Assembly (NCBI GenBank): GCA_019636795.1
Contig: JAHBWW010000001.1
Span: 248,001 to 312,000, forward strand
DNA from: Phycisphaeraceae bacterium
GTDB taxonomy: Bacteria; Planctomycetota; Phycisphaerae; Phycisphaerales; UBA1924
Direction: 5' to 3'
Length of the DNA stretch: 64,000 nucleotides
Below, piece by piece: positions 1 through 64,000 of the stretch. A model generated the notes under the pieces. The model did no database searches. It worked only from the letters and a program-made list of their open reading frames with translations, and was not told where the DNA came from. How positions within the stretch are numbered: the first letter of the stretch is position 1; each line of letters starts with the position of its first letter. Made by a program: the position numbers and the translations under genes.

Positions 1-1184
1 CCGGCGCTGAGGAGAATTTCGCAGGCTGAGTGTCCGCTGTGCCGGGCGCGGTAGCCACCGGCGGGCCAGGCGATGAGGTCGCCGGGATTCGCTCGCACAC
101 TGTGCTCCAGCGCACCGTCGATCTGGCCAGCGTCTCGTGGTGTCGCGTCTGGGTCAGAAGGTGCGACGATTGGTCGAACTGCGCTGGACCGTGCGATCGC
201 GACGCAGGGAACGCCATCACACACGACTCGGCGCGCTGCAACGCCCTGGCGAACCCCGAGCACGCGCGAGATGGCTGCGCAGGAACCAGCGCAGAGCGAC
301 CAACCGGGCTCGATGACAACTTTTGCACCCGCTTCGACCAGCGGCAGAAGCAGCGCAGCGACCGCGCCGGCATACTCAGCCGGGGTTGGCGCGTCCTGGT
401 CCACTTCGTTGCTTGCGAACCCACCCCCAAGATTGAGCAGCGTGATCGGGTGGTTGCGCTTCATGAGCTGATCAGCCAGGCGCACGAAGCGCTCGACGCA
501 TGCGACGAAACTGTCGACAGTTCTGGCTTGCTCGCCAGCGTGCATGTGCAATCCTCGCAGGCGAAGGCGCGACTCATTGCCGAACTCATCGAAGAGCTCG
601 AGCGCGTGCTCGGCAGAAATGCCCCACGATCCATGGCCGGTCCCGCCGACGTCAACGGCGCAGATTGCGTTGCATGCGATGCGTACTCCGTTGGCAATGC
701 GAGAAATCTGCCGAAGTTCTGTGCCTGTTTCGACGCTGAACCACCCGATTGGTCCGCGGTAATATGGCGGGCGACCTTCGACCAGCCGGCCGGACTGAAA
801 CATCGGGCTGTAGAGCCCGTCGAGGGCAGCACGAACATCATCGTCGCTTCGCCCAAGACCGGCATAGACAACCCGCGTCATGGGCACGCCACTCAGCCAC
901 GCGCGCTCCAGATCGGTGCCAGATCGAATGCTCAGCCCCGCGCCACGCTTGGCCAGGTGATGAAGGACATGTGTGTTTGGAATGGCATCGACATCAAAAC
1001 TCACCATCGCCCGAAGTTCGGAAAACGCTTCGGCAAACGCATAGAAGCGCTCGACCATGGTGTCCACGTCGTAGATCACGATCGGCGACCCGACACGGGC
1101 GACCAGGGTTTCGGCCCGTAGTGTGCCGATGTTCAGGCCGCCTCGATCAACATGGATGTTCAAGTCCAGATCTCCGGCGTTCAT
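1..1184 (-). CDS. LysA-family (fold-type III PLP decarboxylase-like) protein, probable pseudoenzyme, 3' end outside window
   Basis: The minus-strand frame is open for 394 codons from an ATG at 1184 to the window edge. The layout matches diaminopimelate/ornithine decarboxylase-type barrels. It has an N-terminal GSPIVIYD segment (residues 32-39), a barrel strand with a following AKRGAGLSIRSGTDLERA stretch, GLHMHAGEQ (211-219) like the family GLHxHIGSQ, LNLGGGF (250-256), IEPGWSL (291-297) and a late GDLIAWPAGGY. In the family the Schiff-base lysine lies in YAxKAN; here that site reads FDVDA (63-67), so Asp66 replaces Lys. The Arg of EPGRS is Trp, and the Cys-containing CESGD motif is not seen. 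These changes suggest it cannot bind PLP in the usual way. Its first 38 bp overlap the end of the upstream rlmN-like gene, so translation may be coupled. Family membership is fairly secure; the function is unknown. Confidence 0.75.
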   Translation of the reverse strand, partial: MNAGDLDLNIHVDRGGLNIGTLRAETLVARVGSPIVIYDVDTMVERFYAFAEAFSELRAMVSFDVDAIPNTHVLHHLAKRGAGLSIRSGTDLERAWLSGVPMTRVVYAGLGRSDDDVRAALDGLYSPMFQSGRLVEGRPPYYRGPIGWFSVETGTELRQISRIANGVRIACNAICAVDVGGTGHGSWGISAEHALELFDEFGNESRLRLRGLHMHAGEQARTVDSFVACVERFVRLADQLMKRNHPITLLNLGGGFASNEVDQDAPTPAEYAGAVAALLLPLVEAGAKVVIEPGWSLCAGSCAAISRVLGVRQGVAARRVVCDGVPCVAIARSSAVRPIVAPSDPDATPRDAGQIDGALEHSVRANPGDLIAWPAGGYRARHSGHSACEILLSA

Positions 1185-2448
1185 GCAACATTGGTTCGGC
1201 CGATGACACTCGTGTTGAACCCGAGTCATCAATGGTCAGATTGACAAGGCGTCGGCGCCTGATCTCGGCCGAGCCGAGTTGTCCGCATGCGCCCATCATG
1301 TCGCGCCCTTTCGTGCGGCGACGCTTGACGTACACACCATAGCGCACGAGAGCGCCCATGAAGCGCTCGACGTCCGATTCCTCCGGCGCAGGCCACGGCG
1401 AGTTGCGGCGGGGGTTGTATGGAATCAGGTTCACAAGCCCGATCGGGACGCTTCGGCCCGGAGCCTTGCCGAAGGGTGCGAGATAGTCTGCGAGTTGAGC
1501 AGCGTGCTCGTCGGCATCATTGACGCCGGGGATGAGTACGTACTCGAAGCAGATCTTGCCGCTGGCGCGCATAGGAAAACGAAGGAGTGCATCGCGCAGA
1601 TCACTCATCGGCATCGCCCGGTTGATGGGCATGAGTTGCGATCGTATCTCGTCGTTGGGGGCGTTGATGCTCACCGCAAGCCCGAGCCGGCGGTAACCCT
1701 CCTCGCGCGTCAGGCCAGCGAGTTGGGCGAGTCCATCGATGCGTCCGACGGTCGAGACCGTGATATTGCTTGCGCCCAGTGCCGGGCCGTTGTGATCGCA
1801 CAGCACCCGAATCGCCTGCGCTACCGCGTCGAAGTTGTCGAGCGGTTCGCCCATACCCATGAACACGAGGTTATTGATTCGGCCCCCTTCGAGGTGCCCG
1901 ATCAGGTGCGTTGCGGTGAACCACTGTGCCACGATTTCTGAGGCCGAGAGACTGCGTACACGCCCCATCTGGGCTGTCTCGCAGAAAGTACATCCCATCG
2001 CGCAACCGACCTGGCTCGAGACGCACAGCGTGTGGGTCCGCTTTCCCAGCCGACCGATCATCGGAATGATGACCGATTCGGCCCAGAGGGTGTCGAGCCC
2101 GAAAGAAGCTTTGTTGGCGTCGTTTGGGAGGCCTCGAACGCGGGTCAGAAATTTGGTGGTCCGCCCTTCTGGTGTTTCTTCCTCCATGATCCGCCCGATG
2201 TCGCCGACGGATACAGTGGCGCGGGGCTGCCCACCCACCGCGATGACACCCGTGCGCCCCTCCCGATAGATTGACCGATACAGGGCCCTTGCCTGTTCAT
2301 GGCCCAGCCCTGGCACCCGAGCGAGGAACTCGCCAGATGTCAAGCCCAACGGATCAGGCAGGGACGCCTGCTCAGCGGAAGTTGGGCGGGTAAGGCTCAT
2401 AGATTCGAGAATCGTAGGCGAAGCACCCTCACAGGCCGGGCGGCTCAC
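1147..2448 (-). CDS. rlmN: RlmN-type radical SAM rRNA/tRNA adenine-C2 methyltransferase
   Basis: This 433-residue protein is a radical SAM enzyme of the RlmN/Cfr group, which methylates C2 of A2503 in 23S rRNA and A37 in some tRNAs. The SAM-cluster motif is CAMGCTFC (CxxxCxxC), followed by the FMGMGEPLDN stretch typical of RlmN. The C-terminal KGRDMMGACGQLG holds the resolving cysteine that becomes methylated in the mechanism. The usual N-terminal helical domain is present. The start used is a GTG with a GAAAGA upstream; an in-frame ATG at 2400 is a possible alternative, so the first 16 residues are uncertain. A tail of about 25 residues follows the usual end and overlaps the LysA-like start. 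RlmN versus the Cfr resistance enzyme cannot be settled by motif alone, but chromosomal context favours RlmN. Confidence 0.9.
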   Translation of the reverse strand: MSRPACEGASPTILESMSLTRPTSAEQASLPDPLGLTSGEFLARVPGLGHEQARALYRSIYREGRTGVIAVGGQPRATVSVGDIGRIMEEETPEGRTTKFLTRVRGLPNDANKASFGLDTLWAESVIIPMIGRLGKRTHTLCVSSQVGCAMGCTFCETAQMGRVRSLSASEIVAQWFTATHLIGHLEGGRINNLVFMGMGEPLDNFDAVAQAIRVLCDHNGPALGASNITVSTVGRIDGLAQLAGLTREEGYRRLGLAVSINAPNDEIRSQLMPINRAMPMSDLRDALLRFPMRASGKICFEYVLIPGVNDADEHAAQLADYLAPFGKAPGRSVPIGLVNLIPYNPRRNSPWPAPEESDVERFMGALVRYGVYVKRRRTKGRDMMGACGQLGSAEIRRRRLVNLTIDDSGSTRVSSAEPMLHERRRSGLEHPC

Positions 2449-2479
2449 TCTTTCGCAAGTCCACTTGTCAAAAGAACAC

Positions 2480-2507
2480 TTGGCAGGAAGTGAAAATGTT
2501 GTTATAG
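2480..2507 (+). promoter_or_regulatory. Sigma70-like promoter for the pseudopilin gene
   Basis: TTGGCA (2480-2485) and TTATAG (2502-2507) are separated by 16 bp, about 40 bp upstream of the ATG at 2551. The transcript would have a short leader carrying AGGGAAGGGAA as the ribosome binding site. The call is by consensus match only. Confidence 0.55.
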
Positions 2508-2550
2508 TGGCGTTCGTGCGGCCATTCGGTCGCAGGGAAGGGAACGCACG

Positions 2551-3369
2551 ATGGTCCGGGATCGGTCTTCCTCACAGGGCTTTACGCTCATTGAACTGTT
2601 AGTCGTGATCGCCATTATCGCGATCCTGATATCGCTCCTCCTTCCCGGCCTGAGCGGTGCCCGCAACGTTGCGTGGATGACTGTCTGCCAGTCACAGGTT
2701 CGCCAGATCGGTCTGGCCGGCACTCTTTATGCTCAGGACAACAAGGACAGGTACTGGAACACGCTCGATTGGGCACGCCGAGTGGAGAACGGCCGCCTCG
2801 TCCCTGGGCACCTGTACAACTATGTCGATTCCGTCCACGAAGTCACGGGGTGCCCCAAGAGCAAGCGACAGAACCCTTACGGCCGAGAGGGCAACCAACT
2901 TTTCAGTGACGGCTCAAACGCGCTCGACTTCGACTACTGCATGGTCGAAGGGATGCAGGGGGTCAACCTCTCGAGCCAGACTCAGGTCATGTATCTCGAT
3001 CGTGTGAATAAGTGGTACCACCCTGGCTCATGGACCTTTCTGACGGCAGAACAAGCTACGCTGTATCTGTCACCTTTTCGCTCCATCCCCATCTTCATCG
3101 AAGAGAGTTCGTGGTGGTACAACGGGCAGATCTTCGACGGCCGATGGGGCAATCTCGACCAGATTACCACGCGCCACGATCGCGGCGGCATGATCGGGTT
3201 TCTCGATGGCTCGGTCGAACTTTTCGTCGCCAACCTCAAGCATGATGAGTCGCGTCAGGAAGGCACTGACTGGGTTGCCAACGACGTCTTTGTGTTTTAT
3301 ATGCAACGCTGGCGGCGTGTCTATGCACCGATAACCCGGCCTTTTGGCTGGATCAACCGTCCACAGTGA
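2551..3369 (+). CDS. Planctomycete pseudopilin-like protein with prepilin N-terminal methylation domain
   Basis: The protein is 272 residues. Residues 9-33 carry the type IV prepilin leader: a short polar start, the peptidase site [18 protein letters not shown] (cleaved after Gly10 with Glu at mature position 5) and a long hydrophobic helix. The rest is a soluble domain with [14 protein letters not shown] near residue 210, resembling the H-X9-DG-type C-terminus of the large planctomycete family of secreted pilin-like proteins. Such proteins are processed by prepilin peptidase and anchored in or exported across the inner membrane. A strong purine-rich ribosome binding site precedes the ATG. 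It stands alone, with no pilus assembly genes beside it, so its role is unknown. A second member lies at 42163-43269. Confidence 0.85.
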
Positions 3370-3450
3370 ACCTGCGACCACTCCACGGTCGGCCCGGACC
3401 AGGGGACGCACGCTCGATACCATCTCCCACACCTTGTGGGAGACTTGTGC

Positions 3451-4890
<1,440 letters not shown>

Positions 4891-4982
4891 AGCCTGGCTT
4901 GGCCGGGCCGAAGGCGAGCATTGCAATATTGAGACGGGAGAGGCGGGCCTGCGACGATGATCGCTGTGGGGTTGGTGATGAC

Positions 4983-5609
4983 TCAGCGTCTGCGGCGCGT
5001 GAAGCCGAGCGAGCCGAAGGCCAGCATGGCCGCGGAGGCTGGGGCGGGGATGATGCGGATGGTGGCGGTGGTGGTGATGAGTGACACGTCGGGGTCGGTT
5101 GTGCTCGTCCAATGATCTGGACCATCAAGATAGAACCAGCTCAAATATGGTATCGACTCATTTGTGAAAGGTCGCAAATCAACGTGCAGCAGACCAGTTG
5201 TTTGCGGAGTGGTTTCAATTTCAAACATCAACATCGGGATCGGATTGCGCTCGTCAATGTTGATGCCAGGGCCGTGTGGCTGCACCGTCATAAAATCACG
5301 CAGCCAAGGCCCATCCGGTGTGCCGCGATCAAGAATCAGCGCCAGGCCGTTGCGAAGTTGTGAGATGCTGGTGAATGCAGCAAGATCACCCGAAACTTCG
5401 ATGCTTCCCACAGCAGCATCCATGTTGCCAACGGTTTCCGGCACACTATCAATCTCATATATCGCCCACATCCAGACTTGGACAGTCTCACCTGCCATAA
5501 CGGTTTGAGGGGCTTCGAACCATGCGCGGAACACCTTGTCCTGAGCAAGAGCAAGGGATGGGATTGCGGCTATGAGACATGCTGCGAGGATGACGACGAG
5601 TCTCGTCAT
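4983..5609 (-). CDS. Secreted protein with PEP-CTERM-like sorting tail
   Basis: The protein is 208 residues and unrecognised in its middle. It has a clear signal peptide (MTRLVVILAACLIAAIPSLALAQ) and a C-terminal tripartite signal: IIPAPAS, a short hydrophobic stretch AAMLAFGSLGF, and the basic end TRRRR. This is the layout of PEP-CTERM proteins, which are handled by exosortase; Phycisphaerae often use PAP in place of PEP. The mature region is rich in beta-prone, acidic sequence, suggesting a surface or matrix protein. The ribosome binding site is GGAGG 8 bases before the ATG. Its promoter overlaps that of the divergent subtilase gene. No exosortase is in the window. Confidence 0.75.
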   Translation of the reverse strand: MTRLVVILAACLIAAIPSLALAQDKVFRAWFEAPQTVMAGETVQVWMWAIYEIDSVPETVGNMDAAVGSIEVSGDLAAFTSISQLRNGLALILDRGTPDGPWLRDFMTVQPHGPGINIDERNPIPMLMFEIETTPQTTGLLHVDLRPFTNESIPYLSWFYLDGPDHWTSTTDPDVSLITTTATIRIIPAPASAAMLAFGSLGFTRRRR

Positions 5610-5661
5610 GGCCGAAGCCTCCGAAAAGTGAGAATTCTTGTACGGTTAGTCCGAATTCCGA

Positions 5662-5690
5662 TTGCGTGTTCCGTATCCACTCAGTATGAT
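5662..5690 (+). promoter_or_regulatory. Promoter for the subtilase gene, overlapping an opposing promoter
   Basis: TTGCGT (5662-5667) and TATGAT (5685-5690) are separated by exactly 17 bp, about 40 bp before the chosen ATG at 5729. Its -10 shares bases 5685-5688 with the -10 of the minus-strand promoter. Confidence 0.6.
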
Positions 5691-5711
5691 GCATCCGCCC
5701 TGCGCCGTCAA
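5683..5711 (-). promoter_or_regulatory. Promoter for the PEP-CTERM-like gene
   Basis: On the minus strand, TTGACG (complement of 5706-5711) and CATACT (complement of 5683-5688) are 17 bp apart. Transcription would start near 5676, leaving a leader of about 67 nt. Confidence 0.55.
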
Positions 5712-5728
5712 CCTGAATGGAGGATTTT

Positions 5729-7315
5729 ATGGCATATTTTTATCGAATGATCAGTGTGGCCGCAGTTTTATTCGGTTGGTTTTTGCTGCCCGTGGGGGTG
5801 GCGTTCGGTCAGTTGGGCGGGGGATTCGGTAATATTGAGCCAACGCTTCTGGTCAACGATCCGCTGTTCCAATCTTCCACGTTGGCGCCGCACGGCCAGC
5901 ACTGGCTGCACTCAACCAAGGTGACCTATGCGTGGACGCTGGTCGGCTACAACACGCTCGATTATCCATACGCGATCGATCACAATGACCCAAACACCAC
6001 GATCGCAATCATCGATTCCGGCATTGACATGAATCATCCAGAGTTCGAGGGGAAGATTCATCCGGCGAGCGCGACGATTGTATACGGGGGGTTGCCACTG
6101 ATTGAAGGTTTCTGTCCTTGTGATCCTAATGATTTCGATCCTCCCGATCCTGATAATGGTCCCGTTGATGTTGAAGACCGGGTATGGATGGGAGGTGGTA
6201 CGCCACACGGCACGATTTCGGCTGGTCTTATTGGCGCATTGACTGACAACGAGACCGGCATCGCTGGTGTGTGCTGGGATTGTAGCTTGCTTATTATTAG
6301 AATTATGCCTGCGCAGCAATCCCCGTGTCGAGGTTGCAGACCATCAGCAACGTCTGTTGCTGCTTCTATTCGCTATGCTGCGGGCTGGAGCCCGGGTGAC
6401 AGCGAAGGAAATACGGCAGAGTGGGGTCCGGTACGGGCGCGTGTGATCTGCACTGCGTTCGAGGGCATTACTGGGTACAACAACACTGAGCAATTCTGCA
6501 ACGAAGAAGTCATAGATGATGTGCCTGTGATGAATCAAGTCAATGTTGCCATCGATCAGGCCTACGAGCGCGGCTGCATCATCATCGCTATCACCGGTAA
6601 CAGTGCGTCGACGCCGCAAGATCCCTGCTGGACTGATGACTACCCCGACGAACCGGCGTGCACCGCGGCGACCAGCGGCACGGCCACGAATTATCCGCTT
6701 GCGTGGCATCCGAAAACGATCACTGTCGGCGGTGCGTGCCGGACCGGGCAGGGATGGCATTGTCATTCGCGCATCAACCCATTGCGGTCGGCGCTGGGTT
6801 CGTGCAGGGCAAGTATCTTTCCTGATTATGACGACACAGATCATGTTCCTGTACTGAGCGTTGTCGCGCCGATTGAAGATATTGTGACGACGTTTGCGTA
6901 TGACGAAGTTTCAGAACAGGGCGCTGAATATGGCTTTCTGGACTCGTTTTCCGCTGGCACATCGTGGGCTTCGCCGCAGGTTGCGGGTATTGTGGCGTTG
7001 ATGCTGAAGGTGAATCCGGGCCTTTCTTTTGAAGATGTAAAGTGCATTCTGGAAGCAACTGCGACTGACATCGGGCCGACGGGATATGACAAGTGGACAG
7101 GTTATGGCCTCGTCAATGCGCGCGAGGCAGTGAAATATGCGATGATCCTCTGCATGCCCGCAAACTTTAATGGCGACGAGAGCATTGACACGCTCGACCC
7201 CATCGACTTTCTCATCGCCTACGGCCAGGGCGATGTTACAGCTGACCTTGACCTCGACGGAGAGCACACCGAAGCGGATCTGGCGATCTTTCTGAGCAGT
7301 TATCTTGCGGAGTGA
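5729..7315 (+). CDS. Secreted subtilisin-like serine protease with dockerin-like C-terminal repeats
   Basis: This is an S8-family protease of 528 residues. After a signal peptide (hydrophobic LLPVGVAFGQ) come the three catalytic blocks in order: Asp in IAIIDSGIDMNHPEF, His in GGTPHGTISAGL, and Ser in AGTSWASPQVAGIVALM, with the oxyanion Asn in IAITGNS. Many Cys pairs (CPCDPND, CWDC, CRGCR) suggest disulfides. The C-terminus reads NFNGDESIDTLDPIDFL and then DLDLDGEHTEADLAIFL, two EF-hand-like calcium repeats of the dockerin type common at the ends of planctomycete secreted proteins. ATG 5729 is preferred over 5717 because GGAGGA sits 4-5 bases upstream. Substrate and cell-surface attachment are unknown. 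Confidence 0.88.
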   Translation: MAYFYRMISVAAVLFGWFLLPVGVAFGQLGGGFGNIEPTLLVNDPLFQSSTLAPHGQHWLHSTKVTYAWTLVGYNTLDYPYAIDHNDPNTTIAIIDSGIDMNHPEFEGKIHPASATIVYGGLPLIEGFCPCDPNDFDPPDPDNGPVDVEDRVWMGGGTPHGTISAGLIGALTDNETGIAGVCWDCSLLIIRIMPAQQSPCRGCRPSATSVAASIRYAAGWSPGDSEGNTAEWGPVRARVICTAFEGITGYNNTEQFCNEEVIDDVPVMNQVNVAIDQAYERGCIIIAITGNSASTPQDPCWTDDYPDEPACTAATSGTATNYPLAWHPKTITVGGACRTGQGWHCHSRINPLRSALGSCRASIFPDYDDTDHVPVLSVVAPIEDIVTTFAYDEVSEQGAEYGFLDSFSAGTSWASPQVAGIVALMLKVNPGLSFEDVKCILEATATDIGPTGYDKWTGYGLVNAREAVKYAMILCMPANFNGDESIDTLDPIDFLIAYGQGDVTADLDLDGEHTEADLAIFLSSYLAE

Positions 7316-7402
7316 GTGTGTGTGCGGCGGGGTGTGGTGGTTTGACGACGATTCACCCGGACCTTCGAGCGCTCGCGCGCAGGGAAGTCCGGTTGCAAGT
7401 GT

Positions 7403-7500
7403 GCGCCCGAAGATCCGGCGTCTGTGCAAGGGCAGGGCGCGCCCGAAGATCCGGCGTCTGGGCAAGAGCAGGGGCGTGCCCGGAGATCCGATGTCGGGGC
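7403..7500. repeat. Imperfect tandem repeat, about 36-bp unit, 2.6 copies
   Basis: The core gcgcccgaagatccggcgtc starts at 7403 and again at 7439. A more diverged third copy (gtgcccggagatccgatgtc) starts at 7476. It lies in the 199-bp gap between the subtilase and the ABC exporter, where no credible gene was found. Confidence 0.7.
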
Positions 7501-7514
7501 GGAGGATTGCGAAG

Positions 7515-9485
7515 TCAGGTCAGGGTTGTTTCGCCGGTCTGGATGCGCAGCAGCTCGGCGTAGCGGCCGTCGATTTCGAGCAGGTGTTCGTGTGTGCCGA
7601 TCTCGCGGATGGCGCCGTCTTCGAGGACGACGATTCGGTCGGCGTGGCGGATGGTGCTCAGGCGGTGGGCGATGACGAAGCAGGTGCGCGAAGCCATGAG
7701 CGTTGTCAGGGCGTTCTGGATGAGGCGTTCGGATTCGCTGTCGAGATTGCTGGTGGCTTCGTCGAGGATGAGAATGTGCGGGTCGGCGAGGATGGCGCGG
7801 GCGATGGCGATGCGTTGTTTCTGGCCGCCGCTGAGTTTGACGCCGCGCTCGCCGATGCGGGCAGCAAAGCCATCGGGCAGGTCGGTGATGAAGGCGTATG
7901 CGTTGGCGATGCGTGCAGCGTGTTCGATGTCGGCCTGGGTGGCGTCGCGGCGTGCGTAGGCGATGTTCTGAGCGATGGAACCATCAAAGAGAAAGACATC
8001 CTGCTCGACGATGCCGAGGAGGCTGCGGTAGTTGCGAGCGTCGAGTGTGCGCAGATCTGCCCCATCGAGGCGGATCGTGCCTTTGGTCGGGTCGTAAAAG
8101 CGTGCGACGAGGTTGCAGAGAGTGGTTTTGCCAGCACCACTGGGGCCGACGAGGGCGATGGTTTCGCCGGACTGGACATCGAGGTTGATGTCGCGCAGCA
8201 CCCAGCGCGGGTCGAGGCTGCGTTCGGGATAGGCGAACCAGACGTTTTCGAAAGTGATGCGTCCTTGGACCTGGGCGGGGTTGATTGGTGTCGGCGAGGC
8301 TGGGGCGACGGAGGCGAACTCGCGTTCTTCGGCGAGCAGGTCGAGGGCGCGGTCGAACCCGGCGAGATTGTTCTGGATGCCGGTGGCGCTGGCGACGAGG
8401 GCTTCGAGCGGGCCGAGGAGCATAAGGAGGTAGGCGCTGAACATCATGACATCGCCGATGGTCATGGTGTCGGCGGGGTTGACGACGCGCGATCCGCCAT
8501 AGAGCAGGACGGCGACCGAGGCGATGGGGATGATGAACTGCCACGCGACTTCGAGCAGGCGTGCCCACCACCACGTGAAGAGTTCCTGCCTGGCCATGAA
8601 GTGGTTGCTGCGGACGAAGCGGGATGATTCGGCGTTGGTGCGATTGAAGCCGCGGACGACTCGGATGCCGCCGAAGGCCTCGGTGGTCTGGGCGTCGATG
8701 CCTTGTCTGGCGGCGCGAATGTCGTGGTAGAGCGGGCGGATGCGTGCGATCCAGGTCTTGTGCGTTGCCCAGATGATCGGGATGAGCACGAGCGAGCCGA
8801 TGAGCATGCGCCAATCGACAACGGCGAGGATGGCGAGCGTGCCAACGAGTTGAGTGAGGGCTCTCCAGGGGTTGTAAAGCATGCTGAAGAGGAGTTCGGC
8901 CGCCCCTCCGGCGTCTTCGCGCAGGAGGCTGGCGACTCCGCCGCTTTTGAGTTCGTGGATGCGGTGCATGGGGAGGTGCACAGCGTGGTCGAAGACGCGA
9001 CGGCGGAGCAGGACCTGGAGTCGTTTGGAGAGGCGCGTCATCTGCCAGCGGCCCCAGAGACCGATGACGACCATGAACAGAGTGTTGACGAGCAATGCGC
9101 CTGAGAGGAGCCAGAGAAGAGCGCGGCGTGCTTCGGGAGTGGAGTCGCGATACGGGATGAAGTCAGGAAGCCCGGCCGGGCCGGGGTTGTCGGTCAGGAT
9201 GTAGTCGATGACGACCTTGGTCGACGCTGGCATGAGAAGCGCGAGGCCGGTTGAGAGGCTGAGTGTGGCCAGGGCGGCGGCAATCAGGAGGCGATGGCCT
9301 CGGGCGAGCGCGAAAAACGCGGCGAAGAGTGCGATGAACGAGCGCTTGCGGGCGGCGGGCTTTGGTTGACCTGTCGGGCCGACGTCCGAGACCCGGTCTC
9401 GTTCATGCGCATTCTTTCGGCGGGCGCGGTAGTCGTGAAATCGGCTCTTGCTGCTGCGGGGGAACATGCAGCATCGTAGAAGCAT
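7515..9485 (-). CDS. ABC exporter half-transporter (MsbA/ABCB type)
   Basis: The 656 residues form a fused permease-ATPase of the type I exporter class, expected to work as a homodimer in the inner membrane. The N-terminal half has about six membrane helices. The C-terminal nucleotide-binding domain shows Walker A GPSGAGKTT, a Q-loop (GIVEQDVFLF), signature LSGGQKQRIAIARAI, Walker B ILILDEATS and a switch His in IAHRLS. Lipid A/lipid or drug export is typical of the family, but the substrate cannot be told from sequence. The first ATG is used; an internal ATG at 9467 is possible. The basic N-terminus lacks a signal peptide, as expected. Confidence 0.88.
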   Translation of the reverse strand: MLLRCCMFPRSSKSRFHDYRARRKNAHERDRVSDVGPTGQPKPAARKRSFIALFAAFFALARGHRLLIAAALATLSLSTGLALLMPASTKVVIDYILTDNPGPAGLPDFIPYRDSTPEARRALLWLLSGALLVNTLFMVVIGLWGRWQMTRLSKRLQVLLRRRVFDHAVHLPMHRIHELKSGGVASLLREDAGGAAELLFSMLYNPWRALTQLVGTLAILAVVDWRMLIGSLVLIPIIWATHKTWIARIRPLYHDIRAARQGIDAQTTEAFGGIRVVRGFNRTNAESSRFVRSNHFMARQELFTWWWARLLEVAWQFIIPIASVAVLLYGGSRVVNPADTMTIGDVMMFSAYLLMLLGPLEALVASATGIQNNLAGFDRALDLLAEEREFASVAPASPTPINPAQVQGRITFENVWFAYPERSLDPRWVLRDINLDVQSGETIALVGPSGAGKTTLCNLVARFYDPTKGTIRLDGADLRTLDARNYRSLLGIVEQDVFLFDGSIAQNIAYARRDATQADIEHAARIANAYAFITDLPDGFAARIGERGVKLSGGQKQRIAIARAILADPHILILDEATSNLDSESERLIQNALTTLMASRTCFVIAHRLSTIRHADRIVVLEDGAIREIGTHEHLLEIDGRYAELLRIQTGETTLT

Positions 9486-9527
9486 GCAGCAACTCTTGTT
9501 GAAACGTGGATCAGGCAGGCAAGTGAG

Positions 9528-9556
9528 TTGTGCCGGGGGGCCAAATGCCGTATGGT
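9528..9556 (+). promoter_or_regulatory. Candidate promoter for the symporter gene
   Basis: TTGTGC (9528-9533) and TATGGT (9551-9556) are 17 bp apart, placing a start near 9563 and a leader of about 37 nt before the ATG at 9600. Confidence 0.4.
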
Positions 9557-9599
9557 GGTGCGGTTGGCGTGTACCTTCTCAATGGAGTTTGGAGATAAC

Positions 9600-11027
9600 A
9601 TGAAGCGACTCGCGCTGCACTGGAAGATACTGATCGGGCTGGTGGTCGGGATCATCGTTGGAGTGGCGGTCAACGCCTGGTGGACAGACGCGACATGGGC
9701 GGCTCTGGGGGTCGGGGATGCCAGAGCGTTTCTGTCGGAAGCGGGGGACGTTCGCGAGGCTGCCTCGGCGGAGGGTGGAGCGAATGAGCACGCAAATATG
9801 TGGGCAGGTGTCGCTCGACTCGTGCGCGAAGCGACGGTCTTCATCGGGCGGCTCTTCATGCGCATGCTCATGTTCATTGCGGTGCCGATTGTGCTGTTCA
9901 GTTTGATTGCGGGTGTCGCGAGCCTGAATGACACTGCCAAACTTGGGCGCATCGGCGGCAAAACGATCGGGCTGTATCTGGCGACCACTGCGGTTGCGAT
10001 TACGTTGGGCCTGGTGCTGGCCAATGTGGTGGGGCCGGGAAAGGGATTTCCGCCAGAACTGCGAGAGTCTCTCCGGGAGCAGCAGGCCGAGTCTGCGAGC
10101 GAGCGCATCGCGCGCGCCGAGGCGAGGCCTACGGTGTGGAACACGGTGCTCGACATCGTCCCCGAGAACCCATTTTCGGCCATTGCCAATACGAAGATGC
10201 TTCAGGTGGTGTTGGCGGCGCTGCTGGTCGGTGTCGGCCTGACGATGCTGCCGAGAGAGAAGTCAGAGCCGGTTGTTCGTTTCTTCGACACGATGACCGA
10301 AGTCGTCATTAAAATTGTCCACCTGATCCTGATTTTGGCTCCGTATGCGGTCTTCGCGTTGATTGTGGTTGTGCTGGCGGATCTTGGCGTGACGGTGCTC
10401 GCAAATCTGTTCTGGTATGTCCTGACGGTGGTTGCGGGTCTGTTGCTGATGATCTTTATTGTTTACCCAACAGTGCTGCGGGTGTTGACAAAGGTTGGAT
10501 ATCGACGTTTCTTTCGTGCGATCAGTCCGGCCCAATTGCTCGCATTTTCGAGTTCGAGTTCGGGCGCGACGCTCCCTGTAACGATGGAGTGCTGTGAGGA
10601 AAGACTTGGTGTGCACGATGAAGTCAACTCGTTTGTCGTGCCGATCGGCGCGACCATCAACATGGATGGCACAGCACTGTATCAGGGCGTAGCGGCGGTC
10701 TTCATCGCCCAGATGTACAGCATGAACCTCGGAATCGGCGAGCAGCTGACGATTGTGTTGACTGCGACGCTCGCGAGCATCGGCACGGCGGCGGTGCCGG
10801 GCGTCGGCATTGTCATGCTCGTGATCGTGCTTCAGAGCGTCAATATTCCGCTCGAGGGCATTGCGGTCATTCTTGGCATCGACCGCCTGCTCGATATGTG
10901 CCGCACGAGTTGTAACGTGACCGGCGACTGCATGGTGTGCGCGGTTGTGGCCACCAGCGAGAACGCGATCGACGATGAGGAAACGGTGCTTCGGCGGTTG
11001 GAAACCAAAGCAAGCGAGGCCCTGTGA
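9600..11027 (+). CDS. Dicarboxylate/amino acid:cation symporter (DAACS, glutamate/aspartate type)
   Basis: This inner-membrane secondary transporter (475 residues) of the GltP/GltPh/DctA family takes up acidic amino acids or dicarboxylates with Na+ or H+. The serine-rich tip of hairpin 1 reads FSSSSSGATLP, TM7 has NMDGTALYQG, hairpin 2 has ASIGTAAVPG, and TM8 reads DRLLDMCRTSCNVTGD. DMCRT lines up with DMGRT of GltPh, whose Arg binds the side-chain carboxylate, so glutamate or aspartate is favoured over neutral substrates. An insert of about 40 residues after TM1 (DARAFLSEAGD and on) is longer than usual. ATG 9600 is chosen from GGAGAT just upstream; an in-frame upstream ATG lacks such a site. 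Confidence 0.9.
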   Translation: MKRLALHWKILIGLVVGIIVGVAVNAWWTDATWAALGVGDARAFLSEAGDVREAASAEGGANEHANMWAGVARLVREATVFIGRLFMRMLMFIAVPIVLFSLIAGVASLNDTAKLGRIGGKTIGLYLATTAVAITLGLVLANVVGPGKGFPPELRESLREQQAESASERIARAEARPTVWNTVLDIVPENPFSAIANTKMLQVVLAALLVGVGLTMLPREKSEPVVRFFDTMTEVVIKIVHLILILAPYAVFALIVVVLADLGVTVLANLFWYVLTVVAGLLLMIFIVYPTVLRVLTKVGYRRFFRAISPAQLLAFSSSSSGATLPVTMECCEERLGVHDEVNSFVVPIGATINMDGTALYQGVAAVFIAQMYSMNLGIGEQLTIVLTATLASIGTAAVPGVGIVMLVIVLQSVNIPLEGIAVILGIDRLLDMCRTSCNVTGDCMVCAVVATSENAIDDEETVLRRLETKASEAL

Positions 11028-11099
11028 TCGGCCGGGCCGCGCAATCGCCAGCACACAAGCGGCCCGCGTCGGGCGACCTGGTTTGATATGCTGCTGGTC

Positions 11100-12209
11100 A
11101 TGCGAACCCTACTTGCTGTATGCGTGATTGCGATTGGAACTTTGGCAGGACTGGCGCGAGCCGGCGAGCCGGCGATTGTCGGCATCGAACGGGTGACGCA
11201 GATCATGGTCGAATCGGTGCTTGCGGGAGACACCAATGGATACCTTGAAGTGGTTTCGCGTACCGACCCGATCTTCTGGACGGAGCAGCGGAACTGGGCA
11301 TCCGACTTGCGCGAACACACCCCAGCACTTTTCGAGATCGTGCTTGATCGGGAGAAGTTGATTGAGCAGCGTGATGGCTCTGTGACGATGCCGATGGAGA
11401 TGCGATGGAAGTTGAGCCCCGAAGCCCGCCAGCGCAGCGTGTCATTTGTCGCGCGTTTTGTGCGTGGAGAAAGCGAGTGGCAGTACGCGGGCGAGCATTG
11501 GACTCGAGTTGAAGCTGCGGGTGCCGAGGTGCTGGTGGATCCGGAACTGGCGACAACCGGGCTTCATATTGCGCACACGATGCCGCGTGTGCGGAGTGCG
11601 ATTGACACACTGATGGACGCGAGCATTGAAGGCCAGCCACAGGTCAAACTGTATCGAACGATGGCTCACCTTCAGCATTCGATCTATCTGAGTTATGTCG
11701 AGCCTCTCGGAGGCTGGAATGAACCGGGCGAGGCCATCAAACTTGTCCACAGCCAGCAGCAGACAGGGCGGGCGCTGCGCACACTATTGGCGCACGAGTA
11801 CGGGCATTTTGTAACTTTTGCTATGGGCGAACACGCTACGGACATGCCCTGGTGGGTGCTCGAAGGGGTTGCGGAGTGGTGTGCAGCAGCATTCGATCGC
11901 TCAGCCGCGACAATGGATCGACGCGTGCGGCGATGGGCAGCCGGCGACAATCTGCGCCAGTGGCATCAACTCGCGGATTTTCGCGGCGAAGCGATGGACC
12001 ACATGTCGCATGTGTATTTGCAAGGTCATCACATGGTGCAGTTCATCATTGATCGATCGGGGCGGGAAGCCATGTTGGCGTGGCTCCGAGCCATGGCTAA
12101 TGGATCAAACCTTGATGACGCCACACTTACGGTGCTTGGTTTGTCGTTCGAAGAACTTGACGCAGCGTGGCGCGCGCAGATCGTGCCCGAGCCTGCCCTA
12201 GCAGATTAA
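11100..12209 (+). CDS. Secreted HExxH metallopeptidase-like protein
   Basis: The 369-residue protein has a signal peptide (MRTLLAVCVIAIGTLAGLARA) and a zinc-protease core: LLAHEYGHFVTFAMG supplies HExxH, and WWVLEGVAEWCAA, about 28 residues later, supplies the downstream Glu typical of gluzincins of the peptidase-MA type. The N-terminal 150 residues resemble a cystatin/NTF2-like domain, with residues LEVVSRTDPIFWTEQRNWASDL. The overall layout is like MA-family proteins with an accessory sensor domain, but the substrate is unknown. ATG 11088, four codons upstream, is an equally possible start. It follows the symporter by about 70 bp and may share its transcript. Confidence 0.7.
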   Translation: MRTLLAVCVIAIGTLAGLARAGEPAIVGIERVTQIMVESVLAGDTNGYLEVVSRTDPIFWTEQRNWASDLREHTPALFEIVLDREKLIEQRDGSVTMPMEMRWKLSPEARQRSVSFVARFVRGESEWQYAGEHWTRVEAAGAEVLVDPELATTGLHIAHTMPRVRSAIDTLMDASIEGQPQVKLYRTMAHLQHSIYLSYVEPLGGWNEPGEAIKLVHSQQQTGRALRTLLAHEYGHFVTFAMGEHATDMPWWVLEGVAEWCAAAFDRSAATMDRRVRRWAAGDNLRQWHQLADFRGEAMDHMSHVYLQGHHMVQFIIDRSGREAMLAWLRAMANGSNLDDATLTVLGLSFEELDAAWRAQIVPEPALAD

Positions 12210-12242
12210 GTCCGTTACTCGAAGTCGATTTGTCGCAGACTC

Positions 12243-13589
12243 TCAGGATCGACGGATGGCTTCGATGGGGCGGAAGGTCTCGCCGAGGACAGTCTTGCTG
12301 TCGGCTTTCATCCATTGTTCGAGAATTCCCGCGTACACCGCACGGAAGTCGATGCGGAACTTCAGGTCACCCTGATCGAGGTCATTGAGCGCGGGGTGGC
12401 TGCCGAGCACGCCGGCGTTGACCATCGGCCCAAAGAGGAACATCGGCGCGGCGGTGCCGTGGTCGGTCCCGCCCGAAGCATTTTGCGCGACACGACGCCC
12501 GAACTCCGAGAAGCTCATTGTCAGGACCCGCGAAGCGTTGTCCTGAGCCTCAAGATCTTTGTAGAAGGCATCGACAGCCTGCGAAAACTGGGTCAGCAGT
12601 TGTGCGTGTCGCCCGTTGGCGCCGCCCTGACCCGAGTGCGTGTCGAACCCGCCGTGGTTGACGTAATACACCCGCGTCTTGATGCCGGCCCGGATCATCT
12701 TCGCGACCATCTGAAGTTGCTGAGAGAGTTGCGAGTTGGGGTACTGCACCAGCGGGCGGGCGGCGACAGCGCGTCGAATGCTCTCTGACGCGATCTGAGC
12801 GTCCATCGAAGTGCGCATCAGGAACGCAGCGGTCGAGTGCTCATCAACATCTTCGGGCACCTGGCGGCGCGTGATCTCGGCGTACGGATCGACCAGCGAC
12901 TTGTGAATGTCTTGCCCCGTCCAGCGAAACAGGTCCGCAGTTTCGAAAGCTACAGGCTTGGTGCTTCGGCCCATCAGGGCGAGTGGCGCATCGCGCCCGA
13001 TCGAAACCGGAGGTTCGATCGCCGTCATGCGAGGCGCAGCTTCGCGCGTGCCGCTTTCACCTTTGCCGAACCCGCAGCACTCCGAGTCGACATAGCGCCC
13101 CAGCCATCCATCGCCCGTGCCAGAGGTGTCGGCGGTATGCCAGATATCCATGCTCTTGAAGTGTGAGCGGTTGGGGTTCGGATACCCGACGCCCTGCACG
13201 ACGGAGCAAAGGCCGCGGTCATAGAGGCTACTGATCGGCGAGAGTGCCTGATGGAGCGATACGCCGTCAACACCCTTGCCGCTGAGCGGATTGACCTGAT
13301 TGCGCTGCAGGGCAATGCCGGGGCGCGAGCGGTAGTAGAGGTCGTCCAGATGCGGAATGACAGTGTTGAGCCCGTCGTTCCCACCGGAAAGTTGAATGAC
13401 GACAAGGACGCGATCTTCGGGGGCGCCCGGAATGGATGTCATGCCCAAGGCGGCGCGCGGCATGGCATAGGCCGAGGCCTGGATGAAGTGAGGGACCGTG
13501 ACCGCCGCCGAAGCGAGCGCCAGCGAGTTGTTGAGAAACTCGCGGCGTGTATACGCACGAGCGCGGTCGGGGTTGTTGTGCAGGTTCAT
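12243..13589 (-). CDS. DUF1501 family protein, Tat-exported
   Basis: This 448-residue member of DUF1501 belongs to the sulfatase/alkaline-phosphatase-like fold group that is greatly expanded in planctomycetes. The N-terminus has a twin-arginine signal, TRREFLNNSLALASAAVTV. Family marks include VVIQLSGGNDGLNTVIP, GVGYPNPNRSHFKSMDIWHT, GGFDTHSGQ and MSFSEFGRRVAQNASGGTDHGTAAPMF, whose Asp/His residues would bind metal. It lies 26 bp downstream of a DUF1800 gene on the same strand; this pairing is conserved in the phylum and implies a joint role, which remains undefined. GAGGAA lies 8 bases before the ATG. Confidence 0.9.
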   Translation of the reverse strand: MNLHNNPDRARAYTRREFLNNSLALASAAVTVPHFIQASAYAMPRAALGMTSIPGAPEDRVLVVIQLSGGNDGLNTVIPHLDDLYYRSRPGIALQRNQVNPLSGKGVDGVSLHQALSPISSLYDRGLCSVVQGVGYPNPNRSHFKSMDIWHTADTSGTGDGWLGRYVDSECCGFGKGESGTREAAPRMTAIEPPVSIGRDAPLALMGRSTKPVAFETADLFRWTGQDIHKSLVDPYAEITRRQVPEDVDEHSTAAFLMRTSMDAQIASESIRRAVAARPLVQYPNSQLSQQLQMVAKMIRAGIKTRVYYVNHGGFDTHSGQGGANGRHAQLLTQFSQAVDAFYKDLEAQDNASRVLTMSFSEFGRRVAQNASGGTDHGTAAPMFLFGPMVNAGVLGSHPALNDLDQGDLKFRIDFRAVYAGILEQWMKADSKTVLGETFRPIEAIRRS

Positions 13590-13615
13590 GTGAGCATTCC
13601 TCGTGGGCGAGCCGG

Positions 13616-15148
13616 TCAGCAGATCTGATATTCGGGCATTGCGGTAATGATGAGCAGAACGGCAGTGATCATGTCACGATTGACGTTCCCCCCATTGGCG
13701 TTGATGAACGAAGTCAGAGATTCGCGGGCGCTGGCGGGCGATGAACCAAGTGTCAGGCGCAGCAGGAAGTCAACGACGCGCTCCGGGTCGCGGGCGGCTG
13801 CGGGGTCGTTCTCCTGCAGCCAGTCGATCAGTTTTTCCGATTCGTATACCTGTTGGTTTGCCAGCGCGTCGTACCCGACGGGTTTCTTGCCAGTCAGCAG
13901 AAAAGCGAGGATGTTCTGCCGCACAAAGAATGTGGAAGTGTTGATCCAGCTCCGTCCGCCGTCCCAGCCCTTGACACTGGGCGGGAACATGATGTTCTGC
14001 CCCATGAGGTCCAGCGCCTCGACAAGAATGGTCAGGTCACGTGCCGGTGTGTGCAGCGAACGCATCGCGCCGACAACGAGTTCGACCGGGCTCTTGATCT
14101 GCTGATTCATGATCGACGGGCTGTAGAAGTGCTCACTCAGGAACAGGCGTGCTAGGGTTGGGCGAATGGCGTATCGGCCACTGAGCATGGTGCTGGCCAT
14201 CTGCTCGATGACCGTTCGATGCTGTCGCGGGATGGAGTTCCAATCAAGCGGCACATCGGACACGAAGTAGCGATAGAGTTTTGTGCAAATGAAGCGCGAG
14301 CAGGCGCGTGATTCGAGGATTGCGGTGACGAATCCGTCGCCATCGAGCGCGCCGCGCTTGCCGAGGATGTTCTTGCTGCCGTTATCGTGGTTGGCTTCGA
14401 GGAAGAGAAACTCGTCATCGTTGAACGTGTAGCCGGTCAGGGCGCGGGCACCTTCCTTGATGTCGCGTTCGGTGTAGTTGCCGACCCCGAGACTGAACAG
14501 TTCCATCAGTTCACGCGCGAGATTCTCGTTTGGATTGCCCCGACGCGAGTTGTTGTTGTCAAGGTATGCGAGCATCGCGGGGTCGCGGATGATGCGAAAG
14601 AGCAGATCACCAAAGTTGCCCGCAGCGTGCGAGCGGAACAACTGGTTCTGCATGTACATGTGATAGCTGTTCTCGATCGTGCGGTAACTGGTCGCGAAGT
14701 GACCATGCCAGAACAGCGTGAGCTTTTCTTCGAGCGGGCGGGGTGACTCGATCATGCGCGTCAGCCACCACTGTTGAACTTGCCGGATCTGTCTGCGGTC
14801 TTCGCGTTCGGCCTGCTGCTCGCGTACACGGAAGCGGGCGACGACATCCTCGTTCTGGTTCGCGCGCGCCAGGCGCAGCTCGCGCTGCTCCTCGGGCGAA
14901 AGCGGCCGCATGATGTCGGGGTCGAACAAGTCGGATTCCGGGGTTTCGTACGCGACGGCGTCGAAGTCGACGATATGGGCCACCGCGCGCTCCGGGCCCC
15001 AGGATGCAAGGGTGTTGATTTGTTCGGGCGTGCCTCCGAAACCGGCCCGCCACAGCAGGTGCCGAGCCTGCTCGTAGCCGAAGCGTTCTTTGGGGATCGG
15101 GCGCATGCTGCCCAAGGCACGATCGTTTTGTGGCTGAGAGAAGCTCAT
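13616..15148 (-). CDS. DUF1800 family protein
   Basis: The 510-residue protein belongs to DUF1800. Marks seen are HLLWRAGFGGTPEQI near the N-terminus, LTLFWHGHFATSYRTI, LFSLGVGNYTERDIKEGARALTGY, and FPPSVKGWDGGRSWINTST. These repeat in the family, whose biochemical role is unknown. No signal peptide is visible with the chosen start; the partner DUF1501 protein carries the Tat signal and could carry this one along. ATG 15148 is preferred to an upstream in-frame start at 15226 because AGGGG precedes it and the extra 26 residues are unlike the family. It is the first gene of a two-gene unit with DUF1501. Confidence 0.88.
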   Translation of the reverse strand: MSFSQPQNDRALGSMRPIPKERFGYEQARHLLWRAGFGGTPEQINTLASWGPERAVAHIVDFDAVAYETPESDLFDPDIMRPLSPEEQRELRLARANQNEDVVARFRVREQQAEREDRRQIRQVQQWWLTRMIESPRPLEEKLTLFWHGHFATSYRTIENSYHMYMQNQLFRSHAAGNFGDLLFRIIRDPAMLAYLDNNNSRRGNPNENLARELMELFSLGVGNYTERDIKEGARALTGYTFNDDEFLFLEANHDNGSKNILGKRGALDGDGFVTAILESRACSRFICTKLYRYFVSDVPLDWNSIPRQHRTVIEQMASTMLSGRYAIRPTLARLFLSEHFYSPSIMNQQIKSPVELVVGAMRSLHTPARDLTILVEALDLMGQNIMFPPSVKGWDGGRSWINTSTFFVRQNILAFLLTGKKPVGYDALANQQVYESEKLIDWLQENDPAAARDPERVVDFLLRLTLGSSPASARESLTSFINANGGNVNRDMITAVLLIITAMPEYQIC

Positions 15149-15262
15149 GCAGGCAACCCCTAGGCGCTGAACACCACCACGATACCAGAAGGTCCATTGG
15201 CAGTACAGCAGTTTCTGTTTCGGCAAAACGCCGGATCAGGGTGCAGATTGCCTGGTTGAGTG

Positions 15263-16789
15263 TCAATGTTGCCTGCTTCGAAGATGCGAAGCGACCGCGA
15301 TGGTCACCGCCAGCGCGAGCAAGGCGGCTCCGGTCGCCTGATGTGCAGTCGCAAAAAACGCCTCCATCATCGGCAATGGGGCAGCGTGTTCGAGTTCGTG
15401 CGCCAATGGAATCGGCCTTTGCGCCCCTGCAACCGCGACCAGCGCCACCGCGACGACCCCGAGGACGACTTGAAGCGAGACGAGGTGAATCAAGGCTTTC
15501 CCGCACCGCCAGGAACGCTGTCCGACGTCCGAATAACGCTCGCTGGTGCTCAGTTGCGACCCGATGACGATCGCCAGGGCTGCGACAAATACGGCAAAAA
15601 GGACATGTCCGCCGAGGAATGCGTGGCTGGCGGTATGCCGATAGCCCGCGCCGAGGATGAGTTGGAGGATCAGGGCTGCGACGACCCAGGGGCCCAGGCG
15701 CGATGCCGACCGAATCGAGCGACGAGTTTGCTCCGGGGGCAGGGCTTGAACAGGGCGGTCTTGAATGTTCAGGAGCGTTGCCAAGGCGGCGGCAGCACCA
15801 AAGACAAGTTGGGCAAGCACGCCGTGCGCCATTGCCAGAGGCGTGCTGATCTCGCTGACGCGCAAAGCCCCAAACAACCCTTGCCCCACGACCAGCACCA
15901 CGAGGAGCCCAGCCATTTGGGCAGACTTCGCCCGCACGATGCCCCAGATCATGAGGACGAACGCAATTGCCACTATCGAGCCCATCACGAGAATCGCGGG
16001 TGTTTGGTCGAGGGTATCGGCATGTCGGGCAGCGAAGGCAAGCAGGAGCCCCCCGATCATGGCGATGCAGAGCCCAAGCCACCCCCACGCGCGCGATCGC
16101 CCGATCACCCACACCGCCAGTACGAGAGTGGTCAGCCCGACCAGGGTGCCGAAGAGCCGGTGCGTGTGCTCAAAGTAGATTCGAGGTTCAGCCATCAGAC
16201 TCAACGGAAAGAGGAACGACAGCGAGCCGTAGGTTGTGACAGAGTCCGGGACCGCCATGCCGCTGTCGGTACTGGTGACGATTCCGCCGACAACGAGCAG
16301 AGGCAGGAACGACACCGCAGCGACAATTGAAAAGGTCGCGAGCCACGATTCATGTCTCGGGCGGGTGCGGGCCAGAGCAGAACCGACGAACCCTCCCAAG
16401 GCTCCTACAACGGCACTGAACGCAAAAAACCCCAGGACAATGACTGGAGCATCGGGGCGGAGTTGGTTGTTCAAGCCTTCGAGATCGGCTGTTGTGGCCG
16501 GTTGCTCGACGACTTTCGACCCGAGTAGGAGTAGGTTTATGGCGGCACTGATCAGCCCGGCGATAAGGCCGACGACCCAGCCTTCGCGATGCCCGGGTTT
16601 GTGTGCCTGCGCGCCGCCGAAGGCGGTGACCATCAACAGCACGAGTCCGAGCATGAGTGCCGACGCTTTGGAACCCGCAGCGAACCCCGGCAGGTGCAGG
16701 ACATACCACCCGCACCACATTGCAACAGAGGCGGCAAATCCGACGACAAGGGAAGAGGGGAGTAGGGGGGGGTTTTCCCGTGAGTTCAT
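15263..16789 (-). CDS. ctaA: Heme A synthase (CtaA/COX15 family) with an N-terminal membrane extension
   Basis: This enzyme converts heme O to heme A in the membrane, needed by the caa3 oxidase encoded nearby. In 508 residues there are about 12 hydrophobic segments. The COX15 core starts near residue 160 with VVGGIVTSTDSGMAVPD. It continues with conserved heme-ligand histidines in FEHTHRLFGTLVGL, MAHGVLAQLVFGA, GYRHTASHAFLGGH and TAHQATGAAL. About 150 residues with four helices (ending near GSALARTRPRH) precede this core and are not part of the usual 300-residue enzyme. The start at 16789 has GGAG five bases upstream. It is divergent from the act-cox cluster. The diverged PDSVTTYG replaces the usual SGLSCPDWP. 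Confidence 0.85.
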   Translation of the reverse strand: MNSRENPPLLPSSLVVGFAASVAMWCGWYVLHLPGFAAGSKASALMLGLVLLMVTAFGGAQAHKPGHREGWVVGLIAGLISAAINLLLLGSKVVEQPATTADLEGLNNQLRPDAPVIVLGFFAFSAVVGALGGFVGSALARTRPRHESWLATFSIVAAVSFLPLLVVGGIVTSTDSGMAVPDSVTTYGSLSFLFPLSLMAEPRIYFEHTHRLFGTLVGLTTLVLAVWVIGRSRAWGWLGLCIAMIGGLLLAFAARHADTLDQTPAILVMGSIVAIAFVLMIWGIVRAKSAQMAGLLVVLVVGQGLFGALRVSEISTPLAMAHGVLAQLVFGAAAALATLLNIQDRPVQALPPEQTRRSIRSASRLGPWVVAALILQLILGAGYRHTASHAFLGGHVLFAVFVAALAIVIGSQLSTSERYSDVGQRSWRCGKALIHLVSLQVVLGVVAVALVAVAGAQRPIPLAHELEHAAPLPMMEAFFATAHQATGAALLALAVTIAVASHLRSRQH

Positions 16790-16810
16790 GGCGTGCTCCA
16801 CGGATGGCAT

Positions 16811-16825
16811 TGAGACACGGTCTCA
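16811..16825. promoter_or_regulatory. Perfect dyad TGAGAC-N3-GTCTCA, candidate operator
   Basis: The sequence TGAGACACGGTCTCA is a 6-3-6 inverted repeat. It lies between ctaA and actA, 7 bp upstream of the -35 of the act promoter, and 22 bp upstream of the ctaA start codon. No known regulator is matched. Confidence 0.4.
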
Positions 16826-16832
16826 TTTACGG

Positions 16833-16861
16833 TTGAACAGTGCGCGCAGTGGATCAGGATA
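16833..16861 (+). promoter_or_regulatory. Candidate promoter of the act-cox cluster
   Basis: TTGAAC (16833-16838) and AGGATA (16856-16861) are separated by 17 bp. The leader to the GTG at 17022 would be about 155 nt and has no obvious gene. Confidence 0.4.
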
Positions 16862-17021
16862 GGCAGAATCGCTACAAATTTCGGCCTGACAGCAATGCCG
16901 GACGCAGATGGTCCTGCTAATCTGTTGGGCTGTCTGGGGGCCCGTGCGCTCCCTTGTTTCAACTCGTGCAGTACACCCGGGGTGAGCGGGTGTGCGTCGA
17001 GATTGAGAAGGAGTACGGTCA

Positions 17022-17723
17022 GTGTCCGCACTTTTTCCGCGATGGATGAACACGCTTCCGACGATTCTGGGCATACTCGGAGTCGGTGGAGCCGTGGCGA
17101 CTGTCGGAGGCGTGACGTATTACGCGACGCCTTCGTTCTGGGAAGTGGGCTACATGCCGACGCAGCCGGGCAGTGGGTTCAACCACCAGTTGCACGCCGG
17201 CAAGCTCGGGATTGACTGCCTGTATTGCCATACCCATGTCGAATCGTCGAGCCACTCCAATGTGCCTCCTGTGGCGACCTGCTACGGGTGCCACGCCGAG
17301 AATCGGCTACGCATGCCTGGCGGCGATGAACAGGAGAAGAAGGTTGCGTTCATCCGCGAGGCGTATGCGGAGAACAAGCCAATTCCGTGGCGTGAGATTC
17401 ACATTCTGCCCGACTATGTGCAGTTCCCGCACCTGGTGCACATCGAGGCGGGTGTCAGTTGTTATTCGTGTCACGGACAGATTACCGCGATGCCGGTCGT
17501 TGCGCAGCAGCACAGTCTTGCGATGGGTTGGTGTCTGGATTGTCATCGCGATCCCGAGCCTCAATTGGTCCCGCGCGAGAAGGTGACCGATCTGGTGTGG
17601 GTAGAGCAGGAATGGATGTCCAGGCCGATCAGCGAGCGCCGCTATGACGGCCTGACGCCCGAGGCGTTGCGTGAATCACTGCTGCGCGATCCGCCGCAGC
17701 ACTGTGCCGCGTGTCACTATTGA
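17022..17723 (+). CDS. actA: Alternative complex III subunit ActA, pentaheme cytochrome c
   Basis: The 233-residue protein carries five CXXCH heme c sites in order: CLYCH, CYGCH, CYSCH, CLDCH and CAACH (the last at the very C-terminus). A single N-terminal membrane helix (ILGILGVGGAVATVGGVTYY) anchors it to the periplasmic face. ActA receives electrons from the iron-sulfur domain of ActB in the alternative complex III, a quinol:electron-acceptor oxidoreductase that replaces cytochrome bc1. A GTG start is supported by GGAG eight bases upstream. It is the first gene of an actABCDEF order typical of the complex. Confidence 0.93.
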   Translation: MSALFPRWMNTLPTILGILGVGGAVATVGGVTYYATPSFWEVGYMPTQPGSGFNHQLHAGKLGIDCLYCHTHVESSSHSNVPPVATCYGCHAENRLRMPGGDEQEKKVAFIREAYAENKPIPWREIHILPDYVQFPHLVHIEAGVSCYSCHGQITAMPVVAQQHSLAMGWCLDCHRDPEPQLVPREKVTDLVWVEQEWMSRPISERRYDGLTPEALRESLLRDPPQHCAACHY

Positions 17724-17766
17724 GACGGATGAAACGGTTTATTGCAGTCCGGAGCATGAGCAACCG

Positions 17767-20700
17767 ATGAGCACGATTGATCAATGTCCATCGACGCGTG
17801 GCAAGATTCTTCCCGCGACCGAGCCGCAAACCCCCACCGGGATGCGGCACTGGCGCAGTGTTGAGGAATTCTCGCAGACTCCGGAGTTCCGTGAGTTTGT
17901 TGAAAGGGAGTTTCCGTCGGGCGCGAGCGAGATGCTCGAAGCGTCGCGGCGGACGTTTGTCAAGCTGATGGGTGCGAGCCTGGCTCTGGCAGGTGCTGCG
18001 ACGATCCCGGGCTGCCGTCGCACAGATCGACGGGTCATGCCGTACTCAAGGGATGTGCCCGAAGACATCATTCCCGGGCGTCCTTTGTACTACGCCACCG
18101 CGATGACACTGCCGGGCGGCGGGGCTGAAGGGTTGCTGGTCGAGACCCACACGGGCAGGCCGACGCACATCGAGGGCAACCCGCTGCACCCGATCAATCA
18201 GGGTGCGAGTTCGATCTGGAGCGTTGCCGAGATCCTGAATCTGTATGACCCCGATCGACTGAAGTTCCCGGTTTATCACAACCCTTCTCGCGGCAAGTTG
18301 GTTGCGACGTGGGACGATTTCAAGGCTTTTGCCGAGCGGCATTTCAAGCAGTTCGACGAAGTTCGGGGCCAGGGTCTCGTGTTTGTCGTTGAAAAGAAGT
18401 CCAGTCCTACCCGCGACGCCATGCGCGACCGTGTGCTGGCACGCTGGCCGGAGGCAAAGTGGGTTGCATGGAATCCGGTCGAGACGCGTGGCGAGATCGA
18501 AGGCAGCCGCATCGCAACAGGCAGCCCGCGCCGCCTGCGTTATGACTTGAGCAAGGCCAATGTGGTGTTGTCGCTTGATTCGAATTTCATGGCTGAAGGG
18601 CCGGATTCGATCCGCAATGCTCGAGCGTTCGCTGCGACGCGGCGGGTCAAGACCGCCAACGACGCGATGAGTCGCTTGTACGTTGCCGAGTCTTCACCGA
18701 CAGCAACGGGTTCGTTGGCCGACCACCGCTTCCGCCTCTCGCCATCACAGATCACAGCCTTGGCGGTCGCTGTGGCGCAGCGCATGATTGCCAAGGCGGG
18801 GCCAGCGGGTGCGGGCGAGCTCCAGTCGCTCCTCGCCGGCCGTGGGGCTGCCGAAACCATTGGCACCATCCCCGCCAAGCATGTCGAAGAAATAGTCGAT
18901 GACTTGCTGACGCACCGCGCCGGCAAGGCGGTCGTGATTGCAGGTCCGTCGCAACCACCAGCCGTGCATGCACTGGTGTTGGCAATGAATGCTGCACTCA
19001 ACAGCCTTGGCACGATCGTCACGCACGATGCGATGAGCTCCGAACTGGCGTCGGACTCCGGTGCAGCAATAACTGAACTGAGCCAGAGCATGGGTCGCGG
19101 CGAAGTCAAGACCCTTGTCTGCATTGGCACCAATCCGGTCTACGACGCGCCGGCCGGTCTGGGATTTGCAGAAAAATTCTCGCACATCGAGACCACAGTC
19201 TGCTGGAGCGTTGGCAATACGGAGACCGCAGACGCCTCGACCTGGGCGCTCAATGGCACGCACTTCCTCGAGTCGTGGGGCGACACCGAAGCGTGGGACG
19301 GCACGCTCGCTGCAACGCAGCCGATGATCTCGCCGCTTTACGACCCTGCATTGAGCGAGATCGAACTGCTGGCGCTGCTGGCGGGCGAACAAAGCCCCGA
19401 TGGCTACACGTTGGTCACGCAGACGTGGGCTGAGCGTATGTCGTTGGATCGCGACTCCAAAGCCTTTGAAAAACTCTGGCGGCGTGTGCTGCACGACGGC
19501 ATGATGCCCGCTCCTGCGAGCCGAGGCCAGCAGCCTGCGGTCAACTTCGGCGCCATCGCTGGCGCAGTCCGCACTCTGGGCAGCACGAGCGACCCGACGC
19601 CCGATGCGCTCGAAGTCGTCTTTACAACCGGAAACACATGGGACGGCCGACACGCCAACAACGGCTGGTTGCAGGAACTGCCCGACGTCGCATCGAAGGT
19701 CGTATGGCAGAATCCGGCCTACGTCAGTCCCGCAACAGCCAAGGCACTTGGGCTCGAACCCAAGGGTGGCATAGACCCCTACACCAAGCAGCAAATCCCG
19801 CAGGCACGCGTAGGTGTCCTGACCATTGATCAGCGGCGTATGGAACTGCCCGTCTGGATTCTCCCTGGCATGCCCGACAACACCGTGCGCGTGGTGTTGG
19901 GCTATGGCCGAACGGTTTGCGGGCATGTCGGCACGGGTGTCGGCTCGAACACATATGCAGTGCGCGGCGCGGGCACGGGTTCGGCGCGCGGTGCGACTCT
20001 GACCAGCGGTTCGGGCTGGGCAGACATGGCGAGCACACAGAACCATTGGTCGATGGAAAGCCGCACCAGCATCGTGCGGGCCGCAGACAAGAAGTATTGG
20101 GACAAGCACGCTGGCAAAGGACCCAAGAGAAACCCCGATGCGATCTACGGCGAGAAGGTCGCTGTGGACGAACTGAGTCTGGCGGAGAAACTTGGTGAAC
20201 TGAGCCACACTCCTCCAAACCGCTCGATCTACAACAACCCGCTCAACGCGTCACCGATGGAGCCGGCCCATGGTTCGGTCTACAGCCAGAACCCGCAGTG
20301 GGGGATGTCGATCGACCTCGCGAGCTGCACAGGTTGTGGCGTGTGCACAATCGCATGCCAGAGCGAGAACAACATCCCGATCGTGGGCGAGCGCGAAGTC
20401 GCCAAGGGTCGCGAGATGCACTGGATCCGCGTCGATCGGTATTTCACGGGCGACGATCTGAACAACCCCGAAAACGTGTTCATGCAGCCGGTGGCGTGTG
20501 TGCATTGCGAAAATGCACCGTGCGAGACAGTGTGCCCTGTCAATGCCACCGTACACGGGCCCGAAGGCACCAACAACATGGCCTACAACCGGTGCATCGG
20601 CACGCGGTACTGCGCCAACAACTGCCCATACAAAGTGCGCCGTTTCAACTTCTTCGATTACTCGCAGGTTCGCCATCAGGGCGGGCTTGACCCGAAGTAT

Positions 20701-21282
20701 GTCGGCAAGAGGACCGCCCAAGGCAGCGACAAGAGTCTTGATTTCAACCAGAACCTCATCCCGCCGCGTCTCCGCGCCAAGGTCGATGAAATCGCCAAGA
20801 TGCAGCGCAACCCGAACGTCACGGTCCGTTCCCGTGGCGTGATGGAAAAGTGCACCTACTGCATCCAGCGCGTCAATCGCGCCCGGCAGGAAGTCAAGGT
20901 CCGCAAGATCTGGACCGAGCCCGATCAGATCGGCCCGATCCCCGACGGGTTCTTCAAAACCGCGTGCCAGGCCGCGTGTCCGACAGAGTCGATCGTCTTT
21001 GGCGATATTCTCGACCCGAAGGCCAAGGTCGTCGAAGAGCGCAACTCGCAGCGGTCGTACATGCTGCTCGGGTATATCAACACGCGGCCTCGCACGACCT
21101 ACGCGATGCGCATTCGCAATCCCAACGCGAACATCGCAACCTATGACCACCACGATCCATTCGATCATGGCGGGGGGCATCACGCCTCGACGACGTTCAT
21201 CGATCAGAACAGGAAATCCCGTGAAACCGGATACGCGCTGAGCTTGCGCGTGCTGGACGGATCTGCTGGAGTTCACGCATGA
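17767..21282 (+). CDS. actB: Alternative complex III subunit ActB, molybdopterin-oxidoreductase-like plus Fe-S domain
   Basis: The 1171-residue protein fuses two parts. The N-terminal part (to about residue 840) resembles molybdopterin oxidoreductases but in ACIII carries no molybdenum cofactor. A twin-arginine signal, [20 protein letters not shown], lies after about 60 residues of cytoplasmic leader. The C-terminal ferredoxin-like part has four cysteine groups: [35 protein letters not shown], and CTYC with CQAAC, expected to bind three [4Fe-4S] and one [3Fe-4S] clusters. It passes electrons from quinol to ActA. ATG 17767 has GGAG 12 bases upstream. It is followed with a 4-bp overlap by actC. 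Confidence 0.93.
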
Positions 21283-22847
21283 TGGGGAAGGAACCCGACC
21301 AGATCAATGCCCAGCGACTCGCAGGGCAAGCCGCTGTGCTCGATCTGCCGCGCGGCGATGGCACACTGATCGAAGACCCGGCCGTCACAGCTCCCCTCGT
21401 TCTCAACGAGCGAGGGTTCTCCGATGTGACCGAAACGGTGTGCGGCTACGCAGAAAAGTCAGCACCACTCTGGTGGTATGCGACGATCACCGTCAGCAGT
21501 CTGGCAGCACTGATGGCCGCGATCATGATCCCGTATCTGATCATCACCGGGGTCGGGGTGTGGGGGTTGAACAATCAGGTCGACTGGGCCTGGGACATCA
21601 CGAACTTCGTGTTCTGGATCGGTATCGGCCACGCCGGAACGCTCATCTCTGCCATTCTCTGCCTTCTGAAGCAGAAGTGGCGCACAGCGGTGAATCGCTC
21701 TGCCGAAGCCATGACGATCTTTGCTGTGATTTGCGCCGGGATCTTCCCGGGCATTCACGTCGGTCGCGTGTGGTTCGCGTGGATGCTGTTTCCGATTCCT
21801 AACTACAACTGGATCTGGCCGAACTTCCGCAGCCCGCTGCTCTGGGACGTGTTTGCGGTTTCGACATACGCCACGGTCTCAGCCTTGTTCTGGTACATGG
21901 GCATGATCCCCGACCTTGCAACGCTTCGCGATCGGGCGATGGCCCGGTTGCACAGCGGACGGCGCATGCCTTGCCTCGTGCTGCTCCCTACCGGCAAGAC
22001 CATCGAAATCAAGTGGATCAATGTCGACAAGATCCGCGCGTTCGTCTATGGCTTGCTCAGCGTCGGATGGCGATTCAGCAGCCGCCACTGGCACCGCTAT
22101 GAAGCGGCGTATCTGATTCTCGCCGGCATCTCAACCCCGCTCGTGCTGTCCGTGCACTCGATCGTGTCGTTCGACTTCGCCACATCGGTTGTCCCCGGAT
22201 GGCACACCACGATCTTCCCACCATACTTCGTCGCGGGCGCCATCTTCGGCGGCTTTGCGATGGTGCTTCTGTTGCTCATTCCGCTGCGGGCTGTGCTGCC
22301 AAACTTCCACGAACTGCTCACACTCCGCCATCTCGAAAACATGGCCAAGATCATTCTGGTCACCGGCATGATGGTGGGCTTTGCCTACGGCATGGAGTTC
22401 TTCATCGCGTGGTATGGCGCCAATGAGTTCGAGTGGTCGGTGTTCATCAACAATCGCGCTCACCCGGGCAAGGCACCGTACTGGTGGGCGTACTGGACCA
22501 TGATCTCCTGCAACGTCCTGAGCCCGCAGTTGTTCTGGTTCCGATCGATGCGACAGAACCCCATGGTCATCTGGCTTGTATCGCTGGCCGTGACCATCGG
22601 CATGTGGTTCGAGCGGTTCGTCATCATCGTGACGTCGCTCCACCGTGCGTGGCTCCCTGGCGAATGGCACATGTTCTGGCCCACATGGGTCGACATCCTT
22701 ACGTTCGTCGGTTCGTGCGGGATCTTCCTGACACTGTTTATGTTGTTCGCGAAGTTCCTGCCAATGTTCGCGATGGCGGAAGTCAAAGCCGTGCTACCCC
22801 AGGCGAATCCGCACACCCATGGCAATGGTCACGAGGGAGGGCACTGA
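21279..22847 (+). CDS. actC: Alternative complex III subunit ActC, NrfD/PsrC-like membrane protein
   Basis: The 522-residue integral membrane protein has about ten helices, of the NrfD/PsrC type. It forms one of the quinone-binding membrane subunits of ACIII and sits under ActB. Family-like stretches include [39 protein letters not shown] and [14 protein letters not shown]-like [19 protein letters not shown]. The C-terminus is His-rich ([12 protein letters not shown]). The start ATG overlaps the actB stop in an ATGA quartet, indicating translational coupling. ActF, four genes on, is its paralogue. Confidence 0.93.
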
Positions 22848-22850
22848 CCG

Positions 22851-23498
22851 ATGGCGCGAGCAGAACAAAAAGTTGGTTCTTGGGCGCGTGACGTGGCTAT
22901 GGCGTTGGGGACGTACATCCCCGGGTTCTCCCGCCCGCCGGCGCGGTTCGTGACCGAAGACCGCAAGCCGGTTCATGGCATCGTTGCAGAGTTCGACACA
23001 CCTGCCGACGTCTATCACGCAGCCGAGAAAGTCCGCGATGCGGGGTTTCGGCGGTGGGATGTGTACACGCCGTTCCCGATTCACGGAATCGAAGAGGCGA
23101 TGGGCTTCAAGCGCACCGCATTGCCGCTGCTCGTCGCTGCCATCGGGTTTAGCGGCGCGGGCCTCGGCCTTCTGTTCCAGTATTGGGTGACCAAGACCGA
23201 CTATCCAATGGTTGTGCAGGGCAAGCCCTTTGGCTCATGGGAGTCCTTTGTGCCAATCATGTTCGAGCTCGGCGTGCTGCCCTCGGCCTTCGCCGCGCTC
23301 TTCGGCATGCTGATGCTCAATGGCCTGCCCCGATTCCATCACCCGCTGCTCTCGAGGCCGAGTTTCTGGCGAGCCAGCGATGATCGCTTCTACATCTGCA
23401 TCGAGGCCGAGGACAAACAGTTCCACCCCGATCGCGTCAGAAAGTTGCTCGAAGATTCAGGCGGCAAGAACATCGACCTGGTGGAGGATGACGCGTGA
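22851..23498 (+). CDS. actD: Alternative complex III subunit ActD (DUF3341)
   Basis: The 215-residue protein belongs to DUF3341, the ActD subunit. The N-terminal soluble part has HGIVAEFDTPADVYHAAEKVRDAGFRRWDVYTPFPIHGIEEAMG, followed by two membrane helices (LLVAAIGFSGAGLGLLFQYW and FVPIMFELGVLPSAFAALFGM). The tail contains FYICIEAEDKQF and KLLEDSGGKNIDLVEDD. ActD is bound at the cytoplasmic face of the membrane arm; no cofactor is known. It begins 3 bp after actC and overlaps actE by 4 bp. Confidence 0.92.
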   Translation: MARAEQKVGSWARDVAMALGTYIPGFSRPPARFVTEDRKPVHGIVAEFDTPADVYHAAEKVRDAGFRRWDVYTPFPIHGIEEAMGFKRTALPLLVAAIGFSGAGLGLLFQYWVTKTDYPMVVQGKPFGSWESFVPIMFELGVLPSAFAALFGMLMLNGLPRFHHPLLSRPSFWRASDDRFYICIEAEDKQFHPDRVRKLLEDSGGKNIDLVEDDA

Positions 23499-24298
23499 AC
23501 AAGGGCGAGGTATCAACTGTGCAGCGTGTGATCCTGCTCGCAGGCGTCGTAGCTTTGGCAACCAGTCTGGGTGGCTGTCGCAGCGATCGATTCGAAAACC
23601 CACCGCGCGAGTTCTTCCCGGACATGGACCACCAGCCGCGATACGTGCCGCAGGCCGACTCGTCGTTCTTCGAGGATGGATCGTCAGCGCGCGTGCCAGA
23701 CCCGAACGTAGTGGCTTTCGGACGTGCGAGTTTCGACCCTCGCCTTCATGGCGATGCTCCGTGGTCGAGGTCGTTCATGGTCGAGCGAGCGGGTTTCATT
23801 GCCGAAGATGATGCGGTCTATCGTGGCCGCGCGGCCGACGATTCATACATCGACTACATCCCCGTCCCGGTGACGCTCGAGCGCATCCGCCGCGGACAGG
23901 AGAGGTACAACATCTTCTGTGCCGCGTGTCACGGGTACGAAGGCGACGGCAAAGGAATGGTCGCAGATTACTTCATTGCTCCCCCCGTGAGCCTTCATCT
24001 CGATCTTTACACCGATCCTGCGCAACGCACCTCGTTCGACGGGTACTTCTACGAAGTCATTCGACAGGGCGTACGCAACATGCCTGGTTATGGCTATTCC
24101 ATTGACGCACAGGACACCTGGAACATCATTATGTACGTCAGGGCGCTTCAGGAAGCCCGCAAGGGATCCGTCGATGATCTTCCCGCGGGCACTCGCGACA
24201 TACTCCTGCAGTCAAGGCCCCCAGCCCCAGTCGAGCCGGAAACTTCTGTTGAGCCAGAAGCCCCATCCGCACAAACCAACGGGGAGGTCGGGCAATGA
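23495..24298 (+). CDS. actE: Alternative complex III subunit ActE, monoheme cytochrome c lipoprotein
   Basis: The 267-residue protein has a lipoprotein signal (VVALATSLGGC) and one heme c site, CAACHGYEGDGKG, with NMPGYGY as the likely distal Met region. Its fold is that of a class I cytochrome c. ActE hands electrons from ActA to the downstream acceptor, here probably the cytochrome c domain of caa3 subunit II. The GTG start overlaps the actD stop (GTGA). The C-terminal 30 residues are rich in Pro, Glu and Val and look unstructured. Confidence 0.92.
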   Translation: MNKGEVSTVQRVILLAGVVALATSLGGCRSDRFENPPREFFPDMDHQPRYVPQADSSFFEDGSSARVPDPNVVAFGRASFDPRLHGDAPWSRSFMVERAGFIAEDDAVYRGRAADDSYIDYIPVPVTLERIRRGQERYNIFCAACHGYEGDGKGMVADYFIAPPVSLHLDLYTDPAQRTSFDGYFYEVIRQGVRNMPGYGYSIDAQDTWNIIMYVRALQEARKGSVDDLPAGTRDILLQSRPPAPVEPETSVEPEAPSAQTNGEVGQ

Positions 24299-25614
24299 GT
24301 CAAGCAACGATGCACAGCAGCTCGCCCGACGGGGCCATGAGTGACGCCGCGTATCAAGATCATCTTGACCATCTCGCGCATCACCCAGCGTTGGCCGAGA
24401 GCAACGTGCGCCTCACGCAGGCCGAAGCCGCCGGAGCGCAACGCATCCTCCTCGGCATCGGCGCCGTCGGCCTCATTCTCACGATCGTCGGCGGCTTCGT
24501 CTTCGGCAGCCCCGTGCACGCGCTGGCAGCCTTTGAAGTCGGCGTGATGGCGGTCACCGCCATGGCACTCGGTGGCCTGTTCTTCACACTGATCCACCAC
24601 ATCACCAACGCCTCGTGGTCCACCACGCTTCGCAGACAATCCGAGAACCTCGCATCGATGCTCCCGATCTGCATGGCCATGGTCGCGGTCATCCTCGTGA
24701 TCGAGCTCGTCTCCGGCGGAATGTTGCTCACCTGGATCGGAATGGACCCCGAGCAGGATTACCTCCTCAAGAAAAAGAGCGGCTTCCTCAACACGCCATT
24801 CCTTATTGTCCGATTCCTTCTCTACGCCGGGCTTTGGACCTTCATGGCCCTGCGACTCCGAGGCTGGAGCGTCGAGCAGGATCAATCGGGCGATCGCTGG
24901 CTGAGCCGCCGCAGCCGATTCATGTCCGGCTGGGGCCTCCTTGTGTTCGCATTGTCGCTGGCGTTCTTCGCCTTCGACTTCCTCATGGCAATGGACTACC
25001 GCTTCTTCAGCACCATGTGGGGCGTCTACTACTTCGCAGGGTCTGCGTTCAGTTCACTCGCCTGCATCGCGCTGCTGCTGCTCTGGCTCAAGAGCAAGGG
25101 CAAGCTCGATACTCTCGTCACGCCCGAACACTTCCACGACCACGGCAAGTTCATGTTCGCCTTCACAGTCTTCTGGGGCTACATCGCATTCGGGCAGTAT
25201 TTCCTCATCTGGTACAGCAACATCCCCGAAGAAACCATGTACTTCATCGCGCGTCGCGAAGGTGGATGGATGCTCCTCGGGCAGGTGCTCATCGCTGTTC
25301 ACTTCTTCATCCCCTTCTTCCTGCTTATGTCGCGCATCCCCAAGCGCCACCCCAAAGCTCTGGCCGCCATCGCAGTCCTGCTGGTCATCGCACACGTCTT
25401 TGACATGATCTGGATCATCAAGCCCATGGTCACCGCTGGCGATCACGGTGCTGCACCTCTCGGCCCGACAAGTTGGTGGCTCGATATCGCGGGCATCCTC
25501 GGAGTCTTCGGCGTTTTCGGGTTTTTCCTCCTTCGTCGGGTCGCGTCGGTCCCGCTGGTCCCGCTAAAGGACCCCAGACTTCAACTTTCCATGGAGCACA
25601 AGAACTACGTCTGA
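24295..25614 (+). CDS. actF: Alternative complex III subunit ActF, NrfD-like membrane protein
   Basis: The 439-residue membrane protein with about ten helices is the second NrfD-like subunit of ACIII and pairs with ActC. Recognisable stretches are LFFTLIHHITNASWSTTLRRQ, TWIGMDPEQDYLLKKKSGFLN and FGQYFLIWYSNIPEETMYFI, all typical of ActF. The N-terminus is His-rich (DHLDHLAHHP). The start overlaps the actE stop in ATGA. About 150 bp without a gene separate it from the next ORF, so a transcript boundary or internal promoter is possible there, though no good consensus was found. Confidence 0.92.
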   Translation: MSQATMHSSSPDGAMSDAAYQDHLDHLAHHPALAESNVRLTQAEAAGAQRILLGIGAVGLILTIVGGFVFGSPVHALAAFEVGVMAVTAMALGGLFFTLIHHITNASWSTTLRRQSENLASMLPICMAMVAVILVIELVSGGMLLTWIGMDPEQDYLLKKKSGFLNTPFLIVRFLLYAGLWTFMALRLRGWSVEQDQSGDRWLSRRSRFMSGWGLLVFALSLAFFAFDFLMAMDYRFFSTMWGVYYFAGSAFSSLACIALLLLWLKSKGKLDTLVTPEHFHDHGKFMFAFTVFWGYIAFGQYFLIWYSNIPEETMYFIARREGGWMLLGQVLIAVHFFIPFFLLMSRIPKRHPKALAAIAVLLVIAHVFDMIWIIKPMVTAGDHGAAPLGPTSWWLDIAGILGVFGVFGFFLLRRVASVPLVPLKDPRLQLSMEHKNYV

Positions 25615-25762
25615 TTTTCAGGAGATCTGCAAGAAGCACGAAGCCCTCAACTCGGAGAGACTGAACATCCGCAAACGACTTTGGGGCGAACTGATTCAAT
25701 GGATCACTCATTTCACCTGATTGCACACAAGGCCAGCAACTCGAATCACAGGAAGATCAACC

Positions 25763-26143
25763 ATGTCAAGCCATAATCAACACCTTGAGCACGAACCCGC
25801 CGCACCCGATTCGTGGCATCGGCATGGGCCCGAAGAGGGCGCGTGGCAGGACGAACACGGGGCGCACGCAAGCCCCAAAGCCCTTGCCATGACCTTTGTC
25901 GCGATGGTCCTCGGCGTGCTCTTCACTGTCCTGATCCTCATCGTCTTCTTCGACAACTACGCCTCGAAGTACAAAGTGGCTGTCGAAGAAACCACGATCC
26001 TCGGCGATGAAGCCCGCGAGCGCAAGCGCGCCGCTCTCGAACGCCTTCATTCCACCGACTGGGTCGACCACGACACGCTGCATTTCCCGATCGAACAAGG
26101 GATCAATCGCGTCCTCACACATCGCGGCGGAGAAGCAGGCTGA
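25763..26143 (+). CDS. Small single-helix membrane protein of unknown function in the respiratory cluster
   Basis: The protein is 126 residues. It has a His/Glu-rich N-terminal 45 residues (HNQHLEHEP, DEHGAHASP), one hydrophobic helix (LAMTFVAMVLGVLFTVLILIVFF, residues 48-70) and an outer domain of about 55 residues rich in charged helix, ending DTLHFPIEQGINRVLTHRGG. The last part, LHFPIEQGINRVL, resembles the start of small planctomycete proteins found beside SCO. No known family was recognised. It sits 2 bp before the SCO gene, so a role in oxidase assembly or in tethering ACIII to the oxidase is plausible but is inference. GGAAGA precedes the ATG. Confidence 0.6.
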   Translation: MSSHNQHLEHEPAAPDSWHRHGPEEGAWQDEHGAHASPKALAMTFVAMVLGVLFTVLILIVFFDNYASKYKVAVEETTILGDEARERKRAALERLHSTDWVDHDTLHFPIEQGINRVLTHRGGEAG

Positions 26144-26145
26144 AC

Positions 26146-27084
26146 ATGATGCACGCGCGCCCGACAACGACAAGTCACCGCCAATCGCTGCAGCGCGCAG
26201 CGATCGCGGTCGTGTCGCTTGTCCTCGTCTGCGTTGCTTCGCCTGCTCTGGCCCAGATGAACGTCAAGCCCAAGGAAATCCAGGGACTCGACCTCATTGA
26301 ACGGCTCGGCGAACGAGCCCCGCTCGAACTGACCTTCCGCGACTCTTCCAATCGCATCACGCGTCTTGGGTCATACTTCGACGTCGGTCGCCCCGTGGTT
26401 CTCGCCCTCGTCTACTACCGCTGCCCCGTCGTCTGCACGCTCATCATGCAGCGCATGGTCGAGACCTTCCGCGAGATGGACTTCACAATCGGGCAGGATT
26501 TCAATGTTGTCTACCTGAGCATCGACGACTCCGAGAATCCGACTATCGCCCGCTCGAAACAGACTGAACTCATCAGCCTCTATGGTCGGGGCAACACCGA
26601 AACCATTCAGGAAAACTGGGCATTCCTCACCGGCGACGAGACAAGCATTCAGCAGGTTGCGGATGCAGTCGGATTCGAGTTTCGTCGGCTTCCCAACGGC
26701 GAGTATTCACATCCCGTCGTCTTCATGGTGATGTCGCCCGATGGGCGAGTGATGCGCTATATGTATGGCTACGACCAGCCGCCGAGGCAGATGAAACTCG
26801 CGCTCCTCGATGCCAGCGAGGGCAAGATCGCCCGAAATCTCTTCGATCGCGTGCTGCATTTCTGCTATCAATTCGATCCAAATGCAGGCAAGTACTCGTT
26901 GCATGCCATGCAGCTCATGAGGCTCGGTGGTTTGATGACGATGGTCCTGCTGGCTGTGTTGGTCGGCGGGCTGTTTGTGTATGAGCGGAGGCGGCGTGCC
27001 TCGGCTCGACGTCAGAAGCAGGATTCGGTCGTGCTCGATGCCAACGCGCGCATCGGCACCACCGCGCTGGGGCAGGGAACATGA
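26146..27084 (+). CDS. SCO1/SenC-type copper chaperone for the CuA site
   Basis: The 312-residue protein has a thioredoxin-like SCO domain. It delivers copper to, or reduces, the CuA cysteines of oxidase subunit II. The copper motif is YYRCPVVCTLIM (CxxxC), with the third ligand His in YSHPVVFMV, as in SCO proteins. An N-terminal signal (AIAVVSLVLVCVASPALA) and, unusually, a second membrane helix near the C-terminus (LMTMVLLAVLVGGLFVY) flank the domain, followed by a basic tail. It ends with a 4-bp overlap into subunit II, the protein it is expected to serve. Confidence 0.9.
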   Translation: MMHARPTTTSHRQSLQRAAIAVVSLVLVCVASPALAQMNVKPKEIQGLDLIERLGERAPLELTFRDSSNRITRLGSYFDVGRPVVLALVYYRCPVVCTLIMQRMVETFREMDFTIGQDFNVVYLSIDDSENPTIARSKQTELISLYGRGNTETIQENWAFLTGDETSIQQVADAVGFEFRRLPNGEYSHPVVFMVMSPDGRVMRYMYGYDQPPRQMKLALLDASEGKIARNLFDRVLHFCYQFDPNAGKYSLHAMQLMRLGGLMTMVLLAVLVGGLFVYERRRRASARRQKQDSVVLDANARIGTTALGQGT

Positions 27085-28220
27085 TGCAGGACACACCGGC
27101 CGCACCGGTCGATCATCTCGAACTCTTTCGCAGCAGCGATTTGCGCATTCACAATCCTCAGGGAGGAGACTGGTTGCACCAGCTCTTCTTCCGCGGCGCT
27201 GCCCAGACTGAAGAAGCAGTACGCACCGATGGCCTGTTCATGCTCACGCTCTGGTTCAGTGTGTTCTTCTTCGTCCTCCTCATGGGGCTCATGTTCTACT
27301 GGGTCATCAAGTACCGCCGGCGCCCCGGAGTGCCCGCGCCGGTCAGCGCATCGCACAACGGTCCGCTCGAAATCTTCTGGACCGTCGTCCCTTCTTCCGG
27401 CCTCCTCGTCATCTTCCTCCTCGGCTTTCAGGGATACATGGCCAAGATTGTCGCCCCCACCAATGCGCTGACTCTCAATGTCACAGGCCTCAAGTGGGAT
27501 TGGATTATCACCTACCCCAACGGTGCGCGTTCCGGCTATTCAACAGCGCTCGGCACAAAGGACAGCGTCAAGATCTTCGTCCTGCCCGAAGATACCGACG
27601 TCAAGCTGCTCATGCAGAGTCGCGATGTCATTCACGCGTTCTGGGTTCCCGATTACCGTACCAAGATCGACCTCTATCCGAACCGGCTCACCTCATACAC
27701 CTTCCGCACGGAGAAACTGCGCGAAGGCGAAGAATACCGCGATCACTGGATCTTCTGCGCAGAGTACTGCGGCGATCAGCACTCTGAGATGTACGGCATC
27801 TTCCGCGTTGTCAGCAATAAGGTCTATAACGATGTGCTTAACGACTGGAGCACCGGCAACCTCAGCCCTGTCGAACTTGGGCAAGTCGTCTTCCGCAACA
27901 ACTGCATCTCCTGCCACTCGATCGATGGCAGCCCCAATATCGGCCCATCGTGGCTCAATGCCTATGGCTATGAACGGGCGATCTCGGGCGGGACCAGCGT
28001 GCTCATCGACGAAAACTACATCCGCGAGTCCATTCTCAACCCGCAGGCCAAAATCGTTGCCGGGTACGAAGGCAAGATCATGACCGCCTTCGCTGGCATC
28101 CTCAGCGATGACGAGATCAATGGCGTCATCGCGTACTACAAGACCCTCAGTGACAAGGGCCCAGCCCCCGAAGAAGAAGTTGAATCCGCCGACCCCGAAC
28201 CGACCGAGGACGGCCAATGA
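27081..28220 (+). CDS. coxB: caa3-type cytochrome c oxidase subunit II with fused cytochrome c
   Basis: The 379-residue subunit has two membrane helices (LWFSVFFFVLLMGLMFYWVI and the next near VPSSGLLVIFLLGF) and a cupredoxin domain. The CuA ligands are in CAEYCGDQHSEM (two Cys, His, Met) plus His in DVIHAFWVPD. A C-terminal cytochrome c domain has CISCHSIDGS and a Met in KIMTAFAGIL. This fused heme c defines the caa3 class and takes electrons straight from ACIII or a mobile cytochrome. The C-terminal tail is acidic (EEEVESADPEPTEDG). No signal peptide is clear. Its stop overlaps a 30-codon ORF. Confidence 0.94.
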   Translation: MMQDTPAAPVDHLELFRSSDLRIHNPQGGDWLHQLFFRGAAQTEEAVRTDGLFMLTLWFSVFFFVLLMGLMFYWVIKYRRRPGVPAPVSASHNGPLEIFWTVVPSSGLLVIFLLGFQGYMAKIVAPTNALTLNVTGLKWDWIITYPNGARSGYSTALGTKDSVKIFVLPEDTDVKLLMQSRDVIHAFWVPDYRTKIDLYPNRLTSYTFRTEKLREGEEYRDHWIFCAEYCGDQHSEMYGIFRVVSNKVYNDVLNDWSTGNLSPVELGQVVFRNNCISCHSIDGSPNIGPSWLNAYGYERAISGGTSVLIDENYIRESILNPQAKIVAGYEGKIMTAFAGILSDDEINGVIAYYKTLSDKGPAPEEEVESADPEPTEDGQ

Positions 28221-28305
28221 CAATCCGCTTCATCACAAGCCTTGACACCCCCCGGCAGCAGATACACGCCGCCGACGCAAGCGCAGCGTACACGAGGTTG
28301 TTCCA

Positions 28306-28309
<4 letters not shown>
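28217..28309 (+). CDS. 30-codon ORF locked between oxidase subunits II and I
   Basis: The ORF starts MTIRFITSL and ends AAYTRLFQ. Its ATG overlaps the subunit II stop in ATGA and its own stop overlaps the subunit I start in ATGA, so it exactly bridges the 85-bp gap. It has no strong hydrophobic segment and no known family. It may be a translation coupler, a tiny protein, or chance, since the GAGG that would start subunit I also lies inside it. Confidence 0.35.
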
Positions 28310-30099
<1,790 letters not shown>

Positions 30100-30131
30100 A
30101 TCCACATCACTGAGCCAAGGACCAAAGTCTC

Positions 30132-30815
30132 ATGACCACGATTGACGCACATCAGAATCCGGCCAAGCCGCCCATGCGGTGGGAGACCTACAAGCACGAG
30201 CACCATTGGCGCACTGCGGACGACGAGTTCGATGCAGCCAAGCTCGGCATGTGGCTCTTCCTGGCCACCGAAGTCCTCCTCTTCGCGGGCATCTTCGTCG
30301 CCTACGCCATCTTCCGCATGCTTTACCCCGAAGCCTTCATCAATGGATCCAGCTACCTCGACTGGCGATGGGGGCTTCTCAATACCGTCATCCTGCTCAT
30401 CTCCAGTTTCACCGTGGCCATGGGCGTCCGTTGTGCACAACTCAATCAGCAGTTCTGGCTCAAGGTCAACCTCATCATCACCCTGATCTGTGCTGCACTT
30501 TTCATCATCATCAAGTTCACCTTCGAGTACATCCCCAAGCTCGCTGAAGGCAAAGCTCCCGGTGCCTGGTTCAGCTATCCCTTTGCCACTGACCCACGCG
30601 AGCCCATCTGGTGGGGCCTCTACTACGCCGGCACAGGCATACACGCCCTGCACGTGGTCATCGGTGCCGGGCTCCTGACCTGGGTGCTCGTCAGATCCTT
30701 CAAGGGAATCTACGGCCCGAAGAACTACACGATGGTCGAAACGTCCGGCTTATATTGGCACCTTGTCGACCTCGTCTGGATCTTCCTCTTCCCCCTCCTG
30801 TACCTCATCCACTGA
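30132..30815 (+). CDS. coxC: Cytochrome c oxidase subunit III
   Basis: The 227-residue membrane protein has about six helices and belongs to the heme-copper oxidase subunit III family. Marks include KLGMWLFLATEVLLFAGIF near the N-terminus, YYAGTGIHALHVVIGAG with the conserved Gly-x-His-x-x-His, and YWHLVDLVWIFLFPLLYL at the end. It supports proton uptake and stability of subunit I. It lies 32 bp downstream of subunit I and is read in the same unit. Confidence 0.94.
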   Translation: MTTIDAHQNPAKPPMRWETYKHEHHWRTADDEFDAAKLGMWLFLATEVLLFAGIFVAYAIFRMLYPEAFINGSSYLDWRWGLLNTVILLISSFTVAMGVRCAQLNQQFWLKVNLIITLICAALFIIIKFTFEYIPKLAEGKAPGAWFSYPFATDPREPIWWGLYYAGTGIHALHVVIGAGLLTWVLVRSFKGIYGPKNYTMVETSGLYWHLVDLVWIFLFPLLYLIH

Positions 30816-30838
30816 CCAATCGAACACAGGAACGCACG

Positions 30839-31540
30839 ATGTCCAGCAAAGCACATCATCATGCCGTCGATCACATGGACCCGCACGGATTCCAGGAAGG
30901 TCATCACGGACACACCGTCGTCGATTGGCGCATCATCATCGGCGTCCTCGCGATTCTTCTGTTCTTCACCTTCCTCACGGTCTCCGCAGCCAACTTCGAA
31001 AAATGGATCGCAAGCGAGTTCGACATCACGATCCCCACATGGATCAACGTTGCCATTGTCCTCGGCATCGCGACCATCAAAGGCTCGCTTGTGTGCCTCT
31101 ACTTCATGCAACTCCGCTACGACAAGCCCCTCAACGCCATCATCTTCCTTTTCTGCATCTTCGGCGTCGGCCTCTTCCTCGGATTTTCAGCCCTCGATCT
31201 CGGCGCACGCGGGCGGGTCTACGACTACAAGTCCAGCGTCATCAAACCCGGATTCGACGGCGGCTCAATGGGCATGTCCGGCACGGACGACAACTTCCAC
31301 ATTACTCTTGGGCCTCGCTACTCCACCTCACAAATGTCAGTCATCGATTTTGCACGACAAAAATACATCGACAAGTACGGCCTCGAAGTCTGGGAAAAGA
31401 AAATGGCCGAGAAGCATCATGCCCACGGCCATGGTCATCGCGAACCTGACATCAGCACCGCTCAACGTTCTATCCCACGCCACGGCCTGACCCCCGATCT
31501 CTACTCCGATCACGATCACGGACATCGCGACGGACACTGA
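30839..31540 (+). CDS. coxD: Cytochrome c oxidase subunit IV-like membrane protein, His-rich tail
   Basis: The 233-residue protein matches the prokaryotic subunit IV type in its first 110 residues: three helices (IIIGVLAILLFFTFLTVSAA; INVAIVLGIATIKGSLVCLYFM; IIFLFCIFGVGLFLGFSALD) with the conserved KGSLVCLYFMQLRYDKPLN. It continues for 120 more residues, with an outer segment (GGSMGMSGTDDNFH) and a His-rich end (KHHAHGHGHREPD, DHDHGHRDGH) that could bind metal. The tail is longer than usual for the family, about 100 residues. CAGGAA stands before the ATG at 30839. Confidence 0.85.
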   Translation: MSSKAHHHAVDHMDPHGFQEGHHGHTVVDWRIIIGVLAILLFFTFLTVSAANFEKWIASEFDITIPTWINVAIVLGIATIKGSLVCLYFMQLRYDKPLNAIIFLFCIFGVGLFLGFSALDLGARGRVYDYKSSVIKPGFDGGSMGMSGTDDNFHITLGPRYSTSQMSVIDFARQKYIDKYGLEVWEKKMAEKHHAHGHGHREPDISTAQRSIPRHGLTPDLYSDHDHGHRDGH

Positions 31541-31568
31541 ACCGACCCCCGCGGTCCAAAGACGAACC

Positions 31569-32423
31569 ATGAAACGCAAACGTTCAGGTGCCTGGGTCGG
31601 TGTCGCGATTTCCCTCGCGGCACTCCTGGTCGGTTGCGCAGTCCTTGCACAGCGCGTTCACGCGTTCAATCGCGATCATCCACGCAACACGCCGTACTTC
31701 TTCGTCCTCGACCTGACCTCTTTCCTCTACCACGACCGTCAGGTGCAAATTGTCGATCGTCTCGATGACAAGGGCGTCGGGTTCGTCGAGATTTCTTACG
31801 ACCAGGATGTCGCAGCCATTCCCGTCGGAGTGCCCAGCCTGCATCCGCTGCCAGGCCTTGCTCGCCACGAAGACTGGCTCCGTGTCATGTTCGTCGCTCC
31901 GCCTGCCGAAGGGCAGTCGTACGAGTCCTTTGTTCAAGCCATCAACAAGGGTGAAATCGAGCCCCGCCTTGTATTGGTCTCGCGCCATCTCAACCCCGGC
32001 ATCGACGAAAGCCGATTCGGGCTCGAAGTCGATTCATCAAGCCGCGAACGCGGCGAAACCATGCGTAAGCGCTGGACCTTCGGGTTTCTTGAACTCCTGC
32101 CACAGGGCGGGTTTCGTCAATGGTCACGCACCTTTCCAGAGAGTCAGCGTTCCTATGAACGTCGTGTACTCGCAGCCAACCGCGCTGGCGAGCCCAAGCC
32201 CGATCGCAACCCCGATGAACTCGCCGAAGATTCGTGGGAGTGGCACGCGGCCCTGCACGTTATCCCCAGCGGCAAGGCACCCAACCGGACGTTTCAGCAC
32301 GATGCACTCATCGCCGCAGGTTGGTCGCTTCCGGTCGCATCTCTGGGCGTCATCGGATTGCTGATCTCGCTCGCGCTCGCCTTGGCGCCGACAAGAGAGC
32401 AGACCTGGAATCGCAAGGCCTGA
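31569..32423 (+). CDS. Two-helix periplasmic-facing protein of unknown function after the oxidase genes
   Basis: The 284-residue protein has one helix near each end (GVAISLAALLVGCAVLAQRV, residues 10-29, and SLPVASLGVIGLLISLALAL near 255-275), with about 220 residues between, predicted outside. This is the topology of SURF1, but none of the SURF1 motifs was recognised, so the name is not applied. Conserved-looking pieces are PYFFVLDLTSFLYHD and FVEISYDQDVAAIPVG. It lies 28 bp after subunit IV and 17 bp before the SDR, so a role in oxidase assembly is a reasonable guess only. Confidence 0.55.
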   Translation: MKRKRSGAWVGVAISLAALLVGCAVLAQRVHAFNRDHPRNTPYFFVLDLTSFLYHDRQVQIVDRLDDKGVGFVEISYDQDVAAIPVGVPSLHPLPGLARHEDWLRVMFVAPPAEGQSYESFVQAINKGEIEPRLVLVSRHLNPGIDESRFGLEVDSSSRERGETMRKRWTFGFLELLPQGGFRQWSRTFPESQRSYERRVLAANRAGEPKPDRNPDELAEDSWEWHAALHVIPSGKAPNRTFQHDALIAAGWSLPVASLGVIGLLISLALALAPTREQTWNRKA

Positions 32424-32440
32424 CCTCAAGGAGCCGATAC

Positions 32441-33232
32441 ATGGACTTCGGCATCAATGGACGTGTTGCCCTCGTCACCGCTGCAAGCAAAGGCCTCGGC
32501 CGCGCCATCGCCCTCGAACTGGCACGCGAAGGCTGCTCCGTCGCCATCTGCTCGCGCACCAAGCCCGACATCGAAGCCGCCGCACATGAAATTCAATCAG
32601 AAACCGGCGCAGCAGTTCTCCCACTTGTCGCGGATATCGGCCTCGAACAAGAGTGTGAGCGCGTCGTCAATCAAGCAGCGACCCACTTTTCACGCCTCGA
32701 CATCCTCATCACCAACACCGGAGGCCCCACTCCGGGCACCTTCGCAACGATCGCCGAAAACGACTGGTATCGCGGCATCGAACTGACGCTGATGAATGTC
32801 GTTCGTCTCATCCGCCACGCAAGGCCTCACATGGCACAGCGCAAGTGGGGGCGCATCGTCAACGTCACCTCACTTTCCGCGCGGCAACCCATCGAAGGCC
32901 TGTTGCTATCCAATGCCCTGCGCCCTGCTGTGCATGGCATGGCCAAAACTCTGAGCCGCGAACTCGCGCCCAATGGCATCCTCGTCAACAACGTCTGCCC
33001 CGGCATGCACCACACGTCAAGACTCGAAGAACTCGCGCAGGTGCGCAGCCGTACCTCGGGCAGAACCGTTCACGACGAACTCGAGACCATGGCCAGCGCG
33101 ATCCCGCTCAATAGACTCGGCGATCCGGCCGAACTCGCAGCCGTCGCAGCGTTCTTGTGCTCACAGCGGGCCTCGTTCATCACCGGCCAGAGCATCATTG
33201 TCGATGGAGGTGCCAGTTTGGCGCTCTCTTGA
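32441..33232 (+). CDS. Short-chain dehydrogenase-like protein lacking the YxxxK pair
   Basis: The 263-residue protein has the Rossmann NAD(P) site VTAASKGLGRAIALELA (residues 12-28), the NTGG version of NNAG (92-95), VNVTSLSA with the catalytic Ser, and a C-terminal ITGQSIIVDGG (like ITGQ.i.VDGG). In standard SDRs a Tyr and Lys follow the Ser by 13 and 17; here the positions read S157-N-A-L-R161. This form is known in a divergent branch of 3-oxoacyl-reductase-like SDRs. It therefore probably does not act by the usual Tyr chemistry. AAGGAG precedes the ATG. It is the last gene of the respiratory cluster; no link to respiration is evident. Confidence 0.75.
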   Translation: MDFGINGRVALVTAASKGLGRAIALELAREGCSVAICSRTKPDIEAAAHEIQSETGAAVLPLVADIGLEQECERVVNQAATHFSRLDILITNTGGPTPGTFATIAENDWYRGIELTLMNVVRLIRHARPHMAQRKWGRIVNVTSLSARQPIEGLLLSNALRPAVHGMAKTLSRELAPNGILVNNVCPGMHHTSRLEELAQVRSRTSGRTVHDELETMASAIPLNRLGDPAELAAVAAFLCSQRASFITGQSIIVDGGASLALS

Positions 33233-33272
33233 CTCAACCGCGTTCGCGAGCACGCTTGCGTATGTATCGAGA

Positions 33273-34280
33273 CTACTCTTGCGGGGTCGCGTCGCCTCTT
33301 CGGCGGATCCGGACCTTCATGTTCTTGTCCTCGTCCTGCGTGCGATCACGCCAGCCCACTGCATCGAGATTCAACATCCGAATCGGCGGGAAGTACTGGT
33401 CATCGCGCGTCGTCGTCACCGCATTGAGAAACGCCTTCTTCTCCTCCAGGCTCCACGGACCCCATGCGCTCTGAATCTCGGCCGCCTTGTCGTTCAACTC
33501 GTCCCACGGTGTCTCGACCGAACCCGTGATCGTCGCAAGTTTCTTCCCGACTTCGGTATCGGCCAGCCCGGCCTTGGCCAGCACGTCGTCCATCCGCCAC
33601 GTTGCTTCGATGCACATGCCATCAAGCGCAGCCATCGCTTCCTTGATCGACTCGGACATCAGGAACTTGAAGAACTCACCCAGTCCGTCATCCCCATAGT
33701 CCGCCGTGAACATCTCGCTCATCCCGTTCTGATACTCTCGCACGATTTTCGTATTGAACTCGTGCTGCACGCGCGACAACATCCCGCGGTCGAACGCCTC
33801 TTGCGATATGCCCTTCGGCGGCACCAGCGGCTTGACCATGTCCGAGACCCTCACAAGCCTCTGAATGTCCTGAAACGATACATCGTCCAGCAAACCGTCG
33901 TTGATCTGCAGCACAAAGTCCAGATTCTCCAGCACCACCAACTCATGCCGGGCACGACGACCGACCAGCATCGGCATCAGTTCCGCAGCCTTGGACTGCC
34001 CAATCGTCGGGTTTGGCCCCATCGCCACCAGATCAAGCGACTCGCCATACTGGACCAACTCCAGCGGAATATACGGAATGTCCGGCAGTCGCTCCAACTG
34101 CCGACCCAACTGCTGAGGCTGAACTTGAGGCCGAGGTGCCGCAGGTGCCGGTGGCGGCGGTGGCACAAAAGCCGGAGGCTCGGGCCTCGGACCCGGAGGA
34201 GGAGTCGCAACCTGTCCCACCACAGAACCGGCCACCAGAGGCAGAACGCCCATCAGAACGGAAATGCTCATCTTGTTCAC
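33273..34280 (-). CDS. Secreted, proline-rich protein of unknown function
   Basis: The 335-residue protein starts at a GTG with GGGAGG seven bases upstream. It has a signal peptide (MSISVLMGVLPLVAGSVVGQV), then about 40 residues of Pro-rich linker (PPPGPRPEPPAFVPPPPP), and about 260 residues of mostly helical sequence with many charged residues, such as KGISQEAFDRGMLSRVQHEFNTKI. No family was recognised. The promoter at 34300-34328 fits it. It is convergent with the SDR gene and stands alone on its strand. Confidence 0.6.
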   Translation of the reverse strand: MNKMSISVLMGVLPLVAGSVVGQVATPPPGPRPEPPAFVPPPPPAPAAPRPQVQPQQLGRQLERLPDIPYIPLELVQYGESLDLVAMGPNPTIGQSKAAELMPMLVGRRARHELVVLENLDFVLQINDGLLDDVSFQDIQRLVRVSDMVKPLVPPKGISQEAFDRGMLSRVQHEFNTKIVREYQNGMSEMFTADYGDDGLGEFFKFLMSESIKEAMAALDGMCIEATWRMDDVLAKAGLADTEVGKKLATITGSVETPWDELNDKAAEIQSAWGPWSLEEKKAFLNAVTTTRDDQYFPPIRMLNLDAVGWRDRTQDEDKNMKVRIRRRGDATPQE

Positions 34281-34299
34281 AACCAAACCTCCCAAACCC

Positions 34300-34328
34300 C
34301 TATAAAGGGGATTTCATCTCTGTGTCCA
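34300..34328 (-). promoter_or_regulatory. Promoter of the proline-rich secreted protein
   Basis: On the minus strand TGGACA (complement of 34323-34328) and TTATAG (complement of 34300-34305) are 17 bp apart. A CCCCT-N4-AGGGG dyad (34297-34310) spans the -10 region and could bind a regulator. Confidence 0.55.
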
Positions 34329-34459
34329 CTTGACGCGCAGCGCGTGTGCCGCGACACCATCACAGTGAAGATTATGACAGCCGCTTCGGCATAATGCCGC
34401 CTCGAGATCCTGATTTTTGCTCCCTGTTGCGCCTCAGTGACAGGTCATACCCTAGGACT

Positions 34460-35029
34460 ATGAACCACGCCTCGTCGACGCCCGATCGTGCCACCTTGGC
34501 TTCCGCCATCGCCCAAGCCTCCCTGCTTCGAGGAAAATTCACGCTCCGGTCCGGGAAAATCAGCACCTACTACCTTGATAAGTACACCTTCACCACCCGT
34601 CCGGCCATTCTTGCCCAACTTGCCGTTTTGCTGGCTCAGCGAATCCGAACCATCGAGCATGCCCTCGATCGGCGTGCCGACCGCCTTGCCGGGGCTGAGC
34701 TCGGGGGAATCCCGCTCGTCACGGTCGCTTCGATCCAGACCGGCGTTCCGTGCCTGTTCGTTCGCAACGCCAAGAAGGACTACGGCACCGCCAGGCAACT
34801 CGAAGGCACTCATCAGCCAGGAGAAAGCGTGATCTTTGTTGAAGACGTAGCGACCACCGCAGGGCAGGCGCTTGAGGCCGTCGGTGTCCTGCGCAGCGCC
34901 GGGCTTGAACCCCTTGCCGTCATCGCCACCATCGACCGCCTCGAAGGCGCACGCGAAAACGTCGAGCGTGCAGGACTGATCTTCGAGTCGCTTTTCACCG
35001 TCACGGACCTCGGCGTCGAACGCGAATGA
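34460..35029 (+). CDS. pyrE: Orotate phosphoribosyltransferase
   Basis: This cytoplasmic enzyme of pyrimidine synthesis joins orotate and PRPP to make orotidine 5'-phosphate. The 189 residues show FTLRSGKISTYYLDKY at the N-terminus, the flexible loop RNAKKDYGTARQLEG, and the PRPP-binding motif VIFVEDVATTAGQALEAV. The loop has DYG in place of the DHG common in proteobacteria, a usual variant. ATG 34460 follows TAGGA; a much longer upstream frame was rejected because it lacks a ribosome site and pyrE similarity. pyrB lies 24 kb away, so the pathway genes are scattered. Confidence 0.92.
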   Translation: MNHASSTPDRATLASAIAQASLLRGKFTLRSGKISTYYLDKYTFTTRPAILAQLAVLLAQRIRTIEHALDRRADRLAGAELGGIPLVTVASIQTGVPCLFVRNAKKDYGTARQLEGTHQPGESVIFVEDVATTAGQALEAVGVLRSAGLEPLAVIATIDRLEGARENVERAGLIFESLFTVTDLGVERE

Positions 35030-35046
35030 ACCATCATCCCGTTCCC

Positions 35047-35307
35047 TCAGAAAACCAGCATGAACATGGCCACCAGTGCCACCAGCGCAGCGATGATCAC
35101 CCACCACGGCGTGCGACTCGTGCCAGGTGCTATAAACCCGCAGTACGGACACACCGTTGCCTGATCGAACATGGCCTTGCCGCATGATGCGCACAGAACA
35201 AACGCATCGCCGAAACGTTCGAGGTCGTCCTCGCTCGGTCCGAGTGGATCGAGGTCGCCGTCAGCATCGTCATCGAAGTCTCGCATCGGTCTCGGCTCGG
35301 GCTGCAC
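35047..35307 (-). CDS. Small zinc-ribbon membrane protein
   Basis: The 86-residue protein has an acidic N-terminus, a treble-clef/zinc-ribbon with LCASCGKAMFDQATVCPYCGFI (two CxxC pairs, residues 38-58 region) and a C-terminal membrane helix (WWVIIAALVALVAMFMLVF). The ribbon would face the cytoplasm. Its GTG start touches the rpiB stop directly, so it is probably the last gene of the tsaC-like/ptp-rpiB unit; ATG 35286 is an alternative start. Function unknown. Confidence 0.65.
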   Translation of the reverse strand: MQPEPRPMRDFDDDADGDLDPLGPSEDDLERFGDAFVLCASCGKAMFDQATVCPYCGFIAPGTSRTPWWVIIAALVALVAMFMLVF

Positions 35308-35769
35308 TCAGGTTACGGATGCGGGATCCTTGCCTTCCTCGATCATCGCGATCTTACCGACCCGCCGAGCGTGTCTTCCGCCCTCGAACTCGGTCTTGAG
35401 CCACACATCTACGATCTTCTCGATGAGACGCTCGCCGAGCAGGTCGGCCGACAAGCACAGCACATTAGCATTGTTGTGGCTGCGGCTGAGTTGCGCCGTC
35501 AGTTCGTCATGCACCACCGCCGCCCGTACGCCCGGGATCTTATTGGCCGCGATGCCCATGCCAATTCCAGTGCCGCAAATCAGAATTCCCAGATCAGCCC
35601 GCCCCGAGCGAATGGCCTGCCCGACATTCCACGCGCCTTCCGGGTAGTCACAGGGCTGGTCACCGCACGATCCAAGCACCTCAACCTCAAGCCCGCGAGT
35701 TTCGAGCATGGTCGCAAGATGTGTCGTCGTTGAATGTCCACGATGATCCGATCCGATGACGATCTTCAT
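35308..35769 (-). CDS. rpiB: Ribose-5-phosphate isomerase B
   Basis: RpiB interconverts ribose 5-phosphate and ribulose 5-phosphate in the pentose phosphate pathway. The 153 residues show GSDHRGHSTTTHL at the start, the anion-binding loop LICGTGIGMGIAANKIPGVRAAVVHD with the active-site Cys, and SRSHNNANVLCLSADLLGE. Size matches the RpiB/LacAB family. Its ATG overlaps the upstream fusion gene in ATGA. In Bacillus the same trio occurs as ywlC-ywlE-ywlF (TsaC-like, arginine phosphatase, RpiB), with the first two separate. Confidence 0.93.
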   Translation of the reverse strand: MKIVIGSDHRGHSTTTHLATMLETRGLEVEVLGSCGDQPCDYPEGAWNVGQAIRSGRADLGILICGTGIGMGIAANKIPGVRAAVVHDELTAQLSRSHNNANVLCLSADLLGERLIEKIVDVWLKTEFEGGRHARRVGKIAMIEEGKDPASVT

Positions 35770-36866
35770 ACGCTGAGTTCCTTCAAACGCTGCTCTATCA
35801 GAGCACGCAACTGCCGAGCCGTCGCCTCATATGCCGCGAGTGGAAGCCCGATCGGATCCTGCACATCGCCAGCCGGATCGAGCAAGTACGTCTTGCCGTC
35901 CGCGCCCGGATCGATTTCCAGCACTCGAGCCCGATGCGCAGCCGTCATGACGAAAATAGCATCTGCCCTGGCGCATTGCTTCCGCGTCAGCAATCGCGTG
36001 CGATGCCCGGAAATGTCAAACCCGAGTTTGCGCATCGTCTCGACTGCTTCCGCAGCCGCAGACATGCCATCCGCCGTCGCAATCCCTGCCGATTCAATCG
36101 TGATCAGATCATCCTTCGATTGCTCGATCATGCCCTCCGCAAGCGCAGCCGCCATCGGGCTTCGGCAAGTGTTGCCCGTGCATACGAAAAGAAGAATTCG
36201 CTCCGCTGCTTCCATGACATCAGACTCCGGAACCGCCCCGACATACTCAATCTCGAACCCACCACCAGCATGCAAGCGTACCGTCGTTGAGCCTTTCGCG
36301 TACAGCGTTCCCCCACCAGAAAGCACGCACCCGATCCGATCGTCCAGATCCACAGCACGCGGGTCGAGCCCGCCGTCGGCCCCGATCCCCGTCGCCGCAA
36401 GCCGAATCATCACGATCGGCCGATCCACGGGATCCAGAACTCGTCGTACGATCGGCAACATCGGCACCCTCACATCGAGTGCAACCCCATCATCAATCAC
36501 TCCCGCTTCGACGCCAAGGTCGTGCCGAAGCGCCCCCAGTCGCGCTGCGTCCAGTTCGATCACAAACCGCGTCGGCCCAGGAAGTAACTTTGTCAACAGG
36601 CGTTGATGCACTCGCGGCAACTGACCCAGTCGGCTCAACACGTCCTCACGCGAACTGGCGTGCCACGTGAGTGGGGCCGTTCCCAGACGCCCGATCTCCC
36701 GCAGCTTCTTCACCGCCCCCGGGTCGTCCGCAGCCGCCGCAACGCCATAGACCGTCTCGGTCGGCATGATGAGCAGCAGGCCCTCCTGAAGGCACGCCAC
36801 AGCACGCGAGACCGCCGTCTCAGCGCTTGTCGAGTCCAGTTGAATGACGCGTTCAGCCGTAGTCAC
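35766..36866 (-). CDS. Fusion of a diverged TsaC/Sua5 (YrdC) domain and a YwlE-like low-MW phosphatase
   Basis: Residues 1-205 are a YrdC-type domain: PTETVYGVAA (35-44) and LLPGPTRFVIEL (94-105) are clear. However, the conserved K-G-R is EIGR (57-60) with the Lys missing, and the SAN motif reads RLAAT (155-159), so threonylcarbamoyl-AMP synthesis is doubtful. Residues 224-366 are a low-molecular-weight tyrosine/arginine phosphatase with P-loop LFVCTGNTCRSPMA (C229, R235) and a late DP (VQDPIG). Thr233 in CTGNTCR matches Bacillus YwlE, whose Thr gives protein-arginine phosphatase activity, whereas tyrosine phosphatases have Ile. The start is a GTG. It is coupled by ATGA to rpiB. The reading of substrate is inference from one residue. 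Confidence 0.8.
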   Translation of the reverse strand: MTTAERVIQLDSTSAETAVSRAVACLQEGLLLIMPTETVYGVAAAADDPGAVKKLREIGRLGTAPLTWHASSREDVLSRLGQLPRVHQRLLTKLLPGPTRFVIELDAARLGALRHDLGVEAGVIDDGVALDVRVPMLPIVRRVLDPVDRPIVMIRLAATGIGADGGLDPRAVDLDDRIGCVLSGGGTLYAKGSTTVRLHAGGGFEIEYVGAVPESDVMEAAERILLFVCTGNTCRSPMAAALAEGMIEQSKDDLITIESAGIATADGMSAAAEAVETMRKLGFDISGHRTRLLTRKQCARADAIFVMTAAHRARVLEIDPGADGKTYLLDPAGDVQDPIGLPLAAYEATARQLRALIEQRLKELSV

Positions 36867-36918
36867 GCTCCGATTCTATTCGGCGCACTGCCCGACTTCG
36901 CCCATGCCACCCAGCCCC

Positions 36919-37659
36919 CTATCTCTCGCCCAGAATCGACATCTGCCGGATTGGCGTCTCGCGGTGCCGAGCTTCGCGCGCCGCGGTGATCTTCGCCATC
37001 GCTTCATCGACCGAGTCCGTCAGTGTCAACAGGTCCAGATCCTCCGGGCTCACCGTCCCTTCCGCGAGCAACCTCTCGCGCATGAACGCGAACAGAGGCT
37101 CCCAGAAGTCAACCCCCATCAACACGATCGGAAACTGCTCAATCTTTTTCGTCTGAACCAGCACCGCCGTCTCGAACACCTCATCAAGTGTCCCATACCC
37201 CCCCGGCATCACGATGAACGCATCCGAGTACTTCACAAGCATGACCTTGCGCACAAAAAAATACCGAAACTCTACGAATCGGTCAAGATACGGATTCGGC
37301 TCCTGCTCCATCGGCAACTGAATGTTGCACCCGATGCTCAGTCCTTTGCGATCCCGGGCACCCCGGTTGGCGGCCTCCATGATCCCAGGCCCGCCCCCGG
37401 TCATCACCGCAAACCCGGCATCTGCCAGCGCACGCCCAGCCTCGCGTGCGAGCTTGTAGTACCGATGATCCTCCGCGAACCGTGCCGAACCGAACACCGT
37501 CACGCATGGCCCGATGAAGTGCAACTGACGGAATCCGCGAATGAACTCCGAAAAAAAGCGCACCGACCGGAACAACTCCTCCCGCCGAAGCTTCGGGCCT
37601 TCGAGAAACGAGCGCTCCTCGCCGGGCGGGGGCTTCTTGCCCCAATCCGAACGCGTCAT
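36919..37659 (-). CDS. LOG family protein (TIGR00730 type, nucleoside-5'-monophosphate phosphoribohydrolase-like)
   Basis: The 246-residue protein has the Rossmann-type LOG fold. Motifs are GPCVTVFGSARF, MTGGGPGIMEAANRGA and PGGYGTLDEVFE, the last two forming the nucleotide and catalytic site of the family that hydrolyses nucleoside 5'-monophosphates to base and ribose 5-phosphate. In bacteria it is mostly of unknown physiological role. The start at ATG 37659 is chosen by homologue length; a TTG at 37698 is possible. It lies next to rpiB, which uses ribose 5-phosphate, on the same strand but 50 bp upstream of the fusion gene. Confidence 0.85.
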   Translation of the reverse strand: MTRSDWGKKPPPGEERSFLEGPKLRREELFRSVRFFSEFIRGFRQLHFIGPCVTVFGSARFAEDHRYYKLAREAGRALADAGFAVMTGGGPGIMEAANRGARDRKGLSIGCNIQLPMEQEPNPYLDRFVEFRYFFVRKVMLVKYSDAFIVMPGGYGTLDEVFETAVLVQTKKIEQFPIVLMGVDFWEPLFAFMRERLLAEGTVSPEDLDLLTLTDSVDEAMAKITAAREARHRETPIRQMSILGER

Positions 37660-37793
37660 ATTCTGCCAGATCGATTTCTTGCCCACTCTTCGCCCCAAGT
37701 CTCTAAAACCAGAATCGTGCCGTGCTCCGCACGCAAAAATACGTCCCGCCTGTTACTATCGGCTCAAATGGGGTGCAAGTCTCCAGCAACACC

Positions 37794-38675
37794 ATGTCCA
37801 AACCTCAGCCATATTCGCAACACACGACGCAAACGTGGGTCATCCCGGGTGCTGCGTCACTTCCACTCTATGGCGACACGCATATCCCGCACAACCCACC
37901 TTGCGCCGTCGCCATCATTCTCCACGGATTCCTTGGCTACAAGGACTACGGGCTCATCGTCAAGCTCACACAACTCCTGGCACGCTGCAACGTCATCGCT
38001 CATCGATTCAACTTCGCCCACTCAGGGGTCACGCCACACGCGACAATCTTCGATCGACCCGACCTCTTCAGCGATCAGACATGGAACGCGCAAGTCCAGG
38101 ATGTTCAGCACGTCTGCGGCGCCATCAAACGAGGCCAACTTCTGGGCGATGGTCTTCCTCTCTTTGTTCTGGGCCACTCCAGAGGCGGCGTCGCGGCCCT
38201 GCTTTTCGCTAACCGCCACCACCACACGCACTCGCTGACGGGCATCGTCACGCTCGCCGCTCCAAGCGCATGCTGCACGATGAGCACACACGAGCAGAAC
38301 GAATTTATCGCGCGCGGGTACACACTTGTGCACAGCAATCGCACAGGTCAGGATCTCCGCATCAACTCACGCTGGCTCGAAGAACAGATCATTGACCCCG
38401 GCGCCCACGATCTTCGAAAGGCTCTCGCCAGCATCCCGTGCCCGATTCTGGTGATTCATGGCCTGGCCGACCAGACTGTCGCGCCTTGCGCAGCTCACGA
38501 ACTGGCATCGTGGGCACCACGAACCCAACTCGTGCTCGTGCCGGATGCAAATCATGTGTTCAACGTTCCCAACCCACCCAATCCGGAGGCCTCTGAGTCG
38601 GGAGAATTCCACATCCTGGCCTCCTCTATAGAACGGTTCGTGGGTGAAATGGCCGATAACTCTTGTAGAAGTTAG
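37794..38675 (+). CDS. Alpha/beta hydrolase
   Basis: The 293-residue protein is an alpha/beta-hydrolase. It has ILHGFLGYKDYG (oxyanion region HGF), the nucleophile elbow LGHSRGGVAAL (Ser), an acid in HGLADQTVA, and the catalytic His in DANHVFNV. No signal peptide is clear, so it probably acts in the cytoplasm. Substrate unknown; the size and SRGG elbow fit bacterial serine esterase/acylhydrolases of the dienelactone-hydrolase or lysophospholipase type. ATG 37794 is the chosen start; an in-frame upstream ATG at 37722 has no better site. It is divergent from the LOG gene. Confidence 0.8.
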   Translation: MSKPQPYSQHTTQTWVIPGAASLPLYGDTHIPHNPPCAVAIILHGFLGYKDYGLIVKLTQLLARCNVIAHRFNFAHSGVTPHATIFDRPDLFSDQTWNAQVQDVQHVCGAIKRGQLLGDGLPLFVLGHSRGGVAALLFANRHHHTHSLTGIVTLAAPSACCTMSTHEQNEFIARGYTLVHSNRTGQDLRINSRWLEEQIIDPGAHDLRKALASIPCPILVIHGLADQTVAPCAAHELASWAPRTQLVLVPDANHVFNVPNPPNPEASESGEFHILASSIERFVGEMADNSCRS

Positions 38676-38678
38676 CAC

Positions 38679-38707
38679 TTCGCAACCGTGTGGTGCTGGG
38701 GTAGGAT
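38679..38707 (+). promoter_or_regulatory. Promoter of the outer-membrane protein gene
   Basis: TTCGCA (38679-38684) and TAGGAT (38702-38707) are 17 bp apart, about 40 bp before the ATG at 38747, and just after the upstream hydrolase stop. Confidence 0.5.
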
Positions 38708-38746
38708 TGTCAGACGACGCCACACGAGCGGGCCTGAGAGTTTTTC

Positions 38747-39583
38747 ATGAGCGCCATCGTCTTCATGCTGCTGAGCGTGTCTCTGCTCGGTCAACCGGGC
38801 GAGGATGCCGCCAGCCAGAGTGAGCAGCCCGCGATTGCGTTCACGTTTGATCCACTGATCGATCTTTCTGAATCCGGCTGGATGGACCTGCCGCCACCTT
38901 TCGATCCGAATCTTGACGGCGGGGAGTTCGGCACACGCGGGACCGTCCACCTTAATCCCGTATCGAGGCGACTGAGGTGGGACGGCCAACTCATTGGTCC
39001 CGTCAATATCGAGCTTCTCGCAGCCGAACGCGATCTGTACGAGTTCTCCGGCGTGCGTGTCGGGCGAGCCATGTTCCTCGCTGATGGCGGGTTCAGCGAC
39101 GACACCAACACCTTCGGCGACGAATCGCTCTACAGCATCCTCCGCGACACCGGCGAGTTCGACCTCTACGACATTTCACTCGAAATGTACACCCTCGGAA
39201 ACGACGAACTCGCGCTCAAGATGATCTCCGGCTTCCGCGCTATCCGCGCTCATGTCGGCCAAACGACAACATCAACCGACAGCGGCGGCAACACCATTTC
39301 CACCTACAACAAGCGTCGAGGCATGGTCGCCGTGCCCGTCGTCGGTGCTGGAGTTGAATGGAATCCCGCACCTCGCTTCAGTCTCGAAGGTTCGGCCGTC
39401 TCTCACGCCATCGACAATCAGGGCACTTACCTCGACCTCACCGCAGAAGCCAAGATCCAGTTCACACACAACATCGACTTCATCACCGGATACCAATTCG
39501 TGCGGTCCGTGATGGAAGTACGCGATATCGAAGCCGAACTCGCCGACAACGGCTTGTTCGCAAGGCTTCAGATCCGCTTCTGA
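38747..39583 (+). CDS. Probable outer-membrane beta-barrel protein
   Basis: The 278-residue protein has a signal peptide (VFMLLSVSLLGQPG) and a run of alternating hydrophobic strands typical of small barrels. The C-terminus NGLFARLQIRF ends in Phe with aromatic/hydrophobic alternation, the BAM-recognition signature. Candidate strands are LRWDGQLIGPVNIELLAAE, AVPVVGAGVEWNPAPRFSLEG and HNIDFITGYQFV. No family was recognised. Outer-membrane placement is inferred from the terminal residue and strand pattern. A second such barrel lies in the metal operon at 56744-57574. Confidence 0.7.
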   Translation: MSAIVFMLLSVSLLGQPGEDAASQSEQPAIAFTFDPLIDLSESGWMDLPPPFDPNLDGGEFGTRGTVHLNPVSRRLRWDGQLIGPVNIELLAAERDLYEFSGVRVGRAMFLADGGFSDDTNTFGDESLYSILRDTGEFDLYDISLEMYTLGNDELALKMISGFRAIRAHVGQTTTSTDSGGNTISTYNKRRGMVAVPVVGAGVEWNPAPRFSLEGSAVSHAIDNQGTYLDLTAEAKIQFTHNIDFITGYQFVRSVMEVRDIEAELADNGLFARLQIRF

Positions 39584-39587
39584 GTGC

Positions 39588-42104
39588 TCACCGCTGCCTG
39601 CCAACGTCTGGCCGTCGCATCGACCCCGAGCGAATGGTCCCATCGCGCATGATTTCCACCCAGCTCGCACCATCGAGCGCAGTCACATACCACTCACGCG
39701 TTTGCTTCGCACCGTTCCAGCGTTCATCGCGCGCTCGCCTGATGCCTGTCGATTGCAGCACCACACGGGGACCGACCGCCTCGACAAACTCCCACGCCTT
39801 GAGCGAAAAACTCCCGTGGTGCGGCACTTCCAGCACGTCGGCCGCGATCCACTCGCGATCTTCGAGCAGCACCTCCATCGCTCCCGATTCGATGTCGCCC
39901 GTCAACAACACGCGCCGCACGCCGACATCGGTTTGGACCTCCAATCGACACACGACCGAAACTTCGTTGTCCTTGGCCATCTCCGCCGATGCTGGTGGCC
40001 AAAGGACCATGATCGCAGTATGCCCCAGCACGTCGTAATCACCGCGAGCGATCGTCTCCGGCTCAACGTTGCGCGACCTCAGTTCTTCATGCAATGACCG
40101 CAGTGGTGCGTTCTTGGCAACCAAGAAATGCTCTGGCACAAGCACGCGATCAATCCCAAACACCTCCATCGCATCCGGAAGCGAAATGTAATGGTCCAGA
40201 TCCGCGTGTGTCACCACCGCAGCAGAAACAGCGCGCACACCAAGGGCACGCTGCGCCCGTTCCAGCACCGGCCTCAGGTCCGCACGCAACGATCCGCAAT
40301 CCCAGATCATCGCCTCACGCCCACTGCGCACAATGAAGCACGACCCATCCCCGACCGCCAGCGTATCGATGCGCAACACGACCCCCGACCGAAGCGGCCG
40401 ATTCCCCGTCTGAAACAGCGCAACGCTCGCTACGAGCAGCCCCATCGCTGCGATCAGAGGCCAGTTCCAAACTCGCGCCGCGCGCAGATAGATCCACAAC
40501 GTCACCATCGCAACGCACGCCCACAGCGCGCTCGAAGGCGCCACAGTCGGTGCAAGCGATTCGATCGCCGCCACACGCGCTATCCATCCGCCTCCCCAAT
40601 CCGCAGCCTCGATCATGAGCAGGACCAGCATCGCAGCGCTCCCGGGCCAGATCAGATGCATGAACAACGCAACATATCCCACTCCCAGCAGCACCACGAT
40701 CAGTGGTGTCATGAACGCTGTCGTCAGCGCGCCCGTCAGATTCACCTGCCCGGTGTGACACATCACGATCGGCAGCGAGAACAGCCAGCAGACCACGCAC
40801 ACGCCAAGATATCCACGCATTCTCCTCATCAGCCGAGTCGCATTCGACACGCGACCTTTCTTGATTCCCAGGATGCGAGGCTCGACGAGCCACCGATGTT
40901 TCGCCAATCCAGGCCAAAGAAGCAGCGCCGTGATCCCGACACTCAACTGCGCACCCATCGAGAACACGTCCATCGGTCTCCACACGAACAAACCCACCGC
41001 GACCCACCCGAGCATGGTCAGCCTGTCATACCGACGCCCCAACGCATCGCTCAGCAGAAGCACCAGCACCATCACCCCGGCCCGCACAATCGGCACCCGC
41101 GCCGGAACCAGCACCAGCACAAGCAACACCAGTGCCGCGAGCACGAGCGATTCGAGCCCGCCGTGCTCCCCACTCAATCGAAGCCCCATCGCTGCAATCG
41201 CGCACAACACCGCAAGATGAAACCCCGAGATCGCAAGCAGGTGCGATGTACCTGTCGCAGCGAAGGCGCTGCGTGACTCGCGCAGCGCCGGATCATCTTC
41301 GCCGAGCAGAATCGCACGGAGGATGGCCCGTCCCGCTGTCGGCTCGCCATCGAGCAGCCCCGACGCACGCGCGCGCAGAGCGTTCGTCATCCGCACCGCG
41401 CCCGCCCGCCATCCCGGCGAACCCTCATCAATTCGTTCGATCAACGCCCCTGACGATGTCGAGACCGATCCTGCTCTTCCGCTCAGTCTGGCCCACCGCA
41501 GCCGATCACTATCCCCCGGATTCATAGACGCAACTGGCGGCAGGTACCAGCCCACCAGCCGCACCTTCGCGCCAGGCTCAATGTGCGCAAGCGAATCCTC
41601 AGCCTGGTCATCGACATACACACGTACCGATCCGCTCGCACGCCTCATTCCATCGCCCAGGTGAGCCTTCTCGACCCGCAGATCAAACGACGCGCCAGCC
41701 TGTCCAAACCGATAGCGCGACAGGCGATCAATCGCCTCACGCCGCGGCTCGGGCTTTGACAGCACAAGGCCTTCGACCGCAAGAAGCGTGCGCCCATCGC
41801 CCACAGCTACGCGCTCGATCGAGTCCCATCGGATCGTCTCCGTCCGGAGCACGAACCAACCGCCCGCCACCGATCCGACCGTGAGCAGCAGGAGCACTCG
41901 TTGCCCGCGCCCACGCACAAACACCGCAGCCACCGCCGCTACGCCCGCAGCCGCCCACCACGCAAGCATCGTTGTCTCGATCCGAGTTGCAACGGTCGCA
42001 GCCGCTCCGATTGCCAGCACGCACAGCCACACCCGCCTTCGAGCCGGGACTGGCTCCTCCTGCACGAGATCAAGTGATGGCGCATCATCGAACACGGCCG
42101 ACAT
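39588..42104 (-). CDS. comEC: ComEC/Rec2-family DNA-uptake channel with C-terminal metallo-beta-lactamase-like domain
   Basis: The 838-residue membrane protein forms the channel that takes single-stranded DNA into the cytoplasm in natural transformation. The competence domain shows HLLAISGFHLAVLCAIAAM, preceded by LRAILLGEDDPALRESRSAFAATG, and many helices follow. The C-terminal domain has VVTHADLDHYISLPDAM, LLTGDIES and VPHHGSFSLKAWE, the metal-ligand pattern of the nuclease-like ComEC beta-lactamase domain. An N-terminal OB-like region is present. It is the only competence gene in the window, but the pilin-like gene next upstream on the same strand could belong to the same system. The ATG follows GGCGGGCAC. 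Confidence 0.9.
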   Translation of the reverse strand: MSAVFDDAPSLDLVQEEPVPARRRVWLCVLAIGAAATVATRIETTMLAWWAAAGVAAVAAVFVRGRGQRVLLLLTVGSVAGGWFVLRTETIRWDSIERVAVGDGRTLLAVEGLVLSKPEPRREAIDRLSRYRFGQAGASFDLRVEKAHLGDGMRRASGSVRVYVDDQAEDSLAHIEPGAKVRLVGWYLPPVASMNPGDSDRLRWARLSGRAGSVSTSSGALIERIDEGSPGWRAGAVRMTNALRARASGLLDGEPTAGRAILRAILLGEDDPALRESRSAFAATGTSHLLAISGFHLAVLCAIAAMGLRLSGEHGGLESLVLAALVLLVLVLVPARVPIVRAGVMVLVLLLSDALGRRYDRLTMLGWVAVGLFVWRPMDVFSMGAQLSVGITALLLWPGLAKHRWLVEPRILGIKKGRVSNATRLMRRMRGYLGVCVVCWLFSLPIVMCHTGQVNLTGALTTAFMTPLIVVLLGVGYVALFMHLIWPGSAAMLVLLMIEAADWGGGWIARVAAIESLAPTVAPSSALWACVAMVTLWIYLRAARVWNWPLIAAMGLLVASVALFQTGNRPLRSGVVLRIDTLAVGDGSCFIVRSGREAMIWDCGSLRADLRPVLERAQRALGVRAVSAAVVTHADLDHYISLPDAMEVFGIDRVLVPEHFLVAKNAPLRSLHEELRSRNVEPETIARGDYDVLGHTAIMVLWPPASAEMAKDNEVSVVCRLEVQTDVGVRRVLLTGDIESGAMEVLLEDREWIAADVLEVPHHGSFSLKAWEFVEAVGPRVVLQSTGIRRARDERWNGAKQTREWYVTALDGASWVEIMRDGTIRSGSMRRPDVGRQR

Positions 42105-42162
42105 AGTGCCCGCCAGCGTACCGAATTTGCCAACGTCAGGTCAGGTCCGCAGGACCGGCCGC

Positions 42163-43269
42163 TCAATTTCCCGACACGATGATGTCGTCGAACTCACTGG
42201 CCACATCGCGGCTGCTCGGCTTGTTCTCGTCATCCAAAAGCCGCGCGTTGGCACTCTGGAAGAAGTTCATGCCATAGTCGAGTCGGTTTCCCGAAAGATT
42301 CGTCGACCCGAACCCGCGATCCTTGGCACTCAGATAAATCCCATCCCGGCCCGCTGCGTGCACCACGAACGCCCCGCGCCCGCGCGCCGGGAACAGCCCC
42401 TGAATCGCCGCCATCGATGGGCTCGACAGCACCTGGTCCACCGTCGAACCAGACCCTGTCGCCGGAGCCGACGCACTTCCAAGCAGTGCTCGAAGCGTGC
42501 TTTCGCGGTCCGTCGTACCCGCGCCAGAACCAATCAGGCTTGCCTTTTGCCCGGGTGTAGGCGACAGCGTCATGTCCTCACCCTTGCGCCCGAGGTTGTT
42601 GGCCTGAAGAAACGCCGCGTTCGAGTTCCAGTAGAACATCGCAGGCTGCGCCGCGCCTGTCGCAATCGACGCAAAATTCGCCGCCGACCTGGCCTGAGGC
42701 ACCGTGTGCGTGTCGGCGCTCCAGAACAGCACCGGCTGACCAAACGAATCCACCACATCGAGCAACTGCGGATCGTTCTCCGAACTCGACGTATGGCCCG
42801 AAACCCCAACCTGCTGGCCCGGGCTCGTCTGCGCCACGAAGTACTCACGCGAAGGCTTGAAATACGCCCCTTCATCAGCACCCACCAGGTTCGGATTCAC
42901 GAAAATGGCCTGATTCGCGATCGGTCCCACCGAGACAATCCCCGCCCCCGCACTCGCGACGATCGCCTTCTGCCCCCCCAGATCGAGCATCGCGTTCTCC
43001 ATCCCCGACATGCCACGCGTCGCGTTGTCCGCACTTCCCATCTCGCGCTCCGAGAAGTATCCCGGATTGCGCCCGTTGTTGTCCAGTTTGAACTTGCTCG
43101 CCGCATTGGCAATGTCGCTCAAAAGCCCCTGCGTCGACACACGCCGACCCGCGTCCCGCGCCCCGCCAAGCACCGGAATGATGATCGAAATCACCAGCGC
43201 GATGATCGCAATGACCGTCAGCAACTCCACCAGACTGAATCCGCGCGATTGTTCCTGAACCCTCGACAT
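42163..43269 (-). CDS. Planctomycete pseudopilin-like protein with prepilin N-terminal methylation domain
   Basis: The 368-residue protein has a prepilin leader: a short polar start, SRGFSLVELLTVIAIIALVI (cleavage after Gly with Glu at +5) and a hydrophobic helix. After residue 40 there is a soluble domain with a long Ser/Gly/Ala-rich part (SAPATGSGSTVDQVLSS) and an ending with FDDIIVSGN. AGGAG lies six bases before ATG 43269. It differs in length and C-terminus from the pseudopilin at 2551-3369, without the H-X9-DG type motif. It is 58 bp upstream of comEC on the same strand, so a role in DNA uptake is possible. Confidence 0.8.
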   Translation of the reverse strand: MSRVQEQSRGFSLVELLTVIAIIALVISIIIPVLGGARDAGRRVSTQGLLSDIANAASKFKLDNNGRNPGYFSEREMGSADNATRGMSGMENAMLDLGGQKAIVASAGAGIVSVGPIANQAIFVNPNLVGADEGAYFKPSREYFVAQTSPGQQVGVSGHTSSSENDPQLLDVVDSFGQPVLFWSADTHTVPQARSAANFASIATGAAQPAMFYWNSNAAFLQANNLGRKGEDMTLSPTPGQKASLIGSGAGTTDRESTLRALLGSASAPATGSGSTVDQVLSSPSMAAIQGLFPARGRGAFVVHAAGRDGIYLSAKDRGFGSTNLSGNRLDYGMNFFQSANARLLDDENKPSSRDVASEFDDIIVSGN

Positions 43270-43675
43270 GCTCGGCTCCTGCTCCCGACCCGATCGTTGT
43301 GTTCCGTCCCGCCAAGACACCGGCGGGAGCAAATGTCCGATAACACCACGAGAGATGGTCCGATGACACAGACCCGCCCCGCACGCTGGGGCCTCCCGCT
43401 CTCAAACTATACGGCCCGGACCGGGCGAGGATGCTGCAACGTCCAGACCAGCCTCATTTCTTCGTCCTCCCGCAAATGGCTATCGGCAATGGCAATGCAC
43501 TCTGCAAACCTCATGAGCCTTGGAAATGCTACAAATCGCGGAGTGAGTGATCACTAAGTTGCACGCTTGATATTGCGAAGAGACACCATTCAGCCGACAC
43601 TCGGGCAGCGTGGCGCGATTTCGGCGGATGCAAAGTAACCAAGCTTCAAGAGAACTCTGACGAAAGGCAAATGCG
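43270..43675. other. 406-bp gap between the pseudopilin and a small ORF
   Basis: No credible gene is seen. It holds an AGTGATCACT palindrome (43546-43555). The upstream region of both flanking genes lies here, but no consensus promoter stands out. Confidence 0.4.
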
Positions 43676-44044
43676 ATGAAAAAAGGCACTCTTATTGTCC
43701 TCGGGCTCAGTGGGGCAGGTGGTGTTGCGCTCGTGATGGTTGCATTGATCGCGGCGATTGTGGTCTCTGTCGCCAAGCCCGTTGTGCCCATTGAGGTGTT
43801 GTATCGTGAGTCCTATGTTGGCGAGGGATACGTGGCCCAGATCAAAAACAAGACATCGAAGCACGTCGTTGTCAAAGCACACTTTTCGAACCGTACCTTG
43901 AAACAGTCTTTCCAGACCTCGATTGACTTACCTCCGAAGGCAACGCGCGAAATCGGCTGGATCGAGGGATGGAAGTTGCGGTCTGGAGACGACATGATGT
44001 TCTCAATGGTCGATCATCGCAACTTCTCAGCGCGAATTCCCTGA
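43676..44044 (+). CDS. Small signal-anchored protein of unknown function
   Basis: The 122-residue protein has an N-terminal helix (TLIVLGLSGAGGVALVMVALIAAIVVSV) and a beta-rich outer domain of about 85 residues (EVLYRESYVGEGYVAQIKNKTSKHVVVKAHFSN in pieces), with an immunoglobulin-like look: it ends FSMVDHRNFSARIP. It is AT-richer than its neighbours and uses a few less common codons, so it may be of recent arrival. AAAGG precedes the ATG. A strong terminator follows, so it is probably monocistronic. Function unknown. Confidence 0.65.
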   Translation: MKKGTLIVLGLSGAGGVALVMVALIAAIVVSVAKPVVPIEVLYRESYVGEGYVAQIKNKTSKHVVVKAHFSNRTLKQSFQTSIDLPPKATREIGWIEGWKLRSGDDMMFSMVDHRNFSARIP

Positions 44045-44073
44045 TCAACATGGTCATGCAGAGTGTTCAGTCC

Positions 44074-44105
44074 ACGCGTGGTGCGCAACACCACGCGTTT
44101 TTTTT
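44074..44105 (+). terminator. Strong intrinsic terminator after the small signal-anchored gene
   Basis: A perfect 10-bp stem ACGCGTGGTG / CACCACGCGT (44074-44083 and 44089-44098) with a 5-nt loop CGCAA is followed by eight T (44098-44105). The T run ends on the last codon of the convergent kinase gene. Confidence 0.88.
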
Positions 44106-45804
44106 ACAGCCCCCGCATCAAGTCCGCAGCCGTCACCTTGTTCTCCGCCGTCGCCGACGGGTCGAAGGCCGTATCCAGATCCGCAGGCAGCAGCACCCTG
44201 AACGTCGCACCGCGCCCTTCGGCACTCTCGACGATGATCCGCCCTCGGTGCTCATGAATGATTCGCTTGGTCACCGCAAGACCCAGCCCCGTGCCGCGCA
44301 AGCCCTTGGTCGTGTTGAAAGGCTCAAAGATCCACGCCAACTTGTTCGACGGGATGCCTATCCCGTTATCAATAATCGTGATCTCGGCATACGGCGTTGG
44401 CCTTGTCGGGCCCGCTTCATGAAACAGCACCCGCACCGTCACCACCCCGCGCACTGGCTCCACCGCTTCGATCGCGTTCCCCAGCAGGTTCATCAACGCC
44501 TGATGAATCAGATTTGAATCCAGCGGAATCGGAGGCATTTCCGGGTCCGCGTCCACAATCATCGCGATTCTCTTGTCCTCACACCGCGCCTCAAGCAGTT
44601 GCACGCAATCTTCGACCAGAGGCCCAACACGCGTCAACTCCAACTCCACCTGCCTCTGCCGACTGAACGCCAGCATGTTCAGCGTCAGGCTCACAATCCG
44701 ATCGAGATTGCGCTTGAGAATGTCCCACCCGCCACGCGCAATCTTCAAGTCATCCTTCTTGAGCCCCATCTCCACCACATCTGCCCCGCCACGCAGCCCT
44801 TGCAAAATATTCTTGATCGAGTGGCTCAGGCCCGCGACCGTCTCTCCCATCGCGGCCAGACGCTCAGCGTGCAACTGCCGCCGCGTGTGTTCAGCATTGG
44901 CCAGCGCCAGGCCCGTATGCTGCCCGATTGCGTTCATCAACGCCAACTGCTCGCGTGTGAACGTGTAGTTGGCCATCGAACTGTCGATATAGATCGCGCC
45001 AAACGTCGTATCACGAAACCGGATCGGCGAGCAGATCGCCGAGCGGATGTTGTACCGTTGCACGCTGTCGCCCGATTCGAACCTCGGGTCGTTCATCGCG
45101 TTGGAACTCAGCACCCCCTCACCCTGGCGCACAGCCGCTGTCAAAATCGTTCGGCTCACCCTGATCTCTCGGTCCTCGTCATCCTTCGGCCGCGAGCGAT
45201 ACTTCACAACCGCGGGCTCGAGTTCGCCCTCAGCCCCCGATGGCGCAACCATGATCACCCCGCGCTCGGGCTTGAACTCCGTAAACACAAGCTCCATCAC
45301 CTGACGCAGGAGTTCTGCCTGATTCGCGACCTGCGTCGTCAATGTCGTCAGACGGTAAATCACCCTCAGGTGATCGACCGCAGCCGCACGAGGCTCAGGC
45401 TCAGCCAAAATCACCGAGTCTTCGTTGCTCTGTATGCGGTAATCGACCTCCGTCGAGAGATCGCGAGGGTCCATCACACGCACAATCGATGCGTCCTGGC
45501 TGTTGACCTCGCCAAACACGAAGACCGTTGCGCCCACACGAATCTGATCGCCCGCGTGCAGCCTCGTGCGCTCCGCGATGCGCACACCATTGATGTAGGT
45601 CCCGTTCTGGCTCTGGAGATCGCGCACCCACCACAACCCATCATCTGGGGTCAGCTCCGCGTGCCGCCGACTGACGGTGTTGTCCGTCAAAGGCAGCGCC
45701 TCGCTCGACCGTCCGATGAGTTGAGGCTCATCGCGCGGGAGTTCGAACTTCCGCCCCGTGTCGGGGCCCGCTATGACCGAAAGCACAAGCATGCCCCCAA
45801 CCAT
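44104..45804 (-). CDS. FHA-GAF hybrid sensor histidine kinase
   Basis: The 566-residue protein has, in order, an FHA domain (IGRSSEALPLTDNTVSRRHAEL and QNGTYING), a GAF domain with SNAMNDPRFESGDSVQRYNIRSAICSPI, a dimerisation/phospho-acceptor box GLSHSIKNILQGLRGG (His), and a HATPase domain with NLLGNAIEAV, DNGIGIP, and GTGLGLAV. No transmembrane segment is seen, so it is a soluble kinase, with the FHA part likely binding phosphothreonine. It has no response regulator beside it. The start is uncertain among GTG 45816, ATG 45804 and ATG 45792. It is convergent with the small ORF and divergent from holA with a 40-bp gap. Confidence 0.88.
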   Translation of the reverse strand: MVGGMLVLSVIAGPDTGRKFELPRDEPQLIGRSSEALPLTDNTVSRRHAELTPDDGLWWVRDLQSQNGTYINGVRIAERTRLHAGDQIRVGATVFVFGEVNSQDASIVRVMDPRDLSTEVDYRIQSNEDSVILAEPEPRAAAVDHLRVIYRLTTLTTQVANQAELLRQVMELVFTEFKPERGVIMVAPSGAEGELEPAVVKYRSRPKDDEDREIRVSRTILTAAVRQGEGVLSSNAMNDPRFESGDSVQRYNIRSAICSPIRFRDTTFGAIYIDSSMANYTFTREQLALMNAIGQHTGLALANAEHTRRQLHAERLAAMGETVAGLSHSIKNILQGLRGGADVVEMGLKKDDLKIARGGWDILKRNLDRIVSLTLNMLAFSRQRQVELELTRVGPLVEDCVQLLEARCEDKRIAMIVDADPEMPPIPLDSNLIHQALMNLLGNAIEAVEPVRGVVTVRVLFHEAGPTRPTPYAEITIIDNGIGIPSNKLAWIFEPFNTTKGLRGTGLGLAVTKRIIHEHRGRIIVESAEGRGATFRVLLPADLDTAFDPSATAENKVTAADLMRGL

Positions 45805-45843
45805 ACGAGCCGTCACCCCCTGCGGTGCTACCCTCCCCCAGAC

Positions 45844-46887
45844 ATGGCCAAACGATCCTCAAGTTCCGATCCCAATTCCGCCAAGGCTACCGGCGGCTTC
45901 ACACCCGAGAACCGCATCGTTCTCCTCCATGGCCCCGATCTTCTGCTCCGCACAGAACACACCGCCGCCCTCAAAAAAGTCCTCGAATCCGCCCACGGCG
46001 AGGTCGATGTCCTCCGCTTCGCCGGTGCCGATGCAGACGCCGCCACAGTTCTGGACGAGTGCCGCAGTTTCGGTCTGATCGCTGCGCACAAACTCGTCAT
46101 TCTCGATGAAGCCGAACAACTCATCAAGGGCGACGATATTCGTCCCCTCTTCGAGCGATACGCCGACAACCCCTCTCCCGGAGCAACGCTCCTCATTCGA
46201 AGCGCCGCCTGGCGCCCCGGCAATCTCGACAAGCAGATCGCCAAGGTCGGCCTCGTCATCAAGTGCAGCGAACTCGACAAACCCGAAGTACACGCCTGGG
46301 TTGTCCGCCGCGCCAAAGACAATCACAACGTGCCCATCGATCGCAAGGCAGCAGACGAACTCGTCGAACGCATTGGTCCCAATCTTGCCCAACTTGACAT
46401 TGATCTGGCCAAGCTCGCCCTTGCCGCCGTAGCCTCGTGCTCCAAATCCATCACCCTCGAACTGGTGGAGGAATTTGTGGTCCTGACCAAGGAGATCAAA
46501 CCTTGGGTGGTAGGTGAGTACCTGCTTTCGGGGAGCGCCGAGAACGCGATCGACTCCATGCGCAAGACGATCGAAACGTCGCCCCGAGGTGCGGAGATTC
46601 CACTTTTATACGCATGTTCGTCGACCGCCCAGAGTCTCCATGCCGCTGCTGTCGCGCATCGTTTGCGCATGCCAATCGCCGAGTTTGCCAAGCAAACGAT
46701 GTCGCGTGGGACGTGGGCGATCGAAAAACCATATCGTGCCGCTGCTTCGCTTGCTCCCGAGCAGACCGCACCGTTGCTCACAGCGTGCGTTCGTGCCGAT
46801 GCACACTCCAAATCGGGGGTGGGTCGGCCCGATCGGTTGATCGAGATGCTCGCGGTCGAGTTTGCCTGCACGACCCGCAAGTCCTGA
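45844..46887 (+). CDS. holA: DNA polymerase III subunit delta
   Basis: The delta subunit opens the beta sliding clamp as part of the clamp loader. The 347-residue protein matches HolA in length and layout. An N-terminal Ser/Lys-rich tail precedes the AAA+-like core (IVLLHGPDLLLRTEHTAALKKVLE). The conserved KLVILDEAEQL and GPNLAQLDIDLAKLAL follow, with the C-terminal collar region. HolA lacks Walker A, as here. ATG 45844 is the start; a much longer in-frame extension upstream is antisense to the kinase gene and was rejected. No other replication gene is adjacent, dnaE being 15 kb away. Confidence 0.85.
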   Translation: MAKRSSSSDPNSAKATGGFTPENRIVLLHGPDLLLRTEHTAALKKVLESAHGEVDVLRFAGADADAATVLDECRSFGLIAAHKLVILDEAEQLIKGDDIRPLFERYADNPSPGATLLIRSAAWRPGNLDKQIAKVGLVIKCSELDKPEVHAWVVRRAKDNHNVPIDRKAADELVERIGPNLAQLDIDLAKLALAAVASCSKSITLELVEEFVVLTKEIKPWVVGEYLLSGSAENAIDSMRKTIETSPRGAEIPLLYACSSTAQSLHAAAVAHRLRMPIAEFAKQTMSRGTWAIEKPYRAAASLAPEQTAPLLTACVRADAHSKSGVGRPDRLIEMLAVEFACTTRKS

Positions 46888-47000
46888 CGCGCAGAAATTG
46901 CCGACACCTGCGCATCGCAATGCGGATGGCAAGAGTCAGGTTCAACGATCCGATACCACTCCCGAGGGACGCAGCACGTCCCCGCACGGGAGTTTTGATC

Positions 47001-48167
47001 ATGTCGCGAGTGACCAAGTACGCCTCGACCGCCGCCGCTGCCGCAGTTCTGCTTTCCCTTGGTGCCTGCCAGTCCGCCCGCCAGAATGCTCAGGGGACCA
47101 TCATCGATGAGTACAGCGCAGGCCTGGCCGCCCTTCGCAGCGGTTCGGTTTCGCCCGAGTTCCCGGAGGATCGCGTATCGAGTCTCCTCGCAGCCGAGGG
47201 CACGACCTCCAGCCTCGACGACCTTGTCCGCGCTTCGCAGCAGGCATTCGCTGAAATTCTCGCCCGCACAGAGACCCCGCGCGACGAGATTGTCGTCATG
47301 GATCCCCCCGAGACAGTGATTGCAAGCGCTCCGGTGTACGACGAGGACAGTGCCGGGCTTGGTGCGCTCATGAGCGACTCTTCAGCCGTCATGCCGAGCA
47401 TCACACACACCTCGGCTTCACTCTCGACCCGTGATATCGCGCGTCAGTTGGCACAGGCCCTGACGAACCAGCTCTTCACCTCGACCCAGCCTCTGATCGA
47501 CGCCCTGGCCCTGCTCGGGCTTGATGGGCTTGCACCGGGCGCGATCGATGCAGCTCTGGAAGTGCATCTCCTGTCTCCCGAAGAGCGTCGGCATCTTGAC
47601 GCTGCCCGCGCCTTTCTCGAATCTGTGCGCGCTTCGGCTGATGGCGATGACGACGCACCAGCCGACACCGCTCAGCAGATCGCGCTGGATCTTTCCGAGA
47701 CTCGCCCTCTGCGCATCGTCCGCGCCGAACTCTGCTCGCGCGTCGATGGCTATGGGCAGTTCGCGACATTCGAGCCTTCGGTCTTCATCGCCGGCCGTCG
47801 CAACCGTGTGATCGTCTATGTCGAAGTCGACCGCTTCCGCCACACGGAAGTCACACCTTCGTCAAGCGTGTATGGCACTGGTGCGGCCCATTACGCGGTG
47901 GAACTGACGCAGCGTGTCGAGATCTATCACAAGGCCGACAACGTCCTGGCCATGGCCACCCCAGTACTGGCCGACCGGCGCGTGTCACGAAATCGATTCC
48001 GCGATTACTACGTCGTCACCGCGATCGATCTGCCCCAGACCCTCACTGTCGGGCAGTACGAGGTGAAGATCACGATGCGCGACAGGGCGGACAACAGCCT
48101 TGCCCAGGCCGTGGTGCCTCTGACCATCGTCGCCGACGCCAGCGCCATTCTCGCAGACCACCCCTGA
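47001..48167 (+). CDS. Lipoprotein of unknown function
   Basis: The 388-residue protein has a lipoprotein signal with lipobox LSLGAC (residues 18-23), so it would be lipid-anchored. After the linker, residues 30-200 are acidic and rich in Ala/Ser/Thr, and residues 225-380 form a beta-rich domain (LRIVRAELCSRVDGYGQFATFEP; NRVIVYVEVDRFRHTEV) resembling an immunoglobulin-like fold. No family was recognised. GGGAG eight bases upstream fixes ATG 47001. The stop codon lies inside a CCCCT/AGGGG hairpin (48161-48174) without a T run. Confidence 0.7.
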   Translation: MSRVTKYASTAAAAAVLLSLGACQSARQNAQGTIIDEYSAGLAALRSGSVSPEFPEDRVSSLLAAEGTTSSLDDLVRASQQAFAEILARTETPRDEIVVMDPPETVIASAPVYDEDSAGLGALMSDSSAVMPSITHTSASLSTRDIARQLAQALTNQLFTSTQPLIDALALLGLDGLAPGAIDAALEVHLLSPEERRHLDAARAFLESVRASADGDDDAPADTAQQIALDLSETRPLRIVRAELCSRVDGYGQFATFEPSVFIAGRRNRVIVYVEVDRFRHTEVTPSSSVYGTGAAHYAVELTQRVEIYHKADNVLAMATPVLADRRVSRNRFRDYYVVTAIDLPQTLTVGQYEVKITMRDRADNSLAQAVVPLTIVADASAILADHP

Positions 48168-48173
48168 ACAGGG

Positions 48174-48201
48174 GGCATGGTTCCATGCCAGTTTGGCATG
48201 G
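48174..48201 (+). other. Mutually exclusive hairpins after the lipoprotein gene
   Basis: Three arms, GGCATGG (48174-48180), CCATGCC (48183-48189) and TGGCATGG (48194-48201), let the middle arm pair with either neighbour: a 7-bp stem with loop TT or an 8-bp stem with loop GTT. A T run is absent, so this is not an ordinary terminator. It may stabilise the end of the lipoprotein mRNA. Confidence 0.55.
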
Positions 48202-48352
48202 GTGGCACAACCCACAGACACAAATCGTCATTCAAGCGCACACGCGAACGGGACTTTCTGCCCCGCAAGTCATCTCTAGGCCCTATAGGCACCTTGGCAC
48301 GCTCTATGCATCCTCTCACTTCTGTACATGTTCTGTGTGGTTCTGGCCGACC

Positions 48353-48519
48353 CAGACGAAGTCCGTCTGCCCGGCCTCATAGGATTGAAGAGCCGGCCGG
48401 TGATGAATCTCGCTGACCGGCAGCTGACGACCGGAGTCGGACACGGAATGGTCCGATCTCTACGAGGGTTCATCAGGCAGATGAACCCGCAGTTGAAGTC
48501 CTGACGAACAGTTCGTCAG
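48353..48519 (+). promoter_or_regulatory. Hairpin-rich leader before clpC
   Basis: Five inverted repeats stand in a row: CAGACG/CGTCTG (48353-48369), GCCGGT/ACCGGC (about 48395-48421), TCGGAC/GTCCGA (48437-48456), GGGTTCATC/GATGAACCC (48466-48488, loop AGGCA) and CTGACGAA/TTCGTCAG (48501-48519, loop CAG). The last ends 2 bp before the GGGAGGA ribosome binding site of clpC. No CIRCE, CtsR heptad or HspR box was found, and no promoter in this 364-bp gap matches consensus well. Confidence 0.55.
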
Positions 48520-48531
48520 ACGGGAGGACAT

Positions 48532-51087
48532 ATGTTTGAACGATTTACCGACCGCGCGCGCAAAGTCATGGCCCTGGCCAATCAGGAAGCGCAGCGCTTC
48601 AACCACGAATACATTGGGACGGAGCACATCCTTCTCGGCCTTGTCAAGGAAGGCTCGGGGGTGGGTGCCAATGTCCTGAAGAATCTGGATGTTGACCTGC
48701 GCAAGGTCCGCCTCGAAGTCGAGAAACTCGTCAAGGCCGGTCCGGAAATGGTCACGATGGGAAAACTCCCCCAGACCCCGCGGGCCAAAAAGGTCATCGA
48801 GTACGCGATTGAAGAGGCTCGCAACCTCAACCACAACTACGTCGGCACCGAACACTTGCTGCTCGGCCTGCTGCGTGAGCACGACGGAGTCGCAGCCCAG
48901 GTTCTGATGAACCTGAACCTCAAACTCGAAGAGGTGCGCGAAGAAGTTCTGAACCTCCTCGGCGCTGGTGCCGAGACCGATACATCGGCAGGCGAGACCG
49001 CGATTCCGGGCGCAGCCCCGGGCAATGGCGGCGAGGCCCGCGGAGCACGCCGCAAGAGTCAGACTCCGGCGCTCGATTCCTTCGGGCGCGACCTGACCGA
49101 ACTGGCGCGCGAGTCGCAGCTTGACCCGGTCATCGGGCGCGCCACCGAGATCGAGCGACTCACGCAGGTGCTCTGCCGACGCACGAAGAATAACCCTGTC
49201 CTCCTCGGTGAAGCTGGCGTGGGCAAGACCGCGATCGTCGAAGGGCTTGCGCAGCGCATTGTGGCGCAGGACGTGCCGGACATTCTGCACGACAAGAGGC
49301 TGGTCGTGCTCGATCTTGCGATGATGGTTGCCGGTACGAAGTACCGCGGACAGTTCGAGGAGCGCATCAAGGCGGTCATGAACGAGGTCCGCCGGGCCAA
49401 GAACGTGATTCTGTTCATCGACGAACTGCACACGCTCGTCGGTGCCGGTGGGGCCGAGGGCGCGATCGATGCGTCCAACGTGCTCAAGCCGGCGCTGGCG
49501 CGTGGCGAGATTCAGTGCATCGGAGCGACGACCTTCGACGAGTACCGCAAGTACATCGAGAAGGACGCGGCGCTGGCGCGGCGGTTCCAGTCGATTCCGG
49601 TCGATCCGCCCACCGACGCGCAGACGGTCGAGATCATCAAGGGCCTGCGCGATCGGTATGAAGAGCATCACCGCGTGCGCATCACCGATGAAGCGGTCAA
49701 GGCTGCGGTTGAACTCTCGGGCCGGTACATCACCGGACGTGTCCAGCCGGACAAGTCGATCGACGTGATCGATGAGGCCGGTGCGCGAGTGCGCATCAAG
49801 AGCATGACCAAGCCACCAGACCTTGCCGAGATCGAGGCCGACATCGAGCGCCTCAGCGTCGAAAAGGATGAAGCCGTGCGCGGTGCCGACTATGAGAAGG
49901 CTGCCGATCTGCGCGATCGGGCTGAGAAACTCCGCAAGAAGAAGGAAGAAATTCAGGATGAGTGGCGCGCCCGCAGCCTCGAGATCGACGGCGTGGTCGA
50001 CGAGGACGTCATTGCTGAAGTCGTCAGCAAGATGACGGGCGTTCCGCTGACGCGGCTCGAGAAGGAAGAGGCGCAGCGCCTGCTCAGCCTCGAAGTCGAA
50101 CTGCACAAGAAGGTCGTCAGCCAGGACGAAGCGATCAAGGCCATGGCCAAGGCCATTCGCCGCGCTCGCGCCGGGCTCAAGGATCCAAAACGCCCGATGG
50201 GTTCGTTCATCTTCGTCGGCCCGTCTGGTGTGGGCAAGACGCTGCTGTCCAAGGCACTGGCCGAGTTCATGTTCGGCGACGCTGATGCGCTCATTCACCT
50301 CGACATGAGCGAGTACATGGAGAAGCACAACGTTTCGCGCCTGGTCGGCGCGCCTCCCGGATACGTCGGGTACGAAGAGGGCGGGCAGCTCACCGAGCAG
50401 ATCCGCCGTCGACCCTATGCCGTCGTGCTGCTCGATGAAGTCGAGAAGGCCCACCCGGATGTGTTCAACATGCTCCTTCAGATCATGGAAGAAGGGCGTC
50501 TGACCGATTCGTTCGGGCGCCATGTCGATTTCAAGAACACCATCCTGATCATGACGAGCAACATCGGCGCTGATCTGATCAAGGGTGGTGCGGGCTTCGG
50601 CTTCCAGAAGCGATCCAGTGAGGTTGACTACGAAAACATCAAGGGCATCCTGATGAAGGAGATCGAGCGCTTCTTCAGGCCCGAGTTCATCAACCGACTC
50701 GACGATGTGATTGTCTTCAGGCCTTTGACCCGCGAAGATCTCGTCGGCATCGTCGAGTTCGAGGTTGGCAAGGTTGCCATCCGGCTCAAGGAGCAGGGCT
50801 ACACCATCGAGCTCGATCCGGCAGCCAAGGAGTTCCTGATCGAGAAGGGGTACAACCCGGACTTTGGCGCCCGTCCGTTGCGTCGCGCGATCGGGACGTA
50901 CATCGAAGATCCGCTGAGCGAGCAACTGCTCTCCGGCGAACTCCATGGCATGAACCACCTGCTCATCGGGCGCAAGGAGGGCGTCGATGCGCTGTTCTTC
51001 GAGGCGTCTCGCACCGAGCCGGCACAATCGGGTGAAGCAAGCGACTCGGGCAGTAAGCCACAGGAAGCACAGTCATCGTCAACCTGA
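48532..51087 (+). CDS. clpC: ClpC-type AAA+ unfoldase with UVR motif
   Basis: The 851-residue Hsp100 protein unfolds proteins for ClpP. The N-domain (residues 1-145) has two Clp_N repeats; D1 has Walker [10 protein letters not shown] (226-234) and Walker [11 protein letters not shown] middle region with [21 protein letters not shown] forms the UVR motif that, in Bacillus ClpC, belongs to the region bound by adaptors. D2 has [20 protein letters not shown] and the ClpP-binding loop region GAGFGFQ. The first Walker residues are all intact, so it is active. It is probably controlled at its leader. In firmicutes ClpC works with the arginine-phosphate tag; a YwlE-like phosphatase is encoded 12 kb away. 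Terminator follows at 51115-51146. Confidence 0.96.
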
Positions 51088-51114
51088 GTCGGTAGCCACA
51101 TCATGAGGCATAAC

Positions 51115-51146
51115 AGGGGATCGGTCTTGCGGCCGGTCCCCTTTTT
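51115..51146 (+). terminator. Intrinsic terminator of clpC
   Basis: Stem AGGGGATCGGTC (51115-51126) with GGCCGGTCCCCT (51131-51142), two mismatches, loop TTGC, then a run of five T (51142-51146). Confidence 0.8.
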
Positions 51147-51205
51147 CATGCTTTCATCACGAACGCGCGCCGGACTTGGGCTGGCTTTTCGCATCGGGTA
51201 GTTGG

Positions 51206-51922
51206 TTATATGCCAGTCATCAACCGCCGGGCCGGGTTGATTGCGAGGTTGTCACGGCCTGGGATGATGACATCAGCGATCTCAACAACTTCGCTCAGGG
51301 AGACCTTGGCAGCGGCGAGGTCGTCGCATCGCATCGGAGCTCGGCCTTGCGCGAGGTGGTCGGCGGTCGGCACTGCATCGCCACAGATCAGCACATCGCC
51401 CCTGGCCGACGGAATGAGTAGCCCCGTCATCCCAGCGGTGACGCCTGGCAGGGGGAAGAGATCGACCCCCGGCGCGAGGCGATCCGGGGCTGCCTGACAC
51501 CGCTGAAGAATCGCAACCTCCCGCCGCAGCGCCTCGGCCAGATCGCGGGTCTCCTCGTCGGCTTCATCTGTGAACGCGCCGCTCTCAGCCAGTGTTCGCA
51601 GATCGGAGGCAAGCGGGAAGCCCACGGTCTCGCGTTCGGTTGAGGAAATGAGCCACTCGGCGTTTGGGAAGAGTTCGAGCCCGCGGCGGGCGTCGGGATG
51701 AAACGACGTCAAAAAGACGTGAGTGATGTCGCTGGGTTTGAGGTTGGCACGTTCGCCAAGGCGGGCTGAGAGGGCTTGGGCGGGCAGGCCAGGATCGATC
51801 AGGATGCGAACTGACCCGCTTTGAATAAGGGTGGTGGTCGAGTGGCCGGTGCGAACGGGTTGCTTCTCGCCCCATAACTCGTTGTAGGCCATAGCCCCAA
51901 TGCTGATGACGCGAATATCCAT
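51206..51922 (-). CDS. Metallo-beta-lactamase-fold protein with reduced metal ligands
   Basis: The 238-residue protein has the metallo-beta-lactamase fold of the lactonase (AhlD) type: RTGHSTTTLIQSGSVRILIDPG, then a metal motif, then LICGDAVPTADHL and VIIPGRDNL. The usual HxHxDH reads SFHPDA (73-78): the first His is Ser and the third is Ala. The last ligand (PGHD in the family) is PGRD. So only H75, D77 and D of GDA remain. It may bind one metal or none, and a hydrolase role is doubtful. ATG 51922 is chosen; a longer frame from 51982 would start in poorly conserved sequence. A minus-strand terminator stands just upstream. Confidence 0.7.
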   Translation of the reverse strand: MDIRVISIGAMAYNELWGEKQPVRTGHSTTTLIQSGSVRILIDPGLPAQALSARLGERANLKPSDITHVFLTSFHPDARRGLELFPNAEWLISSTERETVGFPLASDLRTLAESGAFTDEADEETRDLAEALRREVAILQRCQAAPDRLAPGVDLFPLPGVTAGMTGLLIPSARGDVLICGDAVPTADHLAQGRAPMRCDDLAAAKVSLSEVVEIADVIIPGRDNLAINPARRLMTGI

Positions 51923-51966
51923 AGCCACCATCGTAGAGAGACATGTGGGCATTCCGCAGGCGGGCG

Positions 51967-52004
51967 AAAAAAAACCCCGCACGAAGCGGGGGCTTCGCGC
52001 GGGG
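51967..52004 (-). terminator. Intrinsic terminator read on the minus strand
   Basis: On the minus strand a 13-bp stem (CCCCGCGCGAAGC with GCTTCGTGCGGGG, one mismatch) with a CCCC loop is followed by eight T (complement of 51967-51974). It would end transcripts from the AhpD-like gene and separates it from the MBL-fold gene, 45 bp on. Confidence 0.8.
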
Positions 52005-52232
52005 ACTGGAAAGAAGACAAGTGACCGATCCCATTCTGGGGGTACTAAGGATCGGCCTTTCGAGGAACCCGCGTGCTTCGGGAGTTATTTCAGCGATTCT
52101 CGGCCTCACACAACAAATCTTCGCGCTCACCCGAACCAGAGGCCCTTTTGACCCTTCATTTTGGTGGCTTCCACTTAATGCATATGCGATGGTGTGATAG
52201 ACGAAGGCCTGTACGCTTGACCCCCTGCGCGG

Positions 52233-52272
52233 CCCCGTGTCGGTCGCCTCACCGACGCGGGGTCGACTTTTT
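52233..52272 (+). terminator. Plus-facing terminator-like hairpin in a region with no plus-strand gene
   Basis: Stem CCCCGTGTCGGT (52233-52244) with ACCGACGCGGGG (52251-52262), one mismatch, loop CGCCTC, then TCGAC and five T (52268-52272). Flanking genes both run on the minus strand. Confidence 0.5.
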
Positions 52273-52291
52273 GCGCATGCGAATCCATAAG

Positions 52292-52825
52292 TCAGAGTGC
52301 TGGAGGCTTGGGGAAGTCGACAGGGGTCTGGTTGATGTGGTTGAAGGTCGAGGTGAGGGTTGCCTGAGCGTACACAGCGACGACCTCGCAGATTTCCTCG
52401 TCGCCGAAGCCTGCAGCACGGAATGCAGCGAGTTCGCTGTCCGAGACGTTGCCCCGTTTTTCGTACAGGGTTGAGGCGAAGCGAGCGAGCGCATCGAGCT
52501 TCGGGTCATCTTCTACATGCCCGCGGCGTGCGCCCAGAGTCTGCGCTTCGCTCAGGCCTGCTTTTTTGCCGATGGCAGTGTGGGCAGCGGTGCAGTAATC
52601 GCACGAGGCAGACTCGACCACAGCGAGTTGCACCACTTCCTGCTCGCGCTGGGTCAGTTTGGCTTTGGAGAGGGCAGAGGAAAGCCCGAGGTAGGAATCG
52701 AGCAGTGTTGCCGAATTGGCCATGCCCTTGAAGATGTTGAGATGCTTGCCTTTGAGCGGGCCTTCGAAGATGTCCTTGATGCGGCCGGCCGACTGGGCGG
52801 GTTCGACAACGGTGAGTCTGGGCAT
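52292..52825 (-). CDS. AhpD-like/carboxymuconolactone decarboxylase family protein
   Basis: The 177-residue protein has the all-helical CMD/AhpD fold. The active site is ESASCDYCTAAHTAIGKKAGLS, with CxxC followed by His three residues on, as in AhpD peroxidases, which reduce peroxides with lipoyl or thioredoxin partners. The neighbouring helices FASTLYEKRG and AVYAQATLTSTFNHINQTPVDFP match the carboxymuconolactone decarboxylase-type dimers. No ahpC or lipoamide gene is nearby. ATG 52825 has AAGGAG upstream; a longer frame was set aside. Peroxidase versus other thiol role cannot be told. Confidence 0.88.
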   Translation of the reverse strand: MPRLTVVEPAQSAGRIKDIFEGPLKGKHLNIFKGMANSATLLDSYLGLSSALSKAKLTQREQEVVQLAVVESASCDYCTAAHTAIGKKAGLSEAQTLGARRGHVEDDPKLDALARFASTLYEKRGNVSDSELAAFRAAGFGDEEICEVVAVYAQATLTSTFNHINQTPVDFPKPPAL

Positions 52826-53069
52826 GGTGTGCTCCTTTGCAACGGGAATGAATCTTGAAGCGTACGTCGCTGCAGTCATGGAGTGGCTAACGATGAGCAG
52901 ATTTCACTGACCTGCAACTACATGAGAGCAAACTCCAAGAAGTGCAAGATGATTCGGTGTTGATTGCAAAGATCGTGCGAATTTCGAAATCGGAGCCTGT
53001 GGCAAGTTCCGACGAGCTTCGCCCTTACAATACGATTGAGCGGGACGACCCGCACGACTCGGGATCAGC

Positions 53070-55718
53070 ATGATGACTCAACCCCAATCCCAGCCAGGTA
53101 CCGACGCGACAAGCGGGGCACATCCGTTTGACAAGGATTGGTCAGGGTTTGTGCGCATGGACATGCACTGTCATTCGCACGCATCGGACAAGCCTTTGAA
53201 CAAGGCTGCGGGGTTGATCGGGTGCGTGGAGTGCTATTCCCCGCCGGAGCGGGTTTTCGATCAGGCCATCGCGCGCGGCATGGACTTCGTGACGATCACG
53301 GATCACGATTCGATCAAGGGCGCGATGGAACTGGTTGATCGCGGGTTTCAGCGATTCATCATCGGCGAAGAAGTTTCGACATACTTTCCGGAAGATCACT
53401 GCCTGCTCCATGTGCTGGTGTGGGGGCACACACCCAAGCAGCACGAGCAGATCGGCAAGTTGGGGCTGCGCGAAGATGTGTACAAGCTCGCAGCGTGGAT
53501 TCGTGAGAACAATCTGGCGCATTCGTGCGCTCATCCGTTGTATGTACAAAACGCGAGGCTGGAGCGGTGGCACATCGAGCGCGCGACATTGTTGTTCAAA
53601 TGCTTCGAGACGCGCAACGGCGCGCACGCGGATACGCAGAATCGGGCCATCGAGCGATTTGTGGATCAGTTGACACCGGGGCTTGTGCATCGTCTGGTGC
53701 AGGCGCACGGGATCGAGCCGTTGTGGCCTCGGGTCTGGGAGAAGGGGTGCACGGGCGGTTCGGATGATCACGCACTGCTCAACGTTGGGCGCACATGGAC
53801 GTCACTTTCGATTGATGCGGCCGATCGAGTTTCGGATCCGCGCGAGTTCCTGCGCCGGGTGATGCAGGGCAAGTCGCAATCGGGCGGAGTGGGGGGGCAC
53901 TCGGCGCTGCTTGCGCATCAGTTGGCGACGGTGGGTTCTAACTACTATGCCAAGCGACTGCACGCGCAGCAGTCTCCGTCGGGGCGATATCTGGGTAGCC
54001 GACTCTTGCGTTTTGCGGGAATCAAGGCGGAAAGCCCCGGCAAGATCCGGGTCGCGGCCTACAAGGCAACGAAGCGCATGTGGCAGCCTCGCAAGGCACG
54101 GAGTCTGCCGGTTTCAAAGGCTTTGCGATCGCAGATCAGGCCATTGCTCGAGAAGTACCCGGATATCGGACAGAGGCTCAACCCTACGTTGTGGGTCGAA
54201 GGCGCAGCGGTGAGTCAGCATGATCGCATGGCGGAGTTCACGCAGGATCTGACCGAAGCGCTGAGCCGAAGCATGGGTTCGGGGCTGGTGCGCAGTTTCC
54301 GCAAGCGCGATCCGGCGCGCATCAGCGAGCATCTGGTGAGTTATGCGGTGCTGTATCTGGCGCAGCTGCCGTACCTGATCAGTTTGTTTCATCAGAACAA
54401 GGAGCGCAACTTCATCGAGAAGTTCGAGCATGAAACTACGCAGCCTGGCTCGGGCGTGAGCGTGGTCGAGCGGCCGATGCGTGTGAGCCTGTTTACGGAC
54501 ACGATCGCGGATGTCAATGGCGTGTGTCGGTTCATCCACAATGTCGCGGAGCGTGCGCACAGCAGCGGGCGCGATCTTCAGGTGATCGCATCGACGAAGT
54601 TGCGGTGTCCGGATCTGCCGAACATCTACAACTTTGATCCGGTGTTTGCGACGAAGCTGCCCAAGTACGAGAATCTTGATCTGTGTCTGCCGCCTCTGAT
54701 GCGGATTCTGAGGCACATTGACAAGCATCAGCCGGATGTGATCCACATTTCGACGCCCGGGCCGGTGGGGTGTGTGGGATTTCTGGCAGCCAAGATGCTG
54801 CGCATTCCGGTGCTCGGGGTGTATCACACGGACTTCCCGGCGTACATCGACAGGCTGTTTGATGACAGCGGATTGACGAGGCTGAGCGAGTCGTTCATGC
54901 GCGGGTTCTACAAGCCCTTCACGGCGATCTTCACGCGCAGCGAGGATTATGTGCAGTCGCTGGCGGGCCTCGGGCTGGATCGCGAGCGCATTGTGAGCCT
55001 GATGCCTGGGTTCGACACGAGAGAGTTCAATCCGGGTTTTGCGGACCGAACGATCTGGAAGCGGTTTGGCGTGCGGGCCGAGTCGGTCAAGGTGTTGTAT
55101 GTCGGGCGTGTGAGTGTGGAGAAGAACCTGCCCTTGATGGTTGACATCTGGACGATGGTGCAGAATACATGTCGTGCGCGGGGACTGGATGCGGAACTGA
55201 TTGTGGTGGGTGATGGGCCTTACCGGGAGACGATGGCGCGGAAATTGTCGGGTCAGAACGTGCACTTCCTCGGGTTCAGGCACGGGGAGGAGTTGTCGAC
55301 GCTGTACGCTTCGAGCGACATGTTCGTGTTTCCATCGACGACGGACACGCTGGGGCAGGTGGTGATGGAGAGTCAGGGTTCGGCGCTGCCGGTGCTGGTG
55401 ACGGATGTGGGTGGGCCAAAGGAAGTGGTAGACCATGAACTGACCGGATTTGTGCTCTCTCCGAAGGCGGCTGATGAGTGGGCGGACCGGATGGTGACGC
55501 TGATTTCTGATGAGCGGCTGCGGCGGCGCATGGGGGCTGCGGCGTATGAGCGCATGCAGCGGTTCAGCCTGGTGCATTCGTTCGAACACTTCTGGCAGGT
55601 GCACACCGAAGCGTGGCACGATCATCTTGCGAAACTCGGGATCACGCGCGAGACAGCGGGTATCGCGGGGGCACAACGCCCGACCGACGATTCGGAAGCG
55701 CGATCTCCTATCGGGTGA
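53070..55718 (+). CDS. Fusion of a PHP-domain hydrolase and a family 4 glycosyltransferase
   Basis: The 882-residue protein has two enzymes. Residues 1-270 are a PHP domain with the metal-binding motifs MDMHCHSHASD (HxH), TITDHDSIKGA, GEEVSTYF, SCAHPLYV and GGSDDHALLNVGRTW. Residues 470-850 are a GT-B glycosyltransferase: VSLFTDTIADVNGVCRF, GVYHTDFPAYIDRLF, VGRVSVEKNLPLMVDIW, VGDGPYRETMARKL and the C-terminal TDTLGQVVMESQGSALPVLVTDVGGPKEV (Glu-x7-Glu region), closest to the MgtA/SqdX-like group. A joining segment of about 200 residues has no clear domain. It may transfer a sugar and cut a phosphate from the product or a precursor, for a lipid or cell-surface glycan, but that pairing is inference. 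Confidence 0.85.
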   Translation: MMTQPQSQPGTDATSGAHPFDKDWSGFVRMDMHCHSHASDKPLNKAAGLIGCVECYSPPERVFDQAIARGMDFVTITDHDSIKGAMELVDRGFQRFIIGEEVSTYFPEDHCLLHVLVWGHTPKQHEQIGKLGLREDVYKLAAWIRENNLAHSCAHPLYVQNARLERWHIERATLLFKCFETRNGAHADTQNRAIERFVDQLTPGLVHRLVQAHGIEPLWPRVWEKGCTGGSDDHALLNVGRTWTSLSIDAADRVSDPREFLRRVMQGKSQSGGVGGHSALLAHQLATVGSNYYAKRLHAQQSPSGRYLGSRLLRFAGIKAESPGKIRVAAYKATKRMWQPRKARSLPVSKALRSQIRPLLEKYPDIGQRLNPTLWVEGAAVSQHDRMAEFTQDLTEALSRSMGSGLVRSFRKRDPARISEHLVSYAVLYLAQLPYLISLFHQNKERNFIEKFEHETTQPGSGVSVVERPMRVSLFTDTIADVNGVCRFIHNVAERAHSSGRDLQVIASTKLRCPDLPNIYNFDPVFATKLPKYENLDLCLPPLMRILRHIDKHQPDVIHISTPGPVGCVGFLAAKMLRIPVLGVYHTDFPAYIDRLFDDSGLTRLSESFMRGFYKPFTAIFTRSEDYVQSLAGLGLDRERIVSLMPGFDTREFNPGFADRTIWKRFGVRAESVKVLYVGRVSVEKNLPLMVDIWTMVQNTCRARGLDAELIVVGDGPYRETMARKLSGQNVHFLGFRHGEELSTLYASSDMFVFPSTTDTLGQVVMESQGSALPVLVTDVGGPKEVVDHELTGFVLSPKAADEWADRMVTLISDERLRRRMGAAAYERMQRFSLVHSFEHFWQVHTEAWHDHLAKLGITRETAGIAGAQRPTDDSEARSPIG

Positions 55719-55799
55719 CGCAGCAAGAAACTTGAACAAGGCGGTGGTGTTTGTCTTTTTACTGCTTTGAGGGCTGGGGATATGGGTGCGCGCGTCACG

Positions 55800-55828
55800 T
55801 TGATTCAGATACCCCCATGGGGTATACT
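55800..55828 (+). promoter_or_regulatory. Promoter of the csoR-type metal operon
   Basis: TTGATT (55800-55805) and TATACT (55823-55828) are 17 bp apart, an excellent sigma70 match, about 40 bp before the csoR-type ATG. Confidence 0.75.
55809..55825. promoter_or_regulatory. CsoR-type operator inside the promoter
   Basis: The dyad ATACCCC-CAT-GGGGTAT lies wholly in the promoter, filling the spacer and the first three bases of the -10. It has the G-tract flanked by TA found in CsoR operators (consensus like GTATACCCC-N4-GGGGTATAC). Repressor bound here would block RNA polymerase. Confidence 0.75.
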
Positions 55829-55869
55829 TTTCTGTACACATCACATGTGCCCAATGAGCGGAGGGGCCA

Positions 55870-56307
55870 ATGGCTGGAGCGAAAGTTGCACAGAAGGTTG
55901 GCATGGGGTCTGCCCGCGCGGCCAAGGTAGCCCGTGCGGCTCGGGCAGTTCGTACGAATGCAGAGGGCTCCGAATGCGGATGCGGAGCGTGTCCAGGGGT
56001 GAAAGGCACTTCGAGCGGGCGCAAGGCAGCCGGCGTTGATGCGGAAATCAAGGCAGCGAATCTCAAGCACCTGGCCCGCATTGAGGGGCAGGTGCGAGGC
56101 ATCATGCGCATGATCGAGGACGATCGGTATTGCGCTGACATCATTACTCAGGTTTCGGCTGTGCGAGAATCGCTGTCGGCAGTCGGGCGCAATCTTATGC
56201 GCAATCACCTGAAGCACTGTGCAACAAGGGCGATGGAGCATAAAGGTGCTGAGCGCGACGCGATGGTTGAGGAACTGCTCGGCCTGGTTGCGAAACTCGG
56301 ACGCTGA
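55870..56307 (+). CDS. csoR: CsoR/RcnR-family metal-sensing repressor with an N-terminal extension
   Basis: The 145-residue protein ends in the DUF156 four-helix fold: LKHLARIEGQVRGIMRMIE, DDRYCADIITQVSAVRESL and RNHLKHC. Cys in DRYCADI and His and Cys in RNHLKHC (H-x3-C) match the Cys-His-Cys Cu(I) site of CsoR. The first 55 residues are unusual: Ala/Arg/Lys-rich, then CGCGACPG. This extra Cys cluster could bind metal or the DNA-binding surface. Autoregulation fits the operator in its promoter. GGAGGGG precedes the ATG. The metal cannot be told from sequence alone; copper is favoured by the HMA lipoprotein next to it. Confidence 0.88.
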   Translation: MAGAKVAQKVGMGSARAAKVARAARAVRTNAEGSECGCGACPGVKGTSSGRKAAGVDAEIKAANLKHLARIEGQVRGIMRMIEDDRYCADIITQVSAVRESLSAVGRNLMRNHLKHCATRAMEHKGAERDAMVEELLGLVAKLGR

Positions 56308-56350
56308 GTGAGGTCGGTGCGGCGAATGGTCATCGCTTGAAAGGAAGAAA

Positions 56351-56707
56351 ATGAACATCAAGCACGAGACATTGACGGGGTGCGCGTTGCTGGGTCTTGT
56401 GGCTGGGGTGATGGTGGGGTGTGGCTCGGAGACGAGGCAGACGGAGCGATTGGATGTTGCGAGCGAGCCTGCGTTTATTCAGGGCGAGCGTGTCGTGCTC
56501 ACCATTCATGGCATGAGTTGCCCGCTCTGCGCGAGCAACGTCGATGGCGCCCTGATGGATGTGCCGGGCGTACGCAGTGTCGAGCTGGACATGAGCACTG
56601 GCGAGGCGACGCTCGCGCTCGATCCATCGGTAGCTGTTTCGCATCAGCAACTCAAGGACGCGGTCGATCGGAGCGGATTTTCGCTGGTCAGGATTGCGGC
56701 GCACTGA
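56351..56707 (+). CDS. Lipoprotein with a heavy-metal-associated (HMA) domain
   Basis: The 118-residue protein has a lipoprotein signal (LGLVAGVMVGCG, lipobox VGC) followed by one HMA domain: VVLTIHGMSCPLCASNVDGAL with the MxCxxC metal site, VPGVRSVELD and DAVDRSGFSLV. HMA domains carry Cu(I) or soft metals. As a lipoprotein it would hold the metal in the periplasm, not in the cytoplasm where Atx1-like proteins act. It lies 43 bp after csoR in the same unit, so it is probably part of metal resistance or buffering. AAAGGAAG precedes the ATG. Confidence 0.88.
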   Translation: MNIKHETLTGCALLGLVAGVMVGCGSETRQTERLDVASEPAFIQGERVVLTIHGMSCPLCASNVDGALMDVPGVRSVELDMSTGEATLALDPSVAVSHQQLKDAVDRSGFSLVRIAAH

Positions 56708-56743
56708 CGCGGCGTGTGGTGTTGTGCGGCAAAGGGATAATCC

Positions 56744-57574
56744 ATGCTCAATAGGACTGTCGCGATCGCGGTTGTTGTGCTGCCGGGGTGGGCATGGTGT
56801 GCTGCGCAGGAAGCGACGAACACTCCGGCTGCGACACAGCCTGCGCAGGGGAAGTGGTACCTGAGGCAGAAAGTTCAGTTTCTGCACATGAGTGGTGATC
56901 CTTCGTCCGAGGACCGGGACATCGACAAGGTTGTGATGAACACGTCGCTGACATATGGGCTACGGCGAGATGTGTCGTTGAGTATCGATGTGCCACTCGT
57001 GTTTTCGAGCGAGGAGTCGGCGAGCGTGACGGAGCGGGATCTGGCTCTTGGAGATATCGCGCTGACACTCAAGTATCGACCATTCCAGCGCGACCTGAAC
57101 CCGGTCGATTCGGTTCGGTTTGCGGTGCTCGGTGGGATTGAGGTGCCGAGTGGAGATGGGTCGGCTTCGAGTGATTCTTTTGATCCGTTTGCCGGGGCGG
57201 TGTTTACGGCGATTCTCGGGCGGCATGGGTTCAATCAGAGTTTGATCTACAAGGTGAACACAGGCGGCGAGCGGTACTCGGTGAGGCGCGGCGATGGGCG
57301 TGCTGACGCACTGCGGTATGACTCGGCGTATCTCTTTCGACTCTCGCCGGCAGAGTACAGTGCCGACACGACTGCTGCGACGTATCTGACGCTGGAACTC
57401 AATGGGCTCTATGAGACGAATGGGGACAATGAGATACTGGCAGGCCCGGGGTTGCTCTACGAGGCGCGGCGGTTTGCATTGGAGGCGGCGGTGGGGCTAC
57501 CGATTGTGCAAGATGTGGATAAGAGGCCGCGCACGGATTTGATGGTGACGCTGGGCTTTCGCTTTCTGTTCTGA
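56744..57574 (+). CDS. Outer-membrane beta-barrel in the metal operon
   Basis: The 276-residue protein has a signal peptide (AIAVVVLPGWAWCAAQ) and strands typical of outer-membrane barrels: LSIDVPLVFSS, LGDIALTLKYRPF, VRFAVLGGIEVPSGDG and the final RTDLMVTLGFRFLF, ending in Phe. The order of strands and the conserved GGIEVPSGDGS resemble the MetA/phenol-degradation-type or transporter-like barrel family. It follows the HMA lipoprotein by 36 bp, so the three genes are probably one operon. It could let metal or a ligand leave the periplasm. Confidence 0.75.
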   Translation: MLNRTVAIAVVVLPGWAWCAAQEATNTPAATQPAQGKWYLRQKVQFLHMSGDPSSEDRDIDKVVMNTSLTYGLRRDVSLSIDVPLVFSSEESASVTERDLALGDIALTLKYRPFQRDLNPVDSVRFAVLGGIEVPSGDGSASSDSFDPFAGAVFTAILGRHGFNQSLIYKVNTGGERYSVRRGDGRADALRYDSAYLFRLSPAEYSADTTAATYLTLELNGLYETNGDNEILAGPGLLYEARRFALEAAVGLPIVQDVDKRPRTDLMVTLGFRFLF

Positions 57575-57583
57575 AGGCCGGAG

Positions 57584-59176
57584 TTAGCGCCCGATGCCGC
57601 CTTGGTCCTCGAAGACGCTGCCACGAACACTGTTTTCGATGAGTTGCAGGTCGAGAGCGTTGGCGACGCCGTCGCGGTTGATGTCGGTTGGGTTCTTGAG
57701 CCAGTGGTAGATATCTTCGATGTCGACGCGTCCGTCGTTGTTGACATCGTCGGACTTGAGATGTGCGCGGGCAAGCGGGTCGCCGACGACGATGTAGTGC
57801 CAACTGAGAGCGGGGATTGCGGTGTAGGCGGCTTCGGCCCAGGTGAGGCGGCCGAGAATGAAATTAGTCACGAGCGGGTGGGTCTTGGTGGCACCGAAGG
57901 CGAAGGGCTCCCAGCAGTGGCCAAGGCCGAAGGTTCCGCCTGCGGCGATGAAGTCGGCGATTTGTTCCTGATTGAATCGCGTGCCGAGGGGGCCGAAGGC
58001 GCGAGCGTTGAAACTTTCGAGCGTGTTGAAGATGGCTCCGGGGAGGTAGTTGAAACTCTCGGCGAAGGTGTCGTTGGCGCTGACGCCTGCGCCGTTGTTG
58101 GGGGCATTGCCGTGGTTTGAGCCGTAGTGTGCGAGGAGGATGAGTGGCGTGGTGACGAGCAGGCCGTTACCGTTGTAATCGACGTTGGGGCCGACGATGA
58201 AGTTGTTGGTGCCGCTCAGTGCGTTGTAGTGCATGTTCGCGGGGTTGAAACGTCCGTCGAAGAGGATTCGGTCGCGTGCGGTTTCGTAGTCGTCACCCAT
58301 GTAGAGTTGGCCGCCCTGATTGTCGAGTTCGGAATTGGGGTTTGGGTTGAGGATGCCGTCGGAGTTGGATTCGTCGATGACGAATCCGGCAATGTCGGTG
58401 TCGTAAATGAGGTTCTGTGCGCGATTGACCATGTCGATGACGTCCTGAACGGTGTGCGCGTCAAGGCGCACGACGAGGAGGAAGTCGCCAGCGGTGAACT
58501 GGTTTTCGTATGGGGCGTTGGGGTTGTTGATCCAGTAGACGCCGATGCCTCCCGAGGGGATGAACGATTTGGGTTTGTCGATGTTGATGTTGGTGAAGGT
58601 TCCGATGGGGACTCTTTTGTTGCGGTATGGGTTTGGAATCATGCCGTCGGATTTGCTGTCGCCTGCTCCGCCGTTTTCGCCAACTTCGAGGTCTTGCCAG
58701 AGGAGTGTGAGTTCGTTATCGACGCTGGCGCAGGTGGCGTCGCCGGAGAGGAATTCGGTGCCGATGTTGCCGGGCTGATCGCCGACGGAAGGATTGTCGG
58801 TGTCGAAGATGCGGTGCGGGAGCCCTTTGGTGAGGACGATGCAGCGGATCTTATGAGTGAGGCCATTTGCGGAAAGATGGGCGCGGATGGGGTTGCGTAG
58901 TTGGACGAGGTAGTCGCTGTAGGTCGTGTTTCCGGGCGCGGAGACTGGTGCGCCGGTGGCTTGGAGGTTCAAAACGCGCAAGCCGGCGTAGACACCCGGG
59001 AAGCCACCGGCCCCACCTGGAACGAGGTGCGAACCGGCATAGAACTCGGCGACATCGCGAGAGACGGCTCGGCGGCTGTCGTAAACGACGAGAACCTGGT
59101 CGGGGCGGAGTTGTGCGTGAGCGTGCGCACAAAGCGCACAGATCGCTGCGAATCCGAGTAAGACAAACTGCTTCAT
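57584..59176 (-). CDS. Secreted TIGR03790-like protein with dockerin-like C-terminus
   Basis: The 530-residue protein has a signal peptide (VLLGFAAICALCAHAHA) and a domain like TIGR03790, a planctomycete/verrucomicrobial family of unknown function: PDQVLVVYDSRRAVSRDVAEFYAGSH, RCIVLTKGLPHRIFDTD, AGGTFGLGHCWEPFAFG, and TWAEAAYTAIPALSWHYIVVGDPL. The C-terminus reads DVNNDGRVDIEDIYHWL and DINRDGVANALDLQLIE, two calcium-binding dockerin-like repeats, here with clean EF-hand spacing. ATG 59176 has GGAGGGGG just upstream. The longer frame is antisense to DUF167 and was rejected. Function unknown; export and assembly on an anchoring protein are likely. Confidence 0.82.
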   Translation of the reverse strand: MKQFVLLGFAAICALCAHAHAQLRPDQVLVVYDSRRAVSRDVAEFYAGSHLVPGGAGGFPGVYAGLRVLNLQATGAPVSAPGNTTYSDYLVQLRNPIRAHLSANGLTHKIRCIVLTKGLPHRIFDTDNPSVGDQPGNIGTEFLSGDATCASVDNELTLLWQDLEVGENGGAGDSKSDGMIPNPYRNKRVPIGTFTNINIDKPKSFIPSGGIGVYWINNPNAPYENQFTAGDFLLVVRLDAHTVQDVIDMVNRAQNLIYDTDIAGFVIDESNSDGILNPNPNSELDNQGGQLYMGDDYETARDRILFDGRFNPANMHYNALSGTNNFIVGPNVDYNGNGLLVTTPLILLAHYGSNHGNAPNNGAGVSANDTFAESFNYLPGAIFNTLESFNARAFGPLGTRFNQEQIADFIAAGGTFGLGHCWEPFAFGATKTHPLVTNFILGRLTWAEAAYTAIPALSWHYIVVGDPLARAHLKSDDVNNDGRVDIEDIYHWLKNPTDINRDGVANALDLQLIENSVRGSVFEDQGGIGR

Positions 59177-59209
59177 GATTCCCCCTCCATCGACCCGAGA
59201 TGCATAAAG

Positions 59210-59239
59210 AGTGTACCACGCGAAGGGCGCTTTACCCAA
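59210..59239 (-). promoter_or_regulatory. Promoter of the TIGR03790-like gene
   Basis: On the minus strand TTGGGT (complement of 59234-59239) and TACACT (complement of 59210-59215) are 18 bp apart. Start would be near 59203, about 27 nt before the ATG. Confidence 0.5.
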
Positions 59240-59273
59240 GCAATTCGGTTCTCGGACGTCTACGGTTGCATGC

Positions 59274-59570
59274 ATGGGATGGATCGAGTCCTCCCCGCAA
59301 GGAGTGGTTGTGCGGGTCAAGGCGGTGCCGGGTGCTCGGGCAGACGCGATTACGGGTTTGCTGGGTGATCGTCTGAAGGTGCGGGTCGCTGCGCCGCCTG
59401 AGGACGGGCGCGCGAACGCGGCGATCATCGCGCTTTTGGCGCGAGCACTGGGGATTCGTCGGTCGGCGCTCGAGATTGCGCATGGGCAGACTTCGCCTGA
59501 AAAGACGATCCTGATTCGGGGGGTTGAAGTGGAGCAGGTGTGCGCGAAGTTGGGTGTGCGTGCTTCATGA
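59274..59570 (+). CDS. DUF167/YggU-family protein
   Basis: The 98-residue protein matches DUF167 throughout: VVVRVKAVPGARADAITGLLGDRLKVRVAAPPEDGRANAA in pieces, then LARALGIRRSALEIAHGQTSPEKTILI. The family is small and widespread; its role is not established. The chosen ATG 59274 gives the family's usual length of about 96. It is convergent with pyrB, whose stop lies next to its own (6-bp overlap of the two genes). Confidence 0.88.
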   Translation: MGWIESSPQGVVVRVKAVPGARADAITGLLGDRLKVRVAAPPEDGRANAAIIALLARALGIRRSALEIAHGQTSPEKTILIRGVEVEQVCAKLGVRAS

Positions 59571-60539
59571 ACCGGTGAGGCAGTCGTTCAGGAGTGCTGC
59601 TCGCACGCGCACGCCGTTGGAGACTTGGTCGCGAATGACGGAGCGCGGCACACCGGGCAGAGTGCCATCGGCGACGGCCGGGTCGATTTCGAGGCCTCGG
59701 TTGGTGGGTCCGGGGTGCATGATGATGGCATCGGGGTTGAGTTGGCGTGCGCGGGACTCGGTGAGGCCGAAGTGGGCGCGGTATTCGCGCGGCGAGGAGA
59801 TGGTGCTGCTGGCTGTGGCGTAGCGTTCAAACTGAATGCGAAGCATGATGATGACGTCGGCGTCGGCGATTGTCTCGTCCATGGACCAGGAGATTTTGCA
59901 CCCGAGTGATGCGAGCGACTCGGGCACAAGGGTGCGTGGGCCGGCGCAGGTGACTTGAGCGCCGAGCGAGCCAAGGAGCGCGATGTTGGAGCGAGCGACG
60001 CGCGAGGCTCCGATGTCGCCGACGATTGCGACGCGCAGGTTATGGAAGTCGAAGGTGGGTCGATCGAGGGCCTCGGCGATGGTGAGTGCGTCGGCCAGGG
60101 CCTGAGTCGGGTGCTCATGGCGTCCGTCGCCAGCGTTGATGACGCACAGGTGTGGAATGCAGCGGGCAATGAGTGCTGCTGCTCCGGCTTGTCTGGCGCG
60201 AACGGCGACAGCTTCGACGCCCAAGGCGGCGAGCGTTGCAGCAGTATCGATCATCGTTTCGCCCTTGTTGAGCGAACTGGAAGCGGTTGAGAGCTCGATG
60301 ACGGTGGCGCTGCGCTGCTGGGCGGCGACGATGAAACTGGTGCGCGTGCGCGTGGAATCTTCGAAGAAGAGCGTGGCGAAGGTTCGGCCCCGCAGGCTCT
60401 GGTCGGGGGTGAAGGTACGGGCTTCGGCGAGGATGTGGCGCAGACGTTCGAGGGGCGTGCTTCGGATGGAAATGAGATGTCGCGGCCCGGAGGATGTCGT
60501 GCCGGTTGCGCCGGGACGATGGACGGAGGTTGAGGTCAA
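59565..60539 (-). CDS. pyrB: Aspartate carbamoyltransferase catalytic subunit
   Basis: This enzyme joins carbamoyl phosphate and aspartate to carbamoyl aspartate, the first committed pyrimidine step. The 324 residues show TLFFEDSTRTRTSF (carbamoyl-phosphate loop), SSLNKGETMIDT with the Lys of the 80s loop, DGRHEHPTQALADALTI and MHPGPTNRGLEIDP, all intact. The start is a TTG that overlaps the upstream lipoprotein stop (TTGA), with GAGGAG about eight bases before. An earlier frame start would overlap that gene. No pyrI regulatory chain is adjacent, as in bacteria with unregulated trimers. Confidence 0.92.
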   Translation of the reverse strand: MTSTSVHRPGATGTTSSGPRHLISIRSTPLERLRHILAEARTFTPDQSLRGRTFATLFFEDSTRTRTSFIVAAQQRSATVIELSTASSSLNKGETMIDTAATLAALGVEAVAVRARQAGAAALIARCIPHLCVINAGDGRHEHPTQALADALTIAEALDRPTFDFHNLRVAIVGDIGASRVARSNIALLGSLGAQVTCAGPRTLVPESLASLGCKISWSMDETIADADVIIMLRIQFERYATASSTISSPREYRAHFGLTESRARQLNPDAIIMHPGPTNRGLEIDPAVADGTLPGVPRSVIRDQVSNGVRVRAALLNDCLTGS

Positions 60540-61075
60540 CCAGGGGTCTCCTCGTCGAGGAGGTTGAGTTCGGGTGGCGAGACGACGCCGATGGACCAAG
60601 GCTGAACGCGTGTGACGCCCCACGGATAGACACCACCTTCGAGCCAGACGGTCATGCCTTGGTAAGTGACAACGTCGGAGGGGCTTGGTCCGAGTTCGAG
60701 AATGGGGCGGACGATGTCAACTTTGGCATGCGTGCCGCGAACCCAGATGCGTCCGACGTGGTAAATGGGCCGATCAAGAGTCTGACTCGTCAGCAGGCGT
60801 GCGCGGTCATCAAGCGCATCGAGAATGGAGTACTGGGCTTCGAGGGTCATGCCCTTGGGCAGGTTGACGGCGAATGTGCCAAACTCGTCCTGGTGGAACT
60901 GGGTGATGATTTCCTTGATTGACTCGCGCACGATGGGCTTGACGTGGATGAAGTTCGGGTTGCTTGGCGCGAGGCCCTTGACCTCTGGATAGGTCGAATA
61001 ACTGACGCATCCCGACACCACTGCGCAAGCGGAAATGACGCAAAGCATCCAGAATGATGTGCGGATCGAACCCAC
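60536..61075 (-). CDS. Small lipoprotein, coupled to pyrB
   Basis: The 179-residue protein has a signal with lipobox (VISACAVVSGC) and a domain of about 150 residues including IHVKPIVRESIKEIITQFHQDEFGTFAVNLPKGMTLEAQ in pieces, and ends IGVVSPPELNLLDEETPG. No family was recognised. The GTG at 61075 has GGGAG eight bases upstream; longer starts add poor sequence. Its stop overlaps the pyrB TTG start, so pyrB translation may depend on it, an odd pairing for an envelope protein and a cytoplasmic enzyme. Confidence 0.65.
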   Translation of the reverse strand: MGSIRTSFWMLCVISACAVVSGCVSYSTYPEVKGLAPSNPNFIHVKPIVRESIKEIITQFHQDEFGTFAVNLPKGMTLEAQYSILDALDDRARLLTSQTLDRPIYHVGRIWVRGTHAKVDIVRPILELGPSPSDVVTYQGMTVWLEGGVYPWGVTRVQPWSIGVVSPPELNLLDEETPG

Positions 61076-61155
61076 GGTTGAGACTCCCAGGTAGAAGGAC
61101 CACAAGACTGTACGCCGACGTTCGAGGCGGCGGCGACTTAGGATTGTCCATCGGC

Positions 61156-61821
61156 ATGAGCAGTATTCCCCCATCCAAACGGGTAGTAGTCGGGGTCAGC
61201 GGGGCTTCGGGGGCGGCGTATGCGCTGCGGGTGGTGGAACTGCTGCTCGACGCCGGGCGAGAAGTTCACCTTGTTGTGACAGAGTATGGAAGGCGGCTGC
61301 TGGCGGATGAAGCGAGGGTTACGCGGCTGGAACTCGACGCGCTGCTTTCGCATCTTTCGGGTGACGGCCCGGTGCCCGTGGGGCTGCGGCGTCGGCTGGA
61401 GCCGTTCGATGCAGCAGAGTGGTCGTCGCGGCTGGTGATTCACCCGAACAAGGACGTGGGGGCGGTGATCGCGTCGGGGAGTTTTCTGCACAGCGGGATG
61501 GTGGTGGTGCCGTGCAGTTCGACGAGCCTTGGGGCGCTAGCGACTGGCTCAGGGAGCAATCTGCTCACGCGGGCGGCGATGGTGACGCTTAAGGAGCGCC
61601 GGCCTTTGATCGTGTGTCACCGCGAGTCGCCGCTGAATCTGATTGATATCGAGAACATGCGAACGCTGACGCTGGCGGGCGCGATCATCTGCCCGACGAA
61701 TCCGGGTTTGTATCTGCAGCCTCAGAGTGTGGCGGACATCGTGGACTTTGTTGCTGGCAAGGTGCTCGATCTACTCGGCGTCGAGCACAGGCTCAACACG
61801 CGATGGGAGTCGAAGGAGTGA
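61156..61821 (+). CDS. ubiX: UbiX-type flavin prenyltransferase
   Basis: UbiX joins a dimethylallyl group to FMN to make prenylated FMN, the cofactor of UbiD decarboxylases. The 221 residues show VVGVSGASGAAYALRVVELLL at the start, VIASGSFLHSGMVVVPCSSTSLGALATGSGSNLLTRAAMV in pieces, and RPLIVCHRESPLNLIDIENM and PTNPGLYL. The length is slightly over the usual 190-210. ATG 61156 has only a weak AGGA site. No ubiD is in the window. In planctomycetes it may serve menaquinone or aromatic-acid routes, which would fit a quinol-using ACIII, but this is inference. Confidence 0.88.
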   Translation: MSSIPPSKRVVVGVSGASGAAYALRVVELLLDAGREVHLVVTEYGRRLLADEARVTRLELDALLSHLSGDGPVPVGLRRRLEPFDAAEWSSRLVIHPNKDVGAVIASGSFLHSGMVVVPCSSTSLGALATGSGSNLLTRAAMVTLKERRPLIVCHRESPLNLIDIENMRTLTLAGAIICPTNPGLYLQPQSVADIVDFVAGKVLDLLGVEHRLNTRWESKE

Positions 61822-61828
61822 GGCCTGA

Positions 61829-64000
61829 TCACCCTTTGCGGTACTTAGCACGACGGTCGTCTTTGGTTATTTCGACAGCGACACCGCCGGCATAGACCAC
61901 GCTGCCTTCGCCGAGTAATAAGGACAGTTCCGTCACAAGGCTGGGCGAAAATGGCACGCGTGCGTTGCGGCGTGGCTCAAGGACAATAACGCTTTGCTCG
62001 GTTTCAACGGCAAACTCGAGGGGTGAAGGTGCGACACGGTCGGCAGTTGGTGATTCATTGAGTTGCGCGTGGCGGTCGAGTGCATCGCGCACCTGGGGGA
62101 GGATGCGAGAAGCGTTGCCATTGACGATGCCATCGCGAATGACAACGAGGACTTTGCCGCGTTCCTTGGGAGTGCCATCGATCGGGACGAGGCGATCGAC
62201 GATGATCTGCGGGTCGCCGCGCGAGTGATCGAGCCGGCCCGAGACGAAGAAAGGCTCTTCGGTTTCGAGAATGTGTGCAAACTGGTCGTAAGTATCGGGG
62301 AAGAGAACGGCTTCGGCGGTGGTGGCGACGTCTTCGATGGTGACGATTGCCATTTTTCGTCCGGCGTTTTTGCCGTTTCGGCTGACAATGGTGCGCACAC
62401 TTTGAGCGATGACGCCGACGAGAATGCGGCGATCCTGTGGATGATCGCGCAGGCCTGAGAGATCGGTCGAGGCGAAGGCGCGGATCCACGAACCCCAGCG
62501 ATCGAGCGGATGGCTTGAAACGTAGAAGCCGAGGGTTTCCTTCTCAAATCGCAGTGCATCGGCTTCGGGCCAAGGGGTTGCCTTGGCGAGCGATGCTGCT
62601 GCTGTAGTGGTTGTGGTGGGGGTAGCTTCGGGCATGCCGAAGAGAGAGCCCTGGCCACTGGCGCGATCAGCGGCGGCCTGCTGACCGGCGCTGACCGCCT
62701 GATCGATGGTTGCGATCATGGCGGCTCGCTGCGGGCGAGCGTGGAGGGCGTCGAACGCGCCGCTTTTGATGAGGCTTTCGATGGTGGCTTTGTTGACAGC
62801 TGCGGGCGAGACGCGTTCGCAGAAGTCGAAGAGCGATGTGTAAGGCTTTGGAGTGCGTGGGGGGGGCGTGTCGATGAGGTTCTGGGGTGGTGTTTCGTCT
62901 CGCTCGGCGATGATGGCTTCGATGGCCTTTTCGCCGGCACCCTTGATGGCTTTGAGCCCGAAGCGAATGTGCCCATGCAAAGGATCGTGTGGCTCATCGT
63001 CATCGAACGCCACGGTGAACTCGGCTTTGGAAATGTTGATGTCGGGCGGGCGGACCTCGATGCCGACGCGGCCATTGGGGCGGCGTGTGCGACGGCAGTC
63101 TTCGAGATAGGGGATCCAATCGCTGATTTTCTGGGCCTGGCTTTCGTAGCTCAGGAATGCGGCCATGTATTGTGCGGGGAAGTAGGTCTTGAGGTATGCG
63201 GTCTGATAGGCGACGATGGCGTAGCCGGTGGAGTGGCTTTTGTTGAAGCCGTAGCCGGCGAACTTGAGGATGAGTTCGAAGAGTTCGTCGGCGTTTGCCT
63301 TTGGGAGGCCTTTTTGGCCCGCGCCCTCGATGAACTTGGGGCGGTTGGCGTCGATGATCTTGGCTTTTTTCTTGCTGATGGCCTTGATGAGCGAGTAGGC
63401 CGAGCGCAGTGGAATGCCGCCGAGTTCATGCACGATCTGCATGACCTGTTCCTGATAGACCATGACGCCATAGGTCTCGGCGGTGAATCGATCGACGATC
63501 GGGTGGATCTGGGGAACCGGTACTTCGCCGTGCTTGCGGCGGTTGTAGTCAGGAATGAGATCCATAGGCCCTGGGCGAAAGAGGGCGTTGGCGGCGATGA
63601 GATCTTCGAGACGGTCGGGTTTCATTTCGACGAGGAGGCGTCGCATACCGCCGGATTCGAACTGGAACACTCCGGTGGTGTCGCCACGCTGAAAGAGTTC
63701 GAAGACGCGCGGGTCGTCGTACGTGAGGCGGTCGAGGTCGAGGGGGTGAATGAGCGACTGCGAAGGTGCGACGGGCGTGCTCTGGGTGGGAAGAGATTGC
63801 CCGACCGCTTGCCAGATGGTTTCTTCGGAGAGTGTTTCGCGGATGATTTTCTTGGCGCGCTCGATGACGGAGAGCGTGCGCAGGCCGAGGAAGTCCATCT
63901 TGAGGAGGCCCATTTTCTCGCATGTGGGGCCGTCCCATTGCGTGACGATTTCGTGGGAGGCTGCGCCGGACTGTTTGTAGAGAGGGACGATTTCGTGGAG
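61829..64000 (-). CDS. dnaE: DNA polymerase III alpha subunit, 5' end outside window
   Basis: The 723 visible residues are the C-terminal part of DnaE, the replicative polymerase. They include the end of the palm (EKMGLLKMDFLGLRTLSVIERA; GVFQFESGGMRRLLVEMKPDRLEDLIA with FRPGPMDLIPDY), fingers, the tandem helix-hairpin-helix region (FGLKAIKGAGEKAIEAI), the beta-clamp-binding region after GQGSLFG (a QxxLF-type clamp motif) and an OB fold (LVGVIAQSVRTIVSRNGKNAGRKMAIVTIEDV) with the tau-binding end. The N-terminal PHP and first polymerase part lie beyond 64000. The frame is open to the edge. It ends 7 bp after ubiX, convergent. Confidence 0.95.
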   Translation of the reverse strand, partial: LHEIVPLYKQSGAASHEIVTQWDGPTCEKMGLLKMDFLGLRTLSVIERAKKIIRETLSEETIWQAVGQSLPTQSTPVAPSQSLIHPLDLDRLTYDDPRVFELFQRGDTTGVFQFESGGMRRLLVEMKPDRLEDLIAANALFRPGPMDLIPDYNRRKHGEVPVPQIHPIVDRFTAETYGVMVYQEQVMQIVHELGGIPLRSAYSLIKAISKKKAKIIDANRPKFIEGAGQKGLPKANADELFELILKFAGYGFNKSHSTGYAIVAYQTAYLKTYFPAQYMAAFLSYESQAQKISDWIPYLEDCRRTRRPNGRVGIEVRPPDINISKAEFTVAFDDDEPHDPLHGHIRFGLKAIKGAGEKAIEAIIAERDETPPQNLIDTPPPRTPKPYTSLFDFCERVSPAAVNKATIESLIKSGAFDALHARPQRAAMIATIDQAVSAGQQAAADRASGQGSLFGMPEATPTTTTTAAASLAKATPWPEADALRFEKETLGFYVSSHPLDRWGSWIRAFASTDLSGLRDHPQDRRILVGVIAQSVRTIVSRNGKNAGRKMAIVTIEDVATTAEAVLFPDTYDQFAHILETEEPFFVSGRLDHSRGDPQIIVDRLVPIDGTPKERGKVLVVIRDGIVNGNASRILPQVRDALDRHAQLNESPTADRVAPSPLEFAVETEQSVIVLEPRRNARVPFSPSLVTELSLLLGEGSVVYAGGVAVEITKDDRRAKYRKG

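Follow-up and report, generated by a model that had tools for sequence, protein, structure and literature searches.

TsaC/Sua5 synthases carry a catalytic tetrad, KxR/SxN, which is described in the available portion of PMC9654439 and which serves in the accessible text of PMC10321239 as a filter for TsaC/Sua5 matches; according to the latter text, species with both a TsaC and a Sua5 are few. According to the same portion of PMC9654439, HypF and TobZ are multidomain carbamoyl transferases containing a YrdC-like domain. On the phosphatase side, an excerpt of PMC8001253 reports that a Thr at position 5 of the active-site loop directs YwlE and PtpB to phosphoarginine, while an Ile directs the enzyme to phosphotyrosine. 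McsB and YwlE are also treated in the part of PMC8370763 that is available, and in Bacillus subtilis YwlE counters the McsB-driven degradation of TsaD by ClpCP (PMC7546277, available portion).

A fusion of a TsaC-like and a YwlE-type domain

A 64,000-nucleotide stretch of a Phycisphaeraceae genome (contig JAHBWW010000001.1, positions 248,001 to 312,000; hereafter the window) contains a single 366-residue open reading frame with a GTG start, in which a YrdC/TsaC-like domain precedes a YwlE-type phosphatase domain (Table 1). An earlier note made from the sequence alone had placed both domains in one frame; its coordinates are correct, the gene lies on the minus strand, and both domains exceed their Pfam cut-offs (Sua5_yciO_yrdC, PF01300, 55.8 bits against 25.1; LMWPc, PF01451, 86.8 bits against 23.2).

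Table 1. Features of the fusion gene and related genes in the window
Feature	Position	Strand	Basis
Fusion gene, pseudo-TsaC and YwlE-type phosphatase	35766..36866	-	ORF reading, Pfam
YrdC/TsaC-like domain, residues 26-199	36270..36791	-	Pfam, structure match
KxR motif site, E-I-G-R-L at residues 57-61, without the Lys and perhaps with the Arg	36684..36698	-	Alignments
SxN motif site, residues 155-157, R-L-A	36396..36404	-	Alignments
LMWPc (YwlE-type phosphatase) domain, residues 226-358	35793..36191	-	Pfam, structure match
P-loop CTGNTCR at residues 229-235, including the Thr associated with phosphoarginine (PMC8001253, excerpt)	36162..36182	-	Sequence, alignment
Asp337 of the D-P motif (general acid), aligned with D-P of YwlE	35856..35858	-	Alignment
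rpiB (ribose-5-phosphate isomerase B)	35308..35769	-	ATGA overlap of its start with the fusion stop
ClpC-like AAA+ unfoldase, two Clp_N and UVR, not adjacent to the fusion	48532..51087	+	Domain scan

The note had also reported that the TsaC motifs are lost, and the alignments agree. The Lys of KxR is absent (REI-GRLG), and the SxN site reads R155-L-A157, so that both Ser and Asn are replaced. The Arg of KxR can be aligned as R60 in one alignment and falls in a gap in a larger one; thus K, S and N have been replaced, leaving at most one of the four tetrad residues, the Arg. The TsaC equivalog model TIGR00057 gives 71 bits, under its cut-off of 123.2. With most of the tetrad replaced and a score below the equivalog cut-off, the window protein is not filed as a TsaC. 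Annotation by homology alone could nevertheless give it that name, most likely wrongly, and decayed fusions of this type would fail the tetrad filter as described in the accessible text of PMC10321239.

The phosphatase half retains its active-site elements. Its P-loop (C229-T-G-N-T-C-R235 followed by S236, CTGNTCRS) fits C(X)4CR(S/T), and its Thr, to which the earlier note had drawn attention, makes it the loop reported for phosphoarginine. The general acid motif D337-P aligns with that of YwlE and is fully conserved (1.00) in the 192 aligned fusions described below, and the closest solved relatives by sequence are the T. tengcongensis LMW-PTP and YwlE. The protein shows the sequence features examined for a YwlE-type arginine phosphatase and most likely acts as one.

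An AlphaFold model of the protein (pLDDT 88.1, pTM 0.78), built from an alignment that also contains intact TsaC sequences, matches Sua5/TsaC2 chains in its N half (Z 22.6-24.1, rmsd 2.4-2.8, 203-208 residues aligned); the worn half is thus predicted to be folded. Its C half aligns to chains of YwlE (Z 22.2-24.1) as well as to further LMW phosphatases.

Like YwlE and PtpB of the Bacillota, the window protein combines the LMWPc fold, a CX4CRS loop in which the fifth variable position is Thr and an Asp-Pro acid, with rpiB downstream (as in Priestia) and McsA- and McsB-like genes in the genome; unlike YwlE, a single-domain protein, it has an extra N-terminal TsaC-like domain. With TsaC/Sua5 synthases it shares the predicted fold and the PTETVYG core, and K, S and N are all kept in 125 of the 192 aligned fusions; unlike the synthases, the window protein itself lacks these three residues and has a phosphatase in place of the SUA5 domain. 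HypF and TobZ likewise hold a YrdC-like domain within a larger protein, but there it is paired with a Kae1-like domain (PMC9654439, available portion), whereas here the partner is an LMW phosphatase: a Pfam scan of the window protein up to E 0.1 returned PF01300 and PF01451 only, with no Kae1, acylphosphatase or zinc finger domain.

Distribution and gene neighbourhood

The window protein as a query finds matches, which may cover the phosphatase alone, in 280 of the 294 genomes searched in the phylum. The fusion was retrieved and aligned from at least 130 of these 294 genomes in 52 families, the source genome included, a count that omits partial fusions and those outside the matches listed. An order-level draw added 59, for a total of 189 genome fusions, and a related-locus search contributed three more from Omnitrophota and Kiritimatiellales, in which the PF01300 part reaches 138.8-179.1 bits. 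The aligned set therefore comprises 192 fusions; eight phosphatase-only loci were excluded from it, and one genome (G380) in which a remnant is recognized only by profile also stands outside. Loci L007 to L009 do not enter the 189-genome tests below because their genomes were not searched; one table of the counts lists them among the fusions with no Sua5.

The kinase domain PF00217 is found in 280 of the 294 genomes and in 126 of the 130 fusion genomes, by a search that can miss the gene: it was positive in none of 14 named control genomes, B. subtilis included, which has McsB (PMC7546277, available portion). The corresponding TsaD control found 13 of 14 genomes, missing Corynebacterium glutamicum. 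Since the controls missed known genes, absences weigh less, and a genome scored as having no Sua5 may hide a missed one; positive matches rest on their own scores.

In 144 of the 192 fusions an rpiB frame follows in the same orientation; in the others there is none in the stretch read (42), or it is upstream (3), on the opposite strand (2) or cut off by a contig end (1). In the window the overlap of rpiB with the fusion stop, as read in the earlier note, is present. The note's comparison with a Bacillus-type cluster needs a small amendment: Priestia megaterium has the separate genes in the order TsaC gene, mntP, ywlE, rpiB. In Acetoanaerobium (Clostridia), three neighbouring separate frames were read by eye as Sua5, ywlE and rpiB. 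The fusion most likely arose from such a Bacillota-like cluster of separate neighbouring genes.

The gene that immediately precedes the fusion, in the same orientation, encodes a LOG-family protein (36919-37698, minus strand; TIGR00730, 161.8 bits); two of 200 loci have a LOG match within their stretch. Farther away in the window is a ComEC/Rec2-like protein with Competence, DUF4131 and Lactamase_B domains (39591-42104, minus strand). A different TsaC fusion, joining a YrdC/TsaC domain to TsaE (PF02367) in one protein, occurs in four Woesebacteria loci (L010, L013, L029 and L032).

Loss of the TsaC motifs and a separate Sua5

The source genome (3.49 Mb, 97% complete) has two PF01300 matches, the fusion and a protein on contig 8. 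The latter, 320 residues long, has the motifs KSRPSTNPL and PSANRSG and a Sua5_C domain, and scores 185.6 bits with TIGR00057 (cut-off 123.2). The second intact tsaC that the earlier note had proposed to look for is therefore present, as a separate gene of the Sua5 type, and this rules out the fused domain as the cell's sole TsaC. TsaD is found in the same genome at 290.4 bits. Eight PF07596 matches in this genome (the best at 32.4 bits) belong to a family common in Planctomycetota; they agree with that phylum but are no proof of it.

Across the 192 fusions the Cys, Arg and Ser of the phosphatase are invariant (192/192); of the TsaC motif residues, K survives in 131 fusions, S in 146 and N in 135, as read from one MAFFT alignment whose columns may be misplaced in the most decayed rows. 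A fusion was called intact when K, S and N are all retained. A separate Sua5 was defined as a PF01300 match outside the fusion of at least 144 bits and not HypF-like, assigned manually by reading the search tables; two proteins in frames of 940 and 955 residues (G347 and G332) were counted as Sua5 by their scores of 201.5 and 183.1 bits, and weak second matches, such as that of G140 (34.7 bits), were excluded. The raw number of PF01300 matches was dropped as a count of second TsaC genes because many second matches lie in HypF-like frames of at least 755 residues.

By these definitions the 189 genome fusions divide into 116 intact without a Sua5 found, 63 with motif loss and a Sua5, six intact with a Sua5 and four with motif loss and no Sua5 found (Fisher p 7e-38, a value that ignores kinship). 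Both motifs, K and the SxN pair, are lost in 53 fusions from nine families, and all 53 genomes have a Sua5. A tree built from the phosphatase half alone implies a minimum of 22 changes in Sua5 presence and of 17 in motif loss. Of the 10 supported, independent pairs whose members differ in Sua5, a mean of 5.9 differ in motif loss in the same direction and none in the opposite direction, while 4.1 show no difference in it (median p 0.031); when loss of both motifs is demanded, these values become 4.0, 0 and 6.0 (median p 0.125). The reverse test has seven pairs, of which 5.9 agree in direction and none is opposed (median p 0.031); with loss of both motifs demanded it has six pairs, 4.2 agreeing and none opposed (median p 0.125).

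The four fusions with motif loss and no Sua5 found are G274, the clearest (KQ/AA, 99% complete), G188 and G029 (both with R for K), and G289 (81% complete). The six intact ones with a Sua5 are G346, G376, G219, G031, G209 and G261, the last two being scored intact by K, S and N although their fusion domains reach only 82.2 and 75.6 bits. At the level of sequence, motif loss is associated with a separate Sua5 across the phylum. In 116 of 189 fusions all three residues are retained and the searches gave no separate Sua5, so the ancestral fusion was probably a true bifunctional TsaC-YwlE enzyme.

The explanation that we consider probable is that the window protein is an arginine phosphatase opposing an McsA-McsB-like kinase and retaining a pseudo-TsaC domain that decayed after a separate Sua5 took over. 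The history would have begun with a working bifunctional enzyme, fused within an old tsaC-ywlE-rpiB cluster, whose N-terminal domain made threonylcarbamoyl-AMP (TC-AMP) for the t6A of tRNA. A separate Sua5-type TsaC would then have taken over t6A synthesis in ancestors of this lineage, after which the fused half would have lost its catalytic tetrad and become a pseudo-enzyme, kept, we propose, mainly through its place in the folded phosphatase protein, but already gone in some relatives. The sequences show the fusion and its loss of motifs, a separate intact Sua5, the kinase, the phylum-wide association and the faster yet constrained evolution described below; that TC-AMP synthesis is lost, that the enzyme is specific for phosphoarginine, in which order the events occurred and that the domain has a structural role are what we infer from them.

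Fate of the decayed domain

In the window's family, represented by 46 genomes including the source genome, all 33 aligned fusions are decayed; the remnant visible only by profile in G380 is a decayed fusion of this family as well. The other 12 genomes have the phosphatase and no YrdC remnant in the stretch read; among these, the Sua5 of G425 is a contig-edge fragment only (54 bits), and G368 has a second PF01300 match outside the matches listed. Across the order, 27 of the 28 phosphatase-only loci read lack a YrdC remnant.

Where the domain persists, it changes more quickly. For same-family pairs at 50-60% phosphatase identity, identity of the YrdC half is 53.3% in intact fusions (130 pairs) against 36.4% in decayed ones (126 pairs). 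The genus-median ratio of dN(YrdC) to dN(phosphatase) is 1.02-1.90 in eight motif-lost genera, one of which (g113) has mostly lost K alone, against 0.60-2.03 in 11 intact genera (Mann-Whitney p 0.007); the top ratio among the latter belongs to a genus without the Arg of KxR. In all eight motif-lost genera the YrdC half nevertheless has a median dN below dS, with dS often near or past saturation. The decayed YrdC domain thus evolves faster, yet is still under constraint.

This constraint bears on the alternative that the earlier note had put forward, namely that the YrdC remnant is a nucleotide-sensing arm; in a broader form, the pseudo-TsaC would bind ATP, threonine or bicarbonate without catalysis and tune the phosphatase. 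The 33 decayed family fusions conserve PTETxYG, PGP, R133 (100%), P135, S193 (94%), T194 (82%) and W68-H69-A70 at 82-100%, and these residues presumably line the pocket. Together with dN below dS in every motif-lost genus and a fold predicted to be intact, this speaks for a sensor, and part of the conserved core would be unneeded by a mere scaffold, a point that counts against our preferred explanation. However, the catalytic positions drift: the K and R positions show 26 different residue pairs in the 33 fusions, with no new consensus. The Ser of SxN has become Arg in 18 of the 33, the window protein included, possibly as a pocket-filling or phosphate-binding residue. Moreover, 12 of the 46 family genomes have no remnant in the stretch read, another decayed family (f30) retains fewer of the residues (R133 0.80, S193 0.50, G41 mostly Val), and those that are conserved may merely hold the fold. 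The pattern appears to be that expected of a folded, non-catalytic domain, and would fit a scaffold and a ligand sensor alike. Of the note's interpretation, then, the motif loss, the phosphoarginine-type loop, the second TsaC and the kinase stand, and the sensing arm is possible but doubtful.

Possible arginine phosphorylation in the source genome

The McsB-like protein that the earlier note had suggested seeking is encoded in the source genome, adjoining an McsA-like protein. It scores 196.6 bits with PF00217 (cut-off 22.4) and up to 365.1 bits with NCBIfam protein-arginine-kinase models, below their cut-offs (385 for that model); the McsA-like protein reaches 120.3 bits with the NCBIfam McsA model, below the cut-off of 210. 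Some 12 kb away from the fusion, the window itself encodes an unfoldase that has a UVR motif and two Clp_N repeats, both containing GTEH(I/L)LLGL. Its best NCBIfam models are ClpB and ClpA, both under cut-off, and ClpC is our own reading; the protein could be a candidate reader of phosphoarginine marks.

That the substrate is phosphoarginine is suggested by analogy, through a single loop residue whose role is known from YwlE and PtpB. The LMWPc family is best known for its tyrosine phosphatases, and the phosphatase half might instead be a tyrosine phosphatase outside any arginine-phosphorylation system. Position 5 of the P-loop is not Thr in 24 of the 192 fusions (Ser 12, Leu 5, Ile 3, Arg 3, Met 1; for example L048, L063 and L057), and the eight with Ile or Leu, all outside the window's family, may be of the tyrosine type despite PF00217 in their genomes. 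For the window protein this is improbable, given the Thr in all 33 aligned members of its family, the McsA- and McsB-like genes in its genome and its best solved relatives. The source genome has two other LMWPc matches, one full-length with the Ile form of the loop (CLGNICRS) and one of about 20 residues resembling ArsC. At L005:1498-1983 (minus strand), an ORF matches the start of arsenate reductase with its last 20 or so residues and then ends; it lies beside frames resembling, by eye, ArsR and a methyltransferase, and is possibly a frameshifted or truncated arsC.

It is highly improbable that the domain, with its active site altered, still makes TC-AMP or some different acyl- or carbamoyl-adenylate: it does score above its Pfam cut-off and R60 and R133 remain, but three of the four tetrad positions are replaced, the TsaC equivalog score is under cut-off and an intact Sua5 is present. 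An artefact of assembly or gene calling, for which one could cite the single stop codon inside the match in the search-table rows of G222 and G321 (2 of 192), can be dismissed, as the two domains lie in one open frame in aligned loci from 189 genomes and three loci of other phyla, and this, with both domains above curated cut-offs, indicates that the fusion is not due to chance.

Implications

The finding that YwlE protects TsaD from ClpCP in B. subtilis (PMC7546277, available portion) links both halves of the fusion in one pathway, and the stability of TsaD could be tied to the supply of TC-AMP through a TsaC-YwlE fusion. The corresponding larger idea, that t6A synthesis and protein-arginine dephosphorylation are wired in one enzyme in Planctomycetota-like bacteria and relatives, with the TsaC half surviving as a ligand-sensing pseudo-enzyme where Sua5 took over, strikes us as unlikely; if true, the pseudo-TsaC would report the state of threonine, bicarbonate or ATP to arginine dephosphorylation.

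The literature found on arginine phosphorylation deals mostly with Bacillus, Staphylococcus, Clostridioides and mycobacteria. Here the kinase domain is widespread in another phylum (PF00217 in 280 of 294 genomes), and the candidate phosphatase occurs in a fused form, the TsaC-YwlE fusion, of which literature searches among open-licence papers found no description. Since the decay accompanies a separate replacement enzyme, and many relatives are apparently intact, the fusion offers a case of one half of a protein dying while the other lives on. It forms a natural series, recurring in several families, from an enzyme with two jobs through a half-dead enzyme to one whose dead half is lost, which allows one to ask when a pseudo-enzyme domain is retained for a new function and when it is heading for loss.
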